Positions 1 to 64,000 of a DNA stretch of 64,000 nucleotides are shown here, piece by piece. The position numbers were made by a program, and so were the translations under genes. How positions within the stretch are numbered: position 1 is the first letter of the stretch; every line of letters starts with the position of its first letter. The notes under the pieces were generated by a model. That model did not search any database. It was given only the letters and a program-made list of their open reading frames with translations, and was not told the origin of the DNA. The stretch spans positions 4,131,723-4,195,722 of the forward strand of contig OY725496.1 in the NCBI GenBank assembly GCA_963281255.1, written 5' to 3'. This stretch comes from Aphrocallistes beatrix (lineage: Eukaryota; Porifera; Hexactinellida; Sceptrulophora; Aphrocallistidae).

Positions 1-1
1 A

Positions 2-883
2 ACTTCGACTGCTTTCCTCGTTCTATTTCTCTACATCATCCCCCTACCGGTGACATACTTCTTACTAGCCTTGAATGGAGAGAGACGCAAAATGAAGGGC
101 AGACTAGCTGCAATTCCTCCAAAGTTTAAAAGTTTGTTCAAAATTTTAAATGCAACATCAACTGAATATTTATCGTCTTTTCCGAAATCATCGTTCGGTT
201 TCTGGATTCCAACCACAATGTTGTCTTACTTAACCCTACTCATCATTCAAACAAACGGTCCACTATTCAAGATTGAGAGTGACAATCAAGCTCAGTTAAT
301 GGCAGTCATCTGTTTCTTTTTCTTGTACATTCGTGTCAGTCTGAAAATATCTGATGATATCTTCGTGCAGCTCTATGACGCCATCTCCATTTTCTTTCTT
401 TGCATTTCTTGCATCTTCCTCATCATCTATGCTGACGATAAGTATAGTTCGCATTTGTTCGAATCGCTTATCAAATATTTTCCATTAATAGCCTACGTCA
501 TCTTATTCCTAGCCATACTTTTGTTTCCCATTATCAAATACTTTTGGACCAAGCAAAAAAATGTTGCAGCTGAGAATGAAGACAAGAAAGAAAATTCAGT
601 TCATAATTCTATTATGATATCTATTCGGCCTGAGGACAGAGATGATGATGAAGCTGACGATTTAGACGCACCCCTTCTAAGGCATGATCACTTGGAAGAT
701 AGTAATCATGCAATGCCTGTATCCCCCCCTTTCCAACGAGATCCAAGCCGTCCCATCTCAATCAATGAAAGCTATCCGAGCAGCCCCTACCACAGCTCAG
801 GAACGCCGGGAGATCATGATTCTGCTTTGGACGTTGACTTGAGCAGTCTGGAGTTGAGCGATCATGCCCAAATGAGGGATTAG
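2..883 (+). CDS. C-terminal part of an unrecognised multipass membrane protein (5' truncated by window)
   Basis: The frame is open from base 2 with no stop, so the gene starts upstream of the window. The first in-track start (position 50) is a GTG inside a hydrophobic helix and is not a real start. About five hydrophobic segments are visible: the first 20 residues, then stretches around nt 200-260, 300-345, 370-445 and 475-545. A long hydrophilic cytoplasmic-looking tail follows (about nt 550-883), rich in Asp/Glu, Ser and Pro, with a DAPLL stretch that fits a DXXLL sorting motif. The stop is TAG at 881-883. I do not recognise the family. It could be a transporter or a receptor-like protein with its last five helices visible. 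There is no intron in the visible part. Confidence 0.6.
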   Translation, partial: TSTAFLVLFLYIIPLPVTYFLLALNGERRKMKGRLAAIPPKFKSLFKILNATSTEYLSSFPKSSFGFWIPTTMLSYLTLLIIQTNGPLFKIESDNQAQLMAVICFFFLYIRVSLKISDDIFVQLYDAISIFFLCISCIFLIIYADDKYSSHLFESLIKYFPLIAYVILFLAILLFPIIKYFWTKQKNVAAENEDKKENSVHNSIMISIRPEDRDDDEADDLDAPLLRHDHLEDSNHAMPVSPPFQRDPSRPISINESYPSSPYHSSGTPGDHDSALDVDLSSLELSDHAQMRD

Positions 884-1801
884 TGGTGTGAAATAGATTC
901 CGCATATGCCGGATTTGTACAATAATTTGCTAGTGTTTTTTTATGTGTTTTTACTCCAGTCTTTTTACTCCCTTGGTTGTTAGTAAGGATAGAATGTCTG
1001 TGTTAATATCAAGTACATGTTTATTTAATGACTAATCAAGTATTTCAAAATGAATTCTATCTTAATAAGTGTTTTATTACCGAGGCCAAATGAGATTGTT
1101 CATGTTAAACCATTAACCGGAGTGATTTACAGGTATTTTCCTCTGTAGGGGATAAAATACCAGTTCGTATTATCCGTGTTAGTATTAATAACGATCAACT
1201 GTAATTGATATCCCCCCCAACAAGCATCCTAGTGTATCTGGGAAATTCCTGTTACTCGGTTGTACCTCACACATGGAAACACTTTGTCCCGAAAATTTCG
1301 AACAAATGTTGTTGTTTTTCACAAACTGCATTGCGATGTCAACACTGATGGTACAAGATTCCAGCTGGTGTCGATAAACTATTTCTGTGTGATAATATAC
1401 CTCTACACAACTCACTGAAATAAATCAACGAACAGCTACTACTCCTGCTTCTTCATCGTGAAATAAACCGCTAAACGTAGTGCTTCCTGTTTTTAAACAG
1501 CATTAGTTCGAGGATCTGATGAAATCTTGTCAAACTCGAAACTTCATTCGGAATCTAACCATGCAACAGTTTATACACTGCATTCTTGAAACCAAGATAC
1601 ATTCCTATGTTCCTCTACTACACTCTAGATAATGATATGTATATATGTCCGCTTATTTGAGTTAGAAATTCATTTTCTAAAGCAAGGAAGAATGAAGTAA
1701 GGGAATATTGTAATGATATCAGTAATCTGATTTTGTTAAGATTTCACCTACGTACTACTCTAGCTTCTAGGGAATCATATACTCCACACTGGACACTTGC
1801 A
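884..1801. other. Intergenic spacer, AT-rich
   Basis: This is noncoding sequence between the membrane-protein stop and the INTS2 start. I see no convincing ORF, RNA gene or repeat. Just before the INTS2 ATG there are acceptor-like TAG triplets at about 1764 and 1770, which could be the 3' end of a 5'-UTR intron or a trans-splice site. Confidence 0.5.
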
Positions 1802-4800
1802 ATGGTAGAACAGAGTCTGCAGGTGAACATTGGGTTTCACCTTCACACCGTCCCTTATAAGGAAATACTAATTCCTTCAAACAGCATATACAATGCATTC
1901 CAGACCTGTAACATCACAGCTTTAGAATCGGCTCCAGCGAATGCGCTCCTCCCAATTCTTCCCAGCTTAGTTCGCCTCGCCGTCTGTCCCCCGTTCCACG
2001 ACAAGAGTGACTTCTGGTATCGACAGTCTAAGCGCTTCACTCAGCTGATTTCTTCCTTCCCGGAGGCTAACCTCATCACTCCTCTCTTCGATTTAGACTA
2101 CCCTGCGATTGAAGAGGACGCTGTGAAATATATAACACATATTAAAAAACTCGCTACGGTAGAGGGCACGTCCTCTTCCTCGACTCCTTCTGTCCTCATC
2201 GGGAAGATCAGAGACACGGCCCAGCTAGATTTTGAGCTGTCCTCGCCTGACAGAAGAATGAGGCTCTTGGTGTCTGAGCTGATTAGACTGTCCTACCTAG
2301 CCGCACCCTATGTAGCGGATAAATACGTCCCCTCTGAGCTATTCATCGTCAACCCCACTCTCCCTGTACTCTCGCGGTTGTTAGTACAGCTCACTCACCA
2401 GCTACCCACCCTGATTCCGCTCCCGGACCTGTGCGAATCTCTCCTGAACGTGGAGCCCGGACCTGAGCTCGTCTGTTCCATCGCCGCCAACAATCCTAAC
2501 GAGCTAGAGTCCATCCTCTTCCACATCCTGTCCCAAGACGAGTCACAGGAGGACCACGCCCAGTTAAACCCGCTCCGTGTGAAGTGTCTCTGTCTCCTGT
2601 GCACCATGAGTTCCGCCCACTTTTCCATTGTCAGGAGAAGGTGTGTTAAGCTCAGGAAGCACCTCACGATTGCATTCATTCTCGCGTTGGAAGAGTCCAG
2701 GCTGTTAGACATAAGCACACCGACTAACACCGAGACTGATTTAGAGATAGAACTTCCTTCTTTCTCACTGGACACCCTCCTGTCCCCTCCCTCCTCTTCA
2801 TTTGACCCTGTCCTCGACTTCCTGGGTGCTCTTCTGCTCACGCATAGCGAGGAGAACTGCTGGGTTTCTCTCTACTTCAAGCAGACGCTACGCAAGAACG
2901 TTCCTTCTCGCGTATTCAACAGTGTGAAGCAGCATGTCATCAGCAGGCTGCTGCAGGTGGTTCCTGAGGTGGGGGAGGGGGGGAAGGAGTTGGGCAACAT
3001 CCAGGCGCCACACTTGGAGCACACGGAGTCAGATAGCCACTCAGAGGCGGGAGAGACGGAGCTGATGGAGGTGGAAGGGTCGACGTGTAAGGTATCAGTG
3101 CACCCTCTCTCCCCCACCCAATTCTCACACGCGGCCGCGGTTCTGAGGATATTCAGTGTTCTCCGGAAACTGTGCCCGCTCCCTCCCAACCAGAATGAGA
3201 CTGACGTAATCTTCAACCTCATCGTCACCCCTGCCGTCTCCACCTCGCCCAGCGGCGTGGAGTTCATGAAGGTGTCGCTGGGCGCACTCATCATCTGTCC
3301 TGTCTTCTACAACAGCGCTGAGAAGGAGAGACTCGTGCTGGAATGGTACCACCAAGTGCAGCAGCTCCTCCCCGAAATAGAGGCAGAGAGTCAGGATTTC
3401 CAGATGAGGGAGCTCCTGCTGACCATCTCCAGCCTCTGCTACAACTCCAGCTACCAGGAGCTGTCTGAGGTTATTTCAGATGTCATGTCTATTCCTCTCA
3501 GAAACAAGTCTTATCAGCTGAACAAATCGAAGGAGATTTTCCTCAGAGTATTCACAGAGGAGAAATGTAATCAAATGATACTCACACTCCCCCCTACCCG
3601 CGGTCTCAACGCGAACCACACTGACAAGTTGTCCATCCAATCCCTGCTCGATTTCTTACAGAAGAAGAAGAAGAGGGTAGTGTCCGTATCTCATCTTACC
3701 GAGTGGATTCTCAACCAACTTCTCAACTGCTCACTCCCCCTGCACCCCTCACTGCTACTCTTGCTCAGAGAGTACACTGCTATCATCTTAAATGAGGCAA
3801 ACCCAGACCTTCTCTTCCCAAGAGATGACGTCATAGAGTTATACAGCGACACTTCTCTTCTTCATGATCGTGACAAGCGCCTAGCTGCTCAGCTGCTGCT
3901 TCTATTCTACCTCCTCACTCTCTTCTCTGACGAAACCCTCCCTCCCTCTTCCCCCATCATGAACTACACTGTCTCCATCCTGGAGCATGTTCCCATCAAG
4001 ATCCTACTCAGCAAGGCTGTCACTCACGCTAGCCAATGCAGTGACCTCTACCCACACCTGCTGAGACTAGTGCTGCACTCTCTGCCTCAACTCTGGATCC
4101 CGCAGAACGTGTTGAGAGAGTTTAATGGGATTCACTCGGGCGAGAAATTGGAGTCCAAATGCAGTCCAGTTCATCTCGAGAAGACGATCGAGCAGAAGCA
4201 CCACAACTTCCACGTCATATTCGTTCTCCTGAAGCAACTGCTGGGCCTACACGTGGATAAGTTGAGGGAGTTCCTCCCAGTCCTCGTAAAGCTCATTCCC
4301 ATCTTACTCTCAGCGGACATGTCCAGACAGACGCAGAACATCTACCTCACCCTGTGGGAGCGCCTGGAGAGCGTGGAGCCCCGCAAGCTCTGGCTAGCCA
4401 CTGCCAACTCTCTCAGGCTTAAGGGCTCGGGACAACTAAAGCATGACGACCTGGCCCAAGACCCACTCTTGATTCTGCACTGCGATCCACGAGTGTTCCG
4501 GGTCCCACCCATCTACAGTCTGCTGCTAGACACGCTAGCCGCGTACCTGGCCGCCTCCAGGGTGTACCTGTACAGGGTGCAGAAACAGAGAGAGGTGGAG
4601 GAGAAGTCCTTTCAGGACGCGATGACTCCGCACGACCTGCGACAGGCCATCATATCCACCCAGGAGAGCGCCACTATCCAGCTTCTAATCGAGGTGTGTA
4701 TGCCGAACGAAGACGATAACGATAACCTAAGCCCATTCGGAATCCAGCTCACTAACCTCACTGAGATTCAGTGTCTTTCTTGCTCTCTCATCAACCAGAT

Positions 4801-5320
4801 GATCATAGCAGACCCGAATCTAGCTCGTATCATTCACGTGCAGGGTTACCCTAGCCACATGATAGAGATGCTAGTGCAGGGAGTGCCGTCTATGCATATA
4901 TGCACAGACTTTATACCAGACCTGCTGGAAGAGACGGACAATCCCACTAACATTGTGTTCTGTGTGCAGCTGACTGCCTGTCTATGTGAGCAGTATCCGC
5001 TACACAAGGCAATAGGAGTGTGTCAGAGGGTGCTGGAGTTTCTGAGTAAGCGGGTTAGACATTTGGATAGTAAGGAGAGGGCAGGCGTGTTTAAACCAAT
5101 GTTAATCTCTCTGGTCCACTTTGCCAAGACTTTCCCAACTCTGAGTGAAGACATAACCAATCTTCTCCTGGTGGTAATGAAACTCGAACAGGCGGTGACA
5201 CCTGAGACAGTCGTGAGCAGGAATGCTATCAAGGAGAAGTTGGGAGAAGACACGTCTCTAGCTCAAGCAGTAGCGGACACGTTTGACGTGTTGTTAGACG
5301 AAGTTGTGCTAAAGCTGTGA
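1802..5320 (+). CDS. INTS2: Integrator complex subunit 2, single exon
   Basis: INTS2 is a helical-repeat scaffold subunit of the nuclear Integrator complex, which cleaves snRNA 3' ends and attenuates paused Pol II transcripts. The 1172-residue ORF matches the usual length (about 1200 aa). Its C-terminal third carries the most recognisable block, with HVQGYPSH and VPSMHICTDFIPDLL followed by a helical repeat, as in animal INTS2. An early block (ANALLPILPSLVRLA, then FPEANLITPLFDLDYPAIEEDA) also fits. I start at ATG 1802, because the frame continues upstream only to a TTG at 1733. About 3.5 kb of coding sequence has no intron, which is striking next to the intron-rich genes further on. Codons ending in C are common. 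An upstream coding exon cannot be excluded. Confidence 0.85.
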   Translation: MVEQSLQVNIGFHLHTVPYKEILIPSNSIYNAFQTCNITALESAPANALLPILPSLVRLAVCPPFHDKSDFWYRQSKRFTQLISSFPEANLITPLFDLDYPAIEEDAVKYITHIKKLATVEGTSSSSTPSVLIGKIRDTAQLDFELSSPDRRMRLLVSELIRLSYLAAPYVADKYVPSELFIVNPTLPVLSRLLVQLTHQLPTLIPLPDLCESLLNVEPGPELVCSIAANNPNELESILFHILSQDESQEDHAQLNPLRVKCLCLLCTMSSAHFSIVRRRCVKLRKHLTIAFILALEESRLLDISTPTNTETDLEIELPSFSLDTLLSPPSSSFDPVLDFLGALLLTHSEENCWVSLYFKQTLRKNVPSRVFNSVKQHVISRLLQVVPEVGEGGKELGNIQAPHLEHTESDSHSEAGETELMEVEGSTCKVSVHPLSPTQFSHAAAVLRIFSVLRKLCPLPPNQNETDVIFNLIVTPAVSTSPSGVEFMKVSLGALIICPVFYNSAEKERLVLEWYHQVQQLLPEIEAESQDFQMRELLLTISSLCYNSSYQELSEVISDVMSIPLRNKSYQLNKSKEIFLRVFTEEKCNQMILTLPPTRGLNANHTDKLSIQSLLDFLQKKKKRVVSVSHLTEWILNQLLNCSLPLHPSLLLLLREYTAIILNEANPDLLFPRDDVIELYSDTSLLHDRDKRLAAQLLLLFYLLTLFSDETLPPSSPIMNYTVSILEHVPIKILLSKAVTHASQCSDLYPHLLRLVLHSLPQLWIPQNVLREFNGIHSGEKLESKCSPVHLEKTIEQKHHNFHVIFVLLKQLLGLHVDKLREFLPVLVKLIPILLSADMSRQTQNIYLTLWERLESVEPRKLWLATANSLRLKGSGQLKHDDLAQDPLLILHCDPRVFRVPPIYSLLLDTLAAYLAASRVYLYRVQKQREVEEKSFQDAMTPHDLRQAIISTQESATIQLLIEVCMPNEDDNDNLSPFGIQLTNLTEIQCLSCSLINQMIIADPNLARIIHVQGYPSHMIEMLVQGVPSMHICTDFIPDLLEETDNPTNIVFCVQLTACLCEQYPLHKAIGVCQRVLEFLSKRVRHLDSKERAGVFKPMLISLVHFAKTFPTLSEDITNLLLVVMKLEQAVTPETVVSRNAIKEKLGEDTSLAQAVADTFDVLLDEVVLKL

Positions 5321-5718
5321 GTAATTCTTCTCATTGTTTGTCTCGAAGTGAAGATATGTTTTTTAATTAGTTTTAGAAAACCCAGCTTTATTGTGAGGGA
5401 AATTCCATTTTTGTTAGGAAGTTAGAAAAGAACGCAAAGAGTATTCCATTTTAGAGCTGTCATTTCGGATTTCTAATTATTCCTACTCAATTCAGAAGGT
5501 TTTCAGTCGTTACTAGGTCCATTACACGGTATCTGCTGTGTATTAGAAGCCATCTCCAATTCAGAATAGGAAACATCTGGCCTCAGCCTCAAGCAACCTC
5601 TCAATACGAATGTCACTGAATGCAGAACTAGTCATGTATAAATAGACTGTCTTATGCTTTAGCATAATTTGCTGTAGCTTAGTCGGGTGCATATACATAT
5701 ATATTATATACATCACCA
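5321..5718. other. Intergenic spacer between INTS2 and V-ATPase G
   Basis: This is AT-rich noncoding sequence of about 400 bp with no ORF or repeat that I can support. A TA-rich stretch (about 5690-5710) lies immediately upstream of the next ATG. Confidence 0.45.
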
Positions 5719-6126
5719 ATGTCTAACAATAATAACCATCATCACCACCACCGAAAGGAGAGAAAGGGAGGGATACAGGAACTGTTAGCTGCCGAGCAGA
5801 GAGCTGTATCCAAGATTAATGATGCAAAAATGAGGAAATCTAGGAAGATGAAAGATGCTCGCGATGAAGCTCAAAAAGAGATTGAATCTTTCCGGAAAGA
5901 ATTGCAAAATGAATTTGAACAGAAGTGGAAGAAGGACAAGTCAGCTGATGAGTTCTCTCTTCAGATACAGCGCAAAGTAAATGACGAGATGAGGTCAATC
6001 GATGGTAAGGTTCAACTGAGCAAGAAACAAGTTGTTGAGAAAGTCCTCACTCAGGTCTACGACATTTCCCCTGAGCTTCACGAGAACATGCGTGTCAATA
6101 CGAAAGTTCCAACCGAAACTCTTTGA
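5719..6126 (+). CDS. ATP6V1G: V-type proton ATPase subunit G
   Basis: Subunit G is part of the peripheral stalk (with subunit E) that braces the V1 ring of the vacuolar proton pump. The 135-residue protein is one long charged helix. The diagnostic N-terminal block is GIQELLAAEQRAVSKINDA, followed by a Lys/Arg/Glu heptad-rich helix containing AQKEIESFRKE, as in eukaryotic subunit G (about 118 aa in vertebrates). The extra length lies in the N-terminus, where residues 3-11 form an Asn tract followed by a His tract (four N then five H). It is a single exon with its ATG at 5719. It points tail-to-tail toward DCAF12 on the opposite strand. Confidence 0.9.
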   Translation: MSNNNNHHHHHRKERKGGIQELLAAEQRAVSKINDAKMRKSRKMKDARDEAQKEIESFRKELQNEFEQKWKKDKSADEFSLQIQRKVNDEMRSIDGKVQLSKKQVVEKVLTQVYDISPELHENMRVNTKVPTETL

Positions 6127-6706
6127 ATTAGAAATTAGCCCTAGATCGTATTTATATAGACGTAGTTAGAATGAATTGGCATGCAATATACTGGTCTGTG
6201 CCCTTCGATTCAGAAGGTTTAGACTATACATCTCATTACACATGTCTACATTCAAACGTGTTACCTATTATATTTCAGTACTTATTCATTGAATGGGGAG
6301 CGTAGTAACGAAATTTGAGTATATTTGTCACACTTCTTTGATTTGCGGTAATATCACTAGTTGGGAAACGGGATTGATGACATTTTTTATGTTCCAGCGT
6401 CCAGCGTAAAAATAAGATATCTATTTTCTCGCGACTCCTAATACAGAAACATAAAATGTAGTACAGTCAACCCTACTTTATTCTTTCTAATATTTTAATT
6501 AAACCTTCCCTGTTATTGCAACTAAGAATGATAATTTGAAAATCATTCAACTGTAACTGTAATAAACAACAAGTACTAACAAATTTGGAATGTAATTCAG
6601 ATGTAATATTCTACAGGTATACACATTTCAGCAAAATATTCAAATCTGAGCTGTACCTTATTTGTAGGATCGGTTGCATTCGTATGAATCAAAATTCAGA
6701 AGTAAT
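6127..6706. other. Convergent intergenic region
   Basis: This is a 580-bp AT-rich region between the 3' ends of ATP6V1G (plus) and DCAF12 (minus). It should hold both 3' UTRs. I see no ORF or repeat in it. Confidence 0.45.
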
Positions 6707-7897
6707 TCATTGCCAAACAGCCGAATAGTTACCACTGAGTCCGAGTTGTAGCGGCCCGCCGGCTACGTATATTTTTCGGTTGTCAGGACTGTATGAGTGA
6801 GAATAGATTGCATTTGGGAGTTTGGGGATTGAGTTGAAGAAGGTGTAATAATTTGTGTCGCGACAAACCCACCCTTCACTTGTCTTTAATGCTATCGGTT
6901 CACCACCGTCATCATTCGACAGGTATTTCCACGCCCTCAGGTCGAAGAAGTATACGTTCCCTCGTCCTGTTCCTATTGACAGGATGTGCTCGTTATAGGC
7001 AATAGAGCGCACCCCCCAGGACTTGTCCACTGATACCACATCCCTGCCAATATCTGTTTCACGCTCGCGATGGTCGAAAAGAGTAACATTCTGTCTGCTC
7101 CCGATTCCGAATAGACTGAATTCTGGGTTGTACTTCATGCAAACATTCTCTGCGTATCGGGAGAGGTCGTATTTGTGCATGCGTTGAAGTGTTTCCACAT
7201 CCCACAGGAATAGTGCCGCCCGACTGAACCCAGTTTGGAGCGAGGCAAGCATGTTATTACGGTCGTTGTACACGAGTGAGCGAATCTTATCTTTGGAACT
7301 ATCCGCATGATTTTCTAACCTTGCGATAGGTTCAATCGTAGGACATTTGTCACAGGAGACTGTGTTGTAGTTAGGGTAGGTCTCAGAGGCATCCCATAAC
7401 TGCATGATCCCGTCATTAGCACCTGTAACGAGAATAGTGTTCTTGAGCCAGGTCAGTGAGAATATCCATTCCTTATGCCCCAACCCAACTCCCAGGGGAC
7501 TAAGGTCTGGGAGTGAGTAGAATCCGACATCCTCTGGCAATCCTCCAGACACTGCGAGGCAAGTGTTGCTTTCATTAATTCCGATTGCGTGTATTCCTCT
7601 CGACACAAGCTGGTTGCTACACGGACTCGAGTTTTTACCTTGCTGCCCTTTCCCGGGAAATAGCGTGCTGATTTGAAATGTGTTGTTACTCTCAGAGTCG
7701 ACCAGCCATAGCTTATTGCACTTGGTTCCGCAGAGTATGTTCCTATTGTCTAGCCACTGAGAACAGAAAACCTTGTTGCTATCTCCAATACTGTTACAAT
7801 ATTCCTTGAGAGTGTAGATGTTCTTTCTTGCAGCATACTTTTGGATGGATTTTGTGATTGGGATGTTATGATAAATTCTTTCTGTGACCCATTCCAT
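6707..7897 (-). CDS. DCAF12: DDB1- and CUL4-associated factor 12, WD40 protein
   Basis: DCAF12 is a substrate receptor of the CRL4 ubiquitin ligase. In vertebrates it recognises C-terminal degrons such as di-glutamate. The 396-residue single-exon protein carries the family signatures in order: NKVFCSQWLDNRNILCGTKCN (residues about 41-61), then GIHAI, HKEWIFSLTWL with an NDG turn, SWGVRSIAYNEH with SIGTGRGNVYFFD, and the closing GGPL..GLSGNYSAVW block. These follow human DCAF12 closely, including the sequence just before the first blade. It is shorter than the human protein (453 aa), mainly because the basic N-terminal extension is missing. The start is at 7897. Confidence 0.9.
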   Translation of the reverse strand: MEWVTERIYHNIPITKSIQKYAARKNIYTLKEYCNSIGDSNKVFCSQWLDNRNILCGTKCNKLWLVDSESNNTFQISTLFPGKGQQGKNSSPCSNQLVSRGIHAIGINESNTCLAVSGGLPEDVGFYSLPDLSPLGVGLGHKEWIFSLTWLKNTILVTGANDGIMQLWDASETYPNYNTVSCDKCPTIEPIARLENHADSSKDKIRSLVYNDRNNMLASLQTGFSRAALFLWDVETLQRMHKYDLSRYAENVCMKYNPEFSLFGIGSRQNVTLFDHRERETDIGRDVVSVDKSWGVRSIAYNEHILSIGTGRGNVYFFDLRAWKYLSNDDGGEPIALKTSEGWVCRDTNYYTFFNSIPKLPNAIYSHSYSPDNRKIYVAGGPLQLGLSGNYSAVWQ

Positions 7898-8894
7898 GGC
7901 AGTATTTTATAACAGTGGGAATATGTAAAAGTGTATGATGCCTATTTCAAGATTGGACATTTCCAGCTGTGTTCTATTTATAATTTTTGATTCTGCCACT
8001 TGCAAGCCACTTTCAAAGACAATATTTCACTGATTTTGTTTGCAGGCCCTTTTCAAACGAGAATTTTGAGACGAATTTCGAATGTATCATTCATATCTAA
8101 ACGATATTTGGCACATTGTAATATAAATGTACAAATTCGATTGAGTTAGTACACACGCTATGTAATCATACCTCGTTGCAGTTTTTCTGTTCTGCGTATA
8201 CATAGAAGTAGTTATATTTTTAGATTATAAACAAAAGTCCAGCTTAGTTTCAGATAACTACGTATTATCAAATTCAGGCTTAAAAATTTTTTATAAGACT
8301 ATTTATTTTTTGTAATCTATAATGAGTCTTTTTCAATGAGTTTTAATTGGTCAACCTTTTGGATAATTGCAAAATTATTTATCAAAATTGAACGTTCTAC
8401 AAATTGTTTGGAGTATGAAAATTCTCCAAAAAAATGTCAAATCGTATTGGCTGATCAGATTCAAGGGATTTAGCAGTTGACTTTGAATATAATTGATCAA
8501 TGGAATCACTCAATGCATATAGACAAGTCATAATCACACTTGCATCTGATTGGCCGGTTTTTAAAAATTAAATTTAGGGATGTACCATGGATGGTTCAAA
8601 ATAATCCTTACTTTTAAAACTTTTAATGTGTGTTTATTTATGTAGCATATATATATCTATATCTGTAACGAATTGATTGAAGAAACTGCCAGGCACAGAA
8701 AGCTGATTTTTGGCATGTTAGTTAGCTTGCATTTTTTGCAACATCCTAGTTCCCAATTAACCATAAAATATACGTAGTACGTATTAGCTTCTATGTACCG
8801 GACTATTCCATTCCTGGAGATTTGTCCCAGTTAAGCGGCGTTAAGTGTGATTAAATACGTGAAATTATAATGTTTACATTGGTTATTAGTAAAC
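7898..8894. other. Divergent intergenic region with a dispersed-repeat fragment
   Basis: This 1-kb AT-rich region lies between the divergent DCAF12 and GH43-like genes and presumably carries both promoters. Positions 8669-8684 share an exact 16-mer with 53068-53083 in NSMAF intron 1. The sequence continues with AGCTGATTTTTGGCATG at 8700-8716. See the repeat features. A TTAG acceptor-like site sits 5 nt before the GH43-like ATG. Confidence 0.5.
8669..8760 (+). repeat. Dispersed-repeat fragment sharing a 16-mer with NSMAF intron 1
   Basis: The segment begins with CGAATTGATTGAAGAA, which is identical to 53068-53083. It is followed by a stretch with TTTTTGGCATG, the kind of sequence seen in non-autonomous elements of many invertebrates. 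The class of element is not determinable here. The edges are approximate. Confidence 0.45.
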
Positions 8895-9935
8895 ATGTTA
8901 ATAGTCCTCTCCATTTTATGTCTTTCTCTTTTCCTGTCCATCTCCATACCTCTCTCCCAACCATTTTCCTACGAGAACCCTGTACTCTCTTCCCATATTG
9001 ATTCTCCATTCGTCCCCACTGTTACATTCGACCTAGAAGAGAAGGATTACCTCCTCGCACTCTCCAATTCCGCGGCTCATGATTTTGCAATCCAGCTCCT
9101 CCACTCGTACTCACTGATAGATTGGATCCACTTAGGATGGGCAGTGGGTGAAGTACCTGGCGCTTGGAAAATGGACTCTTCTTCCTTGAATGGAGTCCGT
9201 ATGTGGAGAACTATGTATAACGGAACCAGTATAATGATATTAGTATTTTCAGCTGTGCATAAAAGCGATGGGAAACATTGTATCGGTTGCGGGTTCACAA
9301 AAGGCGAGCAGTTAACTTCATTTATAATACAAGATATTCCCCTATACTGCTCTGGACAGAATTCCGATTTGTTCCCTGCTCTGTACCAACACAACGCATC
9401 GAGCCACCTCGACTTAGTATGGAGTGAATGGAACGAAACAGCGTCCTACATACTTAGCTGCGATCTAATACTTCTTCGCGGCCATCTTCAACTCAATGAT
9501 ACACCCAAGGCCTTACTACTAAAATCCACTGACACTAATCTCTCTGCTCCCTACCTCTTCTACCACCACTCTCCCAATCCCTACTACTATCTATTCTACA
9601 CCAGCAATGTAGGCCAAAGCTCGACCATTCATGCTGCAAGATCCAAATTGAAAACGGGTCCGTTTGATTCACAAGGGGGACCAATTATTAGTTCTGATCC
9701 TAGTACTCATTCCTGGCACTCACCATGCTACTCCAGTCTGGTGAAGACGGATAGCGGAGTGTTTGTTATGCTCTATCGAGCCAGTAAGTTCATCCCAGGA
9801 CTCAACAAGAACCACTCATTCCTGCTCCTGGACCAACTCCAGTATACTGACTCACACGGGTTCCGATTGGCTCCAGTCTGTGGGATGGGCCCAGATTATT
9901 CCCACCCCTCTTCTTGTCGACACGATATCCCCTGA
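8895..9935 (+). CDS. Secreted GH43-like five-bladed propeller protein, catalytic acid apparently replaced
   Basis: The 346-residue protein starts with a signal peptide (residues 1-20, Leu/Ile/Ser-rich) and so is probably secreted or lumenal. The body reads like glycoside hydrolase family 43 and relatives. A DSPFVP motif stands where the first Asp lies. A blade has YLLALSN then IDWIHLGWAV, NSDLFPALYQ stands where the second Asp lies, and APYLFYHHSPNPYYYLFY follows, then ARSKLKTGPFDSQGGPII and VFVMLYRA. In active members the fourth motif is normally EAP, but here it reads SAP, so it may be a lectin-like or inactive member. Several N-glycosylation sequons are present. It ends at TGA 9933-9935. 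A second frame stays open to 9996, so a 3' intron or a shift near 9890 cannot be excluded. Confidence 0.6.
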   Translation: MLIVLSILCLSLFLSISIPLSQPFSYENPVLSSHIDSPFVPTVTFDLEEKDYLLALSNSAAHDFAIQLLHSYSLIDWIHLGWAVGEVPGAWKMDSSSLNGVRMWRTMYNGTSIMILVFSAVHKSDGKHCIGCGFTKGEQLTSFIIQDIPLYCSGQNSDLFPALYQHNASSHLDLVWSEWNETASYILSCDLILLRGHLQLNDTPKALLLKSTDTNLSAPYLFYHHSPNPYYYLFYTSNVGQSSTIHAARSKLKTGPFDSQGGPIISSDPSTHSWHSPCYSSLVKTDSGVFVMLYRASKFIPGLNKNHSFLLLDQLQYTDSHGFRLAPVCGMGPDYSHPSSCRHDIP

Positions 9936-10150
9936 TCAGAATTTTATGCTGCGAAACAGATCAGAAATATTTGTATATTTTTTAGAAAATACTTAGCTCT
10001 CTTTTACATATTTTACAAACTTGTAGTAATTTGTTGATATTTATTTTATTTTTTAAATTGTGATATTATAATTGCTCCAATGCATGCATTAATAACCAAT
10101 TTTTTCGTTGATATTTTAACAGAACTAGCATTAACCTCGGGAGTCAACTA

Positions 10151-13100
10151 ATGGAAAACAATAATAGTGACTGTGAAGAGAAACTTAATTTTAATCCAGA
10201 CCATGTATGTTAATTTCAATCATTTCAATCCTACCATTTAAATTTCAACTGTTCCAACTTTCTTCTAACTTTCTCGCTCTGAACATTTAGGTACCTCATG
10301 ATTCCAGACACGATATTAATTCCAAACACGTCCTAGTACTGAACATTGGAGGGACAATAGCGTGTCACAAAACACCAGATGGTAAGTTCTATACACGTGA
10401 ATAATCCATGACATGATTCGGGTAAACAATTACCATGATAATATAGTATACGTACTAGGAAATATGGGAATTAAGCAATACGTTCGTATATCTTGTAAAT
10501 ACGTACATGTATTGCTCAGTCCTTTATTTAAACTCGAAATACCTATTTTGTCATAAGTTAGCTGTCAGTGCAAGAGTCGTCAGAGAGAATTCGGTACCAC
10601 TGCAGTAGATTAATGACGGAACTCATTGAACTCGGCAAGCAGCATATTCTGATAGACGGTGGTCTGGCATCAGAACTCAGGGATCTTGGATGTGAATTCC
10701 ATAACGATCCTCTCTGGAGTGCTCGCGTTCTGCTGCAAGACCCCGAGCGCATCAAGGAAGCACATACGAACTTCCTGTGTAAGGGAGCTCAGCTCCTGAT
10801 TACCTGCACCTATCAGGCCAGCATTCCGGGTCTCTGTGCACACGGTAACTGCTCTCCGCAGGAAGCTGAGTGGCACATGAAGCAGGCAGTGAGCCTAGCC
10901 TGCTCTGCAGTGGAGGAGACAACTGGTGTGAAGAAGTTGCCACACAAACTGCCCCTTATTGCGGCATCTATCGGACCGTACGGTACCTTCCTCCACGATA
11001 CGTCTGAATATACCGGTTCCTATCTGGACAGTATGCCGGTAAGTGAGCTCTGTGACTGGTACCGGTCTCAGTTGTCCGTGCTAGCCGATACACCTGCAGA
11101 CCTGATAGCCTTTGAGACAATCCCTGGTTTGAAGGAGGCAGAAGCCATAGTAAAAGTGTTAGGGGAATTTCCCGCTGTATCGGCGTATATTTCATTCAGC
11201 TGTAGAGATGGGGAGAAGCTATCTCATGGGGAAACATTCAGGGAGGCGATCACTTATCTCAAGGATTGTTCTCGTGTTCTGGGGGTAGGGATCAATTGCA
11301 CCCCTCCCCAGTTCGTGACTCCCCTCCTCAAATCCATACAAGACGTAGCGCACGATAAACTGCTGCTAGTCTATCCCAATAGTGGGGAGGTGTGGGATGG
11401 AGGGAGTTGGGTTGGCAGTAAAGATGATAAACCTCTCACTGAGTACGTGGCTGAGTGGTCACATCTGGGAGCTAGGTGGATAGGTGGATGTTGTCGTGTA
11501 TATCCCAAAGACATCGGAGAAATGTCAGCTGTGATCGCATCCCTAAGCAAGCATACTTGATTATACTAATATTTATCCAAAAATTATAATTCGATCAATT
11601 TTCATATTTATAATTACATTTATATTCGCCATGTGGTTAATATTTCTCTTTTAATTATTAATCATTCAGTGTCGAACTTTTACTGATTCCAATCTTAGGC
11701 TATGCTCCTTCTCCTCCCAACTCCTTCATTAAGGCTTTGATGAACTTGACTTTCTTCCATGACGACTCAGTCTGCCTCGCTTCAATCCAGAGCCTTCCGA
11801 GATACGTGAAGCATGGATTCACACCTGTAGCATTACCGTGAGCACATACAGTTACATCCATGTCTTATATATTAAACTTTTTAGTGCAGCTCCTAGAATA
11901 GCTAATAGGAGATGCCTTCTGTCATGATCGACGTCTCCTTGGATTTATAACTTGCTTTAATTAAATCTGTAGGAAGCGTGAAGATGACAACATTCGTGTG
12001 TTCTACACAATCCATGAGCTCTGCCCGTTACTAGATTCCTCAGACATGAATCAAAAGGACTGGGTTAGGCTGTCCAAGGCTCTGGAGCTCTTCTATACAG
12101 AGTTCGATGGGTTTGTTGTTCTACACGGGACAGACACGATGTGCTACACAGGTTCTGCTCTCTCATTCATGCTAGAAAACCTAGGAAAAACGATTGTCAT
12201 CACCGGCGCACAGGTTTGATAACAAGACCGGAGCTCAGCTACTTGTCTGTTATCCAATTTATTTACAGATTCCATTCATCGAACCTGACAGCGATGCAAT
12301 TAGCAATCTCTATGGATCGATCTTCATCGCTGGACACTTCATCATTCCTGAGGTTATCCTTACTGTTATAGTTTATTCAGGATTAATTGGAAAGTGCATT
12401 ATTTTTTTTGACTATACTTGTTGAAAAATTTTTATTTTGGACAAATATAGTTCGAGATCAAATGTACTGTACTCATAGAACTCGGTCAATCGTACCTCTT
12501 CTGAAACTGAAATATCAATTTTTTTTATAAGTTCGAGTCATGTCATCAAGTTCTTGCTTTCGAAGGAATTTTCTTTAAATTTATTCAATAATAAACCAAG
12601 CTATCTCTTGTTTAATAAAAGCGTCTTGAATAGTGTAACCGAACCTACAAAGTACTGAGCCCACTCAAGAATAATTTCAATGATTTGTAATCCACCTTTC
12701 AGAATTAATTAAGATGGATTGAATCATTTGATGCCCAAATTTGTTTATATCTAATTTCCTAGTAGGTGCTTACAACACACTCTATCGTGGTGGTAAATAT
12801 GCACAGTCACATACCTATACATATCTAAAATTTAAGGTCAATTCCATTGTATATCTGAATAATTATTCAACAAAATAATATGGCTGAAGCAGAAAACAAT
12901 CATATTCTATTTGAGGATATTGAACTCGAGATTATTCAAACTATCGACATGCTCATTGACTCATTGAAAGAACGTAAAACTAAACTCCTTAAAGATTTAG
13001 AAGTCATTCGAGAGAAGCGTTGCATTCAGAGTCTTGAGTCTGCTATGAGCATAGCCGAGTTGAGGCAGTTCCGCGATAAAATTAGGCGCAATTCTGAGAA

Positions 13101-16048
13101 GAGCAACACAATTATGAAGATCAATGACACCACACTACAGAATATTAGTACTGAGATCAAAGAACTCAACGATTTCGTTGCACAAGCCAAGCTTCACTTT
13201 GCTCACCGCGTCGACGAAATTAAACTTTGCATAGAAAATATGGAAATTGTAGAAACGAATCTGGATATTACTGGAGTGAAGCCCCCGATCTCCTGTTTTG
13301 GAAAGGAAGGGAGAAGAGAAGGGAAGTTTAATTTTCCTGTCCGTTTAGTGGTCGACGAGGCAGCGGACAGAGTCTTAGTTGTAGACCGTCACAACTCAAG
13401 GGTGCAAGTGTTCTCAATGATGGGACAGTTCCTTGACACGTTTGGAAGCAAACAGTTGAAACACCCAATGGGAATTGCGTTGGGGAAAAGAGCAGTTTTT
13501 GTAACTGACTCAAATAACCACTGTGTGTTTAAATACGACAGGCGAGATTATGGGTTTATGAAATCTGCAGGAGGTATCGGGAGTGTTGAAGGGCTCTTGG
13601 ACTATCCTACCTGTGTGGAATCACACGAGAATGGGAATTTGTATGTGGGTGAGCTGAATAATTGGAGAGTCTCTGTCTTCTCGAGTGACCTCAAGCCGCG
13701 ATCCACTCTCTGTAAGCGTAAGTGCCAGCCCACACAGCTACGGCTGTTGCCTGAGTTCTTCCTCGTGCTGAGTACCACTCCCCTCGGGATATTCATGTTC
13801 TCATACGGAGACCTCCTCCTACAGAAACTCCCCGTCCCAATCCAACAGACCTCCGACGTTAGTGGCTACAACATTTGTCACTCCTTCTTCATTTCGAAAG
13901 ATCGACTGCTCTTCATTCCCAATATACCTGGTGATTGTATCGATGTGAGGACAATGGATGGGAATTTGGTAGAAAGGTTTGGGAAAAGAGGTAAGGGCAG
14001 AGGAGAGATCTGTGTGCCATTTGATGTGTGTGTTACTGATCAAGGAAGTATTATCATTGCTTCGGGGAATCCAAATTTTGCAGTTCAGATTTATTGAGAT
14101 GAACTAAAGTGTTTGTATTAGTAATTATGTATCAGTGCAAATACGTAGTTCAGTATATGTATTTAGTATCATTTTATCTCATATGTAAAACTATTATTTT
14201 GTACCTCAGCAATACATTCCACAATATACTCTTTTAAAATAAGATCATGGAGAGTGTCTCTATTATTTAATTTGATAAATCAGAAGGTTTATGTTTGATC
14301 TATTTGGTAGGTGTCTATTTTCTGCTGTAATAAGTTGTACCGAGGGAACAGAACTACGAAGTTTAGTGCACACGAATTCGAAGCGTTCGGATCTCCGAAT
14401 GTACCTCCGATAGCTATTAAAGGCACTCAGTTTAAAAGTGAGGTAAAATAGATTTGTGCCCTCGTACCACCTTCTACCGATATCTCATTCTCACCTTGTA
14501 GTTGAGTGGGATATCATACACAGAAGTAAACAGCTGGCTAGGTTTAAAGTGCATACAGAAATGAATGCGTGTGTGGGAGTTCTGAGGATATACCCAGGAA
14601 TTTCAGCTCAAGTGGTAATACAGATACTTTGCTACCATAGCTTTAAGATTATATTTCTCTAATTCTGTTACCGTGATCTTATTTAGATAAAGAATTTCTT
14701 ACAACCACCTCTCCAAGGAGTGGTATTACTGACATTTGGAGCTGGTAACTTGCCCTCGGTCAATGATGCTATCGGTGAGATAAAGAACGCTTGTGAACGA
14801 GGCTTAGTTATTGTTAACATCTCCCAGTGTGTCAAGGGTCCCGTTACAAGTACCTATGTCTTGGGAAAGGTACTCATCTGCGCTATCACTGAGTGGCTGT
14901 GTGATTATTTGTATCTCGTAACGCCACCTCTCACTAGATGCTGTACAGAGCAGGAGTTGTATGCGGACATGATATGACTACAGAGGCTGCTCTCACAAAA
15001 ATGATCTATCTTTTCGGGAAAGGATACTCTGCTGAGCAAATTAAAAAAGTGTGTGTTAATTTAAACGAAAATAATGAGGCTATATTGCAATTTTGTATTT
15101 TTGTTCCCTGAGTATAAATGCATGTTCTTAGTTAGCTACAGAGAACCTTAGAGGAGAACTGACTTGTTATTCTCATGTTGATGAGAAAGATACTGCAGGG
15201 CGACTGTTGAAATCAATGGCGGAGCATCTCAACCTCAATACCAAACAGGTAAATATGTATATATAAATATGTACGTACAGAAGATAGTGGATACCGTTGA
15301 GCTAGTTTAATTTAGTTTAACACTGTCTGTAGGAACTAGTAATGCTACGAAATGTCCTGATTCCTCCTATTCTCTGTGCTGCCGCTAAAGACGGAGATTT
15401 GAATATGATTCTATCCAATATAGGAGACATACAGTCAAATTATGTAAGCAATACAGGATATTGTTTGTAAGACCGAGAGGGTTTTAATCTCCGATTTTCC
15501 AGAGCCACAACTTAGTAAACCTCGCAGACTACGACGGCCGCACAGCCCTCCACCTAGCAGTCTCGGAGGGCCATTACGAGGTGGTCAAGTGTCTTCTGGA
15601 ACTGGGAGCCAGTCTCCACCACACGGACAGATGGCATCAATCAGCACTGCGCTGTGCTATCGAATATAAGCGGTTTGCTATCATAGAATTACTGCTGCAA
15701 ACAGGAGCTCACCTGATCGAGAATGAATCTGAGATCGGGATACAGACATGCAAGTATGTCTATTGACTAGTCTAGCTGGACTCAGTGTATCTACAGGAAT
15801 ATTGCTTTAAGGGCCGTGAACGATCGGAACCTGGACCTGCTCAGGGCTTGGAAGCTGTCTGGAGCTTCGCTCCGTGAGAGAGACTACTCACACACCACTC
15901 CCTTGCAACTGGTAGCTTTATATTTTTTAAGATTTGTTGGTTACTTTACGCACTTACAAAATGCTTGTTCTAGGCAATCAAACTCGGAGCTGAGGATGTA
16001 ATCGAGTATTTTAAATCAATAGGAATTACTGCTACACACTTTGAATGA
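10151..16048 (+). CDS. ASPG: Asparaginase/lysophospholipase-like protein with ankyrin repeats, 14 exons, host of two nested genes
   Basis: This is a cytosolic type I L-asparaginase fused to ankyrin repeats, as in vertebrate ASPG. Exons read: 10151-10204, 10291-10381, 11699-11837, 11973-12213, 12269-12352, 14311-14437, 14502-14614, 14687-14869, 14938-15048, 15132-15248, 15333-15443, 15503-15753, 15797-15911, 15974-16048. All phases agree and give 603 aa (human 573). Catalytic landmarks are GGTIACH (nucleophile Thr, exon 2), HGTDTM (exon 4), TGAQ, and RGNRTTK with the conserved Lys (exon 6). Exon 8 carries TFGAGN and exon 9 has GHDMTTEAAL. Exons 11-14 encode ankyrin units, such as DGRTALHLAVSEGH. 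Intron 2 (10382-11698) holds a homocysteine methyltransferase gene and intron 5 (12353-14310) holds an NHL gene, both on the same strand. The donor after exon 5 (GTTATC) is weak. Confidence 0.88.
10613..11560 (+). CDS. Homocysteine S-methyltransferase, nested in ASPG intron 2
   Basis: This enzyme methylates homocysteine to methionine using S-methylmethionine or a related donor (MmuM/HMT family). The 315-residue ORF has the family start, ILIDGGLASELRDLG, then TCTYQASIPGL, AASIGPYG and FETIPGLKEA. Zinc-ligand cysteines sit in GINCTPPQ and in the C-terminal GGCCR, the expected spacing for this barrel enzyme. The start at 10613 gives the usual N-terminus. The frame is also open upstream to 10568, directly after a CAG acceptor-like site. 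Splicing ASPG exon 2 (phase 1) to that site would be in frame. The gene is intronless, on the host strand and entirely inside ASPG intron 2. No AATAAA is seen before the next host exon. Confidence 0.88.
   Translation: MTELIELGKQHILIDGGLASELRDLGCEFHNDPLWSARVLLQDPERIKEAHTNFLCKGAQLLITCTYQASIPGLCAHGNCSPQEAEWHMKQAVSLACSAVEETTGVKKLPHKLPLIAASIGPYGTFLHDTSEYTGSYLDSMPVSELCDWYRSQLSVLADTPADLIAFETIPGLKEAEAIVKVLGEFPAVSAYISFSCRDGEKLSHGETFREAITYLKDCSRVLGVGINCTPPQFVTPLLKSIQDVAHDKLLLVYPNSGEVWDGGSWVGSKDDKPLTEYVAEWSHLGARWIGGCCRVYPKDIGEMSAVIASLSKHT
12880..14097 (+). CDS. TRIM-like coiled-coil NHL-repeat protein lacking RING and B-box, nested in ASPG intron 5
   Basis: The 405-residue single-exon protein has a Lys/Glu-rich coiled coil at residues about 10-115, then an NHL beta-propeller from about 130 to the end. 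The first blades read FNFPVRLVVDEAADRVLVVDRHNSRVQVF and HPMGIALG..VFVTDSNNHCVFKY, the classic NHL pattern. The last blade ends GRGEICVPFDVCVTDQGSIII. TRIM-NHL proteins usually carry RING and B-box zinc fingers before the coiled coil. None are present here, so an E3 activity is not supported and a scaffold or RNA/protein-binding role is more likely. It lies on the same strand as its host and within one intron. A paralog-like protein lies at 42516-43886. Confidence 0.85.
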   Translation: MAEAENNHILFEDIELEIIQTIDMLIDSLKERKTKLLKDLEVIREKRCIQSLESAMSIAELRQFRDKIRRNSEKSNTIMKINDTTLQNISTEIKELNDFVAQAKLHFAHRVDEIKLCIENMEIVETNLDITGVKPPISCFGKEGRREGKFNFPVRLVVDEAADRVLVVDRHNSRVQVFSMMGQFLDTFGSKQLKHPMGIALGKRAVFVTDSNNHCVFKYDRRDYGFMKSAGGIGSVEGLLDYPTCVESHENGNLYVGELNNWRVSVFSSDLKPRSTLCKRKCQPTQLRLLPEFFLVLSTTPLGIFMFSYGDLLLQKLPVPIQQTSDVSGYNICHSFFISKDRLLFIPNIPGDCIDVRTMDGNLVERFGKRGKGRGEICVPFDVCVTDQGSIIIASGNPNFAVQIY

Positions 16049-16391
16049 GTAATTAAGTTTTCGTCTCAAAGGTTTTTTAGATTCACTTCTTCATCATTAT
16101 CACTTTTAAACTTACATTTTCAGTTTTACACTTTAATATTACAAGAACACTTGTACCGATCTTATGCAAATTTGTAAATGAACATTGATACTAATTTGGG
16201 CTGTACTATTAATCGACTAATTTAATCTATTCTACAGCTCGTTGATGTATTTTAATGATTTCGAGTCAATTTATCGCGAAATATACTAGATACACTTTTT
16301 GCAATTTATTATTATTATCTACACTCACGTTATATTCAACTCAATATATACCAACAAGACTAGCTTATACGTATTAATATATTAAATTAAA
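16049..16391. other. Convergent intergenic region
   Basis: This is an AT-rich stretch of 343 bp between the stops of ASPG (plus) and the adhesion GPCR (minus). It is presumably shared 3' UTR. I see nothing else in it. Confidence 0.45.
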
Positions 16392-18653
16392 TTAGTGTTT
16401 CTCTCCCACATGTTCAGGAGAGAATGAAGGGTTATTAACGCCCACGAATCCTTCTTTCTCCATTCCTTTTGTGAGCTCGTTTAGGCTCGATTCTCCTTCG
16501 TTCACCACTGCCTTAGCAACTGAGTTCAGGTCTAGACTCTGGCTCGATGGTTTCCTGAATTGTGCAACGGTTGATCTCTTCGGACTGTATTCACTGGCCC
16601 TTTGTATCTGTGTGTTCCTAGAGCTGCGCATCTCTTTCTTCCTCCAGAATATCTTCTTAGTCAGCTCTCTGTTGTTCACTACGTACAGCAGGAAGAACAT
16701 CAGACCTTGTGGAGTGTTGAGTATAACGAATATCCACTGAAACAGCGACACGGATACGAAGAAGTTCAGCACTGCCACTATCCATGGTATCCCGAGGAGT
16801 GGCACAAGGATAAAAGTGGCAATCATGGCTGCTTTCGCTTGTTTCACACGTGTCATTTGTCGCATTTTAACTTTGAGGCCTGTGAGAATCCTGACGATTG
16901 AGATTATGAGCAGAATTAAGTTGATGAAGACCAGTGATAGCGCCGGCCCAATGAAGCTCCATATAACTCCGTTTTCAGTTGATAGCCAGCAGTATTGCCC
17001 CGCCACCCCATAGTTGTACCAGCGGACCCCAAGTGTGATTATCACCACTGGGATCGGGAGTCCCCAACCAACCAGCAAAAGGTAAGGGTAGATCTTCCTG
17101 GTTGCGAATAACGCGAATAGCATGTACATTACTAGGATCGCCTCACAGAAACTCCACGTGAACACAGATAGGAATGCGTAGTGCAGTACACCGGCAATAA
17201 TCCCGCATGCAACGTAGTCATTTCTCGCTGATTGCACTCCGAACACGAACAGTGCCAGAGATATCGTTAGAGATATTGCGTAGTTGAGGTGCACCATGTA
17301 GAGGTCCTTCCTGAACAACTCTTTTCCTAACAGCAGGAACACCACGATAGCTGAGGCAAGGGATATCATTGAGACTATGCAGAGGATGTAGGTGACGATG
17401 CTCAGGGCTAGCTCCTCAGCATAGCTGAGGTTTTCATTGAAGGGATCGGTTTTGACGAGTACGCTGAAACTGGTCATGTGTGAGCTGCTGCATACGAACT
17501 TGTTTGTTTCCTGCGTACTCAAAATTTGCAGTCCGTCTCTGCTCCAGATACCTAAACTTGTGTTCCAATATCCACAGGCTCGCTCGTACATGGTCTGGTC
17601 TACGTACTGGCTATCTTCTTCTGACAAGTTGAATGTGATCATTATCGGCGTGCTGAATTCTACCCGTCCCTGCTGTCCACCTGCTCCTACTGTTACGAAC
17701 TTTGAGATCGGCGTCTTGTTCTGTTTGGTATTGTTGAGTGAAAGTTTTATTATGTCACTGAGTCCATTACTGATACTCATGCCGATGTGTACTGCATTTC
17801 CGTTGCCAGTCCCAGTCTGACTTCTAAGTGTTTCAAAATTTCCCGAATCAAATTTGACAGTTTCACCCCCACTCATGGACATTGTAGTTGGAAATGTGAC
17901 AACTTCACCACTCGCAGGTGCTTGGACAGGGCCACCGACTACTTGGAGGTTTGGGTGCTCAATCATTCGTTCTCCAGTTGAAAACTCTCCATAATCCGCC
18001 GTTATTCCATCAAGGCTATCAACTAGTTTATTTGTTAGATCGAGTGCATCCGTGTCAGAAGACATGTAGCTCGCGGCATTCCTCGGATCTATCACGTTTG
18101 AACACGTCCCGAACCATTGAGAGCCAAACCCTTCGAGCGCCTCCATTTTACTTGTTCTTACCTTCCGCTTGATAGAGACCTGGAGCAGTTGTAAGCCGTC
18201 TACAGCGGATCTGAGGTTTGAAGGACTGATGAAGGCTCCTTGGGTGCCTGGGGGTGGTCTTGTAGCTTCAACTAGCCTCTCCGCTAGATTTATGCCCGTG
18301 GATGTGCTGATCATTGCTGGGTTCTCCCCCTCCAGATTGTTCAGATCATCCTGAATCCCATTGAACATAGGATTAGTGCAATTCATCAGATCCAAACTCT
18401 GCCACTCGCCGTTTATAGTGCACGCCCGTTTAATAACACCTTGGAGATTGGAACTACCACTAGCGTTACAGTTTAGTTCTGCTACACTCCCTGCATTCGT
18501 ATCTGGCCACGTATAGCCTTCCTCGACAACTCTCTCACATATTAATTGACTATTAATGTTTCCAATCAGTAAAGAAAAACAGACAGCAAATATTAGAGTT
18601 TTAATAAGCACCCCCATTAGTAGCTTCAATGTAATACTATTCTTCTTCCACAT
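16392..18653 (-). CDS. Adhesion GPCR with short HormR-like, GAIN/GPS and 7TM domains
   Basis: The 753-residue single-exon receptor has a signal peptide (residues about 10-35). A Cys/Trp-rich region at 38-95 (CERVVEEGYTWPDT, RACTINGEWQ) resembles a hormone-receptor motif. A GAIN region follows (about 100-400), ending in a GPS at 360-400 with paired Cys and Trp residues and SSHMTSFSVLV. The HM/T tripeptide fits self-cleavage before Thr393. Seven membrane helices follow (about 412-665), including RKDLYMVHLNYAISL and WSFCEAILVMYMLF. A Ser/Arg-rich cytoplasmic tail of about 80 residues closes the protein. The ectodomain is minimal, and the only recognisable adhesion-type module is HormR-like. The ligand is unknown. 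Confidence 0.9.
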   Translation of the reverse strand: MWKKNSITLKLLMGVLIKTLIFAVCFSLLIGNINSQLICERVVEEGYTWPDTNAGSVAELNCNASGSSNLQGVIKRACTINGEWQSLDLMNCTNPMFNGIQDDLNNLEGENPAMISTSTGINLAERLVEATRPPPGTQGAFISPSNLRSAVDGLQLLQVSIKRKVRTSKMEALEGFGSQWFGTCSNVIDPRNAASYMSSDTDALDLTNKLVDSLDGITADYGEFSTGERMIEHPNLQVVGGPVQAPASGEVVTFPTTMSMSGGETVKFDSGNFETLRSQTGTGNGNAVHIGMSISNGLSDIIKLSLNNTKQNKTPISKFVTVGAGGQQGRVEFSTPIMITFNLSEEDSQYVDQTMYERACGYWNTSLGIWSRDGLQILSTQETNKFVCSSSHMTSFSVLVKTDPFNENLSYAEELALSIVTYILCIVSMISLASAIVVFLLLGKELFRKDLYMVHLNYAISLTISLALFVFGVQSARNDYVACGIIAGVLHYAFLSVFTWSFCEAILVMYMLFALFATRKIYPYLLLVGWGLPIPVVIITLGVRWYNYGVAGQYCWLSTENGVIWSFIGPALSLVFINLILLIISIVRILTGLKVKMRQMTRVKQAKAAMIATFILVPLLGIPWIVAVLNFFVSVSLFQWIFVILNTPQGLMFFLLYVVNNRELTKKIFWRKKEMRSSRNTQIQRASEYSPKRSTVAQFRKPSSQSLDLNSVAKAVVNEGESSLNELTKGMEKEGFVGVNNPSFSPEHVGEKH

Positions 18654-19326
18654 TATTTATATGTACTATGAGCCTTTATAACTCTACTCACATTTCTCTT
18701 CCCTTCCTTCCCTCCCTCCTCGTGCTCTCCGTATCTGGCCAAAATGTTGAAACACTATCTACTTCAAATAATCTACTACATATCTGCGTACCTTATGGAA
18801 TAATGATCTAAGCCAAGGCACCAAACTTTTAAACTGAGCTTGTCTCTGTTTTCCCTCCTCTCCACATGATAGAACTCAAATTAATTAAATAATTGATCCG
18901 AAATAGAGAAACTCATCGGTCATCGTGTAGTTAATCCAATTCCTAGAGACCACTATACAATATGCAGCAGGGTTTCATCCAGCTTTCCGAAGTCATACGC
19001 CTAAATGGCCGTTACCATTTTTCTACGCGCCTAGACTCTGCATTTTTATATATGTTTTATGCTACGCGCCTAAATCGTACGCCTAATTATGATCCATGGG
19101 ACCAAATACGCGCCTCTAGGCGCGCCCAGTACGCCTGGATGAAAGCCTGATATGCAGCAGTTTCATTGTGTATATTTGAAGTTTAACTTATCCGAGGTAT
19201 GTTTGATTATTAATAAATCCCAGTAGTATCAAACGTACGATTAATGACCAGATATAGTATGGTTAGAATCGAGCTAATAAGACCTGAATCTCACACGTAT
19301 CTACAGACTACAGCTACCATATTCTC
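18654..19326. other. Divergent intergenic region containing a MITE
   Basis: This spacer separates the divergent adhesion GPCR and INO80B genes and presumably holds both promoters. It contains the intact MITE copy at 18968-19149. The short ORF at 18962-19150 is the MITE itself and is not a gene. Confidence 0.55.
18968..19149. mobile_element. hAT-like MITE, intact copy with 8-bp target duplication
   Basis: The element starts CAGGGTTTCATCCAG and ends CTGGATGAAAGCCTG, so the ends are inverted repeats matching at 14 of 15 bases. It is flanked on both sides by ATATGCAG (18960-18967 and 19150-19157), an exact 8-bp target-site duplication. CAGGG termini and 8-bp duplications are typical of hAT-superfamily elements. 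The interior (182 bp in all) is rich in GGCGCG and TACGCCTA motifs that recur in the other copies. It has no transposase. Confidence 0.85.
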
Positions 19327-20277
19327 ATGTCAGATTGTGAAAACTTGCATCAGTTGAGACCGAGCAGTAGGTCAGCAGTAGGAGAGGAGGTACGGAGTTC
19401 TCTCAGGGACCTGGAGAGCCCTGCTAGCTCGATGCGACTCAGAGTGAAGCAAGACCTGTCCACTACAGTCCCTTTTTACCTAGAATCCCCGCTCTACTCC
19501 TCAGAGAGTGACACAAACACTTCCCTCTCTCACTCGGACCTTGACTCCGAATCCAGTGACCACTACTCCCCCCTCTCCCTACCAATCAGCATCCCCAGGT
19601 GCATACACGACATGTGCCATGAGATTTCTAGTGACGAACAGTTTGACAGTGAATCTTCCTACAATAGTCCTGCTACTCAGGTACTGCCATAAACCACTCG
19701 GTGGCTTTTGGCGTGAATTGGAATATGATACACTGCCCCGTCACTTTAGGTGATTTACAGACAGACAAGGGGACTCACAGCCAGACAGAGAACCATATCC
19801 GGACTGGTCGAGAGCGAGCTCCTAGAGCTGCCATACTACGACAAGCCTAAAGAGTTGACGGAGGAGATGAGAGCGAAGAAGGCGGAGCTAGCATTGCAGA
19901 GACGCATTCACAATCAGCAGCAGCTAGAGAAGAATAAAGCGGAGACCATTAAGAAACTCCTGTCCCGACAAACCCCCGCGAAGAAGAAAGAGGAGCGTAA
20001 TACATCCCGCTACAACCCGGACCTATCTTACATTTCTTACGTTAGCAATCATAATGGCATTACACTCACATACCCTGAGTCTGCTAAAGTCGATTTGAGA
20101 GCTAGTGCTATAACCGAGTCCTACTCTCCGAGAGATAAGCCCGAGTGTGCTGTATCCTTATGCTCTGCTACCAGCAAATACCGAGATCCCCGTACTAGAC
20201 TCCCTTACTGCAGCCTACAATGTTATAAAGTCATCAAGCAGGTAACCGCTACTGATACAGAGCCAACTCCGAACTAA
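19327..20277 (+). CDS. INO80B: INO80 complex subunit B (PAPA-1 and HIT zinc finger)
   Basis: INO80B is an accessory subunit of the INO80 nucleosome-remodelling complex in the nucleus. There are two exons, 19327-19680 and 19765-20277 (84-bp intron, phase 0), giving 288 aa. Exon 1 encodes a Ser/Asp-rich low-complexity region. Exon 2 encodes the PAPA-1-like block (LTARQRT, then ELLELPYYDKPKELTEEM and a Glu/Lys-rich helix ending ETIKKLLSRQ). A C-terminal HIT zinc finger follows, CAVSLC...KYRDPRTRLPYCSLQCY, all in the order seen in human INO80B. The frame could also be cut by a donor at 20241 (CAG/GTAACC), but reading to TAA 20275-20277 is simplest. IQCA1 follows on the same strand after 486 bp. 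Confidence 0.88.
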
Positions 20278-20763
20278 TCTGGAAATTTCTTGTTAAAACG
20301 CATTTTGCTTGGAATTTGCTGAGGGGATTGCATTGCATAATTGCGTGTTTGGACTTACATGACAGAGAAGAGGAGAATTGTAAACATAGTGGATGAGGAA
20401 CGACAGTGCGGTAACAAAATTGAATTACTTGCATATTTCAATCATATTTCTGTACTTACTTCATTAATTCTGAGAAAATATAATGTTAAAATGATTAATT
20501 TAGTAACAGCACAGTACAGAACTACGCATCAAGAAAATTGATGCGCAAAAAGTCTTGGTTGTATTTTGAGGTTTAATTCCTACGCGAATACTTGAATTGA
20601 ACACAGATAAATTATTCATTCATTACGCTAGCACACAGCATTTTTCTCATTTCAATTTGCACAGATCATCTCTAAGCTAATCTAAATACAATACAGACAC
20701 GATTGTGTGTGAGTTGAGTGATGGTACAGGTCGCACATATTTTAACTTGTGAATCTCATTAGC
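20278..20763. other. Intergenic spacer INO80B-IQCA1
   Basis: This is 486 bp of AT-rich noncoding sequence between two same-strand genes. It ends in CATTAG one base before the IQCA1 ATG, an acceptor-like site (see the trans-splicing finding). Nothing else is supported. Confidence 0.45.
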
Positions 20764-23700
20764 ATGTCTAGTGAGGCGTACAACGAGGAATGGCTTTGTG
20801 CTCAGGAAGCTACCAACACTCTCCTGGAGACAGAGTTCCCCTCACAGGGGCAAAAACCCGAGAAAGACCGCGGACGCATGTTGAGGCAGTTCACGACGAT
20901 GTACCTGAAATACGTGCTCGTGTTCCACCGGCTAGAGAACTGTTATGACCAGGTGTTCCAGCCGCAGAAACGCCGGCTGCTGAGGACCACCCTGGAAGCG
21001 ACCATTGGCAGGATTCTAGAGCTGAAGCACGAAATGATGGGGCTGGACTTCTCGGAGTATCACTACTTCGATGAGCTGCTCCTTGCAATGAAGCTCACTC
21101 CCCAAGACATAGAACTGCCTATTCCAAAGTCAGTCACGCGTATGACACATGATTGATTGGACTAGGCTTACGCTAGGTTTCTGCGTAGGTTCTTCCAAGA
21201 AGACACTTCCAATGAATTCAAAGAGAGGGAGAAGTTGCTCGGGAGCATAATAGCCCAGATAGGCCCTCTGGACATGGACGGCGAGCACGATAAGGCGATT
21301 CTGATGAGTAAGGAGGAGGCCGTGCGGCTGTTGAAGGTGCACGAGAGAGCAAGACAGGGACGCATACGCCTGGGTCTGATGAAGGAGATCCGCGCCCGCG
21401 AGGAGAGAGAACGGCTGGCCACCAGTGAGAGGAGCCAGATGCCCCCGGACCATGCCGCAGTGCAGATACAGAGGATGTGGAAGGGCTACATCACTCGCAA
21501 GAAGACGCAGGAGATGAGGGAGATGGAGCTCGAGTTTATCGGAATGGTTCCTCCGAGAAAGGACCTTACCAAACCTTCCCTGAAATCACAAGTTAGTTAT
21601 CGCGTAGTTCAATAGTTCTCTGATCATATTTTTCAACGTTGGTCTGTTGAACACACTTTTGCTAAGTCAAACAATTTCATGATTTTGTATTTATTTTTAA
21701 TAACTTGACCACAATCAACCAAATCTACCTCATACGTTTTTATTTCAGAGCCATATTCTAATCCATGGTTGGATTATTCGAATTCAGTGCTGCAATTCTG
21801 TATTTATTCTTGCAACTAACTCCGTAATTGAGGATACTCCCCCTTGAAGTACGTACAGTAGAATTCGAATAAGACGTACCCGCAAAGGGAACGAAAAAAG
21901 TCTGTACTAATAGCCCAAGTACGTCTTAAGCGAATCATTTAGAATGTACGTTTTAGTTAGGAAAATAGAATCCGTTAATGGAGAAAAGTCGTCTTAAGCC
22001 GAGACTAAAGTTCTCTTGTATATCGTAATCATCTCGCAGATTTTCTTTGATAGTGATTCCAATTTTCCTCGTCACAGTGCTTGAATAGACTAAGTATGGT
22101 AGGAATTCGGCCAATAAAAGTAGCTGCTTTGATGTCTACTTGCTTAGATCATGGTGTATTTAAAGTGATTGACTTATCCATGCTAACTTGTTGTGCTAAC
22201 TCCTTTAATTGCTCACTCGGCTTCTAACACAGTACCAATTAAGATTACAAATGTTTACCTATCTCTTTGAATCTGATAAATGGTGTTGAGTCTTATCAAT
22301 CACAACACTTCCACGAATGTTACCTCAGTTATGTCAATGCCATTAGATAGCCATCTTTTGCCTATACCAGTATTTTCATGAGGTATTTTTTTGCATTCAA
22401 AGGTTTCAAATTACTTCATTTCTAAATAAAAGATCCCGCCTGAGGCTTCAAATCTTTGCACTCTCTACTTAGCGCTAAATTATGTCATTGCACGCCGACA
22501 TACAGCAGTGAAGTGATTCCTCCTGGCTTCTTCAATTTGTTAACAAGGACTGTGCTATCAGTTGGAATATTAACATACTACTTCTATATTAGTTTTTCTG
22601 ATTTAACTGCTCTAGTATTCCTTTATCTTTCAATTGGGTTACAATTCGCTATAGTGATGCTATCAAAATTCTTGCCAATCTTGCTCCGAGCCTCTTAATT
22701 AAAACCATTATCTCATTTGATCGTACTTTCCCATTTTGATTGTACTAGACTACAGTAACTATTTTTGAATAGAATTCGTGCACTAACTTGATTGGTCTTT
22801 GACGCCTGTAGATTTCCAAGATCGAGAACAAGCGCAAGGCGACTCAGCATCAGTATGAGAAAGACTACATCGAGGCACTGGACAGTGTGAAGGAGCGTCT
22901 GAAGGATACAGAAGGTCCGGATATGAAGGAACAGATGATGGACCAGATCAGACAATGGTTCATAGACGTAAGGGACTCCAGCGGAAAGTTCCCAGAGTTC
23001 CCCGACGCAGAGGACGGGGGTTCTACGAATATTTTCAAAGAACAAACCATCGGAGAAGTGCCAGATGAGGATAAAGCCAAAGGAAAAGGCAAGAAAGGAA
23101 AGGAGAAGAAAGGGAAGGATAAGAAGGAGAAAAAAGAGAAAAAGCCCAAGGAAAAGAAAGGAAAAGGGAAGAAAGGCGATGATGAACCAGAAGGGTTTGT
23201 GATGAAGTCTTCTAATTTCGCGCCAGAGCTTAAGAGCACTGCCGTGGAGTACGCAGGCGTATGGCAAGGGAGGGACGAAAGTTCTAACTTTGCTCAGAGG
23301 CACGATTTGGAGTTGATAAAGGAGCAGAAACGAATTGAGGTAGAGGACGAGATCCGAGTTCATGTGGACGAGCTGATGAGAGAGGAGCTGAAGAACTTAA
23401 AATTTGCAGTTGAGAAAGATAAAGGGGGTAAGGGCAAAGGTAAGAAGGGAAAAGGAAAGGGGAAGAAAGGGAAGGGGAAGAAAGGAAAGGGTGGAAAGAA
23501 GGGAAAGAAGGAGAAAGATCTCACCCCAGATCGCACAATAGAGTCTCTGTACGAGGAGCTAGCACAGCAGGGCATAGTCATAAAGTACCCCAAGACTCGA
23601 CTATCCCAGTACATCGGCAACATCAACTACCTGGCCTCTCTCCTGAGAGAGAAGAACCACGAGCCCATGCCTTCCCTCGGGGAGGTGCGTCGCGTGGTGA

Positions 23701-24775
23701 CGGAGTACTGCATCCTGCCCATGGGGTCCCAAGCCGTGCACGAGGGCTCACCCCATGTGAAGTCGGTGATGATTGGAGGCCCAGTCGGTACCGGGAAGAA
23801 AACGCTCCTCTACTCCGTCTGCACCGAATCTCAGGCCAACCTATTCGACATCAGCCCGGTTAATCTCGTCGGGAAGTACCAGGGCAAGCAGGCTACCACG
23901 CTCCTAGTACACATGGTGTGGAAAGTCGCGAGAGCTCTGCCGCCATCTGTGATTTGGATTGGCGACTGTGAGAGGACGTTTATGAAAAAGGTGCCAAAAA
24001 CCGACCCCACAGACCCTAAGCGACTCAAGAAAGATCTCGCCAAATCGATAAAACTCTTGAAACCTGAGCATCGAGTGCTAATCATCGGTACTACGAAATC
24101 TCCTTTTGATGCAGAAGTGAAACTTTTCTGCGGATTCTTCCAGCGATTGATTCTGCTGCCGAGACCTGACTATGCATCAAGGTACGTTAGTCTACTCGCT
24201 AAGTCGCTAACTCGTTGAAGTAGTGATGCATCATATTAACCTATTACCTATCTCCTTGTGGAATTGGAACCTAGTAAGTTGCGATTCACTGTTTACAAAC
24301 TAACTGAGTGATTATATGCGAAGTTATTTTGAGAGCAGACCACCCACAGCTCTTATAGGGAATCTCAACATACAAGTACTGACAACACTCGCGTTTCATT
24401 GGATTCTCTTGTAGGCTTGATATTTGGAAGTTCTTAGTCGAGAAGTTCAAAGGTCGCATGTCAGACTCTGACCTGGACTACACGACGTTAGCTCGTGTGT
24501 CGGACGGATTCACACCCGGTCACTTCTCCTTCGCTCTCAGGACGGTGCTGACAGACCGCCGCCTGGCCCAGATGCACAGACGTCCCCTCACGCCCGGAGA
24601 GCTGGTGGCGCCGCTCTCCAAAGTTCAGCACATCGACGTGGCTCAGGAACAACAGTTCAAGGACTGGTACGGTAAAACCCCTCTAGGGAAGAAACGGACC
24701 AAGCTGGCTAAGGGTGACGATGATGACGGAGGTGAGAAGAAAGGGAAAGGGAAGAAGGGGAAGAAGAAGAGATAG
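20764..24775 (+). CDS. IQCA1: IQ and AAA domain protein, dynein regulatory complex subunit 11
   Basis: DRC11 belongs to the nexin-dynein regulatory complex of motile cilia. Exons are 20764-21128, 21177-21591, 22812-24181 and 24415-24775, all phase-consistent, giving 836 aa (human about 820). The first intron is only 48 bp. Landmarks are AYNEEWL at the N-terminus, YDQVFQPQKRRLLR, FSEYHYFDELL, an IQ motif (VQIQRMWKGYITRKK), GPDMKEQMMDQIRQWF, and an AAA domain with Walker A GPVGTGKKT. The Walker B equivalent is IWIGDCE, not hhhhDE. Two Lys/Gly-rich runs (about 23076-23180 and 23425-23520) and a Lys-rich C-terminus are low complexity. Intron 2 (21592-22811, 1.2 kb) contains no supportable gene. 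A flagellated cell type is implied. Confidence 0.9.
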
Positions 24776-25285
24776 AAATAGACAGCGTCTACTTATTTCA
24801 CTTATTATCGAACTGTGAGTATCTATTCAATTCCTTTTGTTTGTGTATAGTTATTTCATGTTATCCGAATAATAGTTAGTCTATGTCCTTAGAGAGAGAT
24901 AGCTATCTCGTACAAAGATTGACATTTAGGGAAGAAGCCGACCAATCTAGCTTTTCGAAGTAGCAATAATGGTATATACGGTTAACCAACTGCGAAATGC
25001 TTTTAACGTAATTACCCTGAGATCTGATACGGGTTTATTCTGTCTCCAGCGCTTAGGTTTCCTTGATAAGAGAGAGGAATGTTTGTCATTCCAGCTGGTT
25101 CACTTTCTAATACATTCTAGCACACTTTCAACTGACAGCTAACTGATCATGTTACGGTGTGTGTATTATAATTTACATTTGAATAACAATAGCTTGTCAA
25201 TCGAAGACCCCTTTCTACTATCAGCTCGCGTTGATACAACACTATCTACGACTTTGTTCCTACTTTGATGTGCACATAATACGGC
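24776..25285. other. Intergenic spacer IQCA1-GPCR
   Basis: This is about 510 bp of AT-rich noncoding DNA between two same-strand genes. I see no ORF or repeat in it. Confidence 0.45.
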
Positions 25286-27142
25286 ATGAGCATCATGAAT
25301 ATGAGCAATATGACCAATATGAATATGACCATGGTGATGGTGAATGACACCATGCGATGCAGCGTGCCAATATTCGAAGGCGTTGAGCGGGATATTGCTA
25401 AAGGGATGACGCTTGGCATTGTTGGGTTATTGGGATTGATTGGAAACATATTCACCATTGCTCTCATCTTCAGCTTCAAGAAGAGACACGTGCCTGACAT
25501 CCTTGTACTCTCTCTCGCTTTTAACGACATCTTCTCGGTTCTCTTGCCGTTCAATATCGCCCTCGCTGCTTACTTCTACCCTCTGCGTCTGCCACAAGGC
25601 CACTGGAGCTGTGAACTTATGACCCTACTATCTCTCCTCTCCAGAGTAATGTCAATGTTTCTTCACAGCTTGATTGCTGTAGACCGGTTCCTAGCCATCG
25701 CCAAACCTCTCGAGTATCGCCGCCTAGTTAAACCAATCACTTCCGTCATCATCATATCACTCTTCTTCTTCATTTCCTTATTATTCTCGGTCATCCCTTG
25801 GGTATACGACTCGACGCTTGATCCCACTGTGTCTGAGGAGTGCCTTCAACTGATATCTTACTCCATTCAGGGCATCTGCCTCTTCGACTACATAGGTTGG
25901 TACCCTATCATCATCTCCATTCTAGGCTGGGGGCAAATGTTTCTCTTCTTCATCGTGTTCATTACGACTATGACCATCACAATGCGGTACTACTACAAGA
26001 GGACTCGGCTCCTCAAGGGGAACGATAGGATCTTGCAGGAGTCGCTGAATAGGAGCTCTATCTCACGGAAGGATTCCAAGAAGGAGCCGAGAATAATGAA
26101 GCATATCACCAAGCTTGGTAGCAAGATGAAGGAACGCAAACTAACCGAGTGGCTGTGGCTTGAGTTCAGCTTCGAGTTCCAGTTCATGAGGATGCTGTTC
26201 TTTCTCTCCATCCTCTTCTACGCGACCTGGGCTCCCTCTCTCATAATCGTAATATACACACAGATATTCTTCACGGACAACGGGACCGGAGAGAGGCCTG
26301 AAGAGATTATTTTTTGGGGAATCCGGATTGCGACGATAAATATATTTTTAAACCCGATCATTTACGCACTTTGCTCAACTCAGTACAGACAAGCGTACTG
26401 GTACGCGATGAAGAAGTACCTGTTCTGTTGCTGCAAGCGGTACTTCACTCAGGACAAGATCAGCCCCTTCGACAGGGACGAGAAGCGAAGACGGAAGAAG
26501 CATCAGTTCTTGTCTGGTATCTCTGACATTACCGGTGAAAATGTGACTGAGCCTCAACAGAGTTTCACTCGAGGCGCTCAACTTCCCGGACTCACTACCA
26601 TATCTGAGAACAGTCTGCCTAGAGGGCTAGGACAAGACCCCGCTAGTCTGGAAAATGAAAAGCTCATCCCTCCCTTCTCCCTTTTCAAAAAGACACCGAA
26701 AATCAAGTTTGAAGATGAAAGGGCCAGTCTAAGGACACAAGAGACACAGGATACCTCTGTCTCCTTCACTTCCGCATCTCCGGACAGTGTGAAGAAGGTC
26801 GATACTGGAGCGATCCCAACCGACGAGGGTGTGTCCATATTCACTCTCAAGAGACAGGTATTTGAGGGATTCAATGTAGCGCCTAGGATGCAGGCAGCCA
26901 AGGGAAGAGGGAGGTTAAGTAAAATTCTTAGCGAATCACCGAAGGATAAGGTCTCTATGACTGTGAAAGTGAAGGGGGAGCATGTTTTAGAGTCGGAGAA
27001 GAAAGGAAAATCTGTCCACAGGACGTTACCACGTCTCTACTCCACCCCCTATGACGAGGACTCTGATCCTTCCTCCATCTCTCCCAAGGTGGAGCGGACT
27101 GGCTCTCAGATACAGAAGAGAACTTCCCTTAACCTTACTTAA
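25286..27142 (+). CDS. Rhodopsin-type (class A) GPCR, single exon, long C-terminal tail
   Basis: The 618-residue receptor opens with a short Met/Asn-rich extracellular N-terminus. TM1 has GLIGNIFT (conserved Asn). TM2 has LSLAFND (Asp present). A Cys before TM3 (HWSCELM) fits the canonical disulfide. TM3 ends DRFLAI in place of DRY. TM6 contains FYATWAPS, a CWxP variant. TM7 has NPIIYALCS, an intact NPxxY. The third intracellular loop is long and basic. After TM7 comes a Cys cluster (LFCCCK), a likely palmitoylation site, then about 220 residues of Ser/Lys-rich tail. Overall it recalls prostanoid-like receptors, but that assignment is weak and the ligand is unknown. Confidence 0.88.
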   Translation: MSIMNMSNMTNMNMTMVMVNDTMRCSVPIFEGVERDIAKGMTLGIVGLLGLIGNIFTIALIFSFKKRHVPDILVLSLAFNDIFSVLLPFNIALAAYFYPLRLPQGHWSCELMTLLSLLSRVMSMFLHSLIAVDRFLAIAKPLEYRRLVKPITSVIIISLFFFISLLFSVIPWVYDSTLDPTVSEECLQLISYSIQGICLFDYIGWYPIIISILGWGQMFLFFIVFITTMTITMRYYYKRTRLLKGNDRILQESLNRSSISRKDSKKEPRIMKHITKLGSKMKERKLTEWLWLEFSFEFQFMRMLFFLSILFYATWAPSLIIVIYTQIFFTDNGTGERPEEIIFWGIRIATINIFLNPIIYALCSTQYRQAYWYAMKKYLFCCCKRYFTQDKISPFDRDEKRRRKKHQFLSGISDITGENVTEPQQSFTRGAQLPGLTTISENSLPRGLGQDPASLENEKLIPPFSLFKKTPKIKFEDERASLRTQETQDTSVSFTSASPDSVKKVDTGAIPTDEGVSIFTLKRQVFEGFNVAPRMQAAKGRGRLSKILSESPKDKVSMTVKVKGEHVLESEKKGKSVHRTLPRLYSTPYDEDSDPSSISPKVERTGSQIQKRTSLNLT

Positions 27143-27989
27143 CCATCCTCCTTCCCATCCAATGATACAATCGACTCTTAATGGCAATCTGCCTGCGCTT
27201 TACGTAGGGTTTATGTAATTTATTTATTTATTTATATTTTTTACAAATAACCCTTCCTATTTCGTTTTCTCACTGAACCTGCCCTAATTAACCCCGCCTA
27301 TACCAGGAATGTGTTGCGTCATTTCCTGTTTAAGCCATTTTGGGCGGGGAAGCCATATAAATTTGGGGTCCAGACTATAAATAGAAAAGACCCCAGGTAA
27401 AAGTGGCATTAATGTCAATCTTCAGTTAGCAAGGATAGCAAACAATTTATTCACCCATTAATAACCATTATTCTGGTTCGTTTTGTTCTTGCGAAAGGTT
27501 TACATATCACAGACACCATTTTTTTAAAATCTATGACTCTATATACATGATCATTAAAAGTCTTTTTTGTCTCGACATATTTCGTTGTCATTTAATCTAC
27601 GATATGGCATCTCCTTGTTTTGTATTTCATGCTTATAAGTACTTCTGATTGAATGGGAATTCTGACTATGTGACATGGCGCATTTCAATGCAAGTAACAG
27701 TCATTTCGACAAATTTGAAATCTACCAAGTAGCTGAAATATATGTCTATCTCTAATTCGATCTTGTCCAATGATTATATCAAAGACCAACGTGTGCTGGA
27801 TGACTTGACGCCTCAAACTTTGAATTAATAGATCGTTTATATTCTATTCTCAATGTATTTTAAATGATTTATTGATAAAAACAGATTCACGTAATATGTC
27901 TTCAGTACACTTTTTCAACAAGAATACTTAAACATCCCTCATTTAAGCCTATACAATATTAATATGATGATATAGGATATTTGAAAAGA

Positions 27990-28066
27990 CTTCGCGCGCC
28001 TAGATTCATTATGGTTTTGAATTTACGCGCCCATAGGCGCGCCACATACGCCTAGATGAACCCCTG
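27990..28066. mobile_element. Truncated hAT-like MITE copy
   Basis: The 3' end reads CGCCTAGATGAACCCCTG, similar to the end of the 18968-19149 element. The interior shares CGCGCCTAGA and GGCGCGCC motifs with it. No matching 5' terminus or target duplication is visible, so it is a decayed or 5'-truncated copy. Confidence 0.6.
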
Positions 28067-28533
28067 AATTTGCAAGTAACATGCTACCACTTCTAAATTT
28101 AATTATTTCAATCATAGGCGCCAAGTTTTGGGAAATAAAATAAAACCTGGGGGGGGGCAAGAGCGAAAAAATTTTACATCTTAGACGCTCAAATATCGAT
28201 CTACAGCTATTGTTGTCACCTAGGGAAAAGAAAATCTCGGACTATAGTGGAATAAAAATATAATTGGGATATATATATATATAGACTCAATTAACATAAT
28301 TTTGGGGTTTAGTTGTAACCTATAAGTTGAAATAGTGAATACCGTATCTACCCGGATAATCGGCCCCGAAAAGGGTGCTAATTTTTTTCCTCCTTTATCA
28401 AAATGATATTTGCTACCAAGAAATGAGACTATAAATTAATAAATGTTTTAGTCAAGGTTGTAACCGAATAGTTCAATATTCGGTTAGACCAAATACTATT
28501 TGGCAAATAGTTGATATTCGGTTGGGAACCAAA

Positions 28534-28615
28534 TATCAGTATTCGTATTCAGTTAGGGAATATTCATGAATATTTATATCTGGTTCAATCGGTTTCAACC
28601 TTGGTTATAATATAT
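28534..28615 (+). repeat. Direct repeat, copy 1
   Basis: This unit matches 28752-28836. Both contain GTTCAATCGGTTTCAACCTT preceded by TTCATGAATA and by TATTCGTATTC. The spacing between copies is about 220 bp. The AATATTCGGTT motifs are partly palindromic. Confidence 0.7.
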
Positions 28616-28751
28616 TTTGTAACTAATTTACCTATCATATCCAGGCACTATCTGCAAAATAGGTCAACATACAGTACTATATCATCACCTCACAGTCCTC
28701 TATTAAATATTATTTATTTCAGTATTAGAAAATATTAAGTACCCGAATATT

Positions 28752-28836
28752 ATCACTATTCGTATTCGGTTAGGGAACTATTCATGAATACTGATATTAG
28801 GTTCAATCGGTTTCAACCTTGGTTTTAATATATTCG
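28752..28836 (+). repeat. Direct repeat, copy 2
   Basis: This is the second copy of the unit at 28534-28615, with a few substitutions. Together they suggest a local duplication or the two arms of a decayed element. Confidence 0.7.
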
Positions 28837-29656
28837 AACAAACACAATTTAGAACAGAAATCTTCTATAGAGTACACCTTCGCTAATCCAAACAGCTCTG
28901 TACCAAAATTAATGAATTTACTCGACTGAAGTTGTTTGAGTCGTTCAAATATAATAATATTTGGAAATATGACTTTCTAGGAGGTTTCAAATTGACAATT
29001 CATGATTACCCGTAGATAAATGACATTTTTAGTAGATAATTAGAAAGCAATCAACCGTTTCTTTAAATTTATTAATCAAATTCAAATTCCTAATAACTAA
29101 TCGGAATAGTCCTCAATTATCAAAGAAAGAATCGCTTTGTAGATTTTAAATGAGGTCTGAGTATAATGTGTTTACTACTGAGATTGAGAACGATTTAACC
29201 CTAGCCAATTTCATTATTGAAGTAATGGTGAATTTATTTAATGACAATGACACAGAAAAACTTTGATAAGTGAGAATTTTGTCTGAATCCAGCATCCTAT
29301 ACCCACGAACCTTCTGTATCATTAGTATTGCTGGATAATCTTTGAAGAGTATGATTTTAATTTTTGATGGACTCTTGACTGCTCAAGGTGACATCTCATT
29401 CTGAGAAATTTTTTAAATTTCCATTCTAGTAAATTGCTAAATGTTCGCAAGCACTTGCCTGAATGTACGCGCTCTCAGACAAGCTACTACTTTAGCGAGT
29501 GGTCGAGAGGATAGTCACGGCTATTTTCAAATAGAATGATTAACTGCATTTAGACGCACTCAATATGAAAGTCTAGCTACTTCATTCCTCGCCATGTTTC
29601 TCACAGCGTAATTTTAATCAGATATTTTATAAGCCATTTAAAATAGCTGCATTAGC

Positions 29657-30178
29657 ATGTTCTACAAGATAATACTGGATCATGAGATCTTATTGCATCC
29701 CAAATATTTCGGTCCTGATATCAAGGAGATAATGAGGAAGAAGCTCTACTCAGAAGTAGAAGGGTCTTGCTCTGGCAAATACGGCTTTGTCATTGCAGTC
29801 ACTGGCATTTTTGATAACCAAGAGCTGGGAATGCTACAGCCTGGACGCGGTTTTGTAGCTTTCAAGTTGAAATATGAGGCTATAGTCTTCCGTCCTATTA
29901 AAGGCGAGGTGTTAGAAGCTATTGTGACTCAGGTGAACAAGGTTGGGCTTTTCACACAAATCGGACCTTTAAATTGTTTTGTTTCTAAACATTCTATTCC
30001 CGCTGAAGTCAAATTCGATCAAAACACGAATCCACCATGCTACAGGAATGACAACGGAGACACGACCATACAGGAGGGGAGCTTCATCCGCCTACGTATT
30101 GTGGGTACGCGTATTGATGCTACCGACATATTTGCTATCGGTTCACTGATGGAGGATTACTTCGGAGTTATAAACTAG
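29657..30178 (+). CDS. POLR2G: RNA polymerase II subunit RPB7
   Basis: RPB7 pairs with RPB4 in the stalk of RNA polymerase II and contacts nascent RNA. The 173-residue protein is the family length (172 in human). It has the N-terminal tip domain ([19 protein letters not shown]) and the S1-type OB fold ([20 protein letters not shown], then [13 protein letters not shown]). It ends in [16 protein letters not shown], close to other animals. It is a single exon. The ATG at 29657 is preceded by CATTAGC, an acceptor-like AG one base upstream, the same arrangement as at IQCA1. An AATAAA lies about 130 nt after the stop. Confidence 0.96.
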
Positions 30179-30972
30179 TCTCATTTGATTCATACAACAT
30201 GATTTTTACTTTTTTGCTGTTGAGATATTATTTCAAGATTAATTCGTCAGCATATCAAGGCTGAATTAGTCTACATAGATATTAATGAGGTTTTGGTGGG
30301 CCTGATGTTAGAATAATAAATGACAAATTGAGCCACCCTTGGGTACGTCACTGATATTTGTTATTTTGGTTCGCCTGGACTAATTTCACCGGTTTCCTTG
30401 TCGATTTAAATTTATTTTTTGATGCAGAAAAATTAACTTTTTCTTAGCTTATGAATACTCGGTGACATGTAGTGAAATGCTTTTCTGAAAGTATTTATTT
30501 TTCAGTACATTTATTTTCTTAAATGCTGATGTATGCCATAACCTCGAACAAGTGCAAAAAAGAGAATACTGTATGATTCATCAACTGATTTTTCACCTCA
30601 ATTCTATTTCCACATGTTTCATTAATTTATTCCATACACAATGGTAACAGTTTGTGTACAACATCGCAAATTGAATATTGCACTAACTGGACACTAACAT
30701 ACTGCAATAAACGGGCTATAAAGGATATCTTAAAACTATTTTAAAACCAAACCATCCCCGAACTGTTGAACGGTCTAAATTTCAGGTCAATATTTGTTGT
30801 TCTGTTTACTTCATTTGTATTAAAATAATACAAACACAGTCAGTAAAACATTATAAAAGCTTAATAAAAATATACATCTTTATAACACAACAATACATGT
30901 ACAGAGATACTGGTTGTTTTGTTAAAATTGGGGATTGCTAAACGAATTTGTTTGGGGCTCTTGAATTTGATG
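30179..30972. other. Convergent intergenic region
   Basis: This is about 800 bp of AT-rich DNA between the 3' ends of POLR2G (plus) and the TGF-beta gene (minus). It probably holds both 3' UTRs. I see no ORF or repeat. Confidence 0.45.
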
Positions 30973-33900
30973 TTACCGACACGAACATGATTTGACTATA
31001 ACATTCGGGAGTTTAGCGTAGGTTGGTTCATTGTTCTTGTTGAAATACAATATTGTAAGTGACTCATATTCGTTAGGAACGCAGCATGGACCAATGGACT
31101 TCTTCTTTCTTTCGGAGTATATGTCCATAATGTCGTGGCGTAGAGGTTCCTCGCTCTTCCAGTTGTGAGGACACGAGCCTGAGCAGTAGTTAGCTTTGAA
31201 TTCGGCCGGTGACGTGATGAAATCCCATCCCAGGTCATCTACGAAGTTAATTGTGAGTGAACGTACGCAGCAAAGTTTTACATTCGGATCGGAGCAGTCA
31301 ACCGTTGTCACTGCCCTCCTGGATCTTGTCGCTTCTACATCTCGCTGGTCGTAGGACTGAATAACAATTCGAACTCTCTCCTTTGACTCATCTACTAATC
31401 TGGTTATTTTTTTGGTATTCTTAAGCACAGCCACTCTTAATCTCAAATTTACATCGATCGGACCTTTCGTGGATTTCCCATGCTTCTTTACGAGATGTTG
31501 TAACAATTTTGTTAGATCCATGTTTTGGCTGTTCGCACCTGGACCTATTTTTTTCTTGAAAAGTAAAGTACTCTTATTTTCAGAATGCTCCAGGTAGAGT
31601 AGGAGACTCTGTGATGTCTTCTCGCTTGAATCTTTGAACAAGTTCAGTTCTCTCCCAATGTGAAATCTCAAATCTGCTTTGTAGATATGTTGATGTCTGA
31701 GCTCGATTGGGAAATTGAACACGAGATAACTGTACGCGTATATGGGTTGTTTTGGGTTGGCACGAGACGCACCTAGAGGAAGAATTACTATCAAAGTGAC
31801 ATTATAGAGAATTTAACCTTTGATCATTAATTAATGGCAATGGTTAGAAGCTGTCTTATAATTAGTTAGTTTGCGAATTTTAGGAGGTATTTTTGCCAAA
31901 CTAGAAACCTGCTAAAAAAGTGTCCATCTGTGGTATTTTGCGAACAAATGAAATGCGAAACTGATTGAGACGGCTGTATCGTAATGAGCATGTGTCTCCT
32001 GTCTATGCATATTTCTATTGTAATACTGAATTATGTAGCTGATGAAATCTAAATGTTTCGATAAGAAGTGCACAGATTCTTACCGGGATATATTAGAATT
32101 CGTGATAGAGCATATGGTGATTTGGATGGCTAATACTGGATGTGATTCAGGCTTTTGAGTCAACAATCTTAGCTTGGTTGTCATTTGAAAGAACCAACGG
32201 ATGTTAAGTGCCATTCAATCTAACCAAATTAGCAGATAACTTTAAATTTATCTATATAATCTAAAGCTGTCTCTTTTATTTTTAAGATAAAATTTTTATC
32301 TGACACCGATCTTGTTTAATTGCCGATACATAATGTTAATTAAAAACGCCATTAACGTCATAATTGGCGGTCAATGAAATCTGTTGTAATAATATACCAT
32401 TGATAGTGATAACTTATCTAACGAACAAAATATTTTTAGACTTAAAAAATCTTAACTATTCAGTGTGAAATCATACATTTATTTTCTTATCCTTACAGTA
32501 CACTATAGTGATTTTATATTTTTTAGCATTTTCTAATCAATTCCACTTATATGGGCTTTATGTGGTGATTCTTTACTAATTAAATTTGCTCTATTTTCAT
32601 TGGATTATTTATACTAGTCGAGAAGCCTGGCTCTTGCAAACGCCTGTGTCAAGAATGTAGATAATATATACTATTTTTGCGTTTTCTTATAATATCAAGT
32701 AATCCTTTTACGTGCGAAAGTATGAGGTTTTCATTTGAACCTAACCTAAATAAATCACTGTCATTGCGAACTCGATTATCACTACTATACTAGAATCCTC
32801 TTTGTGGTAACCAACATTTATAAATAAACGATTTTAAGATGACTAATTACAGTATTCATCTGCACTGTAAAACCTACGAGTGCAACACAGTTTGGAAAAG
32901 TGGACACAATTATTGGAATTCAGGAAATAATATGCGAATGAGTAATTAGAAGCCTACTTCTTGTAACACTATTATCTCATCGAAATACTTTCATTGAGGT
33001 TCGAATGGCAACAGTTGATTTAAGTTCATTGAGTGATTCTCGACCAGTTGCTTGAATGAGGTCAGTCTGAATGTTGATATTATTCTATTGTTTATGATAC
33101 CTTATTTGTATTGAATCAACAGGCTAGTATTCAAAATTGCGATTTTTACATCACAAGGCAGAATCAATTGTGGCTGTAAATTGACACTCAAATCCGTGCA
33201 TAAATTAACGCTTCTAGTAAGATTGCCATATGCTACAATTCCAGTATTAATTACTTGTATATCCTTGGTTTACGGAACATTTCAAGATTATTCTGTGCTG
33301 TTTAGTGCTAGTTTGGAACTAGTTTAGATTTAGTTCCTATTATCATTCTTATATTTATTTATTTAGAAAACTAGGTTCCACACTCGATTGCGTTAGTTTC
33401 TTTGGGCAATGGGAAAATACGTTTTATGGTATTAAAACGAAGTTTGGAATTTGAGTGAAGAAAATTCAAATTTTGCAATATTTAGTCTAGAAGCAAAATT
33501 CCTTCATTTTAAAAAATAATTTTTTAATGTGTAATTCATGAAGAAATATTCAATTTAAAACGTATTTTTACGATCTTTTTTTTCATTTTGCTAGTTCATT
33601 ATTTGTGTAATCTATCAAACTTAAATGCTGATTAAAATATTAAGTAACTTCAACTCACGGAATTTATGTCGTGTCGACGTCACGTGGTGTGTAGTGATTG
33701 GTAGAGCATAGTAAGGAGAACTGTGTTCGTTTGTTTTTTGGAGAGAAAGCATTTCATCCAAAATATTCTTTGGTATCGTTCTTGGATTGGTTATATTTGG
33801 AGCCTCTGGAAGGCCCAGTTTGGATAGTATTTCATTTTTGAGGGAGTCGATTCTGTTGTTTTTTTGAGATTCTTTACTTCTTGTACATAAATTATCTGTA

Positions 33901-34016
33901 TTTTTGTTTTTACCATCTGTATCGCATTTTACCTTCTCTGCAATCACTGTCATTGGAGAGAAATCTGAAATCAACAGAGATAGCAGTAACAAGCGGTATA
34001 AAAGTTTGTGTTTCAT
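30973..34016 (-). CDS. TGF-beta superfamily ligand precursor, two exons
   Basis: This is a secreted morphogen precursor of 385 aa. Exon 1 is 34016-33659 and exon 2 is 31772-30973 on the minus strand (phase 1). The 1.9-kb intron shows nothing else. Exon 1 encodes a signal peptide (residues 1-26) and the start of the latency prodomain, RIDSLKNEILSKLGLPEAPN, the straitjacket-helix motif of TGF-beta and myostatin proproteins. Exon 2 carries the rest of the prodomain, a furin site RSRR, and a 113-residue mature domain (31314-30976). The mature domain begins with a CSDPNVKLCCVRSL block and has LGWDFITSPAEF, NYCSGSCP, PCCVP and a CSCR end. It has the nine-cysteine pattern of TGF-beta, activin and myostatin-type ligands rather than the seven-cysteine BMP pattern. 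Confidence 0.9.
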
Positions 34017-35306
34017 TTGACTTTGGTATATCTTACTAAGTGACTGAGGATTCTGTTTATTTATATTTGCAACAATATCTGTCTATATTCGATCTTCACC
34101 ACTCTTATATACCACTCTACAAGTAGTAAATACGCTCAAGTAAGCCTATCGCTCAAGCCAACTAAGTTCAGTTGTTGCTATTTGGGCTTGTAATAAAGTT
34201 TTCTTGTTTATATCTTACAGCCTTTTCCTTCCTGGGAGCTACTTAACTAACTGCTCTGAACATCTGCATGTTGGAAACCCTCGCTCGTTGATCGGTGAAA
34301 GCTGTGATTTCACTGCTTGCAGCTCTTTTTCGAGAGTATGATTTATTTGCTTGGGCAGGTTGATGAAATTATTGGCGGTTTCTCTTTTTAATTTATGTTT
34401 AATTAATTATTTGTCCTGCTAACACATAATTAGTTGAAATAGCTTGCTATTTGCCTAACATTGGCTCTATTGGATAATTAAAAATTAGATTGCAAATAGA
34501 TTTTCGCTACTCCTTACATACCCTGCACGAATTTAATTAAACGTATTTATTGTTCCAAACTTTCTGCGAAATTAATTCCGAGATGATATTTCTCCTCACT
34601 GATTATTAATCAAAATGTTTCTTGTAACAATTAATATTATACATTTCATATCCTCATTTTTAACCAGATAATTTTCTGTTTTATTCTAATAACCTTCTAC
34701 TGCGAAGTTAAGTGTGTATTCTGGGAGACTGTGTAATCATATGAGTGCGCTGAGTTCTTTTAATTTGCGATATAGGGTGGTATACTGTCTGAGAATGCAT
34801 TGGAACTATTACTTCATTTCGATAGATATTTTTATCAAGATGGAGAAATTAACTTTTAATTCGAGATGACATTAAAACATTTATGAGATTTTCCCTTTTA
34901 TTGATTATTATTTCATAGAACATAATGATATTTTCACGAATTCTGCTATTTTAGTATTGTACTTTATTTCATTGTGACAGATTTAGTGAACTCTTTTACT
35001 TGCTAATTGTAACACGAAACTCTCCTTATTCGTATTGAGTGAATTATCTCATAAGTATGTATACGAAATAATTTAATGTTAATGCATTTACCAAAAAAAG
35101 AATTTTTCACTTTATTATATCCTAAGTTATTTCCCTGTTATTTTATGGAATGAGTCATTGAATATTTGGTTAATATGCAATCTTCTAGATTATTATGTAT
35201 TCCATTGTTCGATTTTATTTAAGATGTCCCATTACGAATAGTGAGTATATTTGCTTAGTAATATTTGTTGACTTGAGAGGATATACATATTTAAATCGGC
35301 AGATCT
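34017..35306. other. Divergent intergenic region
   Basis: This is about 1.3 kb of AT-rich DNA between the TGF-beta ligand (minus) and the R3H-like gene (plus). It is the likely regulatory region of both. I see no ORF or repeat. Confidence 0.45.
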
Positions 35307-38300
35307 ATGGATGGAAAGCTGAGAGATGTCGATTCAAAGGTCAATTCGTCTACTGGGCCTTGTAGTGAATTTGTTGAATGTCAAACCAATCCAGGTGAGA
35401 CAGCAAGAGTGTTTAGTATATAGTTGGGTTTGTCCATCAACCGATCGGAATTTCCTCAAATATTCGATGATATTTAGGTAAACAAGATCATATAATAATA
35501 TGCTCGCTTGGAGAATAAAATGGTAACCAAATCCTAATTCGTGTGCACTTTAACGAATGCAACGCATGTGTCAATGGGATACTCTGAGATATGACATATT
35601 CGCACGTTCATATGAATTATCGAGTACTTAGCAGTTATTACCGTGCAGTGCAACTTGCAATTGAACATTACAATTGCTAATGAGTGGATACTGCTTCTTG
35701 TGCCATGTATCTGCAAATTGTTATGAATGTGATTGTCTTTAGACAATTGTTACAATGGACTAATATTCAGCAGAAGGTTTCAAGACGTGGAGAAAATGAT
35801 AGATACGACCATTCAGATTTGCCATATGCGAGGATCTGTTGAGTCACAGACCGGAAGCATTATCACTGTTTGTGATGAATTGCTGCGCTTACTCAAGCTG
35901 AGTTGTTATGGTGAGTATTTTGAATTTTACACCTGAAGTTCGTACCGCTAAGTAACTAGATATATTGATTGCTTATGGTTGTGTGGAACAGTATACAAAT
36001 TTCAAATAAACAGAGATATCTAGTTACAGGCAGCGAAATGACAAAGGGAAGTTTTACAAGGTGGTGTATTTTAAATTGGACTCTTATAATCTTATATCTA
36101 AAGTTAATTGTTATTTTGTCCTACCTAAGTGTTCATATGTTGTATATAATCGTGTCTATTTTCCTCGGTTCTTTTAAGTCTTTCTATTCAAATACACACA
36201 CCCTTGAGGAAGCCACTGATAACATTGGTTGCTGGTGTATTATTGTTATTTTACAGTTTTATTGTGCTTCACTGATTAATCACAATTAGTACTCCATTGC
36301 TGGCGGTTAACTCCATCTGGTTGTCCCTGTCCTCCAACAGATTCCAGTGAGCTCGTATAGCATCGTAATAAGGTCCTAGTCTTTTGTAACACTATATCTT
36401 GCTCACTAGTTATATCAAGGGTCACTTGTGCGTGCATTTTATTTCGTCGAATTTGCAATAATTTGGACCGTAGGGTTCTGTGTAATTTGTTTACAACGTT
36501 TATCTGAATTTGATACGTGCTCTGTTCACGAGGTACACCTGCTCCCATTGCAACCAGGATTCCTAAAAAGTAATCAAACTTTTGCTGACACTTTAATTAG
36601 TTTAGCTGCATCATGCTATGCGGGTATTTAATAACAAAACTTGCCATAGCCAATGCACTATGGCATTTCTCCTCTCGAACATTTGATTCCCTAATCAGAC
36701 AAATTAATCTGGTATTATTACATTAAATGCGCAAGTACCAGCAAACAATTCACATACACTTTTGTTCAAAGTGTCTACTTTTTATACGTTAAAAATCATT
36801 GTATAGTTCGAGATCAGCACTAGCCATAAGTGTGAAGATGACATATGCATATTTATTTGTTATTAATTAAGTTAAGAAACAAGTTCGAATATCGGACTCT
36901 ATATAGTGAAATTATATTAACCGCTGAGATCTCATTGATACCTTCAAATACTACTTTTTAAAGGTATGAAAATATGAGTATGAACTTTCGGAAGATATTT
37001 ATAGAAGTAATGTAATGTTGTATTTTGAAAATGTTATTTGAGAAGTAACATAAAAGTACAACATTTGATGTATGGTCTATCATATAGAGAACATTGAGCT
37101 GGCTAAAAAGGTGGAGGCACTTACTAACGAATCAAAACGTGACTTATGTAAAGTCGGTAAGGATTGAATTCATTATTTTAAATACTACATATCACTACAC
37201 GATGCATGCTACTCTGTACGCATTTGTATTCAAAATATTGCATAGAAAAACACCCTATATTTCTGTAGTTCCCGACAAAGGTGCCATGGTACCAAGGCCT
37301 TATCTAGGAGCGCGAGACGCTCCTTTAGGCGTATGATTTTAAGCCTCAAAGTGTTTAGGAGCGTAAAAATCCAGAATAATACTCAATTTACCTATATATT
37401 CTATTTTTTTAGTGATTTAGGTGTATGAAAATTTAGGGGTTTGGGATTAGGAGTGTATCTCTGGAGGGCTGTATAATACCCTGCATGGTACCCTGGTGTG
37501 CGTTCCTTCTGGTCCCGTAAAACTTACAATTATGCGTAATTGTTGCAGTTGTTTGTGACGGCTTGATATCTACGTAATAGATTATATATTCCCACTACTC
37601 CTCTAATTGGCCTCTGGTATTTAAATAATATTGCGTGGATGAGAAATAAATTGTGTCCTAATTTGGAGAATGTCGCATTTTCAAGTGGAGATTTAATGGT
37701 TTACCTGTACTTTCAAAATGTATTTGAAACACTTCAAATACCGAATGCGTTTGTATCATATACATGACAACATATAATTCTTACTAAGTACTTACAACGA
37801 AAACTTATGCTTTCTTATCTCACTTATCAAATATTCGAGTTTGTTGCTTCAATTCATTCATAACTGGATTTATAATGGACAAATTTATACATCCAAAGAA
37901 ATTTCCAGATTAATTCATTACTTTACAGTAAATTACAACTTCTTTTCTAACCACTGATGTTGATTAACTAAGTGGATAATTATATCAAGCATTCCTAAGC
38001 AATCTGTTGATAATGGAGGCTAACCTTTAACGAACTTTTTTCAATGAAATACTGGTTTTACTTTCTCCTTTATTCTCACTTGATAAGACGACAGAATCAA
38101 GTATTTGGATATGGAACAGAAAATAACTAAAAGAAATTTGAAATCAGTGAGGAGAAAAACACGGGGCAAAGTTGAGCGTAAGTTTTCTAGGCTTTAAAGA
38201 ACCCAATTATTGTAGAGTGAAATAAAGCAATTTGTTTGCACAGAATTCGGATTTTTGACGTCTCTCTACAAGCTTGTTCTAAGAATAACTTAAGAATGCT

Positions 38301-40263
38301 ATCTAAATCATGAAAACCCGTGTATTTATTGACATCATAGCCTGTGTAATTGTGGTTTACCCTGAACTCCACAGACTCTCCTCACCCATACAAAAAGCCT
38401 GAAGTTACAGGAGATAGCGCGAAGAATGTGAACCGCGTCGTGTCCACTGACTATGATTCCCTTAAGTCTCTTTGCAGGGTGAGTTCATTGCATTATTTAG
38501 ATTGACAGTTAAATTCGCCTTAGTTTACATTCTCCTGGCTGCATATTGCAAAGCTTTTTTCAATAATTCTGTTTTATCTATGAATAATAATTACGTTTTT
38601 CGCTAATCTTTTTATCAATCTAAGTGGAATTTTATTAGAAATCCATTAAATGAGCGGCTTAACTGTAATAATATTAAGAAATACAAGGATAGACGATTTA
38701 GTCTCACTCATTTTATTTTAGATAAATACCTGAATTAGTAACTTTTCCGCTCATTACCTTTATAAGTGTCTTCTTTAAGTAATTCATCTGAGCTGGCCAC
38801 TAGTTATATCTTGGTTATCTCTGAGAACCATATTTACACACAATTACTGAACTCTGCAGTTAATCTGATGACTGTTTTATCCTTTGTGTAGTCAACTGGG
38901 AAATTGGATCTCGAGTTCATGCTTAGGATGAATCAACTGATGTCTGATTTTGTGCAAGATACACGCACTAATGAGTGAGTTGAGATTCGATTGCTGGTCT
39001 AATTTATCACTTTTGCATTGTAAACTTATTAACCTACAAAAAGTGGTATTTGAATCTTAACACCTGAATGAATGCTGCTTATATGGCAGAGACACTCTAA
39101 TCCAGTTTCTAACCCCTCAATTTTGTAGATTTGATTATTTACAATTGCGACTATTTCGGAACATTGCCATATCACTATTGACAAAATTAATTATTTTAAT
39201 TATAATGGGAGATAAACCCTCATACTTAATTTGTTAACTCGGAAGAATTTCTCAAATGAAATATCTTAGGTACCAAATATAATAATCCATTATTATCTCT
39301 GTAATAATAGTTAAGTTCTAATCTTTGTGTCAACTGATTTGACTTAACCGCGAACCGAATTATAATCCTAACTATTTCAGGTATTCAATGATTGTAATGC
39401 TATTTCTGTGGCTGTACGAATTTCATTTAAAATTAATCTTAATAGAATATACGTGTACATTTAATTATTTTGAATACATATTTTCTGAGTTGAGTGTTTC
39501 TATAACTCGATTATCAATTTAACGGCTAATGACACTCACACACGAATTTCTTTTTCATGTATCATTGCATCGTTTTTTAATATTTTACAAGATATACCTT
39601 CTTTTAGGTTGAATTTACCTCCGATGGGACATCTCGAATGCGAAGCCGTGAGTTAACAACACAATGCAGTCGTTTATATGTATTTTTGAGGATAGCCTAG
39701 TTTCTTGTGTTATTTACTTTATACTATTTATCAAAGCACTATCACACTCCACATTGTTCTCCTTTTGTCAGGTAACAAAACTGGCTCAAGTTTACAAGCT
39801 GCGCTACCGGTTCAACAAGACTAGAGCCCAGGCATCTACCACCTATCTCATTAAAGCAAGGTATATACTGCTAGCAATACTTATCTCTGAAACTCTCTGC
39901 CTTATCCTTATGGAAACAATGCTACTTCACTATCAATCTCCTTGTAGACAGACAACAATGCCAGCTTCTGGTGAAGTCGATCTGATATTAAACTCTTTTG
40001 CTGACATGAGGTAGCCCTATCAAGTTGTTTTATTTTAGTTCTTGCAACTGACTCAAATCCTTATGATCATGGTGTCTAGTACTGAGAATGGCAATCATCC
40101 TTTTAATCTTATCGCCACTATAAAATCCCTATTAAACTCTTCTAATTATTAATGCCGCTCAGCCACTTAATTAACCTCTCTTAATTTTGCAGAATAACAT
40201 TTGTGAAATATCTTTACTTTGTTCTTTAGTGGCAATTCCTCTGACTCAAAGCACTCAGATTAA
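35307..40263 (+). CDS. R3H-like domain protein, nine exons
   Basis: Exons by phase and GT-AG sites: 35307-35394, 35743-35910, 38088-38177, 38375-38478, 38892-38974, 39608-39647, 39772-39860, 39948-40010, 40230-40263. Together they give 252 aa with consistent phases. Exon 3 encodes a basic stretch (KRNLKSVRRKTRGK) that could be a nuclear signal. Exons 5-8 encode SDFVQDTRTNE, LNLPPMGHLECEA and VTKLAQVYKLRYRF, which fit an R3H fold, the single-strand nucleic-acid-binding domain of G-patch proteins such as SQS1. The Arg and His that name the motif are not at their usual places. No G-patch was found. I cannot name the ortholog. The last exon (SGNSSDSKHSD) is the least certain. Intron 2 holds a MITE. 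Confidence 0.6.
35911..38087 (+). other. Long intron of the R3H-like gene
   Basis: This is 2.2 kb of AT-rich intron. It contains the MITE at 37294-37484 and several hydrophobic ORFs without ATG starts (for example 35969-36289) that I do not consider genes. Confidence 0.5.
37294..37484. mobile_element. hAT-like MITE copy with 8-bp target duplication
   Basis: The element is bracketed by ATGGTACC on both sides (37286-37293 and 37485-37492), an exact 8-bp duplication. The right end reads GGGCTGTATAATACCCTG, whose complement begins CAGGGTATTATACAGCCC. The interior carries GGAGCGCGAGACGCTCCT followed by TTAGGCGTATGATTTTAAGC, shared nearly exactly with 42074-42268. In reverse complement the TCATACGCCTAAA part also appears in the 18968 copy. 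Confidence 0.85.
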
Positions 40264-40646
40264 AGACTTTCAGAACAGTCTAGTTTTCTAGTACTCACGA
40301 ATGCATTGCTTTCTACTAACTGAATCACTTCATATGCTTGTCCATGTTCAAGCCAATTAGATTATTGAATGTATATTTTTTTACCTGATTCAGTTGTTAT
40401 CACTACATCTGGACATTGCTTTAGAATCTTCATTACTCAGTATCTTCTAGTACTTTTATCGAATGAACTACTTAGGTAAAATCTTTTACTTACAGAATCT
40501 ATGTCGATTCCACTTATAATGCACTCGATAGAATGTTCTATCTTATTTAGCATTACTAAACTCGACGCAAATTACGTGACCCTGCAGCTTTGTGCTAAAG
40601 TGGCATTTCGTTCAACATACTAGTGTAATATCTTCAGTTGGTTGAC
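40264..40646. other. Spacer between the R3H-like gene and RGP1
   Basis: This is about 380 bp of AT-rich noncoding DNA. It ends in a pyrimidine-tract acceptor-like site (TATCTTCAG) nine bases before the RGP1 ATG. Confidence 0.45.
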
Positions 40647-41900
40647 ATGTCAGGGACTGCACCCCCCAACCCTCCGATTGAACTGAAGGTATGGCTGGAA
40701 GGAGGGCGGATATTCCTGTGTGACCAGGAGTTGCACTGCTTCATCACCCTCGCTAACACCTCTCCCAGTGAGAAATCTAGCACTAGCTCCGAAACCGAGC
40801 TGACAGTAGACGCAGTGAAACCTAGGCTAGCCTGGGTAGGAGCCCAAATCTATTGCTTGTGTGTCATCAATGAATCCAAGGTTATTCCCCCAAGAGTCAG
40901 ACGGCTGACTGATCCCAATACGGCCTCTCCCACGACTAGTTTTGTGCCAACGAACGGAGAGAAAGGCTACTGCATCCGCTCCACTCCCAGCACTATCCTC
41001 CTCTGTGACATCCCCCTCAATCCTCAGCATAGTAAAACGGTCACATACCATGAGAAGATACCCGTGGGCCCCCCTTCTTACTCCGGTGGCTTGGTACGGT
41101 ATGTATACAAGCTGGTTGTTGGTGCTCAAGTGGTAGGGAAAAGCGCTAAGCTGATTCGATTTCCACTTCAGATAATCCCCCTCCCGAATAAATTGCCTCT
41201 GCTGAATCCTGTAGTGTCTAATGAGCCACTGCAGACAAACCCGGACGATATTCCTAACCCCTTCATCCTCCCTCTCACCAAGCAATCCGAAGAGAAGTCT
41301 AAGGCCTTCATTATATACGTGCAAGAGGCGCTTTTCGACGAGTCTTCTAGGAAAAGCACTCGGACGTATAATCTGAAGCAAGGGACGGAGCATGGAGATA
41401 ACTTCTGTATCGTTTACATTGTCAAGCCCGTACATGCGTTAGGGGATGAGATTGTGATTAGTTTGGATTTTAAGCAGGCGGACAAGATTCGGACTGTTAA
41501 AGTAATCGCATATCTTGAATCAGTCGAAGAAGTAAAGGAAGACAACCGCAAATCAGCAGCCATCAATCCCCCTGACTCGTATCGCGTGGTGACAGAGCAT
41601 GGGGTGCAGGCACAGCATACACAGTTCCTGACAGAGACACACCTCTCTCTTCCCATCCCACTCAATGCCACTCCCAGTTTCAACACGTCCCTGGTGACTG
41701 TGAAATGGCAGCTCAGGTTTGTATTCCTCACCACTGAATCGCTGCCTCTACGAGCTGGCACCGAAGGGTTTCAGTTGGCCAATACGCGTCCCTCTGATCT
41801 CAGATCAGTCACATGGGAACTTCCCGTTGTCGTTATATCCACCTATCCCGGATCCGCTCTGCTAGATAACTCCACTCCTTGTGAAGTCATTAGATTGTAA
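40647..41900 (+). CDS. RGP1: RAB6A-GEF complex partner 2 (RGP1 homolog), arrestin-like
   Basis: With RIC1, RGP1 forms the exchange factor that activates RAB6 at the Golgi. The 417-residue single-exon protein follows human RGP1 (391 aa) through IELKVWLEGGRIFLCDQELHC (first strands), LAWVGAQIYC, GEKGYCIRSTPSTILLCDIPL, GPPSYSGGLVRYVYKLVVGAQ and RFPLQI. Further on it has THLSLPIPLNATPSFNTSLV and a C-terminal WELPVVVI strand. The start is taken at ATG 40647, because the frame upstream reaches only a TTG at 40638 next to an acceptor-like CAG. An insert of about 15 Ser/Glu-rich residues follows the first strands. Confidence 0.92.
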   Translation: MSGTAPPNPPIELKVWLEGGRIFLCDQELHCFITLANTSPSEKSSTSSETELTVDAVKPRLAWVGAQIYCLCVINESKVIPPRVRRLTDPNTASPTTSFVPTNGEKGYCIRSTPSTILLCDIPLNPQHSKTVTYHEKIPVGPPSYSGGLVRYVYKLVVGAQVVGKSAKLIRFPLQIIPLPNKLPLLNPVVSNEPLQTNPDDIPNPFILPLTKQSEEKSKAFIIYVQEALFDESSRKSTRTYNLKQGTEHGDNFCIVYIVKPVHALGDEIVISLDFKQADKIRTVKVIAYLESVEEVKEDNRKSAAINPPDSYRVVTEHGVQAQHTQFLTETHLSLPIPLNATPSFNTSLVTVKWQLRFVFLTTESLPLRAGTEGFQLANTRPSDLRSVTWELPVVVISTYPGSALLDNSTPCEVIRL

Positions 41901-42515
41901 TTGTGTAATTATTCTCAAACCTCTTCCCTTTCCAAAATACTTTGAATGGGACTATAGAGGCACACGAAGTTGTGCATTGGCTCCTGAGCCTCATATACCA
42001 TGAATATGAACATAGGCAATTGTTTTGTTATTGGTACGAGTATGTGGATATTTCATTACGTATATCTTAGAAGCAAAGGATTATCTAGGAGCGCGAGACG
42101 CTCCTTTAGGCGTATGATTTTAAGCCAGAAAGTGTTTAGGAGCGTGAAAATTTAGAATATTACCCAATTTACCCTATATCATAATGTTATTTATCGATTT
42201 AGGCGTATAAAAATTATGAATTTTAGACTAGGAGAATATCTCAGGAGGGCTGTATAATAGCCTGCAAGTTAGAAGGATATTATTTCCAAATTTACGTATT
42301 TATGTGTATTGCCACACAAGTAAGTGATAATTTATTAACAAGGTTTGTACTGATAAATTTGAAGTGGTCCTATTTGACTTTACATATGATATATTGGTAA
42401 GAAAGCTTGGAGATATCCTGTATTACTTATATTATTGCGATTCTTGTTTACATAACTCGTTTTTTTATTTTTCTCGTAAACAAATATAAAGAGATCAGAA
42501 CTAGTGAGCGTAGGA
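41901..42515. other. Spacer between RGP1 and the second NHL gene, contains a MITE
   Basis: This is about 600 bp of AT-rich spacer that contains the MITE at 42074-42268 and nothing else supportable. Confidence 0.5.
42074..42268. mobile_element. hAT-like MITE copy, sibling of 37294-37484
   Basis: It is nearly identical at its left end to the 37294 copy (GGAGCGCGAGACGCTCCT then TTAGGCGTATGATTTTAAGC) and ends GGGCTGTATAATAGCCTG. TTAGAAG occurs on both sides (42067-42073 and 42069+200), a likely but imperfect 8-bp duplication. It is colinear with the other copy over about 190 bp. Confidence 0.8.
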
Positions 42516-43886
42516 ATGGATAGCACCTTAAGTGAGGAGAGTCTGCAGTGCTTGCTGAAGAGAGGAGAAGAGAAACTGGTGCGGGTACAGGAGGGAATAG
42601 AGGAGCACAGGAAGAAGTTGTCTAGGTATAGGGTAGAGGAACAGGAACTCAAATTGAAGATTGAGAGTACATTTATTAAAATTTTCAAAACAGTTGAAGC
42701 AAGGAAGAAGATTTGCGTTCACAAGGTGGATCAGATTTACCAGCCAACCATCCACAAACTTGAGAGCATGATCTGCTATTTGGAGAAGCAGACCCACACG
42801 CTAGAGAAGTTGTGTGAGGATGCGAAACAACCGAGGACAGTCTCTTACAACGTGGAGACTGTGGAAACGGAAGTAGAACGCATTCATCATGAGGTGCGCA
42901 GACAGAGAAACACATTCCACACAATACTCTCTGACAACACAGAGTTCGGTTCCATTCAGCTGCCATCTGTCAAATTCTCCATCCACACACACACTGACTA
43001 CGTGCTACAGCATCTGGGTACGATCACCCAGGAGTCTGTGGTCGAGCGTGTGGAGATAGGTCGGCAGATAAAAGAGGTTAGGTTAGACTCTGTCTATTCC
43101 ATTGACTCGCACTGTCTCTCACTAGCCATATTCAAGCCAGGCAGTATGCAGATACGTAGCGGTAAGATTTACGTTATCAACGAATATGACAAGTCACTCT
43201 GTGTTATTTCTAACCAGGGGAAGTTACTGAACGCATTCTCGTTCGCTAAATACGTACCGGATGATAGCTCACGACAAGACCTCGCGGTTAATGACAAGTT
43301 TCTCTTCCTTTCCGTCTGGAAGAAGGACTGTATAATCGCGTTTGGACATGATGGCTTGTTTTACAAGGAAGTTATCAAGCTCACGCCAGGGATCGAGTTA
43401 AAATCCCCTTACAGCATGAGTGTGACGTCATCTCAGCAGCTGGTGATAGCAGACAGGAAGAATAAGCGGGTTCTCGTGTGCTATCCTGACCTCAATGGAG
43501 CGATTCGCGCCATCATGAATCCTAGCATCAAAGTAATCACGCACCTCGACGTAACGAAGGAGGACAATATCCTGCTAGTCAGCGACAGCCGTGAGGGTTC
43601 TAATCCGATCGAATTCCAACTGTACAACCTCAGTGGCCAACTCTTGTCCGTAATGTTCCCGAACACTCCACACATAATACAAGGCCTAGCTGTATCCTTC
43701 GTTAAGCACATCATCCTGACTTGTGGTAGTGGGAATGCGATTTTCATCTACAACACTGCTCAGGCTTATGCTCTCCAACTGCCACTGGCAAAGGCGACCT
43801 GTGTACGTCATATGTCAGAGAAATACTTATTTGTCTCATGTCTCAACCGAATCATTGTGTACGATCTAGAGAACATATTAAAGTAG
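42516..43886 (+). CDS. TRIM-like coiled-coil NHL/beta-propeller protein without RING or B-box
   Basis: The 456-residue single-exon protein has a coiled coil at residues about 5-135 (LLKRGEEKLVRVQEGIEEHR, then a long Glu/Lys-rich helix). A short linker follows, then a propeller from about 200 to the end with degenerate NHL blades, for example SPYSMSVTSSQQLVIADRKNKRVLV. The architecture matches the nested 12880-14097 protein but the sequence is clearly different. The propeller is more diverged, closer to general six-bladed TRIM-like sensors of lower metazoans. The upstream GTG at 42504 is not used as a start; ATG 42516 is. The function is unknown. Confidence 0.8.
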   Translation: MDSTLSEESLQCLLKRGEEKLVRVQEGIEEHRKKLSRYRVEEQELKLKIESTFIKIFKTVEARKKICVHKVDQIYQPTIHKLESMICYLEKQTHTLEKLCEDAKQPRTVSYNVETVETEVERIHHEVRRQRNTFHTILSDNTEFGSIQLPSVKFSIHTHTDYVLQHLGTITQESVVERVEIGRQIKEVRLDSVYSIDSHCLSLAIFKPGSMQIRSGKIYVINEYDKSLCVISNQGKLLNAFSFAKYVPDDSSRQDLAVNDKFLFLSVWKKDCIIAFGHDGLFYKEVIKLTPGIELKSPYSMSVTSSQQLVIADRKNKRVLVCYPDLNGAIRAIMNPSIKVITHLDVTKEDNILLVSDSREGSNPIEFQLYNLSGQLLSVMFPNTPHIIQGLAVSFVKHIILTCGSGNAIFIYNTAQAYALQLPLAKATCVRHMSEKYLFVSCLNRIIVYDLENILK

Positions 43887-44830
43887 CTCCCCTCTTAGTT
43901 CACTTAAACAGTCTCACTTCCAACATTTGTATCTATATTTGCAATGAAATTGAATAGTTCCTTATTGTCATTATTATTATTTATAGAAACAAATGAACCT
44001 AAAAACAATCCTCATTATGTGTAATAGAATCAATACGATTTTCTGTGTAAACCGACTGGGACTGAATCAACGAGGCAGTTTAATAGATCTATCATTTTAT
44101 AATCCATATTTTGAGACTTCTTTAAAATCAGAATTTATGTAGAATTGCAAACAAGCGCACTAGGATTGCTAGCGCTGCGCGGCTAGCGAACACTTGAGTC
44201 ACCCCACGGGCGCCTGAGGATATATTTCATCCTTTTTTGTCCTTTTTCGTCCCCTTTTTCGCCTCGACTTGCTTTCAACGGTTGGCCTGGGGTTATAAAG
44301 TAAACAAATCTCAAAAAAATTGCTAGACTTTTCAATTGTTGACCTGGGGTATTTAGGTGTGTAGATTCCAAATACCATATTTTCGAAACTTAATTTTTTG
44401 TTTATTTCCGTCCACTTTTTGAACCTTTGAGTCATGACTGATCAAACTTGTAATTTGAAAAACATTTTGGAGGGGAAATATTTTGAAATTAATATTTGCT
44501 AATATTGATTTGTATTCATGTTGCTGGTTGATTACAGCATATTTTTATTAATTAACCTCTTGTAATTTAGGGTGTTGAGTAAGAGATATCATCACAGGTT
44601 ATTTACAATGTACACTAAATTTACCTAGCACTAAAAATATCATAGATTCGACATTGTGATACTACGCAATACAATTATTTATTCGTGTTGTAAATTTTCC
44701 TAAGATAACTAATAAAGGATTGAGATTCCAGATGTCGATTTTTATTCAGTATAAGTAGTGCAGAAATGTCATAGTTTTGAAATCCCAAATTTAATAATTT
44801 CCTAGAGTTTGTTATTTAGTTTCTTTGAAG
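43887..44830. other. Spacer with a short imperfect duplication
   Basis: This is about 940 bp between two same-strand genes. Around 44274-44350 two related units (TTTCAACGGTTGGCCTGGGG and, about 60 nt later, TTTTCAATTGTTGACCTGGGG) form an imperfect tandem duplication. GCTAGCGCTGCGCGGCTAGC at about 44168 is a near-palindrome. There is no ORF with a credible start. A TTTAG acceptor-like site lies 11 nt before the next ATG. Confidence 0.5.
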
Positions 44831-46612
44831 ATGGAGGACATTAATTCTATTGAACTTCGTGTTTCCACACCTTATGTTCTTCATAAACCGGAGAAGAGCC
44901 AAAAGAAACAGAACAAGGTAGTGGAATTTATCTCGCGATGGTATCCGTTTTTCGCTACACTTTTTCTTTTCAAAGGAATATTCTACGTGCTTTCTATTTT
45001 ATTTTTAATGCATTTATTTATATTTTTTACTCTGGAATTTCTTTTCAATTACGGCGATCTCAGCAAGTATCGTCTTTTTAATTACATAAAAGGTCCCTCT
45101 TCAGGCCATGCCTTCTACTCCCTGTCCTTCGTTTTCAGTCCGATATTCGGTGTCCTCGCAGACCGTTATATAGGCCGATACAAGATAATCAGCTTTGGGA
45201 TGATCACTCTATTCGTTTCGTCTTGTGCCTTCATCCTGTTTTTCCTCACAACACATCACATTCACGTGGGAATAGAGACTGAACCGTATACGATAGGTTT
45301 TTCAATAATTATTACCTTCTATGTCATCGGACTATCGTCTCTTCTCCCCCTCCTTCTTCCTTATGGTGTAGACCAGATGGAGGGTGCTAGCGAGCAAAGT
45401 CTGAAATCCTATTTCACTTGGTTTTTCGGGGTACTCAACCTGAGCGCTTTCTTTTCCTACTTGTATTATGTGGGGTTCACAGACGTTCAGGGGATCAGTT
45501 TGTACCATATAGACAAGAAGAATCTGAACCACATTGTGTATATACTGATAACAGGATCTCTAGTGGGCACTTTCGCTGTCTTCATCGCGATTGTACTCCA
45601 CAAATTCCTAATTGAAACCAAGAGGCTTATTGCGTATTCTCCATCAGGAGATCCTTTGGGGATGATCTGGAGAATCACTCTAGGAGCTTTTCGGAAATAT
45701 TCCCTGAGAAAACAACCGAGCGTTGTCCGACAGATGCAGTATTTCGAAGGATCCCAGAAGTTGTTAGATTTCGCAAAGACTGATGATTTGAATACGTTTG
45801 AGCACGTTGAAAATGTCAAAACTTTTTTTCGAATAATTCCATTGCTTTTGGCTCTCATTCCTTACTTTGCCGTTACTACCATTTCCACGGGTTCGTACAT
45901 TGAGCAGAACATTTACTTATTCGACCGTTTCGAAGATGCGACCGTCATTCCACAACTGATCGACCCCCTGACGATCATCATTCTTGTCCTGATATTTGAA
46001 TTTAATCCTGTGAAAAAGAGATTCAAGTTTTCAAGTATCCTCCAGCGAGTATACATCGGGGTGCTGTTTGCGCTAGCCAGTCTCATCTGCTCTACAATCG
46101 TCGAGTTTATAAGCACTTTCGTCAATAATCCCCTTCCCACTGATCACACTACTCCACTGATCAATATCACCAGTCCCCTCCTTCACCCTGACAGAACAGT
46201 TGATAATGTGAAACTATTGCTTTTCAAAATCACTTTTCAAATCCCACAATTCTTATTGATGGGAATCTCCGAATTTCTCGCAGTCATTGGGACATTTGAA
46301 TTCATCTATGCCCAATCTCCTCAGGAAATGAAATGTTTCATATACGGGCTATTCCAGTGCATCCGAGGGTTGGGTTTCTTAACTCCGTTTATCGTCCACA
46401 AGATCATCCAAGCTTCAACGTGTAGATGTGCCTTGTGTACATGTGATACATGTGCTACTTACAATTATCTATGCAAGAATAAACCTACAATGGTTGCTTA
46501 CACCTACTTAGTCGGCTCTGTTCTCTTCACTGTCTATGTTGTAGCACTGGCATTCTTCTTCAAGAACTACAAGAAACGGCAGAGACAGCCACGAGAAGTC
46601 TGGTATCAATAA
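44831..46612 (+). CDS. Proton-coupled oligopeptide transporter (POT/SLC15 family)
   Basis: The 593-residue protein is a membrane transporter moving di- and tripeptides or histidine with protons. About 12 hydrophobic helices are visible. Family landmarks include FYSLSFVFSPIFGVLADRYI (the loop between helices 2 and 3 with Asp-Arg-Tyr), GVDQ, and the C-terminal LLMGISEFLAVIGTFEFIYAQSP followed by EMKCFIYGLFQCIRGLG, which matches the PTR2-type signature. A Cys-rich external loop (TCRCALCTCDTCATYNYLC) is unusual. The N-terminal helix is preceded by about 30 hydrophilic residues. It is closest in feel to the SLC15A3/A4 branch, which is not certain. It is a single exon, and ATG 44831 follows a TTG at 44825. 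Confidence 0.88.
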   Translation: MEDINSIELRVSTPYVLHKPEKSQKKQNKVVEFISRWYPFFATLFLFKGIFYVLSILFLMHLFIFFTLEFLFNYGDLSKYRLFNYIKGPSSGHAFYSLSFVFSPIFGVLADRYIGRYKIISFGMITLFVSSCAFILFFLTTHHIHVGIETEPYTIGFSIIITFYVIGLSSLLPLLLPYGVDQMEGASEQSLKSYFTWFFGVLNLSAFFSYLYYVGFTDVQGISLYHIDKKNLNHIVYILITGSLVGTFAVFIAIVLHKFLIETKRLIAYSPSGDPLGMIWRITLGAFRKYSLRKQPSVVRQMQYFEGSQKLLDFAKTDDLNTFEHVENVKTFFRIIPLLLALIPYFAVTTISTGSYIEQNIYLFDRFEDATVIPQLIDPLTIIILVLIFEFNPVKKRFKFSSILQRVYIGVLFALASLICSTIVEFISTFVNNPLPTDHTTPLINITSPLLHPDRTVDNVKLLLFKITFQIPQFLLMGISEFLAVIGTFEFIYAQSPQEMKCFIYGLFQCIRGLGFLTPFIVHKIIQASTCRCALCTCDTCATYNYLCKNKPTMVAYTYLVGSVLFTVYVVALAFFFKNYKKRQRQPREVWYQ

Positions 46613-47110
46613 GTTTATTTTTACTGTCTATTTGTACCAGTGTACTTTTATATATATTTCTCTGCATGGACTATACTGGAACAATATTTATTGGTTTGTA
46701 TATTTTGCTTTAATGCTTTTAACCCCGTAGCCATGAAGCAACTTCCTTGATCTGATTGTAATTACGGATCCTGTTATTAAATTATTCTAACTACCTCGCT
46801 TGGTTTATGTAATATGGAAAAGGGGGACTGTATTTTCGTAATTGATATTACTTCATTACTTGTTAGTTGAAAACGACAAAATGCCATTTAGGAGAATTTG
46901 TTACACATACAGCTGCAATCAATATATTTGTTGTCATTTCCCCCCCAAAAGCTCCTGTGTAGCTATTGCAAGTAAACTGAAACAAGTAACAACATTGGTC
47001 TTGTTTGAACCAGTTCTTACACTGCATCACACTGCGTCATACTCCCTATAGTATATCACTATCTCCTCCCTAATGCCGTCTTAACATAATTATTAGCTCT
47101 TCCAGTAGAG
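46613..47110. other. Intergenic spacer before MCM5
   Basis: This is about 500 bp of noncoding DNA. The ORF at 46842-47051 has no ATG and no recognisable content. CCAG occurs 5 nt before the MCM5 ATG. Confidence 0.45.
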
Positions 47111-49309
47111 ATGATTGGATTTGATCAACCAGGCATCTTCGTTAGCGACCCGTTCACTACAGATGAACCAATGCCCCAGCAGCTCCACATCAACAAGGTT
47201 GCGGCCGTAAAGCGATTCAAGGAGTTTTTCAGGAAGTTCCACGACGAGAGCAACCAGTACACCTACCGAGACCAATTGAAGCGGCACTACACCGTCCACG
47301 ATTACTGGGTGGAGGTGGAGATAGAGGATCTGAGTAGTTTCGATGAACAGCTAGCTGACAGTCTCATCAAACTCCCGGCCGAGTACCTTCCTCTGTTTGA
47401 GGAGGCTGCCACTGACATGGCTGACGAGCTCACACGTCCCCGTCCCCCCGAAGACGAGGCGGTGCAACAGGTACAAGTCACACTCGAATGGCAAGCCAAC
47501 CCCCTCCAAATCCGACAGCTCAAGTCTACACAAATGTCCCGCCTGGTCCGAGTTCCTGGAATCATCGTGAACTGCTCAGGAATCAGATCTAAAGCCACGA
47601 ATATCACGATTCGCTGCCAAGGCTGCCACAACACAGTCCCTAACATCCCCGTCAAACCGGGGTTCGAAGGGTACTCCCTCCCTCGCACCTGCCCGAGCAA
47701 TGCTGTATCCGGGCGCGACAAGTGTCCTGTGGACCCATTCATCATCGTCCCGGACAAGTGCCGCTGTGTGGACTACCAGTTGTTGAAGCTGCAGGAGAGT
47801 CCGGACGCCGTACCCACCGGGGAGATGCCCCGCCACATGCAGGCCTTCTGTGATCGCTACCTCACCGAGCGAGTCGTTCCCGGGAACAAAGTCATCCTCC
47901 TGGCGATCTTCTCCATCCGGCGCCTGGGCGGGCAAGCCCCGCGCAGCCAGCAGATGGGGGTGGGGCTGAGGAAGCCCTACCTCCGCGTGGTGGGGGTGAC
48001 TGTGAGTACGGAGGGGTCAGGAAGGGTCACAATTGGCGACTCTTTCACACCTCAAGAGGAAGATGAGTTCCGTAATCTGTCAGCTCGTCCCGACGTGTAT
48101 GAGCTCATTTCCCGTAGCATCGCTCCTTCCATATTTGGAAGTGTGGATATCAAGAAGGCTATCGCTTGCCAGCTGTTCGGAGGGTCCAGGAAACGCCTGC
48201 CAGACGGCCTGCCCCGCAGAGGAGACATCAACCTGCTCCTCCTGGGGGACCCTGGAACCGCCAAGAGCCAGCTGCTCAAGTTCGTGGAGAAGGTCTCTCC
48301 GATCGCTGTCTACACCAGCGGAAAAGGTAGCAGCGCTGCCGGCCTGACTGCCTCTGTGATCCGAGACCCTACCTCCCGCGGGTTCGTGATCGAGGGCGGA
48401 GCTATGGTGCTGGCAGATGGGGGGATAGTCTGCATCGACGAGTTCGATAAGATGCGAGAGGACGACAGGGTGGCTATCCACGAAGCCATGGAGCAGCAAA
48501 CCATCTCCATCGCTAAGGCTGGCATCACCACGACACTCAACTCCCGCTGTGCAGTGCTGGCTGCAGCCAACTCCGTGTTCGGGCGCTGGGATGATTCGAA
48601 GGGAGACGCTAACATCGACTTTATGCCGACCATCCTGGCTCGGTTCGACATGATCTTCTTAGTGAAGGACGTGCACGACATGGCAAAGGACATGCACATG
48701 GCGAAACACGTCATGAAGGTGCATCTGAATGCTATCATGACGGATGAGACGGTGGAGGGGGAACTCCCGCTACAGACGCTTAAACGGTTTGTGGCGTTCA
48801 CGCGGGTGAAGTGCGGGCCTCGCCTCTCGGAGGAGGGCGGGGAGAAGCTGAAGAACAGGTACGTGATGATGAGAGGAGGGGCCAAGGAGCAGGAACGGAG
48901 ATCTGAACGTAAGTCCGCTATTCCGATTACGGTAAGACAGCTGGAGGCCATCATTCGTATCTCCGAGTCTCTTGCCAAGATGTCCCTCCTGCCCTTCGCC
49001 ACCGAAGCTCACGTGGATGAGGCCCTGCGCCTCTTCCAGGTGTCTACACTTGACGCTGCCACTTCCGGGAGTCTGTCCGGGGTGGAGGGGTTCACGAATG
49101 AGGCGGACCAAGAGGAGATACGGCGAGTGGAGACACAGCTGAAGAGCAGGTTCCCAATTGGGTCCCAGGTGTCCGAGCAGAGGATCATCCAGGACTTCGT
49201 CCGACAGAAGTACAGTGAGAGGTCCGTGCAGTCCGTACTCAGTATCATGCTGAGACGAGGGGAGCTACAGCACAGGATGCAGAGGAAGGTTCTCTTCAGA
49301 GTTAGGTAG
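47111..49309 (+). CDS. MCM5: DNA replication licensing factor MCM5, single exon
   Basis: MCM5 is one of six subunits of the MCM2-7 helicase that unwinds origins. The 732-residue protein is full family length (human 734). The N-terminus starts with [15 protein letters not shown]4 zinc finger begins CQGCHNT (residues about 170-215). The AAA+ core has Walker [14 protein letters not shown], Walker B CIDEFDK, and sensor 1 around AAANSVFG. The arginine-finger motif reads ARFDMIF where other MCM5 proteins have SRFDMIF. The C-terminal winged helix ends [19 protein letters not shown]. It has no intron. It begins the dense plus-strand run that continues to the window end, with MORN2 only 199 bp downstream. 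Confidence 0.97.
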
Positions 49310-49508
49310 ACTGGTACCAGCTCTGCTCAGTAGCTCTAGTGAGCTGTTCCTGTCAGAGATTAATTCCAGATTTATTGTATTGAAGATCATATTGGATCAT
49401 TTCTTTGAGATCATCAGACCTTCCCTCGATTAATTTAATATTAACGGATAGTCTGGGAAACTTCGCTGTGCTATAATGTTATTCAGACTAGGACAGATCT
49501 CATAGCAC

Positions 49509-49955
49509 ATGGCTCAGAAAGGTAGATCTCCTAAGGTGAAGGTGAAAGCAGCTGAGGAGCCTATCGTTCAGAACGGTGTATTCATATTCCCAAACGGAGA
49601 TGACTATAACGGGGACTTCGTGAAACGAGCGGACAAGTCCGTAGTGAGACAAGGTTCTGGAATGTACTCCTCTCAGTCAGGGTTCCAGCTGAGCGGGACA
49701 TGGACAGATGACAGACTGGTAGGACGCGGTGAGGCTACCTTCAAGTCTGGGGCTTCCTACCGAGGAGAGTTAACTGACAGCAAGTTCAGTGGAGAGGGGG
49801 CGTACACACACTCGAATGGGATGAAGCTGGAGGGCAAGTTCGAAGGGGACAGAGTGATAGGCCCTGTCGTGTTCACAGATAAGAACGGGTTGAAGTGGAG
49901 AGGAAACTTTGATGGGGAAAGAAATATTGAAACGTTGGAATTGGAATTAAACTGA
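49509..49955 (+). CDS. MORN2: MORN-repeat protein, MORN2-like
   Basis: The 148-residue single-exon protein has a basic N-terminus followed by four or five MORN-type units. These read GVFIFPNGDDYNGDF, GSGMYSSQSGFQLSGTW, GEATFKSGASYRGEL, GEGAYTHSNGMKLEGKF and GPVVFTDKNGLKWRGNF. MORN motifs bind membranes or scaffold cytoskeletal proteins. Size and architecture fit MORN2, a small protein linked to germ cells and phagocytosis in vertebrates, but small MORN proteins are hard to tell apart. It lies between MCM5 and CCDC157-like with short spacers on the same strand. Confidence 0.75.
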   Translation: MAQKGRSPKVKVKAAEEPIVQNGVFIFPNGDDYNGDFVKRADKSVVRQGSGMYSSQSGFQLSGTWTDDRLVGRGEATFKSGASYRGELTDSKFSGEGAYTHSNGMKLEGKFEGDRVIGPVVFTDKNGLKWRGNFDGERNIETLELELN

Positions 49956-50139
49956 TCACTTAGTTACCATCGCATAACGAATACAATAGTTAATTAATAG
50001 ACCGATTCGCCTGTCTATCCATCCATGCTCAGCTTTCTGATGTGATAAAGATTATTCAAATCAAAACTAACTCAAATAACGTGTTCGTTACATTCCTATA
50101 TCATCAATTCTATATTTTAATGTACCTAGGTAGTATTTT

Positions 50140-52164
50140 ATGACAGAATCACAGGTGAAGTTACTGCGATCAGAACTGTGCACCCTAGACGCTCTCCTTC
50201 CCAAGTTGAGCCAATCAGCTCGCGTCACTGCTCCCAGCATCTCCCAGTGCGTCTCTAGAGTGCACCCTACCAAGCTAGCGAGTGACGTCACCACTCCCCC
50301 TGACTCTGACTACATGTCGCTGCTAGAGCTGATAGTGGACAGGTTGCAGTACTTGATTCAGTGCAGCGCCTGTATCCTCGGGTCCCACTCCCCTCCCCTC
50401 TCTCTCTCCTCTGCCCTCAAGAAGTTCTCACAACTCCTCGCACCACCTGACACTGGGAGTGGGAGCATCTCAACACCTCCAGGCAACCCGGTCAACTCTC
50501 ACTCACACTCCCCTGCCTCGTTGCAGAACGGCTGCTCCATCGCTGTACAGACCTTTGAGACTGCCTTCACTAACTGCATGAACTGTACAGAGCTGCAAGA
50601 CGCGCTATTGCACGTAGCTTGTCTCTTCACTGAGAGCTTCCAGGGCACAGGCAAAGAGAGCCGTGTGGACCAATCCATCCTCTCCTCTCTCGACATTGAC
50701 TCCTCAGACCTCCTCCCAGCTCACAAGTGGGCGGGGCCCATGGAAGAAGATGTGGCAGCATTCTCCAACCACCTAGCGGAGTTACAGAGAAGGAGTGCAG
50801 AGAGTGAGCGGAATGTGAAGGAGCTGAGTTCTCGTCTCTTCAGCAAGAACTCGGAGCTGAGGGAGTTGCAGTTACAGCTGTCAGATGCGAAGAGTGAGCT
50901 TGTGAAGAGGAGCGGTATCCTGGAGGAGGAGTTGGGGAGGGTACGTGAGGAGGGAGTGAGGGAGAGACACACCCTCTCTGTTGAGAGGGAACAGGAACGA
51001 CTGAGAGCGGATCAGTTGAAGTCCCAGCTGAGTGAAGCGAGACAGGACATGGCTGCTAGCTCCACGACATCTATAAATACGGAGAGCAGACTGAGACAGA
51101 CAGAGAATGCTCTGAAGAAGAGAGAAGGAGAGGTAGAGGCAGGTCAGAGTTTGGTTAGTTGCCTGCGAGGCAAGTTAGAAGAGGTAGAGAGGGACCGAAA
51201 CAGTGCGAGAGAAGAGTTCGAAGCTAAAAGCGTAGCTGTTAAAAAGCTGGAAGTACAAACGAACTCGCTACGTCAGCACGAGTCCAAACTCCAGAGAAAG
51301 TGCGATTCATTGCTCCAGCAAGTCCTGGCCATGGAAGAGGAGCACTGCAGAGCACAGCAGGAGCTCGGGGAGAGTGAGAGCGAGAAGGAAGCGACTGAGA
51401 AAGAGCTGAGCGATAGAAGGAGTGAGATCAGAGGGCTTAGGAGTGAAATAGACCGACAGAAGCAGGCTGTAATGAAGCTTGAAGAGAATGAGAGTAGTAG
51501 CGCAGGGATGATAGAGCGACTCAGGGAGTCGCTGGAGACAGCTAGGGAGAAGGTGGAGGCAGCAGATGAGCGGTGCAGACTGCTCATGCGATTCTCTCAG
51601 CCGCAGCAGCTGTTTGACCCTGCGGAGACACGTGACTTGATAGCAGCTAACAGTCTGAAGATAATGCTGATTGAGGAGCAGAACTCTAAATTGAGACAGG
51701 AGAGCCTCGCTTCCTCTCTCAGTGGAGAGAGCGACTTCCGTCTCATATCCCCCGCCCCCCTCTGGCACATGCAAGACCTCACACGACTCAAACAGAAATA
51801 CTCTCAACTGGCCTTGTCACAGGGTCCCAGTCTCAGTCAAGTACAGCTGCCTTCCGCTGCTGGTACCCCTCCAAGCGACAAGTCACGCTCTGCTACCGAC
51901 CTGAGAGAGGAAGCCAGGAGTTCCAGGGCTAAGTCACGTGGCAGGTGCGGCCAGCTGTTAGAAGCTCTCTCTAGAGCGGGTGCGAGGTCGTGTGAGGACG
52001 TAGCTCAGGGCAATCGGGTAACACACGTCTGGTCTGAGCAGATGGACGCAGGCGCTATGAACGAGGCAGTGTCGGGGTTGGAACAGGTGCACACTTGTTA
52101 TGTTTGCGACCAGATGTTCCATGACCAATCTAGCCTCATTTTCCACTCCAGTCACTGCCATTAA
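50140..52164 (+). CDS. CCDC157: Long coiled-coil protein, CCDC157-like, with a C-terminal zinc finger
   Basis: The 674-residue single-exon protein has an N-terminal domain (residues 1-190) in which LLELIVDRLQYLIQCS and AVQTFETAFTNCMNCTELQDAL resemble vertebrate CCDC157. A coiled coil of about 270 residues follows (about 215-485), rich in Glu, Arg, Leu and Ser. A segment with CRLLMRFSQPQQLFDPAE matches the conserved CCDC157 C-terminal core. Vertebrate CCDC157 is linked to Golgi and sperm acrosome biogenesis. The last 30 residues contain CYVCDQMFHDQSSLIFHSSHCH, a C2H2/C-type zinc finger of the kind that binds ubiquitin in other coiled-coil proteins. I do not recall that finger in human CCDC157. 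The start is ATG 50140. It is 184 bp after MORN2 and 168 bp before NSMAF. Confidence 0.6.
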   Translation: MTESQVKLLRSELCTLDALLPKLSQSARVTAPSISQCVSRVHPTKLASDVTTPPDSDYMSLLELIVDRLQYLIQCSACILGSHSPPLSLSSALKKFSQLLAPPDTGSGSISTPPGNPVNSHSHSPASLQNGCSIAVQTFETAFTNCMNCTELQDALLHVACLFTESFQGTGKESRVDQSILSSLDIDSSDLLPAHKWAGPMEEDVAAFSNHLAELQRRSAESERNVKELSSRLFSKNSELRELQLQLSDAKSELVKRSGILEEELGRVREEGVRERHTLSVEREQERLRADQLKSQLSEARQDMAASSTTSINTESRLRQTENALKKREGEVEAGQSLVSCLRGKLEEVERDRNSAREEFEAKSVAVKKLEVQTNSLRQHESKLQRKCDSLLQQVLAMEEEHCRAQQELGESESEKEATEKELSDRRSEIRGLRSEIDRQKQAVMKLEENESSSAGMIERLRESLETAREKVEAADERCRLLMRFSQPQQLFDPAETRDLIAANSLKIMLIEEQNSKLRQESLASSLSGESDFRLISPAPLWHMQDLTRLKQKYSQLALSQGPSLSQVQLPSAAGTPPSDKSRSATDLREEARSSRAKSRGRCGQLLEALSRAGARSCEDVAQGNRVTHVWSEQMDAGAMNEAVSGLEQVHTCYVCDQMFHDQSSLIFHSSHCH

Positions 52165-52332
52165 CTTCTATTAACCAACTCGAAACGGTGGTAATGCTTA
52201 CACTTGTTGAAGTATAATTATGTAACACGCTACTGCTAATATGCCGTTTCTCTTTCATTTCCATTTCGTTTCTGTATCAATCTTAGCTCTGAGCCTTGAA
52301 ATAGCTCGCTCGCTCGCGACGTTTACACAGAG

Positions 52333-55300
52333 ATGGACTGGCGGTACTTCCTGGACCATAACTACACCCCACTACAGCTCAACTCAGCTCTCACTACAAA
52401 CACAGACCGATTCTCTCTCATCCACCTCAACTTCGGAGAGGTCTACTTCGAGGACTTTGCAGTCATATTCTATCCGGAAGCTCGGAGCGAGGATGAGATG
52501 CTCAAGAGCAAGCAGCAGGGCCGACTCAAACTCTGTTCAGAGACGGTCGTGTTCGTCCCACAGGACTCCCTGTCCCCTGTCGTTAAAATCCCCTACAAAT
52601 ACTGCGACACTCTGTCCCAGTGGAACGGGCGCGCGTTTCGAGGGAAGCAGCAGCACTCGCAGTGCATGTACGTGAGAGCTGCACAGAGGATCTTGCTGCT
52701 CGAGGGGAACCTCATCGGACCGTATGAGTTGGTGAAGAAGCAAGCGGGCTACCTCTTCCAGCTGCTCTACCAGGATATGAACACTGTGCTGGCCAAGATC
52801 CACAGGCTCTACTCAATCTGGCACCTCCCCCGCGGTAAGCGTTTCAGCAGTTCTGTTCTATGCAGAAGTAGGAGTAGATATTGTTTTATAATAAGCAAAC
52901 CTGCAAGCTTGTCCTACGGGGCTTTATGCCTACCATAATTCCTCCATTTTTCGTCCATACTTTGTCCATTTTTCTTTTAAGAATATCTGTTCCAAGTTTG
53001 GTAAAAATCGGTCCAGTAATCTTATATATTAAAACGCTAGAATTTTTGTTTTGTTTGTTTGTTTGTCCGAATTGATTGAAGAATTGGCAAGTTGTATCTA
53101 CTATAATACGAGTTGTACTGAAAATTCCAATGCACACTACAAGTATTACAATTCTCACTCAATGTCACTGGAAGAGATTTATCTCATACATTCTTTACAT
53201 AGACCAGCGTATCCAAGAGACGCTACGCTTGACTCACGAGCAATTCGATCACATACGATTTCAGAGCATGTGGCTCTCCAACTTATTTGAGAAAATTGTT
53301 TTCGAGAAAGCAGGGCTCCACGTGAGTCCGATGCTAGAGAATCCTGGAAGGATTGCGCTTACTAACAACAACCTCTACTTCCAACCTCTGAACAACATCT
53401 ACGCAGAGCCTGTCATAACTGTCAAGCTTTCAGATCTCAGACTAGTCGTGAAGCGTCGCTACCTCCTCACACACGTAGGGCTTGAACTCTTCACCAAGAA
53501 AGGTAAGCACTTTTCAGACATGCGTGCTTCTCTCATTTACACTGCGCGACTGATTATAATGTGTCTGAATATGGCCCCCTCCGGGCGTCTAGTGACACCA
53601 ATTAATAACTAACACCATACAGGGCGGAGATACATATGTAGAATTTAATAAGAATTGAAAGGTTACAGAGGCGTGATCATTCATGATGTGAGCACTTGCT
53701 AGTTTGAATTAAGTTAACTCTGTTAGATACGAGCATTTTCCTCGCTTTGGAGACGAAAACCTTTCGAGAAGATCTCTACTCTCTCATCCTCCAGCAAGAA
53801 GACACACAGCTAGAATCGCTACCTGAATTGTCTGTGATGACAGACAAGTGGCATTGCCAAGAGTTGTCAAACTTTGAGTACCTCATGTTTCTTAACTTCA
53901 TGGGGGACAGGAGTTTTAACGATATTACCCAGTATCCTGTTTTGCCCTGGGTCATCACCAGCTACGCAGCGCAGAAACTAGACTTGCGAGACGCTTCCGT
54001 GTACCGAGACCTCTCCAAGCCGATAGGAGCTCTCAATCCTGAGAAGCTGGCCGTATTGAAGCAGCGGTACCTTGAAATGCCATCGCCAAAATATCTGTAC
54101 GGCACTCACTACAGCACTCCGGCCTATGTGCTGCACTTCCTAGTCAGATCCGCCCCTGAGTACCTGCTCTGTCTGCAGGTCAGTTCTGCACAGCAGATTT
54201 TGAATGATTCCATTCCACTTTATTCCTGAAAACCGGATTATAGAGGTTTGAGGACAGTTGAGTACTATTAGTATGCACACTTTTCTAAGAAAATATTTAT
54301 GACATTCCACTGTATAGTCTTATTATACTGTCTTATCGCGATGTTTAGGGAGGCCGTTTCGACATCGCAAACAGGATGTTCCACAACATCCGAGAGGCTT
54401 GGGAGCACGCGCTTTCCGGCGCATCAGATGTGAGAGAACTCATCCCAGAGTTCTACCTCCCTCCAGGCGATTTCCTGCTGAATGAGAAGCAGCTGGATCT
54501 GGGTGTCCGGGACTCGGGGGAGAAACTCGATCACGTGGTGCTCCCTCCCTGGGCGAGGGACGCTAGGGAGTTCACAGCTAAGCTCCGCGAAGCTTTGGAG
54601 AGTGACTACGCCTCCTCTCGCATTCACTTCTGGATCGATCTGGTGTTCGGGTGCAAGCAGAGGGGGGAAGCGGCCGTGCAAGCTGACAACCTCTTCAACT
54701 ACATCACGTACGAGGGCGCGGTGGATATGGAAACTATCAATGACCCGATTAAGCAGTCCTCTCTAAAGGTTCAGATCATGGAGTTCGGACAGACACCTAC
54801 GCAACTACTGACACTGCCACACCCCTCAAGGCTAGACACCTCTCACAACCCGCCTCCCACATCTGCAAACAGTACCACATCTCCCTCTCCCTCTCCCCCT
54901 CTCGCGGAATGTGACACCCATATACACTGGGAGGGGCTAGCACTGATGGAACTTCAATTTAATTGCAAAATTCACAAAGACAGTATCACATCCATATTCA
55001 CACTACCAAAAGAGAACGCTATCGTGTCCGTTTCTAAAGACCACAGTCTCCGTATGTTCTCACTCACCTCCCAACAACAGATCCGTTGCGCAATGCTCTC
55101 CTCCCTCACCCTCTCTTCCTGTCTCCTCATGCCTAATCAGGACACCATAGTGGTGGGATCATGGGACGATTGTGTCTACTTCTACTCGATCGAGTACGCT
55201 AATGTCCTGCATAAGATGAAGGCACACGACAATTCTGTCACCTCTCTAGCCTGGCGCATGAACACACTCGTCACTGGGTCGAGTGACACTTCTGTTAAGG

Positions 55301-55925
55301 TAATAGCAGCTACCGAGTCTGCCATTGAATCGCCACGATACCATACAGTATTGTGGTACAGTATTTAGTAGCTAACACTCTGTTCTAGGTATGGCACTGT
55401 GTTCCTAGCAAAGACCCGGGCTCTGTCAGTTCCCCGCGCATCCTAGGAGACCTAGATCATGACTGCGACGTGGCGAGTGTAGATATAGACCGCACAGGAC
55501 ACCTCGTGGCCTCAGGGTGCGTGGACGGGAGTGTCAGTCTCTGGGATGTCCAGACCTTGGAGAAGATCGCAGAACATCAGCTCTCGCACTCCTCTGTCTG
55601 CAGCATCCAGTTCAGTCCGGACGGAAAGTCCCTGGCTGCCTGCAACGAGAGTGGAATGATTCACGTTTACTCCGTAGCGCAGGGCCTCCCCGAGCTGGTC
55701 GTTCGGAGCCCCGGAGAGTCGTGCGCGAGCATGTGGTGGAATGGAGAGCACATCCTCTGCGGGGGCAGCAGCGGAATGTTGACCCTCCTCTCTATCAAGT
55801 CCACCTCTCCCCTCGTAAGGATCCACACCCACACCTCTCCCGTCACAGCTATCTCCGTCAGCCACGAGATGCGCCGAGTAGTAGCCGCATCGGCTGATGG
55901 TCACGTGTTTGTTTGGAAGTTTTAG
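52333..55925 (+). CDS. NSMAF: FAN (factor associated with neutral sphingomyelinase activation), GRAM-BEACH-WD40, five exons
   Basis: FAN is a BEACH protein that couples the TNF receptor to neutral sphingomyelinase in vertebrates. Exons are 52333-52834, 53203-53502, 53727-54178, 54349-55299 and 55389-55925, phase-consistent, giving 913 aa (human 917). Landmarks in order are GRLKLCSETVVFVPQD (GRAM), NPGRIALTNNNLYFQPLN (PH-like), FEYLMFLNFMGDRSFNDI with QYPVLPW and YRDLSKPIGALN (BEACH), PKYLYGTHYSTPAYVL, IPEFYLPPGDFLLN, and MEFGQTPTQL. Then come six or so WD40 blades ending HVFVWKF. An insert of Ser/Pro/Thr follows the BEACH domain. Intron 1 carries a dispersed repeat. It lies 168 bp downstream of CCDC157-like and 342 bp upstream of EXOC5. 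Confidence 0.93.
53010..53110 (+). repeat. Dispersed repeat in NSMAF intron 1
   Basis: The segment includes ATATTAAAACGCTAGAATTT followed by TTTG repeats and CGAATTGATTGAAGAA (53068-53083). The first part recurs at 63967-64000 in the EXOC5 intron (TATTAAAACGATAGGATTTTT), and the 16-mer recurs at 8669-8684. It is probably a non-autonomous transposable element of undetermined class. The edges are approximate. Confidence 0.55.
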
Positions 55926-56267
55926 GATTGCATGGAGGTATATTCGATAAGCTAGAACAACAACACCCGGTCCTTATTACCTACCCACACCACACCACAC
56001 CACACCCCCGTAGCTAGTGACACTATTGTACATACTAATGGTTTATATTTTATGAATGTTTAGCTATTGATCTGTATGAAATATATTTAATACATGGACA
56101 CAATGTTATTCTATTGCTAATTCTCGAATTTCTCGACTAATTCAATTTGTAACATTGATTAGATACAAATTATTTGTACAAATACTTGTCCAACCATTTC
56201 TATTACCAACTTGTGTGAGTCTATTTGGGTATTTTCTCTGAACATTTAGGTTCTATTCTGATTCTAA
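55926..56267. other. Intergenic spacer NSMAF-EXOC5
   Basis: This is 342 bp between same-strand genes. It contains a short ACACC tandem stretch at about 55986-56006. An acceptor-like TTTAG lies 18 nt before the EXOC5 ATG. Confidence 0.5.
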
Positions 56268-59200
56268 ATGGCTACAGCTTCCATCGCATTTAAAGACTTT
56301 GAGGTAAGTACATGTATTACGCTACTTTTCTAATTAAAATTTGTTGCCATCACACCAGATATTTGTTTAATATTCTAGCAGCATCATGTGAGTCCATCCT
56401 TAGGTGTTCGTTCACACTAGAGTAGCTAAAACAAGCTGGTCGCTTCTGAAGAAGCTCGTTTTCTTCTTTCCGGGGGATTGTCAAAACACAGAGTCTGCAA
56501 TGATCTCGCATAAGCTAAGCGACTTCACTGCTTGGTCCTATGAGAACTCCCTTGACATTTTAGCCAACAGATTTCCTGATCGTATCGTCTGTCTTTGCAA
56601 ACCTTCCTTGTTCTATCTCAACTCCTTCGCGTGCTATGACGCTTTTGTTGAAAGGCTCGATAAACAGGGAACTCCTAAGCACGCTTTCTCTCTTCAGGCC
56701 TTACCTTCTCTGTCAAATTGTTTGGAACATCTCTCCGAGTCGAAGCAGATTCCTGACGGGATTGAAGATATCTCATTCGTGGGGTTCAGTAAGGGCAGCA
56801 TAGTGCTGAATCAGATCTTGTTTGAGATTCACATTGCATCTCAGAATGAAAGAATCGAGCAATTTATTTCCAAGTTTAGAGAATTCTATTGGCTAGATAG
56901 TGGTCATAACGGCACTCATGGTATTTGGATTAGCGACGAGAAACTGCTTGAATCATTTGCGAAACTAAATCCCAAAGTTTACGTGGGCACAACTCCATAC
57001 CAGATGAAGAGCGTAGCGAAACCTTGGACCGCGAAAGAGAAAGAAAAGTTTGTCGAGGGCTTGGCAAAGGCTGGAATAAAGGAAATAGAAGATGTCTCGC
57101 ATTTTGATAACGAACCAGCGTCTCTTGACAACCACTTCAAGATTTTGAAATATTTTTAATTGCACCAATTCGTATAAATGTGTGAAGTCGTTTTAGGAAA
57201 TAACTGGATTGTAAACTGATATTGTCAATTCTTAGTGCCACTCTACTTAGAATATACTTGTTATATATTAATTATTTATTCCACAAGATGTTCTTGAATA
57301 TTTGATAAAATACTTTTGGATAATTTACACATATCTATATGGATATTGGTGACTATATAACATTTAGTGCTGGACATTCGATTATTTGCTAGGGAGATTT
57401 CGACGACAAAGAGTATGTTGAGAGGTTAGCCCGAACAGACTCAGACGTGAATCTAGGTCCACTGAAGAAACCAGAAGATTTTAACCCAGAAGTAAGTTAG
57501 GAATGTGTGTAGTTATAGAGTGATCACCTGTTTTAATTCATCCTGTTAGAAACATTCATTTGATGAATCCTTTTGACATTTTCAATTCTTACATCATTCT
57601 GCAGGCGCTTCTAAGATCGTTTCAGGAGAGCATTGATCAGCTGACTCAGCTGTACAGCAAGCACCAGAAGAAAGTGGACAAGGTAGAGAAGCAGTGCTAC
57701 TTGATAGCTTTAGAGCATGAGGATAACTTGAAGAAGCAGAGAACTGTGTTTCAGGTTAGTTTGTAGTTAATTTTGCCGAGGATATTTGTCCTCGTTTCAG
57801 TATTTGCATACCACACAAAATTTGCTTAAAAGTTGAAATATTTACTTAAATAACAACTCCTTTTTCATATTTCAGTCGCTGAGTTCTAATTTTGTACAGG
57901 ACAAACTGTTTTATTTTCTTGATTTTTAAGTTCTAATCTGACTATGCAGGACTCATTCCGTACGCACGGACAGCTGGAGTCTAAGGTGAAGACGATGGCT
58001 GCCAAGGTGGTGCACCTCGGAGATCAGCTGGAAACTGCGAACCGTAAGCGCGGCAAAACGGAGGAAGCTCTCCAGCTGATCAAATACTTTAACATATTTC
58101 AGAGGAAAGAAGAAGAAGAAACTAGCTTGTTTACGGATAGGTCCAAGGTCGATATACGAATCCCACCCAATATTATTAACGCATTATCTTAAACCGAAAC
58201 ATTTAGGTTTTTGAAGCTGCCAATGTGATCCACATCCTCACCACTTTTGCTACCGATCTGCCTGATAAGTAAGCTATATATGTAGCTTAGAAGTGAACAC
58301 ATACACTCAGTATTATATTCCCTATACTTGTAGGTATGCTGAGGTCAGGAGTAGAATTGAAGGTTTGTATTAAATAATTGCATTGCGTGACAGTCAATAC
58401 CTCCTAAGAATGCTTATTCGATACTCGAATCGTATTTACAGGGAAGGCATAATTTCTGGACCCAACAAACGAACCCTTAGGAATTGATCACTTCGCGACG
58501 GGAACACGTACACCAAGGTGGCAAAGCGGCCTTCGTTCGTTCGCTTAAATAGTTTTAGTACAGCCTCAGCTTTAAGAATGTGCATTTGTACTATGCTTGA
58601 ACTGCTTTAACCACAACTCTGTTCTTCTATAGCCAAATCGAGAGAAATCGAGAGGTCTCTGCTGAAGGAGTTCTCACATGCTCACGCTCACACCGCTACC
58701 GAGCGGATGCGGGAGTGCGCCATAACTATTTCTCAGTTTCAAAAGGTTAGAATTAATGAGTTTATATTCTCTACCTGAACCCACAGCAAATATTTCCATG
58801 AGTATTATCACCAGTAACGTTATAATTTCCCTTCAATGCTTCTTCTCTTCACACTAACTATTAGCTCATGGCTTCAGGCAGTCTGTTCAACTCTACTTGA
58901 CGACAATCACTTGTGAATCTTTTCAATGCGTATTATGCACACTTTCTCTTTACAAATAGATCTGTAAACTAATTAACTAATTAACTAATTAACATGGGGT
59001 TGCTACTCGGATTGAAGAGCTTTGCAAATACGGCGAAACGGGAGTTCTGTGCTTTCTTCAGACTGTCCGTTCCCATCTACCTCACAGCTCTGTTCGCGGA
59101 GTCGATCGGTATCCTCTCTGTGGTATTCGCAGGTCAGGTTGGAGATGAGGGCGTTTCTCTGGCAGGAGTTGCTCTCTCACAGGCCATTATTAACCTTACC

Positions 59201-62200
59201 GGCTACCTTCCATTACTCGCACTCAACTCTGTAGTTGATTCACTCGTGTCTCGGTCAGACGTGGTGGGTACTAACAAGTACACTGGCCTGCTGTTACAGC
59301 GCAGTATCATAATCAACGTATACCTATCACTCCCAATTGCCTTTGTATGGTTCAACACTGAGAACATCCTCATTCTCCTCGGACAGACACCAGCTGTAGC
59401 TGCCACTGCCGGACAGTACACGCTAGTCTATATTAGTATCTTACCCGCATTCTGTCTGTATATCCCTATTATCAAGACGCTACAGCTGAATGAAGTGGTA
59501 TTACCCTCCATACTCATCCTATTCTCTGCGAACCTGCTAGAAATCGCTATAATTTTGCCTCTAGCACGCTACTCTAGCATTGGCATTGCTTCCTTCGCTA
59601 TTGGTCCGGTGTTGGCATTCTACTGCATAGCGATAGGGCACTGTGTGTATCTACGGTGCAGTAGAGTGTGGAGGCGGGTATGGAGCGGCTTCACATCGGA
59701 AGCTTGGGAAGGTTGGGCTCAGTACTTATTGCATGGACTCCCAATGCTTCTGATTGTTCTATTCGAGAATGTGACGATACAGATCGGCGGGTTTATCCTA
59801 GGTGGGATCTCACATCAACCTGTAGTCGATATCGGCATACACACAGCCATAACGTACATCAACACCCTCCTCTGTATCAGCTGCATGTCTCTCTCGCTAG
59901 CTAACTCGATCAGAATATCTCGGCATTGCATGGAAACTACTCAAAGGAGGAGAGTTAAGAGGCTAATTATCAGCGGATTCTGCGGAATGTTGATCCTAAC
60001 ACTATCCCAGTCCATCTTTCTGGCAGCGGGGCATTTTTTTCTAGGACGAATATTCTCTCGCGATACGATGGTAGTCTCGGGTCTCGGGCCGCTCCTATTC
60101 CTGCTGGCTGCTTACCATCCAGTTGAAGGTGTGTTCATTCTGTTCCAGGGGCTGCTTAAAGGACTGGAGAGACAGCATATGAACTGGTTGCTATCAAGTG
60201 TATTCTTCTGTGTCAGCCTCCCTCTGGCGATTGTGTTCGCTATCCACTTTACGGATAGACCTCTTGGTTACTGGGTGGGTGTAACGTGTGGCTATTTCAC
60301 TCGGTTCCTCTTATGTAGTCTGTTGGTTGTGATTTGTTTTACCTTACTTAAGGCTAGTTCTCATCACTCAACGGTGTCCGATATCCCCATTGAGTCCTCT
60401 CGCCTTGTTCTCACCGAGATTCCCGCTCACACAGAGATCCCATGCTACAACTCTACCATTGACCGTATTGGCAGTCTCAAATGGAAACTTGTCCTCCTCA
60501 AACTTCTACTGCTATTTATACTAGTCACTCCATTCTTCCCGTTACTCGGATGCCACTGGTCCAGGTTAAAAGTGGATTTCTACGACATGAGCTATATCCA
60601 ATCTCCGGTGGATATGTTCTGTATGCGGTTTTGGCCATCTAATTGTACATTTTCCCAGAATATCACCTTTTGTAATTAATGTATTGTTATTGAATAATTT
60701 GCAGAATTTTATGTTCATTTTCCAATGAAGAATTGATTGATTATTACTATAAGGGTTTTAGAATATGAAGATCGTATATTATTGATCAACTTATTTAGAG
60801 TTATGAGTCTTGTATCAACAATTTTATCAACGAGGGAACAAAGGTATGTTATAATGAAGTTCCACGTTGATACTAACTGATAGCGTTAGCTCATGTGTAT
60901 TGTGTAGTAATTAAGAAACCGATATAGTATATATAACTTTGCACTAGGTTGATTACAAAGGGAAAATCACACTGTTCAATCAGGTCACACAACTTTGTCA
61001 TAAGGTTAGTTCTCTTATTATAACTTAGAATTCTGTCCTTTTCCTTATCGTCTTCATTTTCGATGGCGACAGGCGACAAGAATGTTGAATACCGGGTTTG
61101 CATCCGGCGCCTAACCTGTGCTAATAATGTAGGAAGTATCACTGCCTTATTTTCATTCTTTCCCAGAATTATATTTTGTAAGGATCATTGGAAACACCAC
61201 ATAAAATATTTCTTGGATTTGAATGACATTGAAAGTAACCCCAGCTAACCAACTACCTTTTATAAGATTTAGGTATACATTTGTATGCTTATTTATATGA
61301 CAATGCACCACAAAGATCAGCTGCTAGATAGCCATGCTATTCTCTAGAAATTGACTTTGTATTTTATATTTTATCTCCAACTGTTCCCTCCTTACAATCA
61401 TTAGCTGGCAGAAATGAATGTCTTTCGTGCTCGGAATATTTATTTGTGTCACATCATAATTCCAGAATGTGTTTCAGTAAGATAATTTGTAAGAATGTGA
61501 CGTTGAGTAGGCTGTGTCATCCGAAATCCATATTCTCAAGATTGCTATGCATTCTCAATCTGAATATTTATTACTATAAAAGTGCTAGTAATTCATGACT
61601 CCTATTTCTTTCGATCAGATTTTTAGCCAAAAAACTATGTCTGCTACTACACAAGAACCGAAATCTCAAGAAGAGAGCAGCAAAGGGAGTTTCACATTCA
61701 AAGCCTCTGGCATTAAACCCAGCGGCATCTTGTACTCAAGCGAGAGCCCCCAGAACAACCGAACCTCAGATGCTGGCAAAGAAACTTATTCATTTCTAAA
61801 ACTCGACACTTCATCCAGTAATTCTTTCTCAGTAAAACCGGACTCGACTAGTGTTGAACCTGTTCCAGACAATTCCACAGAGCCGTCTCCGAAGAAAGAA
61901 CCAGCAGAATCCACGCTGAATTCTACCACTTCGAGCGAGCCGAAATCCTACGTGTTTGGTCAGAATCTAGAAGCTCGAATCGTGAAAGCGGACAGCACTC
62001 AGTCATCAAGTCAATCCGACAAGCCGCCCTCTCAACCCGAGATTCTTATCCCCAGCGAGGGCGCCAAGCCTATGAACAGCCTGCCCGTGCAGAAGGTCTT
62101 CACCGGAGAGGAAGACGAGCGAGTCATAGTAGAGATGTCCTGCAAACTGTTCATATTCGAATCTAACAATAAAAGCTGGCACAGCAAAGGTAGGAATATA

Positions 62201-63937
62201 CTTCATCTCAACGAGAATTTCGCGGAACCTCACAAGTCCAGGGTGATCTGCCGCACTCACGGCACTCAGCTCTTATTCCTCAATTCCCCGATCTGGTCTG
62301 AGATGCTGTGTGAGCTAGCCAACCCCAACTCGGTCAAGATTTCAGCTCAGATGGGAGAGGAGGGGATCCGAGTGGTCTTGATTCAGGGAGAGAAGAAAGA
62401 CACTGCTCAGCTGTACGAAGCCCTCAAGGCTCGGATTATGAACTGCACGCTGTACAAGGATAGGACCCCTACCCCCACCCCTACCTCGACACCCTCCAAA
62501 TCCCAGGAGAATGAGACGTGCGGCATAGATATACCTGTCCCTGCTTGTAGAGTAGACCCACAGGCACTCAGTACTCTTGTCCCAGAGATCAATGTAACCC
62601 CTCACACAAAACGCACTCTCTCCAGGAGAAATTCTAGCGAGGAGAGTGATGATGAAGGGGAAGTTGAAGTGACTGAAAAAACCGAGGCCGAAGAAGAGAA
62701 TTTAAACAAAAGGAGTAAATTGAGTGATTCGGTCGATCAATGAGTAAGCTAGCCCCGTGACTGCGACAGACTAGGATGCGTTCATGTTAGAACTAGCTAC
62801 AGTCGTTTCTACTTTAATTCATGACATGAGTACTCACATCTCAGCCTATTCTAAGATGCACTGATTGTATTCTAATTTATCAGAGTTCAATTACATCTTG
62901 ATGATGACCCTTTGATAGAATATACCTGTGTTACAATTACAATTATTAACCAAATCGGGGGTATTTTTTTGGAATTGATGAGCCTTCCTCTTATTTCAAA
63001 TGCAGAAGTTTCGCCTAGTTTCTACTGTCTCTCGAGTATATAAGCTTAATCTTGTTTTTAGACACAGAAAATTATCCTTGAAACATTTGACAATCCAGAG
63101 CAAGTAACGACACAGTTTGTAGCAGCTGTATTTGACAAGATTATAAAGGTAATTATTGAAACATTAATAAGCATAGCCTAATCAACAATTACACTAATTA
63201 ATTCTATTAGACGCATGTGAGAGATGAATTGAAAGATATAGACAAAGAGACTGGGATTGATGAGTACTTGACTCGACTGTCTGACCTCTATGATAAGTAA
63301 GTCAGCTGATAAGATCTAAGTTTTAATCTCTGAAATTGATCCCGAATACATTCTTAGAACGACACGCCTGGGTCTGAAACTCGTCGAGTACGAAATGATT
63401 CAAGACTTCCAAGTAGCTACCAAGCAGATCAAATCTCTATTTCATGATTACCTCCACAACTATGCAAAGTATGGCTGAGTTGTTTGTTTGTTTATTTTAT
63501 CGTGTATGCAATTCTTCAATTAAACTTGTTTAGGGAAGAGATTCAGAATTTTGGATCGAAGGGGCGTGCAGAGTTAGAGGATTTCTACAGAGCTCTGTTC
63601 GATAGCACCGGTATGCAGAAGAAAGCCACCACCACACCTAGCGGAGGGTACCGGCCTCGGAAGGAGACAATCAGAACAGTCACTGTGGATGTCCTCTTCG
63701 TCTCTCAAGATTTCATCACTAACATCCTTGCTGCCAGCAAGGAATGTGTCAATCGCTGTAAACTAGTGGGTTCATATTAAGCTCAGTACTACGTTCAGCC
63801 TATCAGCTGAGTTATCACACTGCCTTAGCTCTGCAATACACCTCAACTCTCTCCGACCATCAAAGAGCTCTACGAGATTACGATGAACTTGATTTGTAGG
63901 GACCATCTGGATTATGCTGTTGACCTCGCGTTATCAG
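56268..63937 (+). CDS. EXOC5: Exocyst complex component 5 (SEC10), 14 exons visible, 3' end outside the window; host of three nested genes
   Basis: SEC10 is a core subunit of the exocyst, which tethers secretory vesicles at the plasma membrane. Exons: 56268-56303, 57393-57491, 57605-57754, 57950-58147, 58207-58268, 58334-58362, 58633-58745, 60799-60843, 60948-61004, 63062-63148, 63211-63296, 63358-63468, 63534-63765, 63829-63937 (phase 1, continues). Phases agree throughout. The product aligns by eye with human EXOC5: KEYVERLAR, VDKVEKQCYLIALEHE, KVVHLGDQLE, LIKYFNIF, TERMRECAITISQF, the short exons with SYESCINNFIN and VTQLCHK, then TFDNPEQV, LTRLSDLYDKTTRLGLKLVEYE and ICRDHLDYAVDLALSG. Intron 1 contains the C2orf69 homolog, intron 7 (58746-60798) a MATE gene and intron 9 (61005-63061) RANBP3, all on the same strand. 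The two 45- and 57-bp exons between the nested genes are essential to the reading. Confidence 0.9.
56404..57159 (+). CDS. C2orf69: C2orf69 homolog (mitochondrial serine-hydrolase-like), nested in EXOC5 intron 1, no own ATG before the conserved core
   Basis: C2orf69 is a mitochondrial protein with a hydrolase-like fold, required for glycogen and respiratory homeostasis in humans. The open frame carries VFFFPGDCQN, WSYENSLDILANRFP, FACYDAFV, ISFVGFSKGSIVLNQILFE (with the GFSKG nucleophile-type elbow), YWLDSGHNG, VGTTPYQM and a C-terminal LDNHFKILKYF, all in family order. The frame begins at 56404, immediately after an in-frame TAG whose AG is an acceptor site. The first in-frame ATG (56500) lies inside or after the FPGD core. 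Splicing EXOC5 exon 1 (ends phase 0) to 56404 is in frame and would supply the start MATASIAFKDFE. A separate leader exon or a trans-spliced leader carrying an AUG is the alternative. Confidence 0.85.
   Translation: MFVHTRVAKTSWSLLKKLVFFFPGDCQNTESAMISHKLSDFTAWSYENSLDILANRFPDRIVCLCKPSLFYLNSFACYDAFVERLDKQGTPKHAFSLQALPSLSNCLEHLSESKQIPDGIEDISFVGFSKGSIVLNQILFEIHIASQNERIEQFISKFREFYWLDSGHNGTHGIWISDEKLLESFAKLNPKVYVGTTPYQMKSVAKPWTAKEKEKFVEGLAKAGIKEIEDVSHFDNEPASLDNHFKILKYF
58979..58993 (+). repeat. TAATTAAC tandem stretch just before the MATE start
   Basis: CTAATTAA repeats three times in tandem directly upstream of the MATE ATG. An acceptor-like CAAATAG lies about 34 nt upstream of the ATG. It may be AT-rich 5' leader sequence. 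Confidence 0.5.
58994..60679 (+). CDS. MATE-family multidrug and toxin extrusion transporter, nested in EXOC5 intron 7
   Basis: MATE/SLC47 proteins export organic cations in exchange for protons or sodium. The 561-residue single-exon protein shows 12 core helices with FFRLSVPIYLTALFAESIGILSVVFAGQVG (helices 1-2), the ALNSVVDSLVS region corresponding to the family's ALDTLCSQA loop, and QLNEVVLPSILI. A thirteenth hydrophobic segment follows the Ser/Thr-rich loop near the C-terminus, as in animal SLC47 proteins. The family's usual Glu in the second half is not obvious to me. The gene has its own ATG and stop, lies on the host strand and fills most of the intron. Its upstream acceptor leads into stop codons, so it is not an in-frame alternative exon of EXOC5. 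Confidence 0.9.
   Translation: MGLLLGLKSFANTAKREFCAFFRLSVPIYLTALFAESIGILSVVFAGQVGDEGVSLAGVALSQAIINLTGYLPLLALNSVVDSLVSRSDVVGTNKYTGLLLQRSIIINVYLSLPIAFVWFNTENILILLGQTPAVAATAGQYTLVYISILPAFCLYIPIIKTLQLNEVVLPSILILFSANLLEIAIILPLARYSSIGIASFAIGPVLAFYCIAIGHCVYLRCSRVWRRVWSGFTSEAWEGWAQYLLHGLPMLLIVLFENVTIQIGGFILGGISHQPVVDIGIHTAITYINTLLCISCMSLSLANSIRISRHCMETTQRRRVKRLIISGFCGMLILTLSQSIFLAAGHFFLGRIFSRDTMVVSGLGPLLFLLAAYHPVEGVFILFQGLLKGLERQHMNWLLSSVFFCVSLPLAIVFAIHFTDRPLGYWVGVTCGYFTRFLLCSLLVVICFTLLKASSHHSTVSDIPIESSRLVLTEIPAHTEIPCYNSTIDRIGSLKWKLVLLKLLLLFILVTPFFPLLGCHWSRLKVDFYDMSYIQSPVDMFCMRFWPSNCTFSQNITFCN
61595..62743 (+). CDS. RANBP3: Ran-binding protein 3 homolog, nested in EXOC5 intron 9
   Basis: RANBP3 is a nuclear CRM1 cofactor that binds RanGTP and promotes nuclear export. 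The 382-residue single-exon protein has a Ser/Pro-rich N-terminal half with a SFTFKAS and YVFGQNLEARI (FxFG-like) region. A Ran-binding domain follows (residues about 170-285): VIVEMSCKLFIFESNNKSWHSKG, ILHLNEN, SRVICRTHGTQLLFLNSPIW and DTAQLYEALKARI. An acidic C-terminus with an RSKL basic patch closes it. The order and the degenerate RanBD match RANBP3 rather than RANBP1 or RANBP2. The ATG at 61595 is 6 nt after a CTAG acceptor-like site. It lies wholly inside one EXOC5 intron on the host strand. Confidence 0.88.
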   Translation: MTPISFDQIFSQKTMSATTQEPKSQEESSKGSFTFKASGIKPSGILYSSESPQNNRTSDAGKETYSFLKLDTSSSNSFSVKPDSTSVEPVPDNSTEPSPKKEPAESTLNSTTSSEPKSYVFGQNLEARIVKADSTQSSSQSDKPPSQPEILIPSEGAKPMNSLPVQKVFTGEEDERVIVEMSCKLFIFESNNKSWHSKGRNILHLNENFAEPHKSRVICRTHGTQLLFLNSPIWSEMLCELANPNSVKISAQMGEEGIRVVLIQGEKKDTAQLYEALKARIMNCTLYKDRTPTPTPTSTPSKSQENETCGIDIPVPACRVDPQALSTLVPEINVTPHTKRTLSRRNSSEESDDEGEVEVTEKTEAEEENLNKRSKLSDSVDQ

Positions 63938-63966
63938 GTTAATGTTAGATATCTCTATTCGTCAAT

Positions 63967-64000
63967 ATCTTATGTATTAAAACGATAGGATTTTTAATAA
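63967..64000 (+). repeat. Dispersed-repeat fragment at the window edge
   Basis: TATTAAAACGATAGGATTTTT resembles 53017-53050 in NSMAF intron 1. It lies in an EXOC5 intron and runs off the window. Confidence 0.45.

Follow-up and report, generated by a model that had tools for sequence, protein, structure and literature searches.

Genes nested in the introns of EXOC5 in the glass sponge Aphrocallistes beatrix and a candidate start exon shared with C2orf69

The window analyzed here is a stretch of 64,000 nucleotides (C10:4131723-4195722) within a 100.5-Mb genome of 28 contigs, and its last part is occupied by the gene EXOC5, whose introns harbor other genes. A further 20 kb beyond the window edge were added to complete the EXOC5 model. 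The features are as follows, with positions counted from the first nucleotide of the window or, beyond its edge, given on C10.

56268..56303, + strand, EXOC5 exon 1 (12 codons from the ATG to a phase-0 end, with donor GAG/GTAAGT)
56404..57159, + strand, C2orf69 ORF in EXOC5 intron 1 (Pfam C2orf69, 1.4e-50)
57393..57491, + strand, EXOC5 exon 2
57605..57754, + strand, EXOC5 exon 3
57950..58147, + strand, EXOC5 exon 4
58207..58268, + strand, EXOC5 exon 5
58334..58362, + strand, EXOC5 exon 6
58633..58745, + strand, EXOC5 exon 7
58994..60679, + strand, MATE transporter, encoded by one ORF (561 aa) within EXOC5 intron 7 (Pfam MatE, 1.6e-17)
60799..60843, + strand, EXOC5 exon 8
60948..61004, + strand, EXOC5 exon 9
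61637..62743, + strand, RANBP3, single ORF in EXOC5 intron 9 (Pfam Ran_BP1, 4.4e-10)
63062..63148, + strand, EXOC5 exon 10
63211..63296, + strand, EXOC5 exon 11
63358..63468, + strand, EXOC5 exon 12
63534..63765, + strand, EXOC5 exon 13
63829..63937, + strand, EXOC5 exon 14 (the gene continues beyond the window with exons 15-21)
63938..64000, + strand, first part of EXOC5 intron 14 (whole intron 1749 nt, containing the WD40 gene)
C10:4196066-4197145 (L002:6067-7146), + strand, 359-aa ORF with WD40 repeats inside EXOC5 intron 14
C10:4197704-4198357 (L002:7705-8358), - strand, 217-aa ORF inside EXOC5 intron 15

The 14 exons that the initial annotation had assigned to EXOC5 were all recovered at their places and in frame, and a direct check of the sequence gave an open frame of 471 codons with 13 introns, all of them GT..AG. 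As a count of the whole gene the figure fell short, since the frame continues in phase into exons 15-21 past the window edge (C10:4197409-4199387), and the complete EXOC5 comprises 715 codons in 21 exons with its stop at C10:4199387. The product matches the Pfam families Sec10_HB (2.9e-32) and Sec10_N (5.6e-17). It is 75% identical to P0025, a 471-aa protein of an assembled transcript from a close relative (eukprot source), and 37, 34 and 33% identical to three other aligned animal EXOC5 proteins; the alignment with the EXOC5 of other animals extends to the C-terminus, exons 15-21 included. Fifteen of the 20 introns are short (59-270 nt), and the five long ones, introns 1, 7, 9, 14 and 15 (1089, 2053, 2057, 1749 and 888 nt), each contain exactly one other gene.

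C2orf69, MATE, RANBP3, the WD40 gene and the antisense ORF each lie wholly within one EXOC5 intron, so that five inner genes are counted where three had been named, the additional ones being the WD40 gene and the antisense ORF. The earlier description of three complete genes on the host strand is borne out as to their introns (1, 7 and 9), their strand and their Pfam families, and it fails for C2orf69, which is incomplete. MATE and RANBP3 are complete ORFs with their own ATG; a second in-frame ATG lies upstream of RANBP3 at 61595, and the start is most likely the one at 61637, which matches the start of the Oopsacas minuta model. For the 217-aa antisense ORF no Pfam family scored over the cut-off and no PDB match was obtained up to E 1; it contains GKEQTGKT, which we take to be a P-loop-like motif. 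The share of inner genes on the host strand (four of five) is not a significant excess, with P = 0.066 for the human share of 0.37 and P = 0.19 for a share of 0.5. The absence of AATAAA behind the inner genes had been remarked on and proved uninformative, because in the 250 nt past the stops of long ORFs the motif is rarer on the sense strand (18/89) than on the antisense strand (33/89). As for marks of retroposition, no notable flanking direct repeats were found in 56200-64000. An Rfam scan of the window gave no match at the gathering score. An 8-nt tandem repeat, AACTAATT, stands in 3.4 copies at 58967-58993, abutting the MATE ATG.

Among the matches listed, the closest relatives from a named species of the genes tested are proteins of O. 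minuta, and the comparison with this species covered C2orf69, MATE and RANBP3 among the five inner genes. The O. minuta protein LOD99_194 (P0008, 965 aa) begins with EXOC5 exon 1, continues through the greater part of C2orf69 and then EXOC5 exons 2-7, and ends in most of MATE, and a second protein (P0026, 556 aa) consists of RANBP3 followed by EXOC5 exons 10-14; both are assigned to a contig of 1,926,057 bases. From this order it follows that the three genes occupy matching introns in O. minuta, and together with the Pfam domain matches it indicates that the inner genes are real, beyond chance. Given that the O. minuta gene set was predicted automatically with BRAKER/Augustus and RNA-seq (PMC10280926), both proteins are most simply read as products of automatic prediction in which nested genes were fused with EXOC5; the first of them is plainly wrong in joining C2orf69 with exon 2 and exon 7 with MATE. 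The locus thereby illustrates how gene predictors fuse nested genes, and these chimeric entries would mislead searches for domain fusions. The transcript-derived protein P0025 joins EXOC5 exons 1-2, 7-8-9 and 9-10 and contains no inner-gene sequence. Judged by sequence comparison, the EXOC5 nest is real and conserved.

Two other accounts of the host gene have to be weighed against this. The locus could be an assembly error or a chimeric scaffold, an explanation that we regard as practically negligible, for in O. minuta these inner genes recur in an identical order with respect to the corresponding exons, and its arrangement together with the exon joins of P0025 argues against misassembly. The nesting and the continuous EXOC5 frame past the nested genes proposed earlier are supported both by the O. 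minuta models and by the relative's protein, and the two findings that would have spoken against it, exons 7-8-9-10 never being joined and a misassembly, are contradicted by the sequences of the relatives. Alternatively, the main EXOC5 transcript may end in intron 14 after about 471 residues, with exons 15-21 rare or a separate unit. P0025 ends in ...SLTG, and reading through the unspliced intron-14 donor yields G and then TAA in the present sequence; P0026 of O. minuta likewise reads into intron 14 (...LTGKFIHQ), no longer EXOC5 of a close relative occurs in the best 120 of 130 matches, and human hosts are described that end prematurely upstream of a nested gene (PMC3192792). Against this, exons 15-21 are in phase and align as far as the C-terminus with EXOC5 from other animals, and a lone assembled transcript may be incomplete or derive from pre-mRNA, so that we hold this alternative to be quite improbable. 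The donor in question (63937/63938) is situated shortly ahead of the WD40 gene, and a short form of EXOC5 may exist, an unspliced RNA being an equally good explanation.

The first in-frame ATG of C2orf69 (56500) lies within the conserved domain, and adding the 96 nt upstream of it raises the Pfam match from 152.3 to 172.7 bits (+20.4); the added stretch covers profile positions 31-55, and the N-terminal fragment reaches position 31, not 56. In that segment, the first Met included, 25 of 33 residues are identical to O. minuta, and in mollusc C2orf69 proteins the matching GGD segment is likewise located upstream of that Met. The reading frame is open from 56404 on, immediately behind a TTAG acceptor (56400-56403) whose TAG doubles as an in-frame stop. 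Given that EXOC5 exon 1 ends in phase 0, the join KDFE/VFVHTRVAK would be in frame, and the O. minuta model P0008 makes the same join (...KDFE/VIVHSKVAK). Four phase-0 ATG..GT starts are available in the stretch from the upstream gene's stop to the acceptor, and EXOC5 exon 1 carries the strongest donor among them (score 10.9, as compared with 7.0, 5.0 and 0.0 for the other three). The implied intron of 100 nt is within the size of the short EXOC5 introns. The acceptor at 56403 has a low score of 2.5 in a range of -8.5 to 10.4 for EXOC5 acceptors, five of 20 of which score lower, and nearby out-of-frame AGs outscore it with up to 5.6. Three close C2orf69 ORFs on other contigs (P0010-P0012) begin at the same Met, and less related entries (P0015, P0017-P0022) also show their first Met there, for which reason the shared position is weak evidence when taken alone.

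We contend that C2orf69 is most likely not an independent gene, being devoid of a usable start of its own, and that it most likely serves as an alternative last exon of EXOC5. Exon 1 would be spliced either over the 100-nt intron to the acceptor at 56403, giving C2orf69, or over the 1089-nt intron to exon 2, giving EXOC5. A single promoter and a single start codon would then serve two unrelated proteins.

MATE and RANBP3 raise a different question, as their 5' ends within the host unit would be made either by spliced-leader trans-splicing at an upstream TAG or by an intronic promoter. TAG ends 18, 34 and 10 nt before the ATG of EXOC5, MATE and RANBP3, respectively, no TAG was found within 40 nt of the first ATG for the WD40 gene and C2orf69, and 16 of the 20 acceptors in EXOC5 are TAG. 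The sites before the two inner genes are listed here.

58957..58959, + strand, acceptor-like TAG before MATE, candidate 3' splice site of modest score
61624..61626, + strand, acceptor-like TAG before the likely RANBP3 ATG, candidate

The TAG signal was evaluated over 89 long ORFs in 278 kb (C10:4131723-4409999), which were picked with a home-made score of coding potential, so that some inner exons may be among them. Within 40 nt upstream of the ATG of these ORFs, TAG occurs 108 times as compared with 53.8 expected and ranks top of the 64 trinucleotides; the excess is spread over all three frames (42, 36 and 30), and no excess was seen there for TAA (89 vs 85.0), TGA (67 vs 75.6) or CAG (44 vs 46.8). 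At least one TAG falls within these 40 nt in 68/89 ORFs, as compared with 32-40/89 in six other bins. Once one duplicate had been dropped, the figure was 67/88, and 200 dinucleotide shuffles gave a mean of 52.4 (sd 3.9, maximum 63). The base after the upstream TAG is free, as a splice acceptor would predict. The TAG excess is thus a possible sign of widespread acceptors near start codons, and it fits trans-splicing or introns near the ATG without being proof of either. For MATE and RANBP3 we infer trans-splicing as a candidate mechanism.

An acceptor matrix built from the 20 EXOC5 introns is too weak to prove acceptors before the inner genes. Its hits at 0-50 nt (sense 50/89, antisense 27/89) looked positive at first, and this excess was dropped when AG was removed from the score, which gave 56 of 89 for AG, 53 for AT and 49 for CT. 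When the matrix count was restricted to sites separated from the ATG by an in-frame stop, it likewise gave no excess, with 20/89 for AG and 7-35/89 for other dinucleotides.

A gene for a spliced leader was not found in the genome by Rfam SL1 or by two patterns of promoter and donor. With Rfam SL1 a single match came up that failed the cut-off (29.3 bits, E 0.15); it is located in a repeat-rich stretch with inverted repeats and was rejected, and 4/14 control genomes likewise gave matches. The two patterns yielded 9 matches vs 9 in the control and 32 vs 34, and a leader gene of a different build could escape them. A three-copy family in the list of 32 turned out to be a repeated frame of 67-71 codons and not a leader RNA. 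The flanks of four 5S genes revealed no common second RNA gene that could be recognized. The genes of U1 (3), U2 (4) and U5 (1), L009-L016, have in common a promoter-like element centered on CCATA near -57, from which the two patterns were derived. On C18 at 458-476 kb, the loci L046, L047 and L048 carry the three near-identical copies of this 67-71 codon frame, on both strands and behind a conserved upstream stretch, and the family has no Rfam match up to E 1.

The reading that joins a conserved nest, a C2orf69 started by EXOC5 and a MATE and RANBP3 in need of their own 5' ends appears probable to us, and within it we infer the use of the shared exon and every RNA step from the sequence. It has to be compared with other ways of starting the inner genes. 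Spliced leaders that supply an AUG are known in flatworms, and C2orf69 might begin with an AUG-ending leader of this kind joined at 56403, or else with an upstream exon of its own. A spliced leader has been reported in the glass sponge A. vastus (PMC10282587), and a two-codon candidate exon (ATGGAG/GTATAT, donor score 7.0) is present at 55932-55937. EXOC5 exon 1, however, is in the right phase and surpasses this candidate in donor score, it is the exon used in the O. minuta model, and the genome searches found no leader gene; a start of either kind is therefore rather unlikely in our view. For MATE, RANBP3 and the WD40 gene there is about an even chance that they are ordinary nested genes with intronic promoters, the TAG being incidental or a mark of 5'UTR introns. 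Such promoters are the usual description of nested genes elsewhere, and the modest scores of the acceptor matrix, the lack of an excess in the stop-filtered AG test and the WD40 gene without a nearby TAG are in line with them, but the TAG excess is general in the 278 kb, specific in comparison with TAA, TGA and CAG, and leaves the next base free. It can also be speculated that the locus is an intron-borne operon, with one promoter and one primary transcript, long cis-splices that give EXOC5, a shared start exon for C2orf69 as an alternative last exon and trans-splicing that sets MATE and RANBP3 free, which we consider unlikely. If true, same-strand nesting in glass sponges would amount to an intron-borne operon.

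To our knowledge, no functional link exists between C2orf69 and EXOC5. In this they differ from VAChT and ChAT, which belong to the same pathway; VAChT resembles C2orf69 as a single-exon ORF on the host strand, long conserved in the first intron of its host, and differs further in having its own ATG (PMC3053374). The human pair CPNE1/RBM12 is alike in that one first exon serves two unrelated proteins, one of them with its ORF in a single downstream exon. The exons shared by that pair are 5'UTR (PMC2568002), whereas the exon of EXOC5 and C2orf69 would supply both proteins with the start codon and 12 codons. Among human parallel nested genes, 22 of 53 were judged to be alternatively spliced forms of the host rather than genuine nested genes (PMC3192792), which is again similar; these cases are human loci, and C2orf69 is a conserved gene whose product is unrelated to EXOC5.

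Abundant nested genes in glass sponges have already been published. The report on Aphrocallistes vastus gives 2432 nested genes (12.4% of genes), 12,409 single-exon transcripts vs 19,578 genes, and a trans-spliced leader of about 37 bp that is carried by only 4% of long reads (PMC10282587). For the ctenophore Hormiphora californensis, the corresponding report gives 2357 nested genes in 1654 hosts, many of them parallel, and one illustrated host has four (PMC8527503). In view of these numbers, to call three nested genes in one host striking, as had been done, is an overstatement. The nests described in both animals are similar to that of EXOC5, with single-exon intronic genes, several per host and some of them parallel, and with trans-spliced leaders. 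Unlike these descriptions, the EXOC5 nest includes a C2orf69 that apparently lacks a start of its own and uses the first coding exon of the host; the passages of the two papers that were consulted describe no inner gene of this kind (PMC10282587, PMC8527503), and our literature search, supplements aside, found no report of such a shared coding start exon. The coding start exon common to host and inner gene may therefore be new. Same-strand nesting poses the puzzle of how two messages are obtained from one strand, and the EXOC5 locus sets two candidate answers side by side, namely a shared start exon, and trans-splicing or inner promoters.

Elsewhere on C10, two pairs of ORFs on the - strand were observed, one near 4279064 and 4282034 (613 codons each, stop counted) and one near 4328892 and 4331952 (435 codons each, stop counted). 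The members of each pair have near-identical upstream sequence, and both pairs are evidently recent tandem copies.
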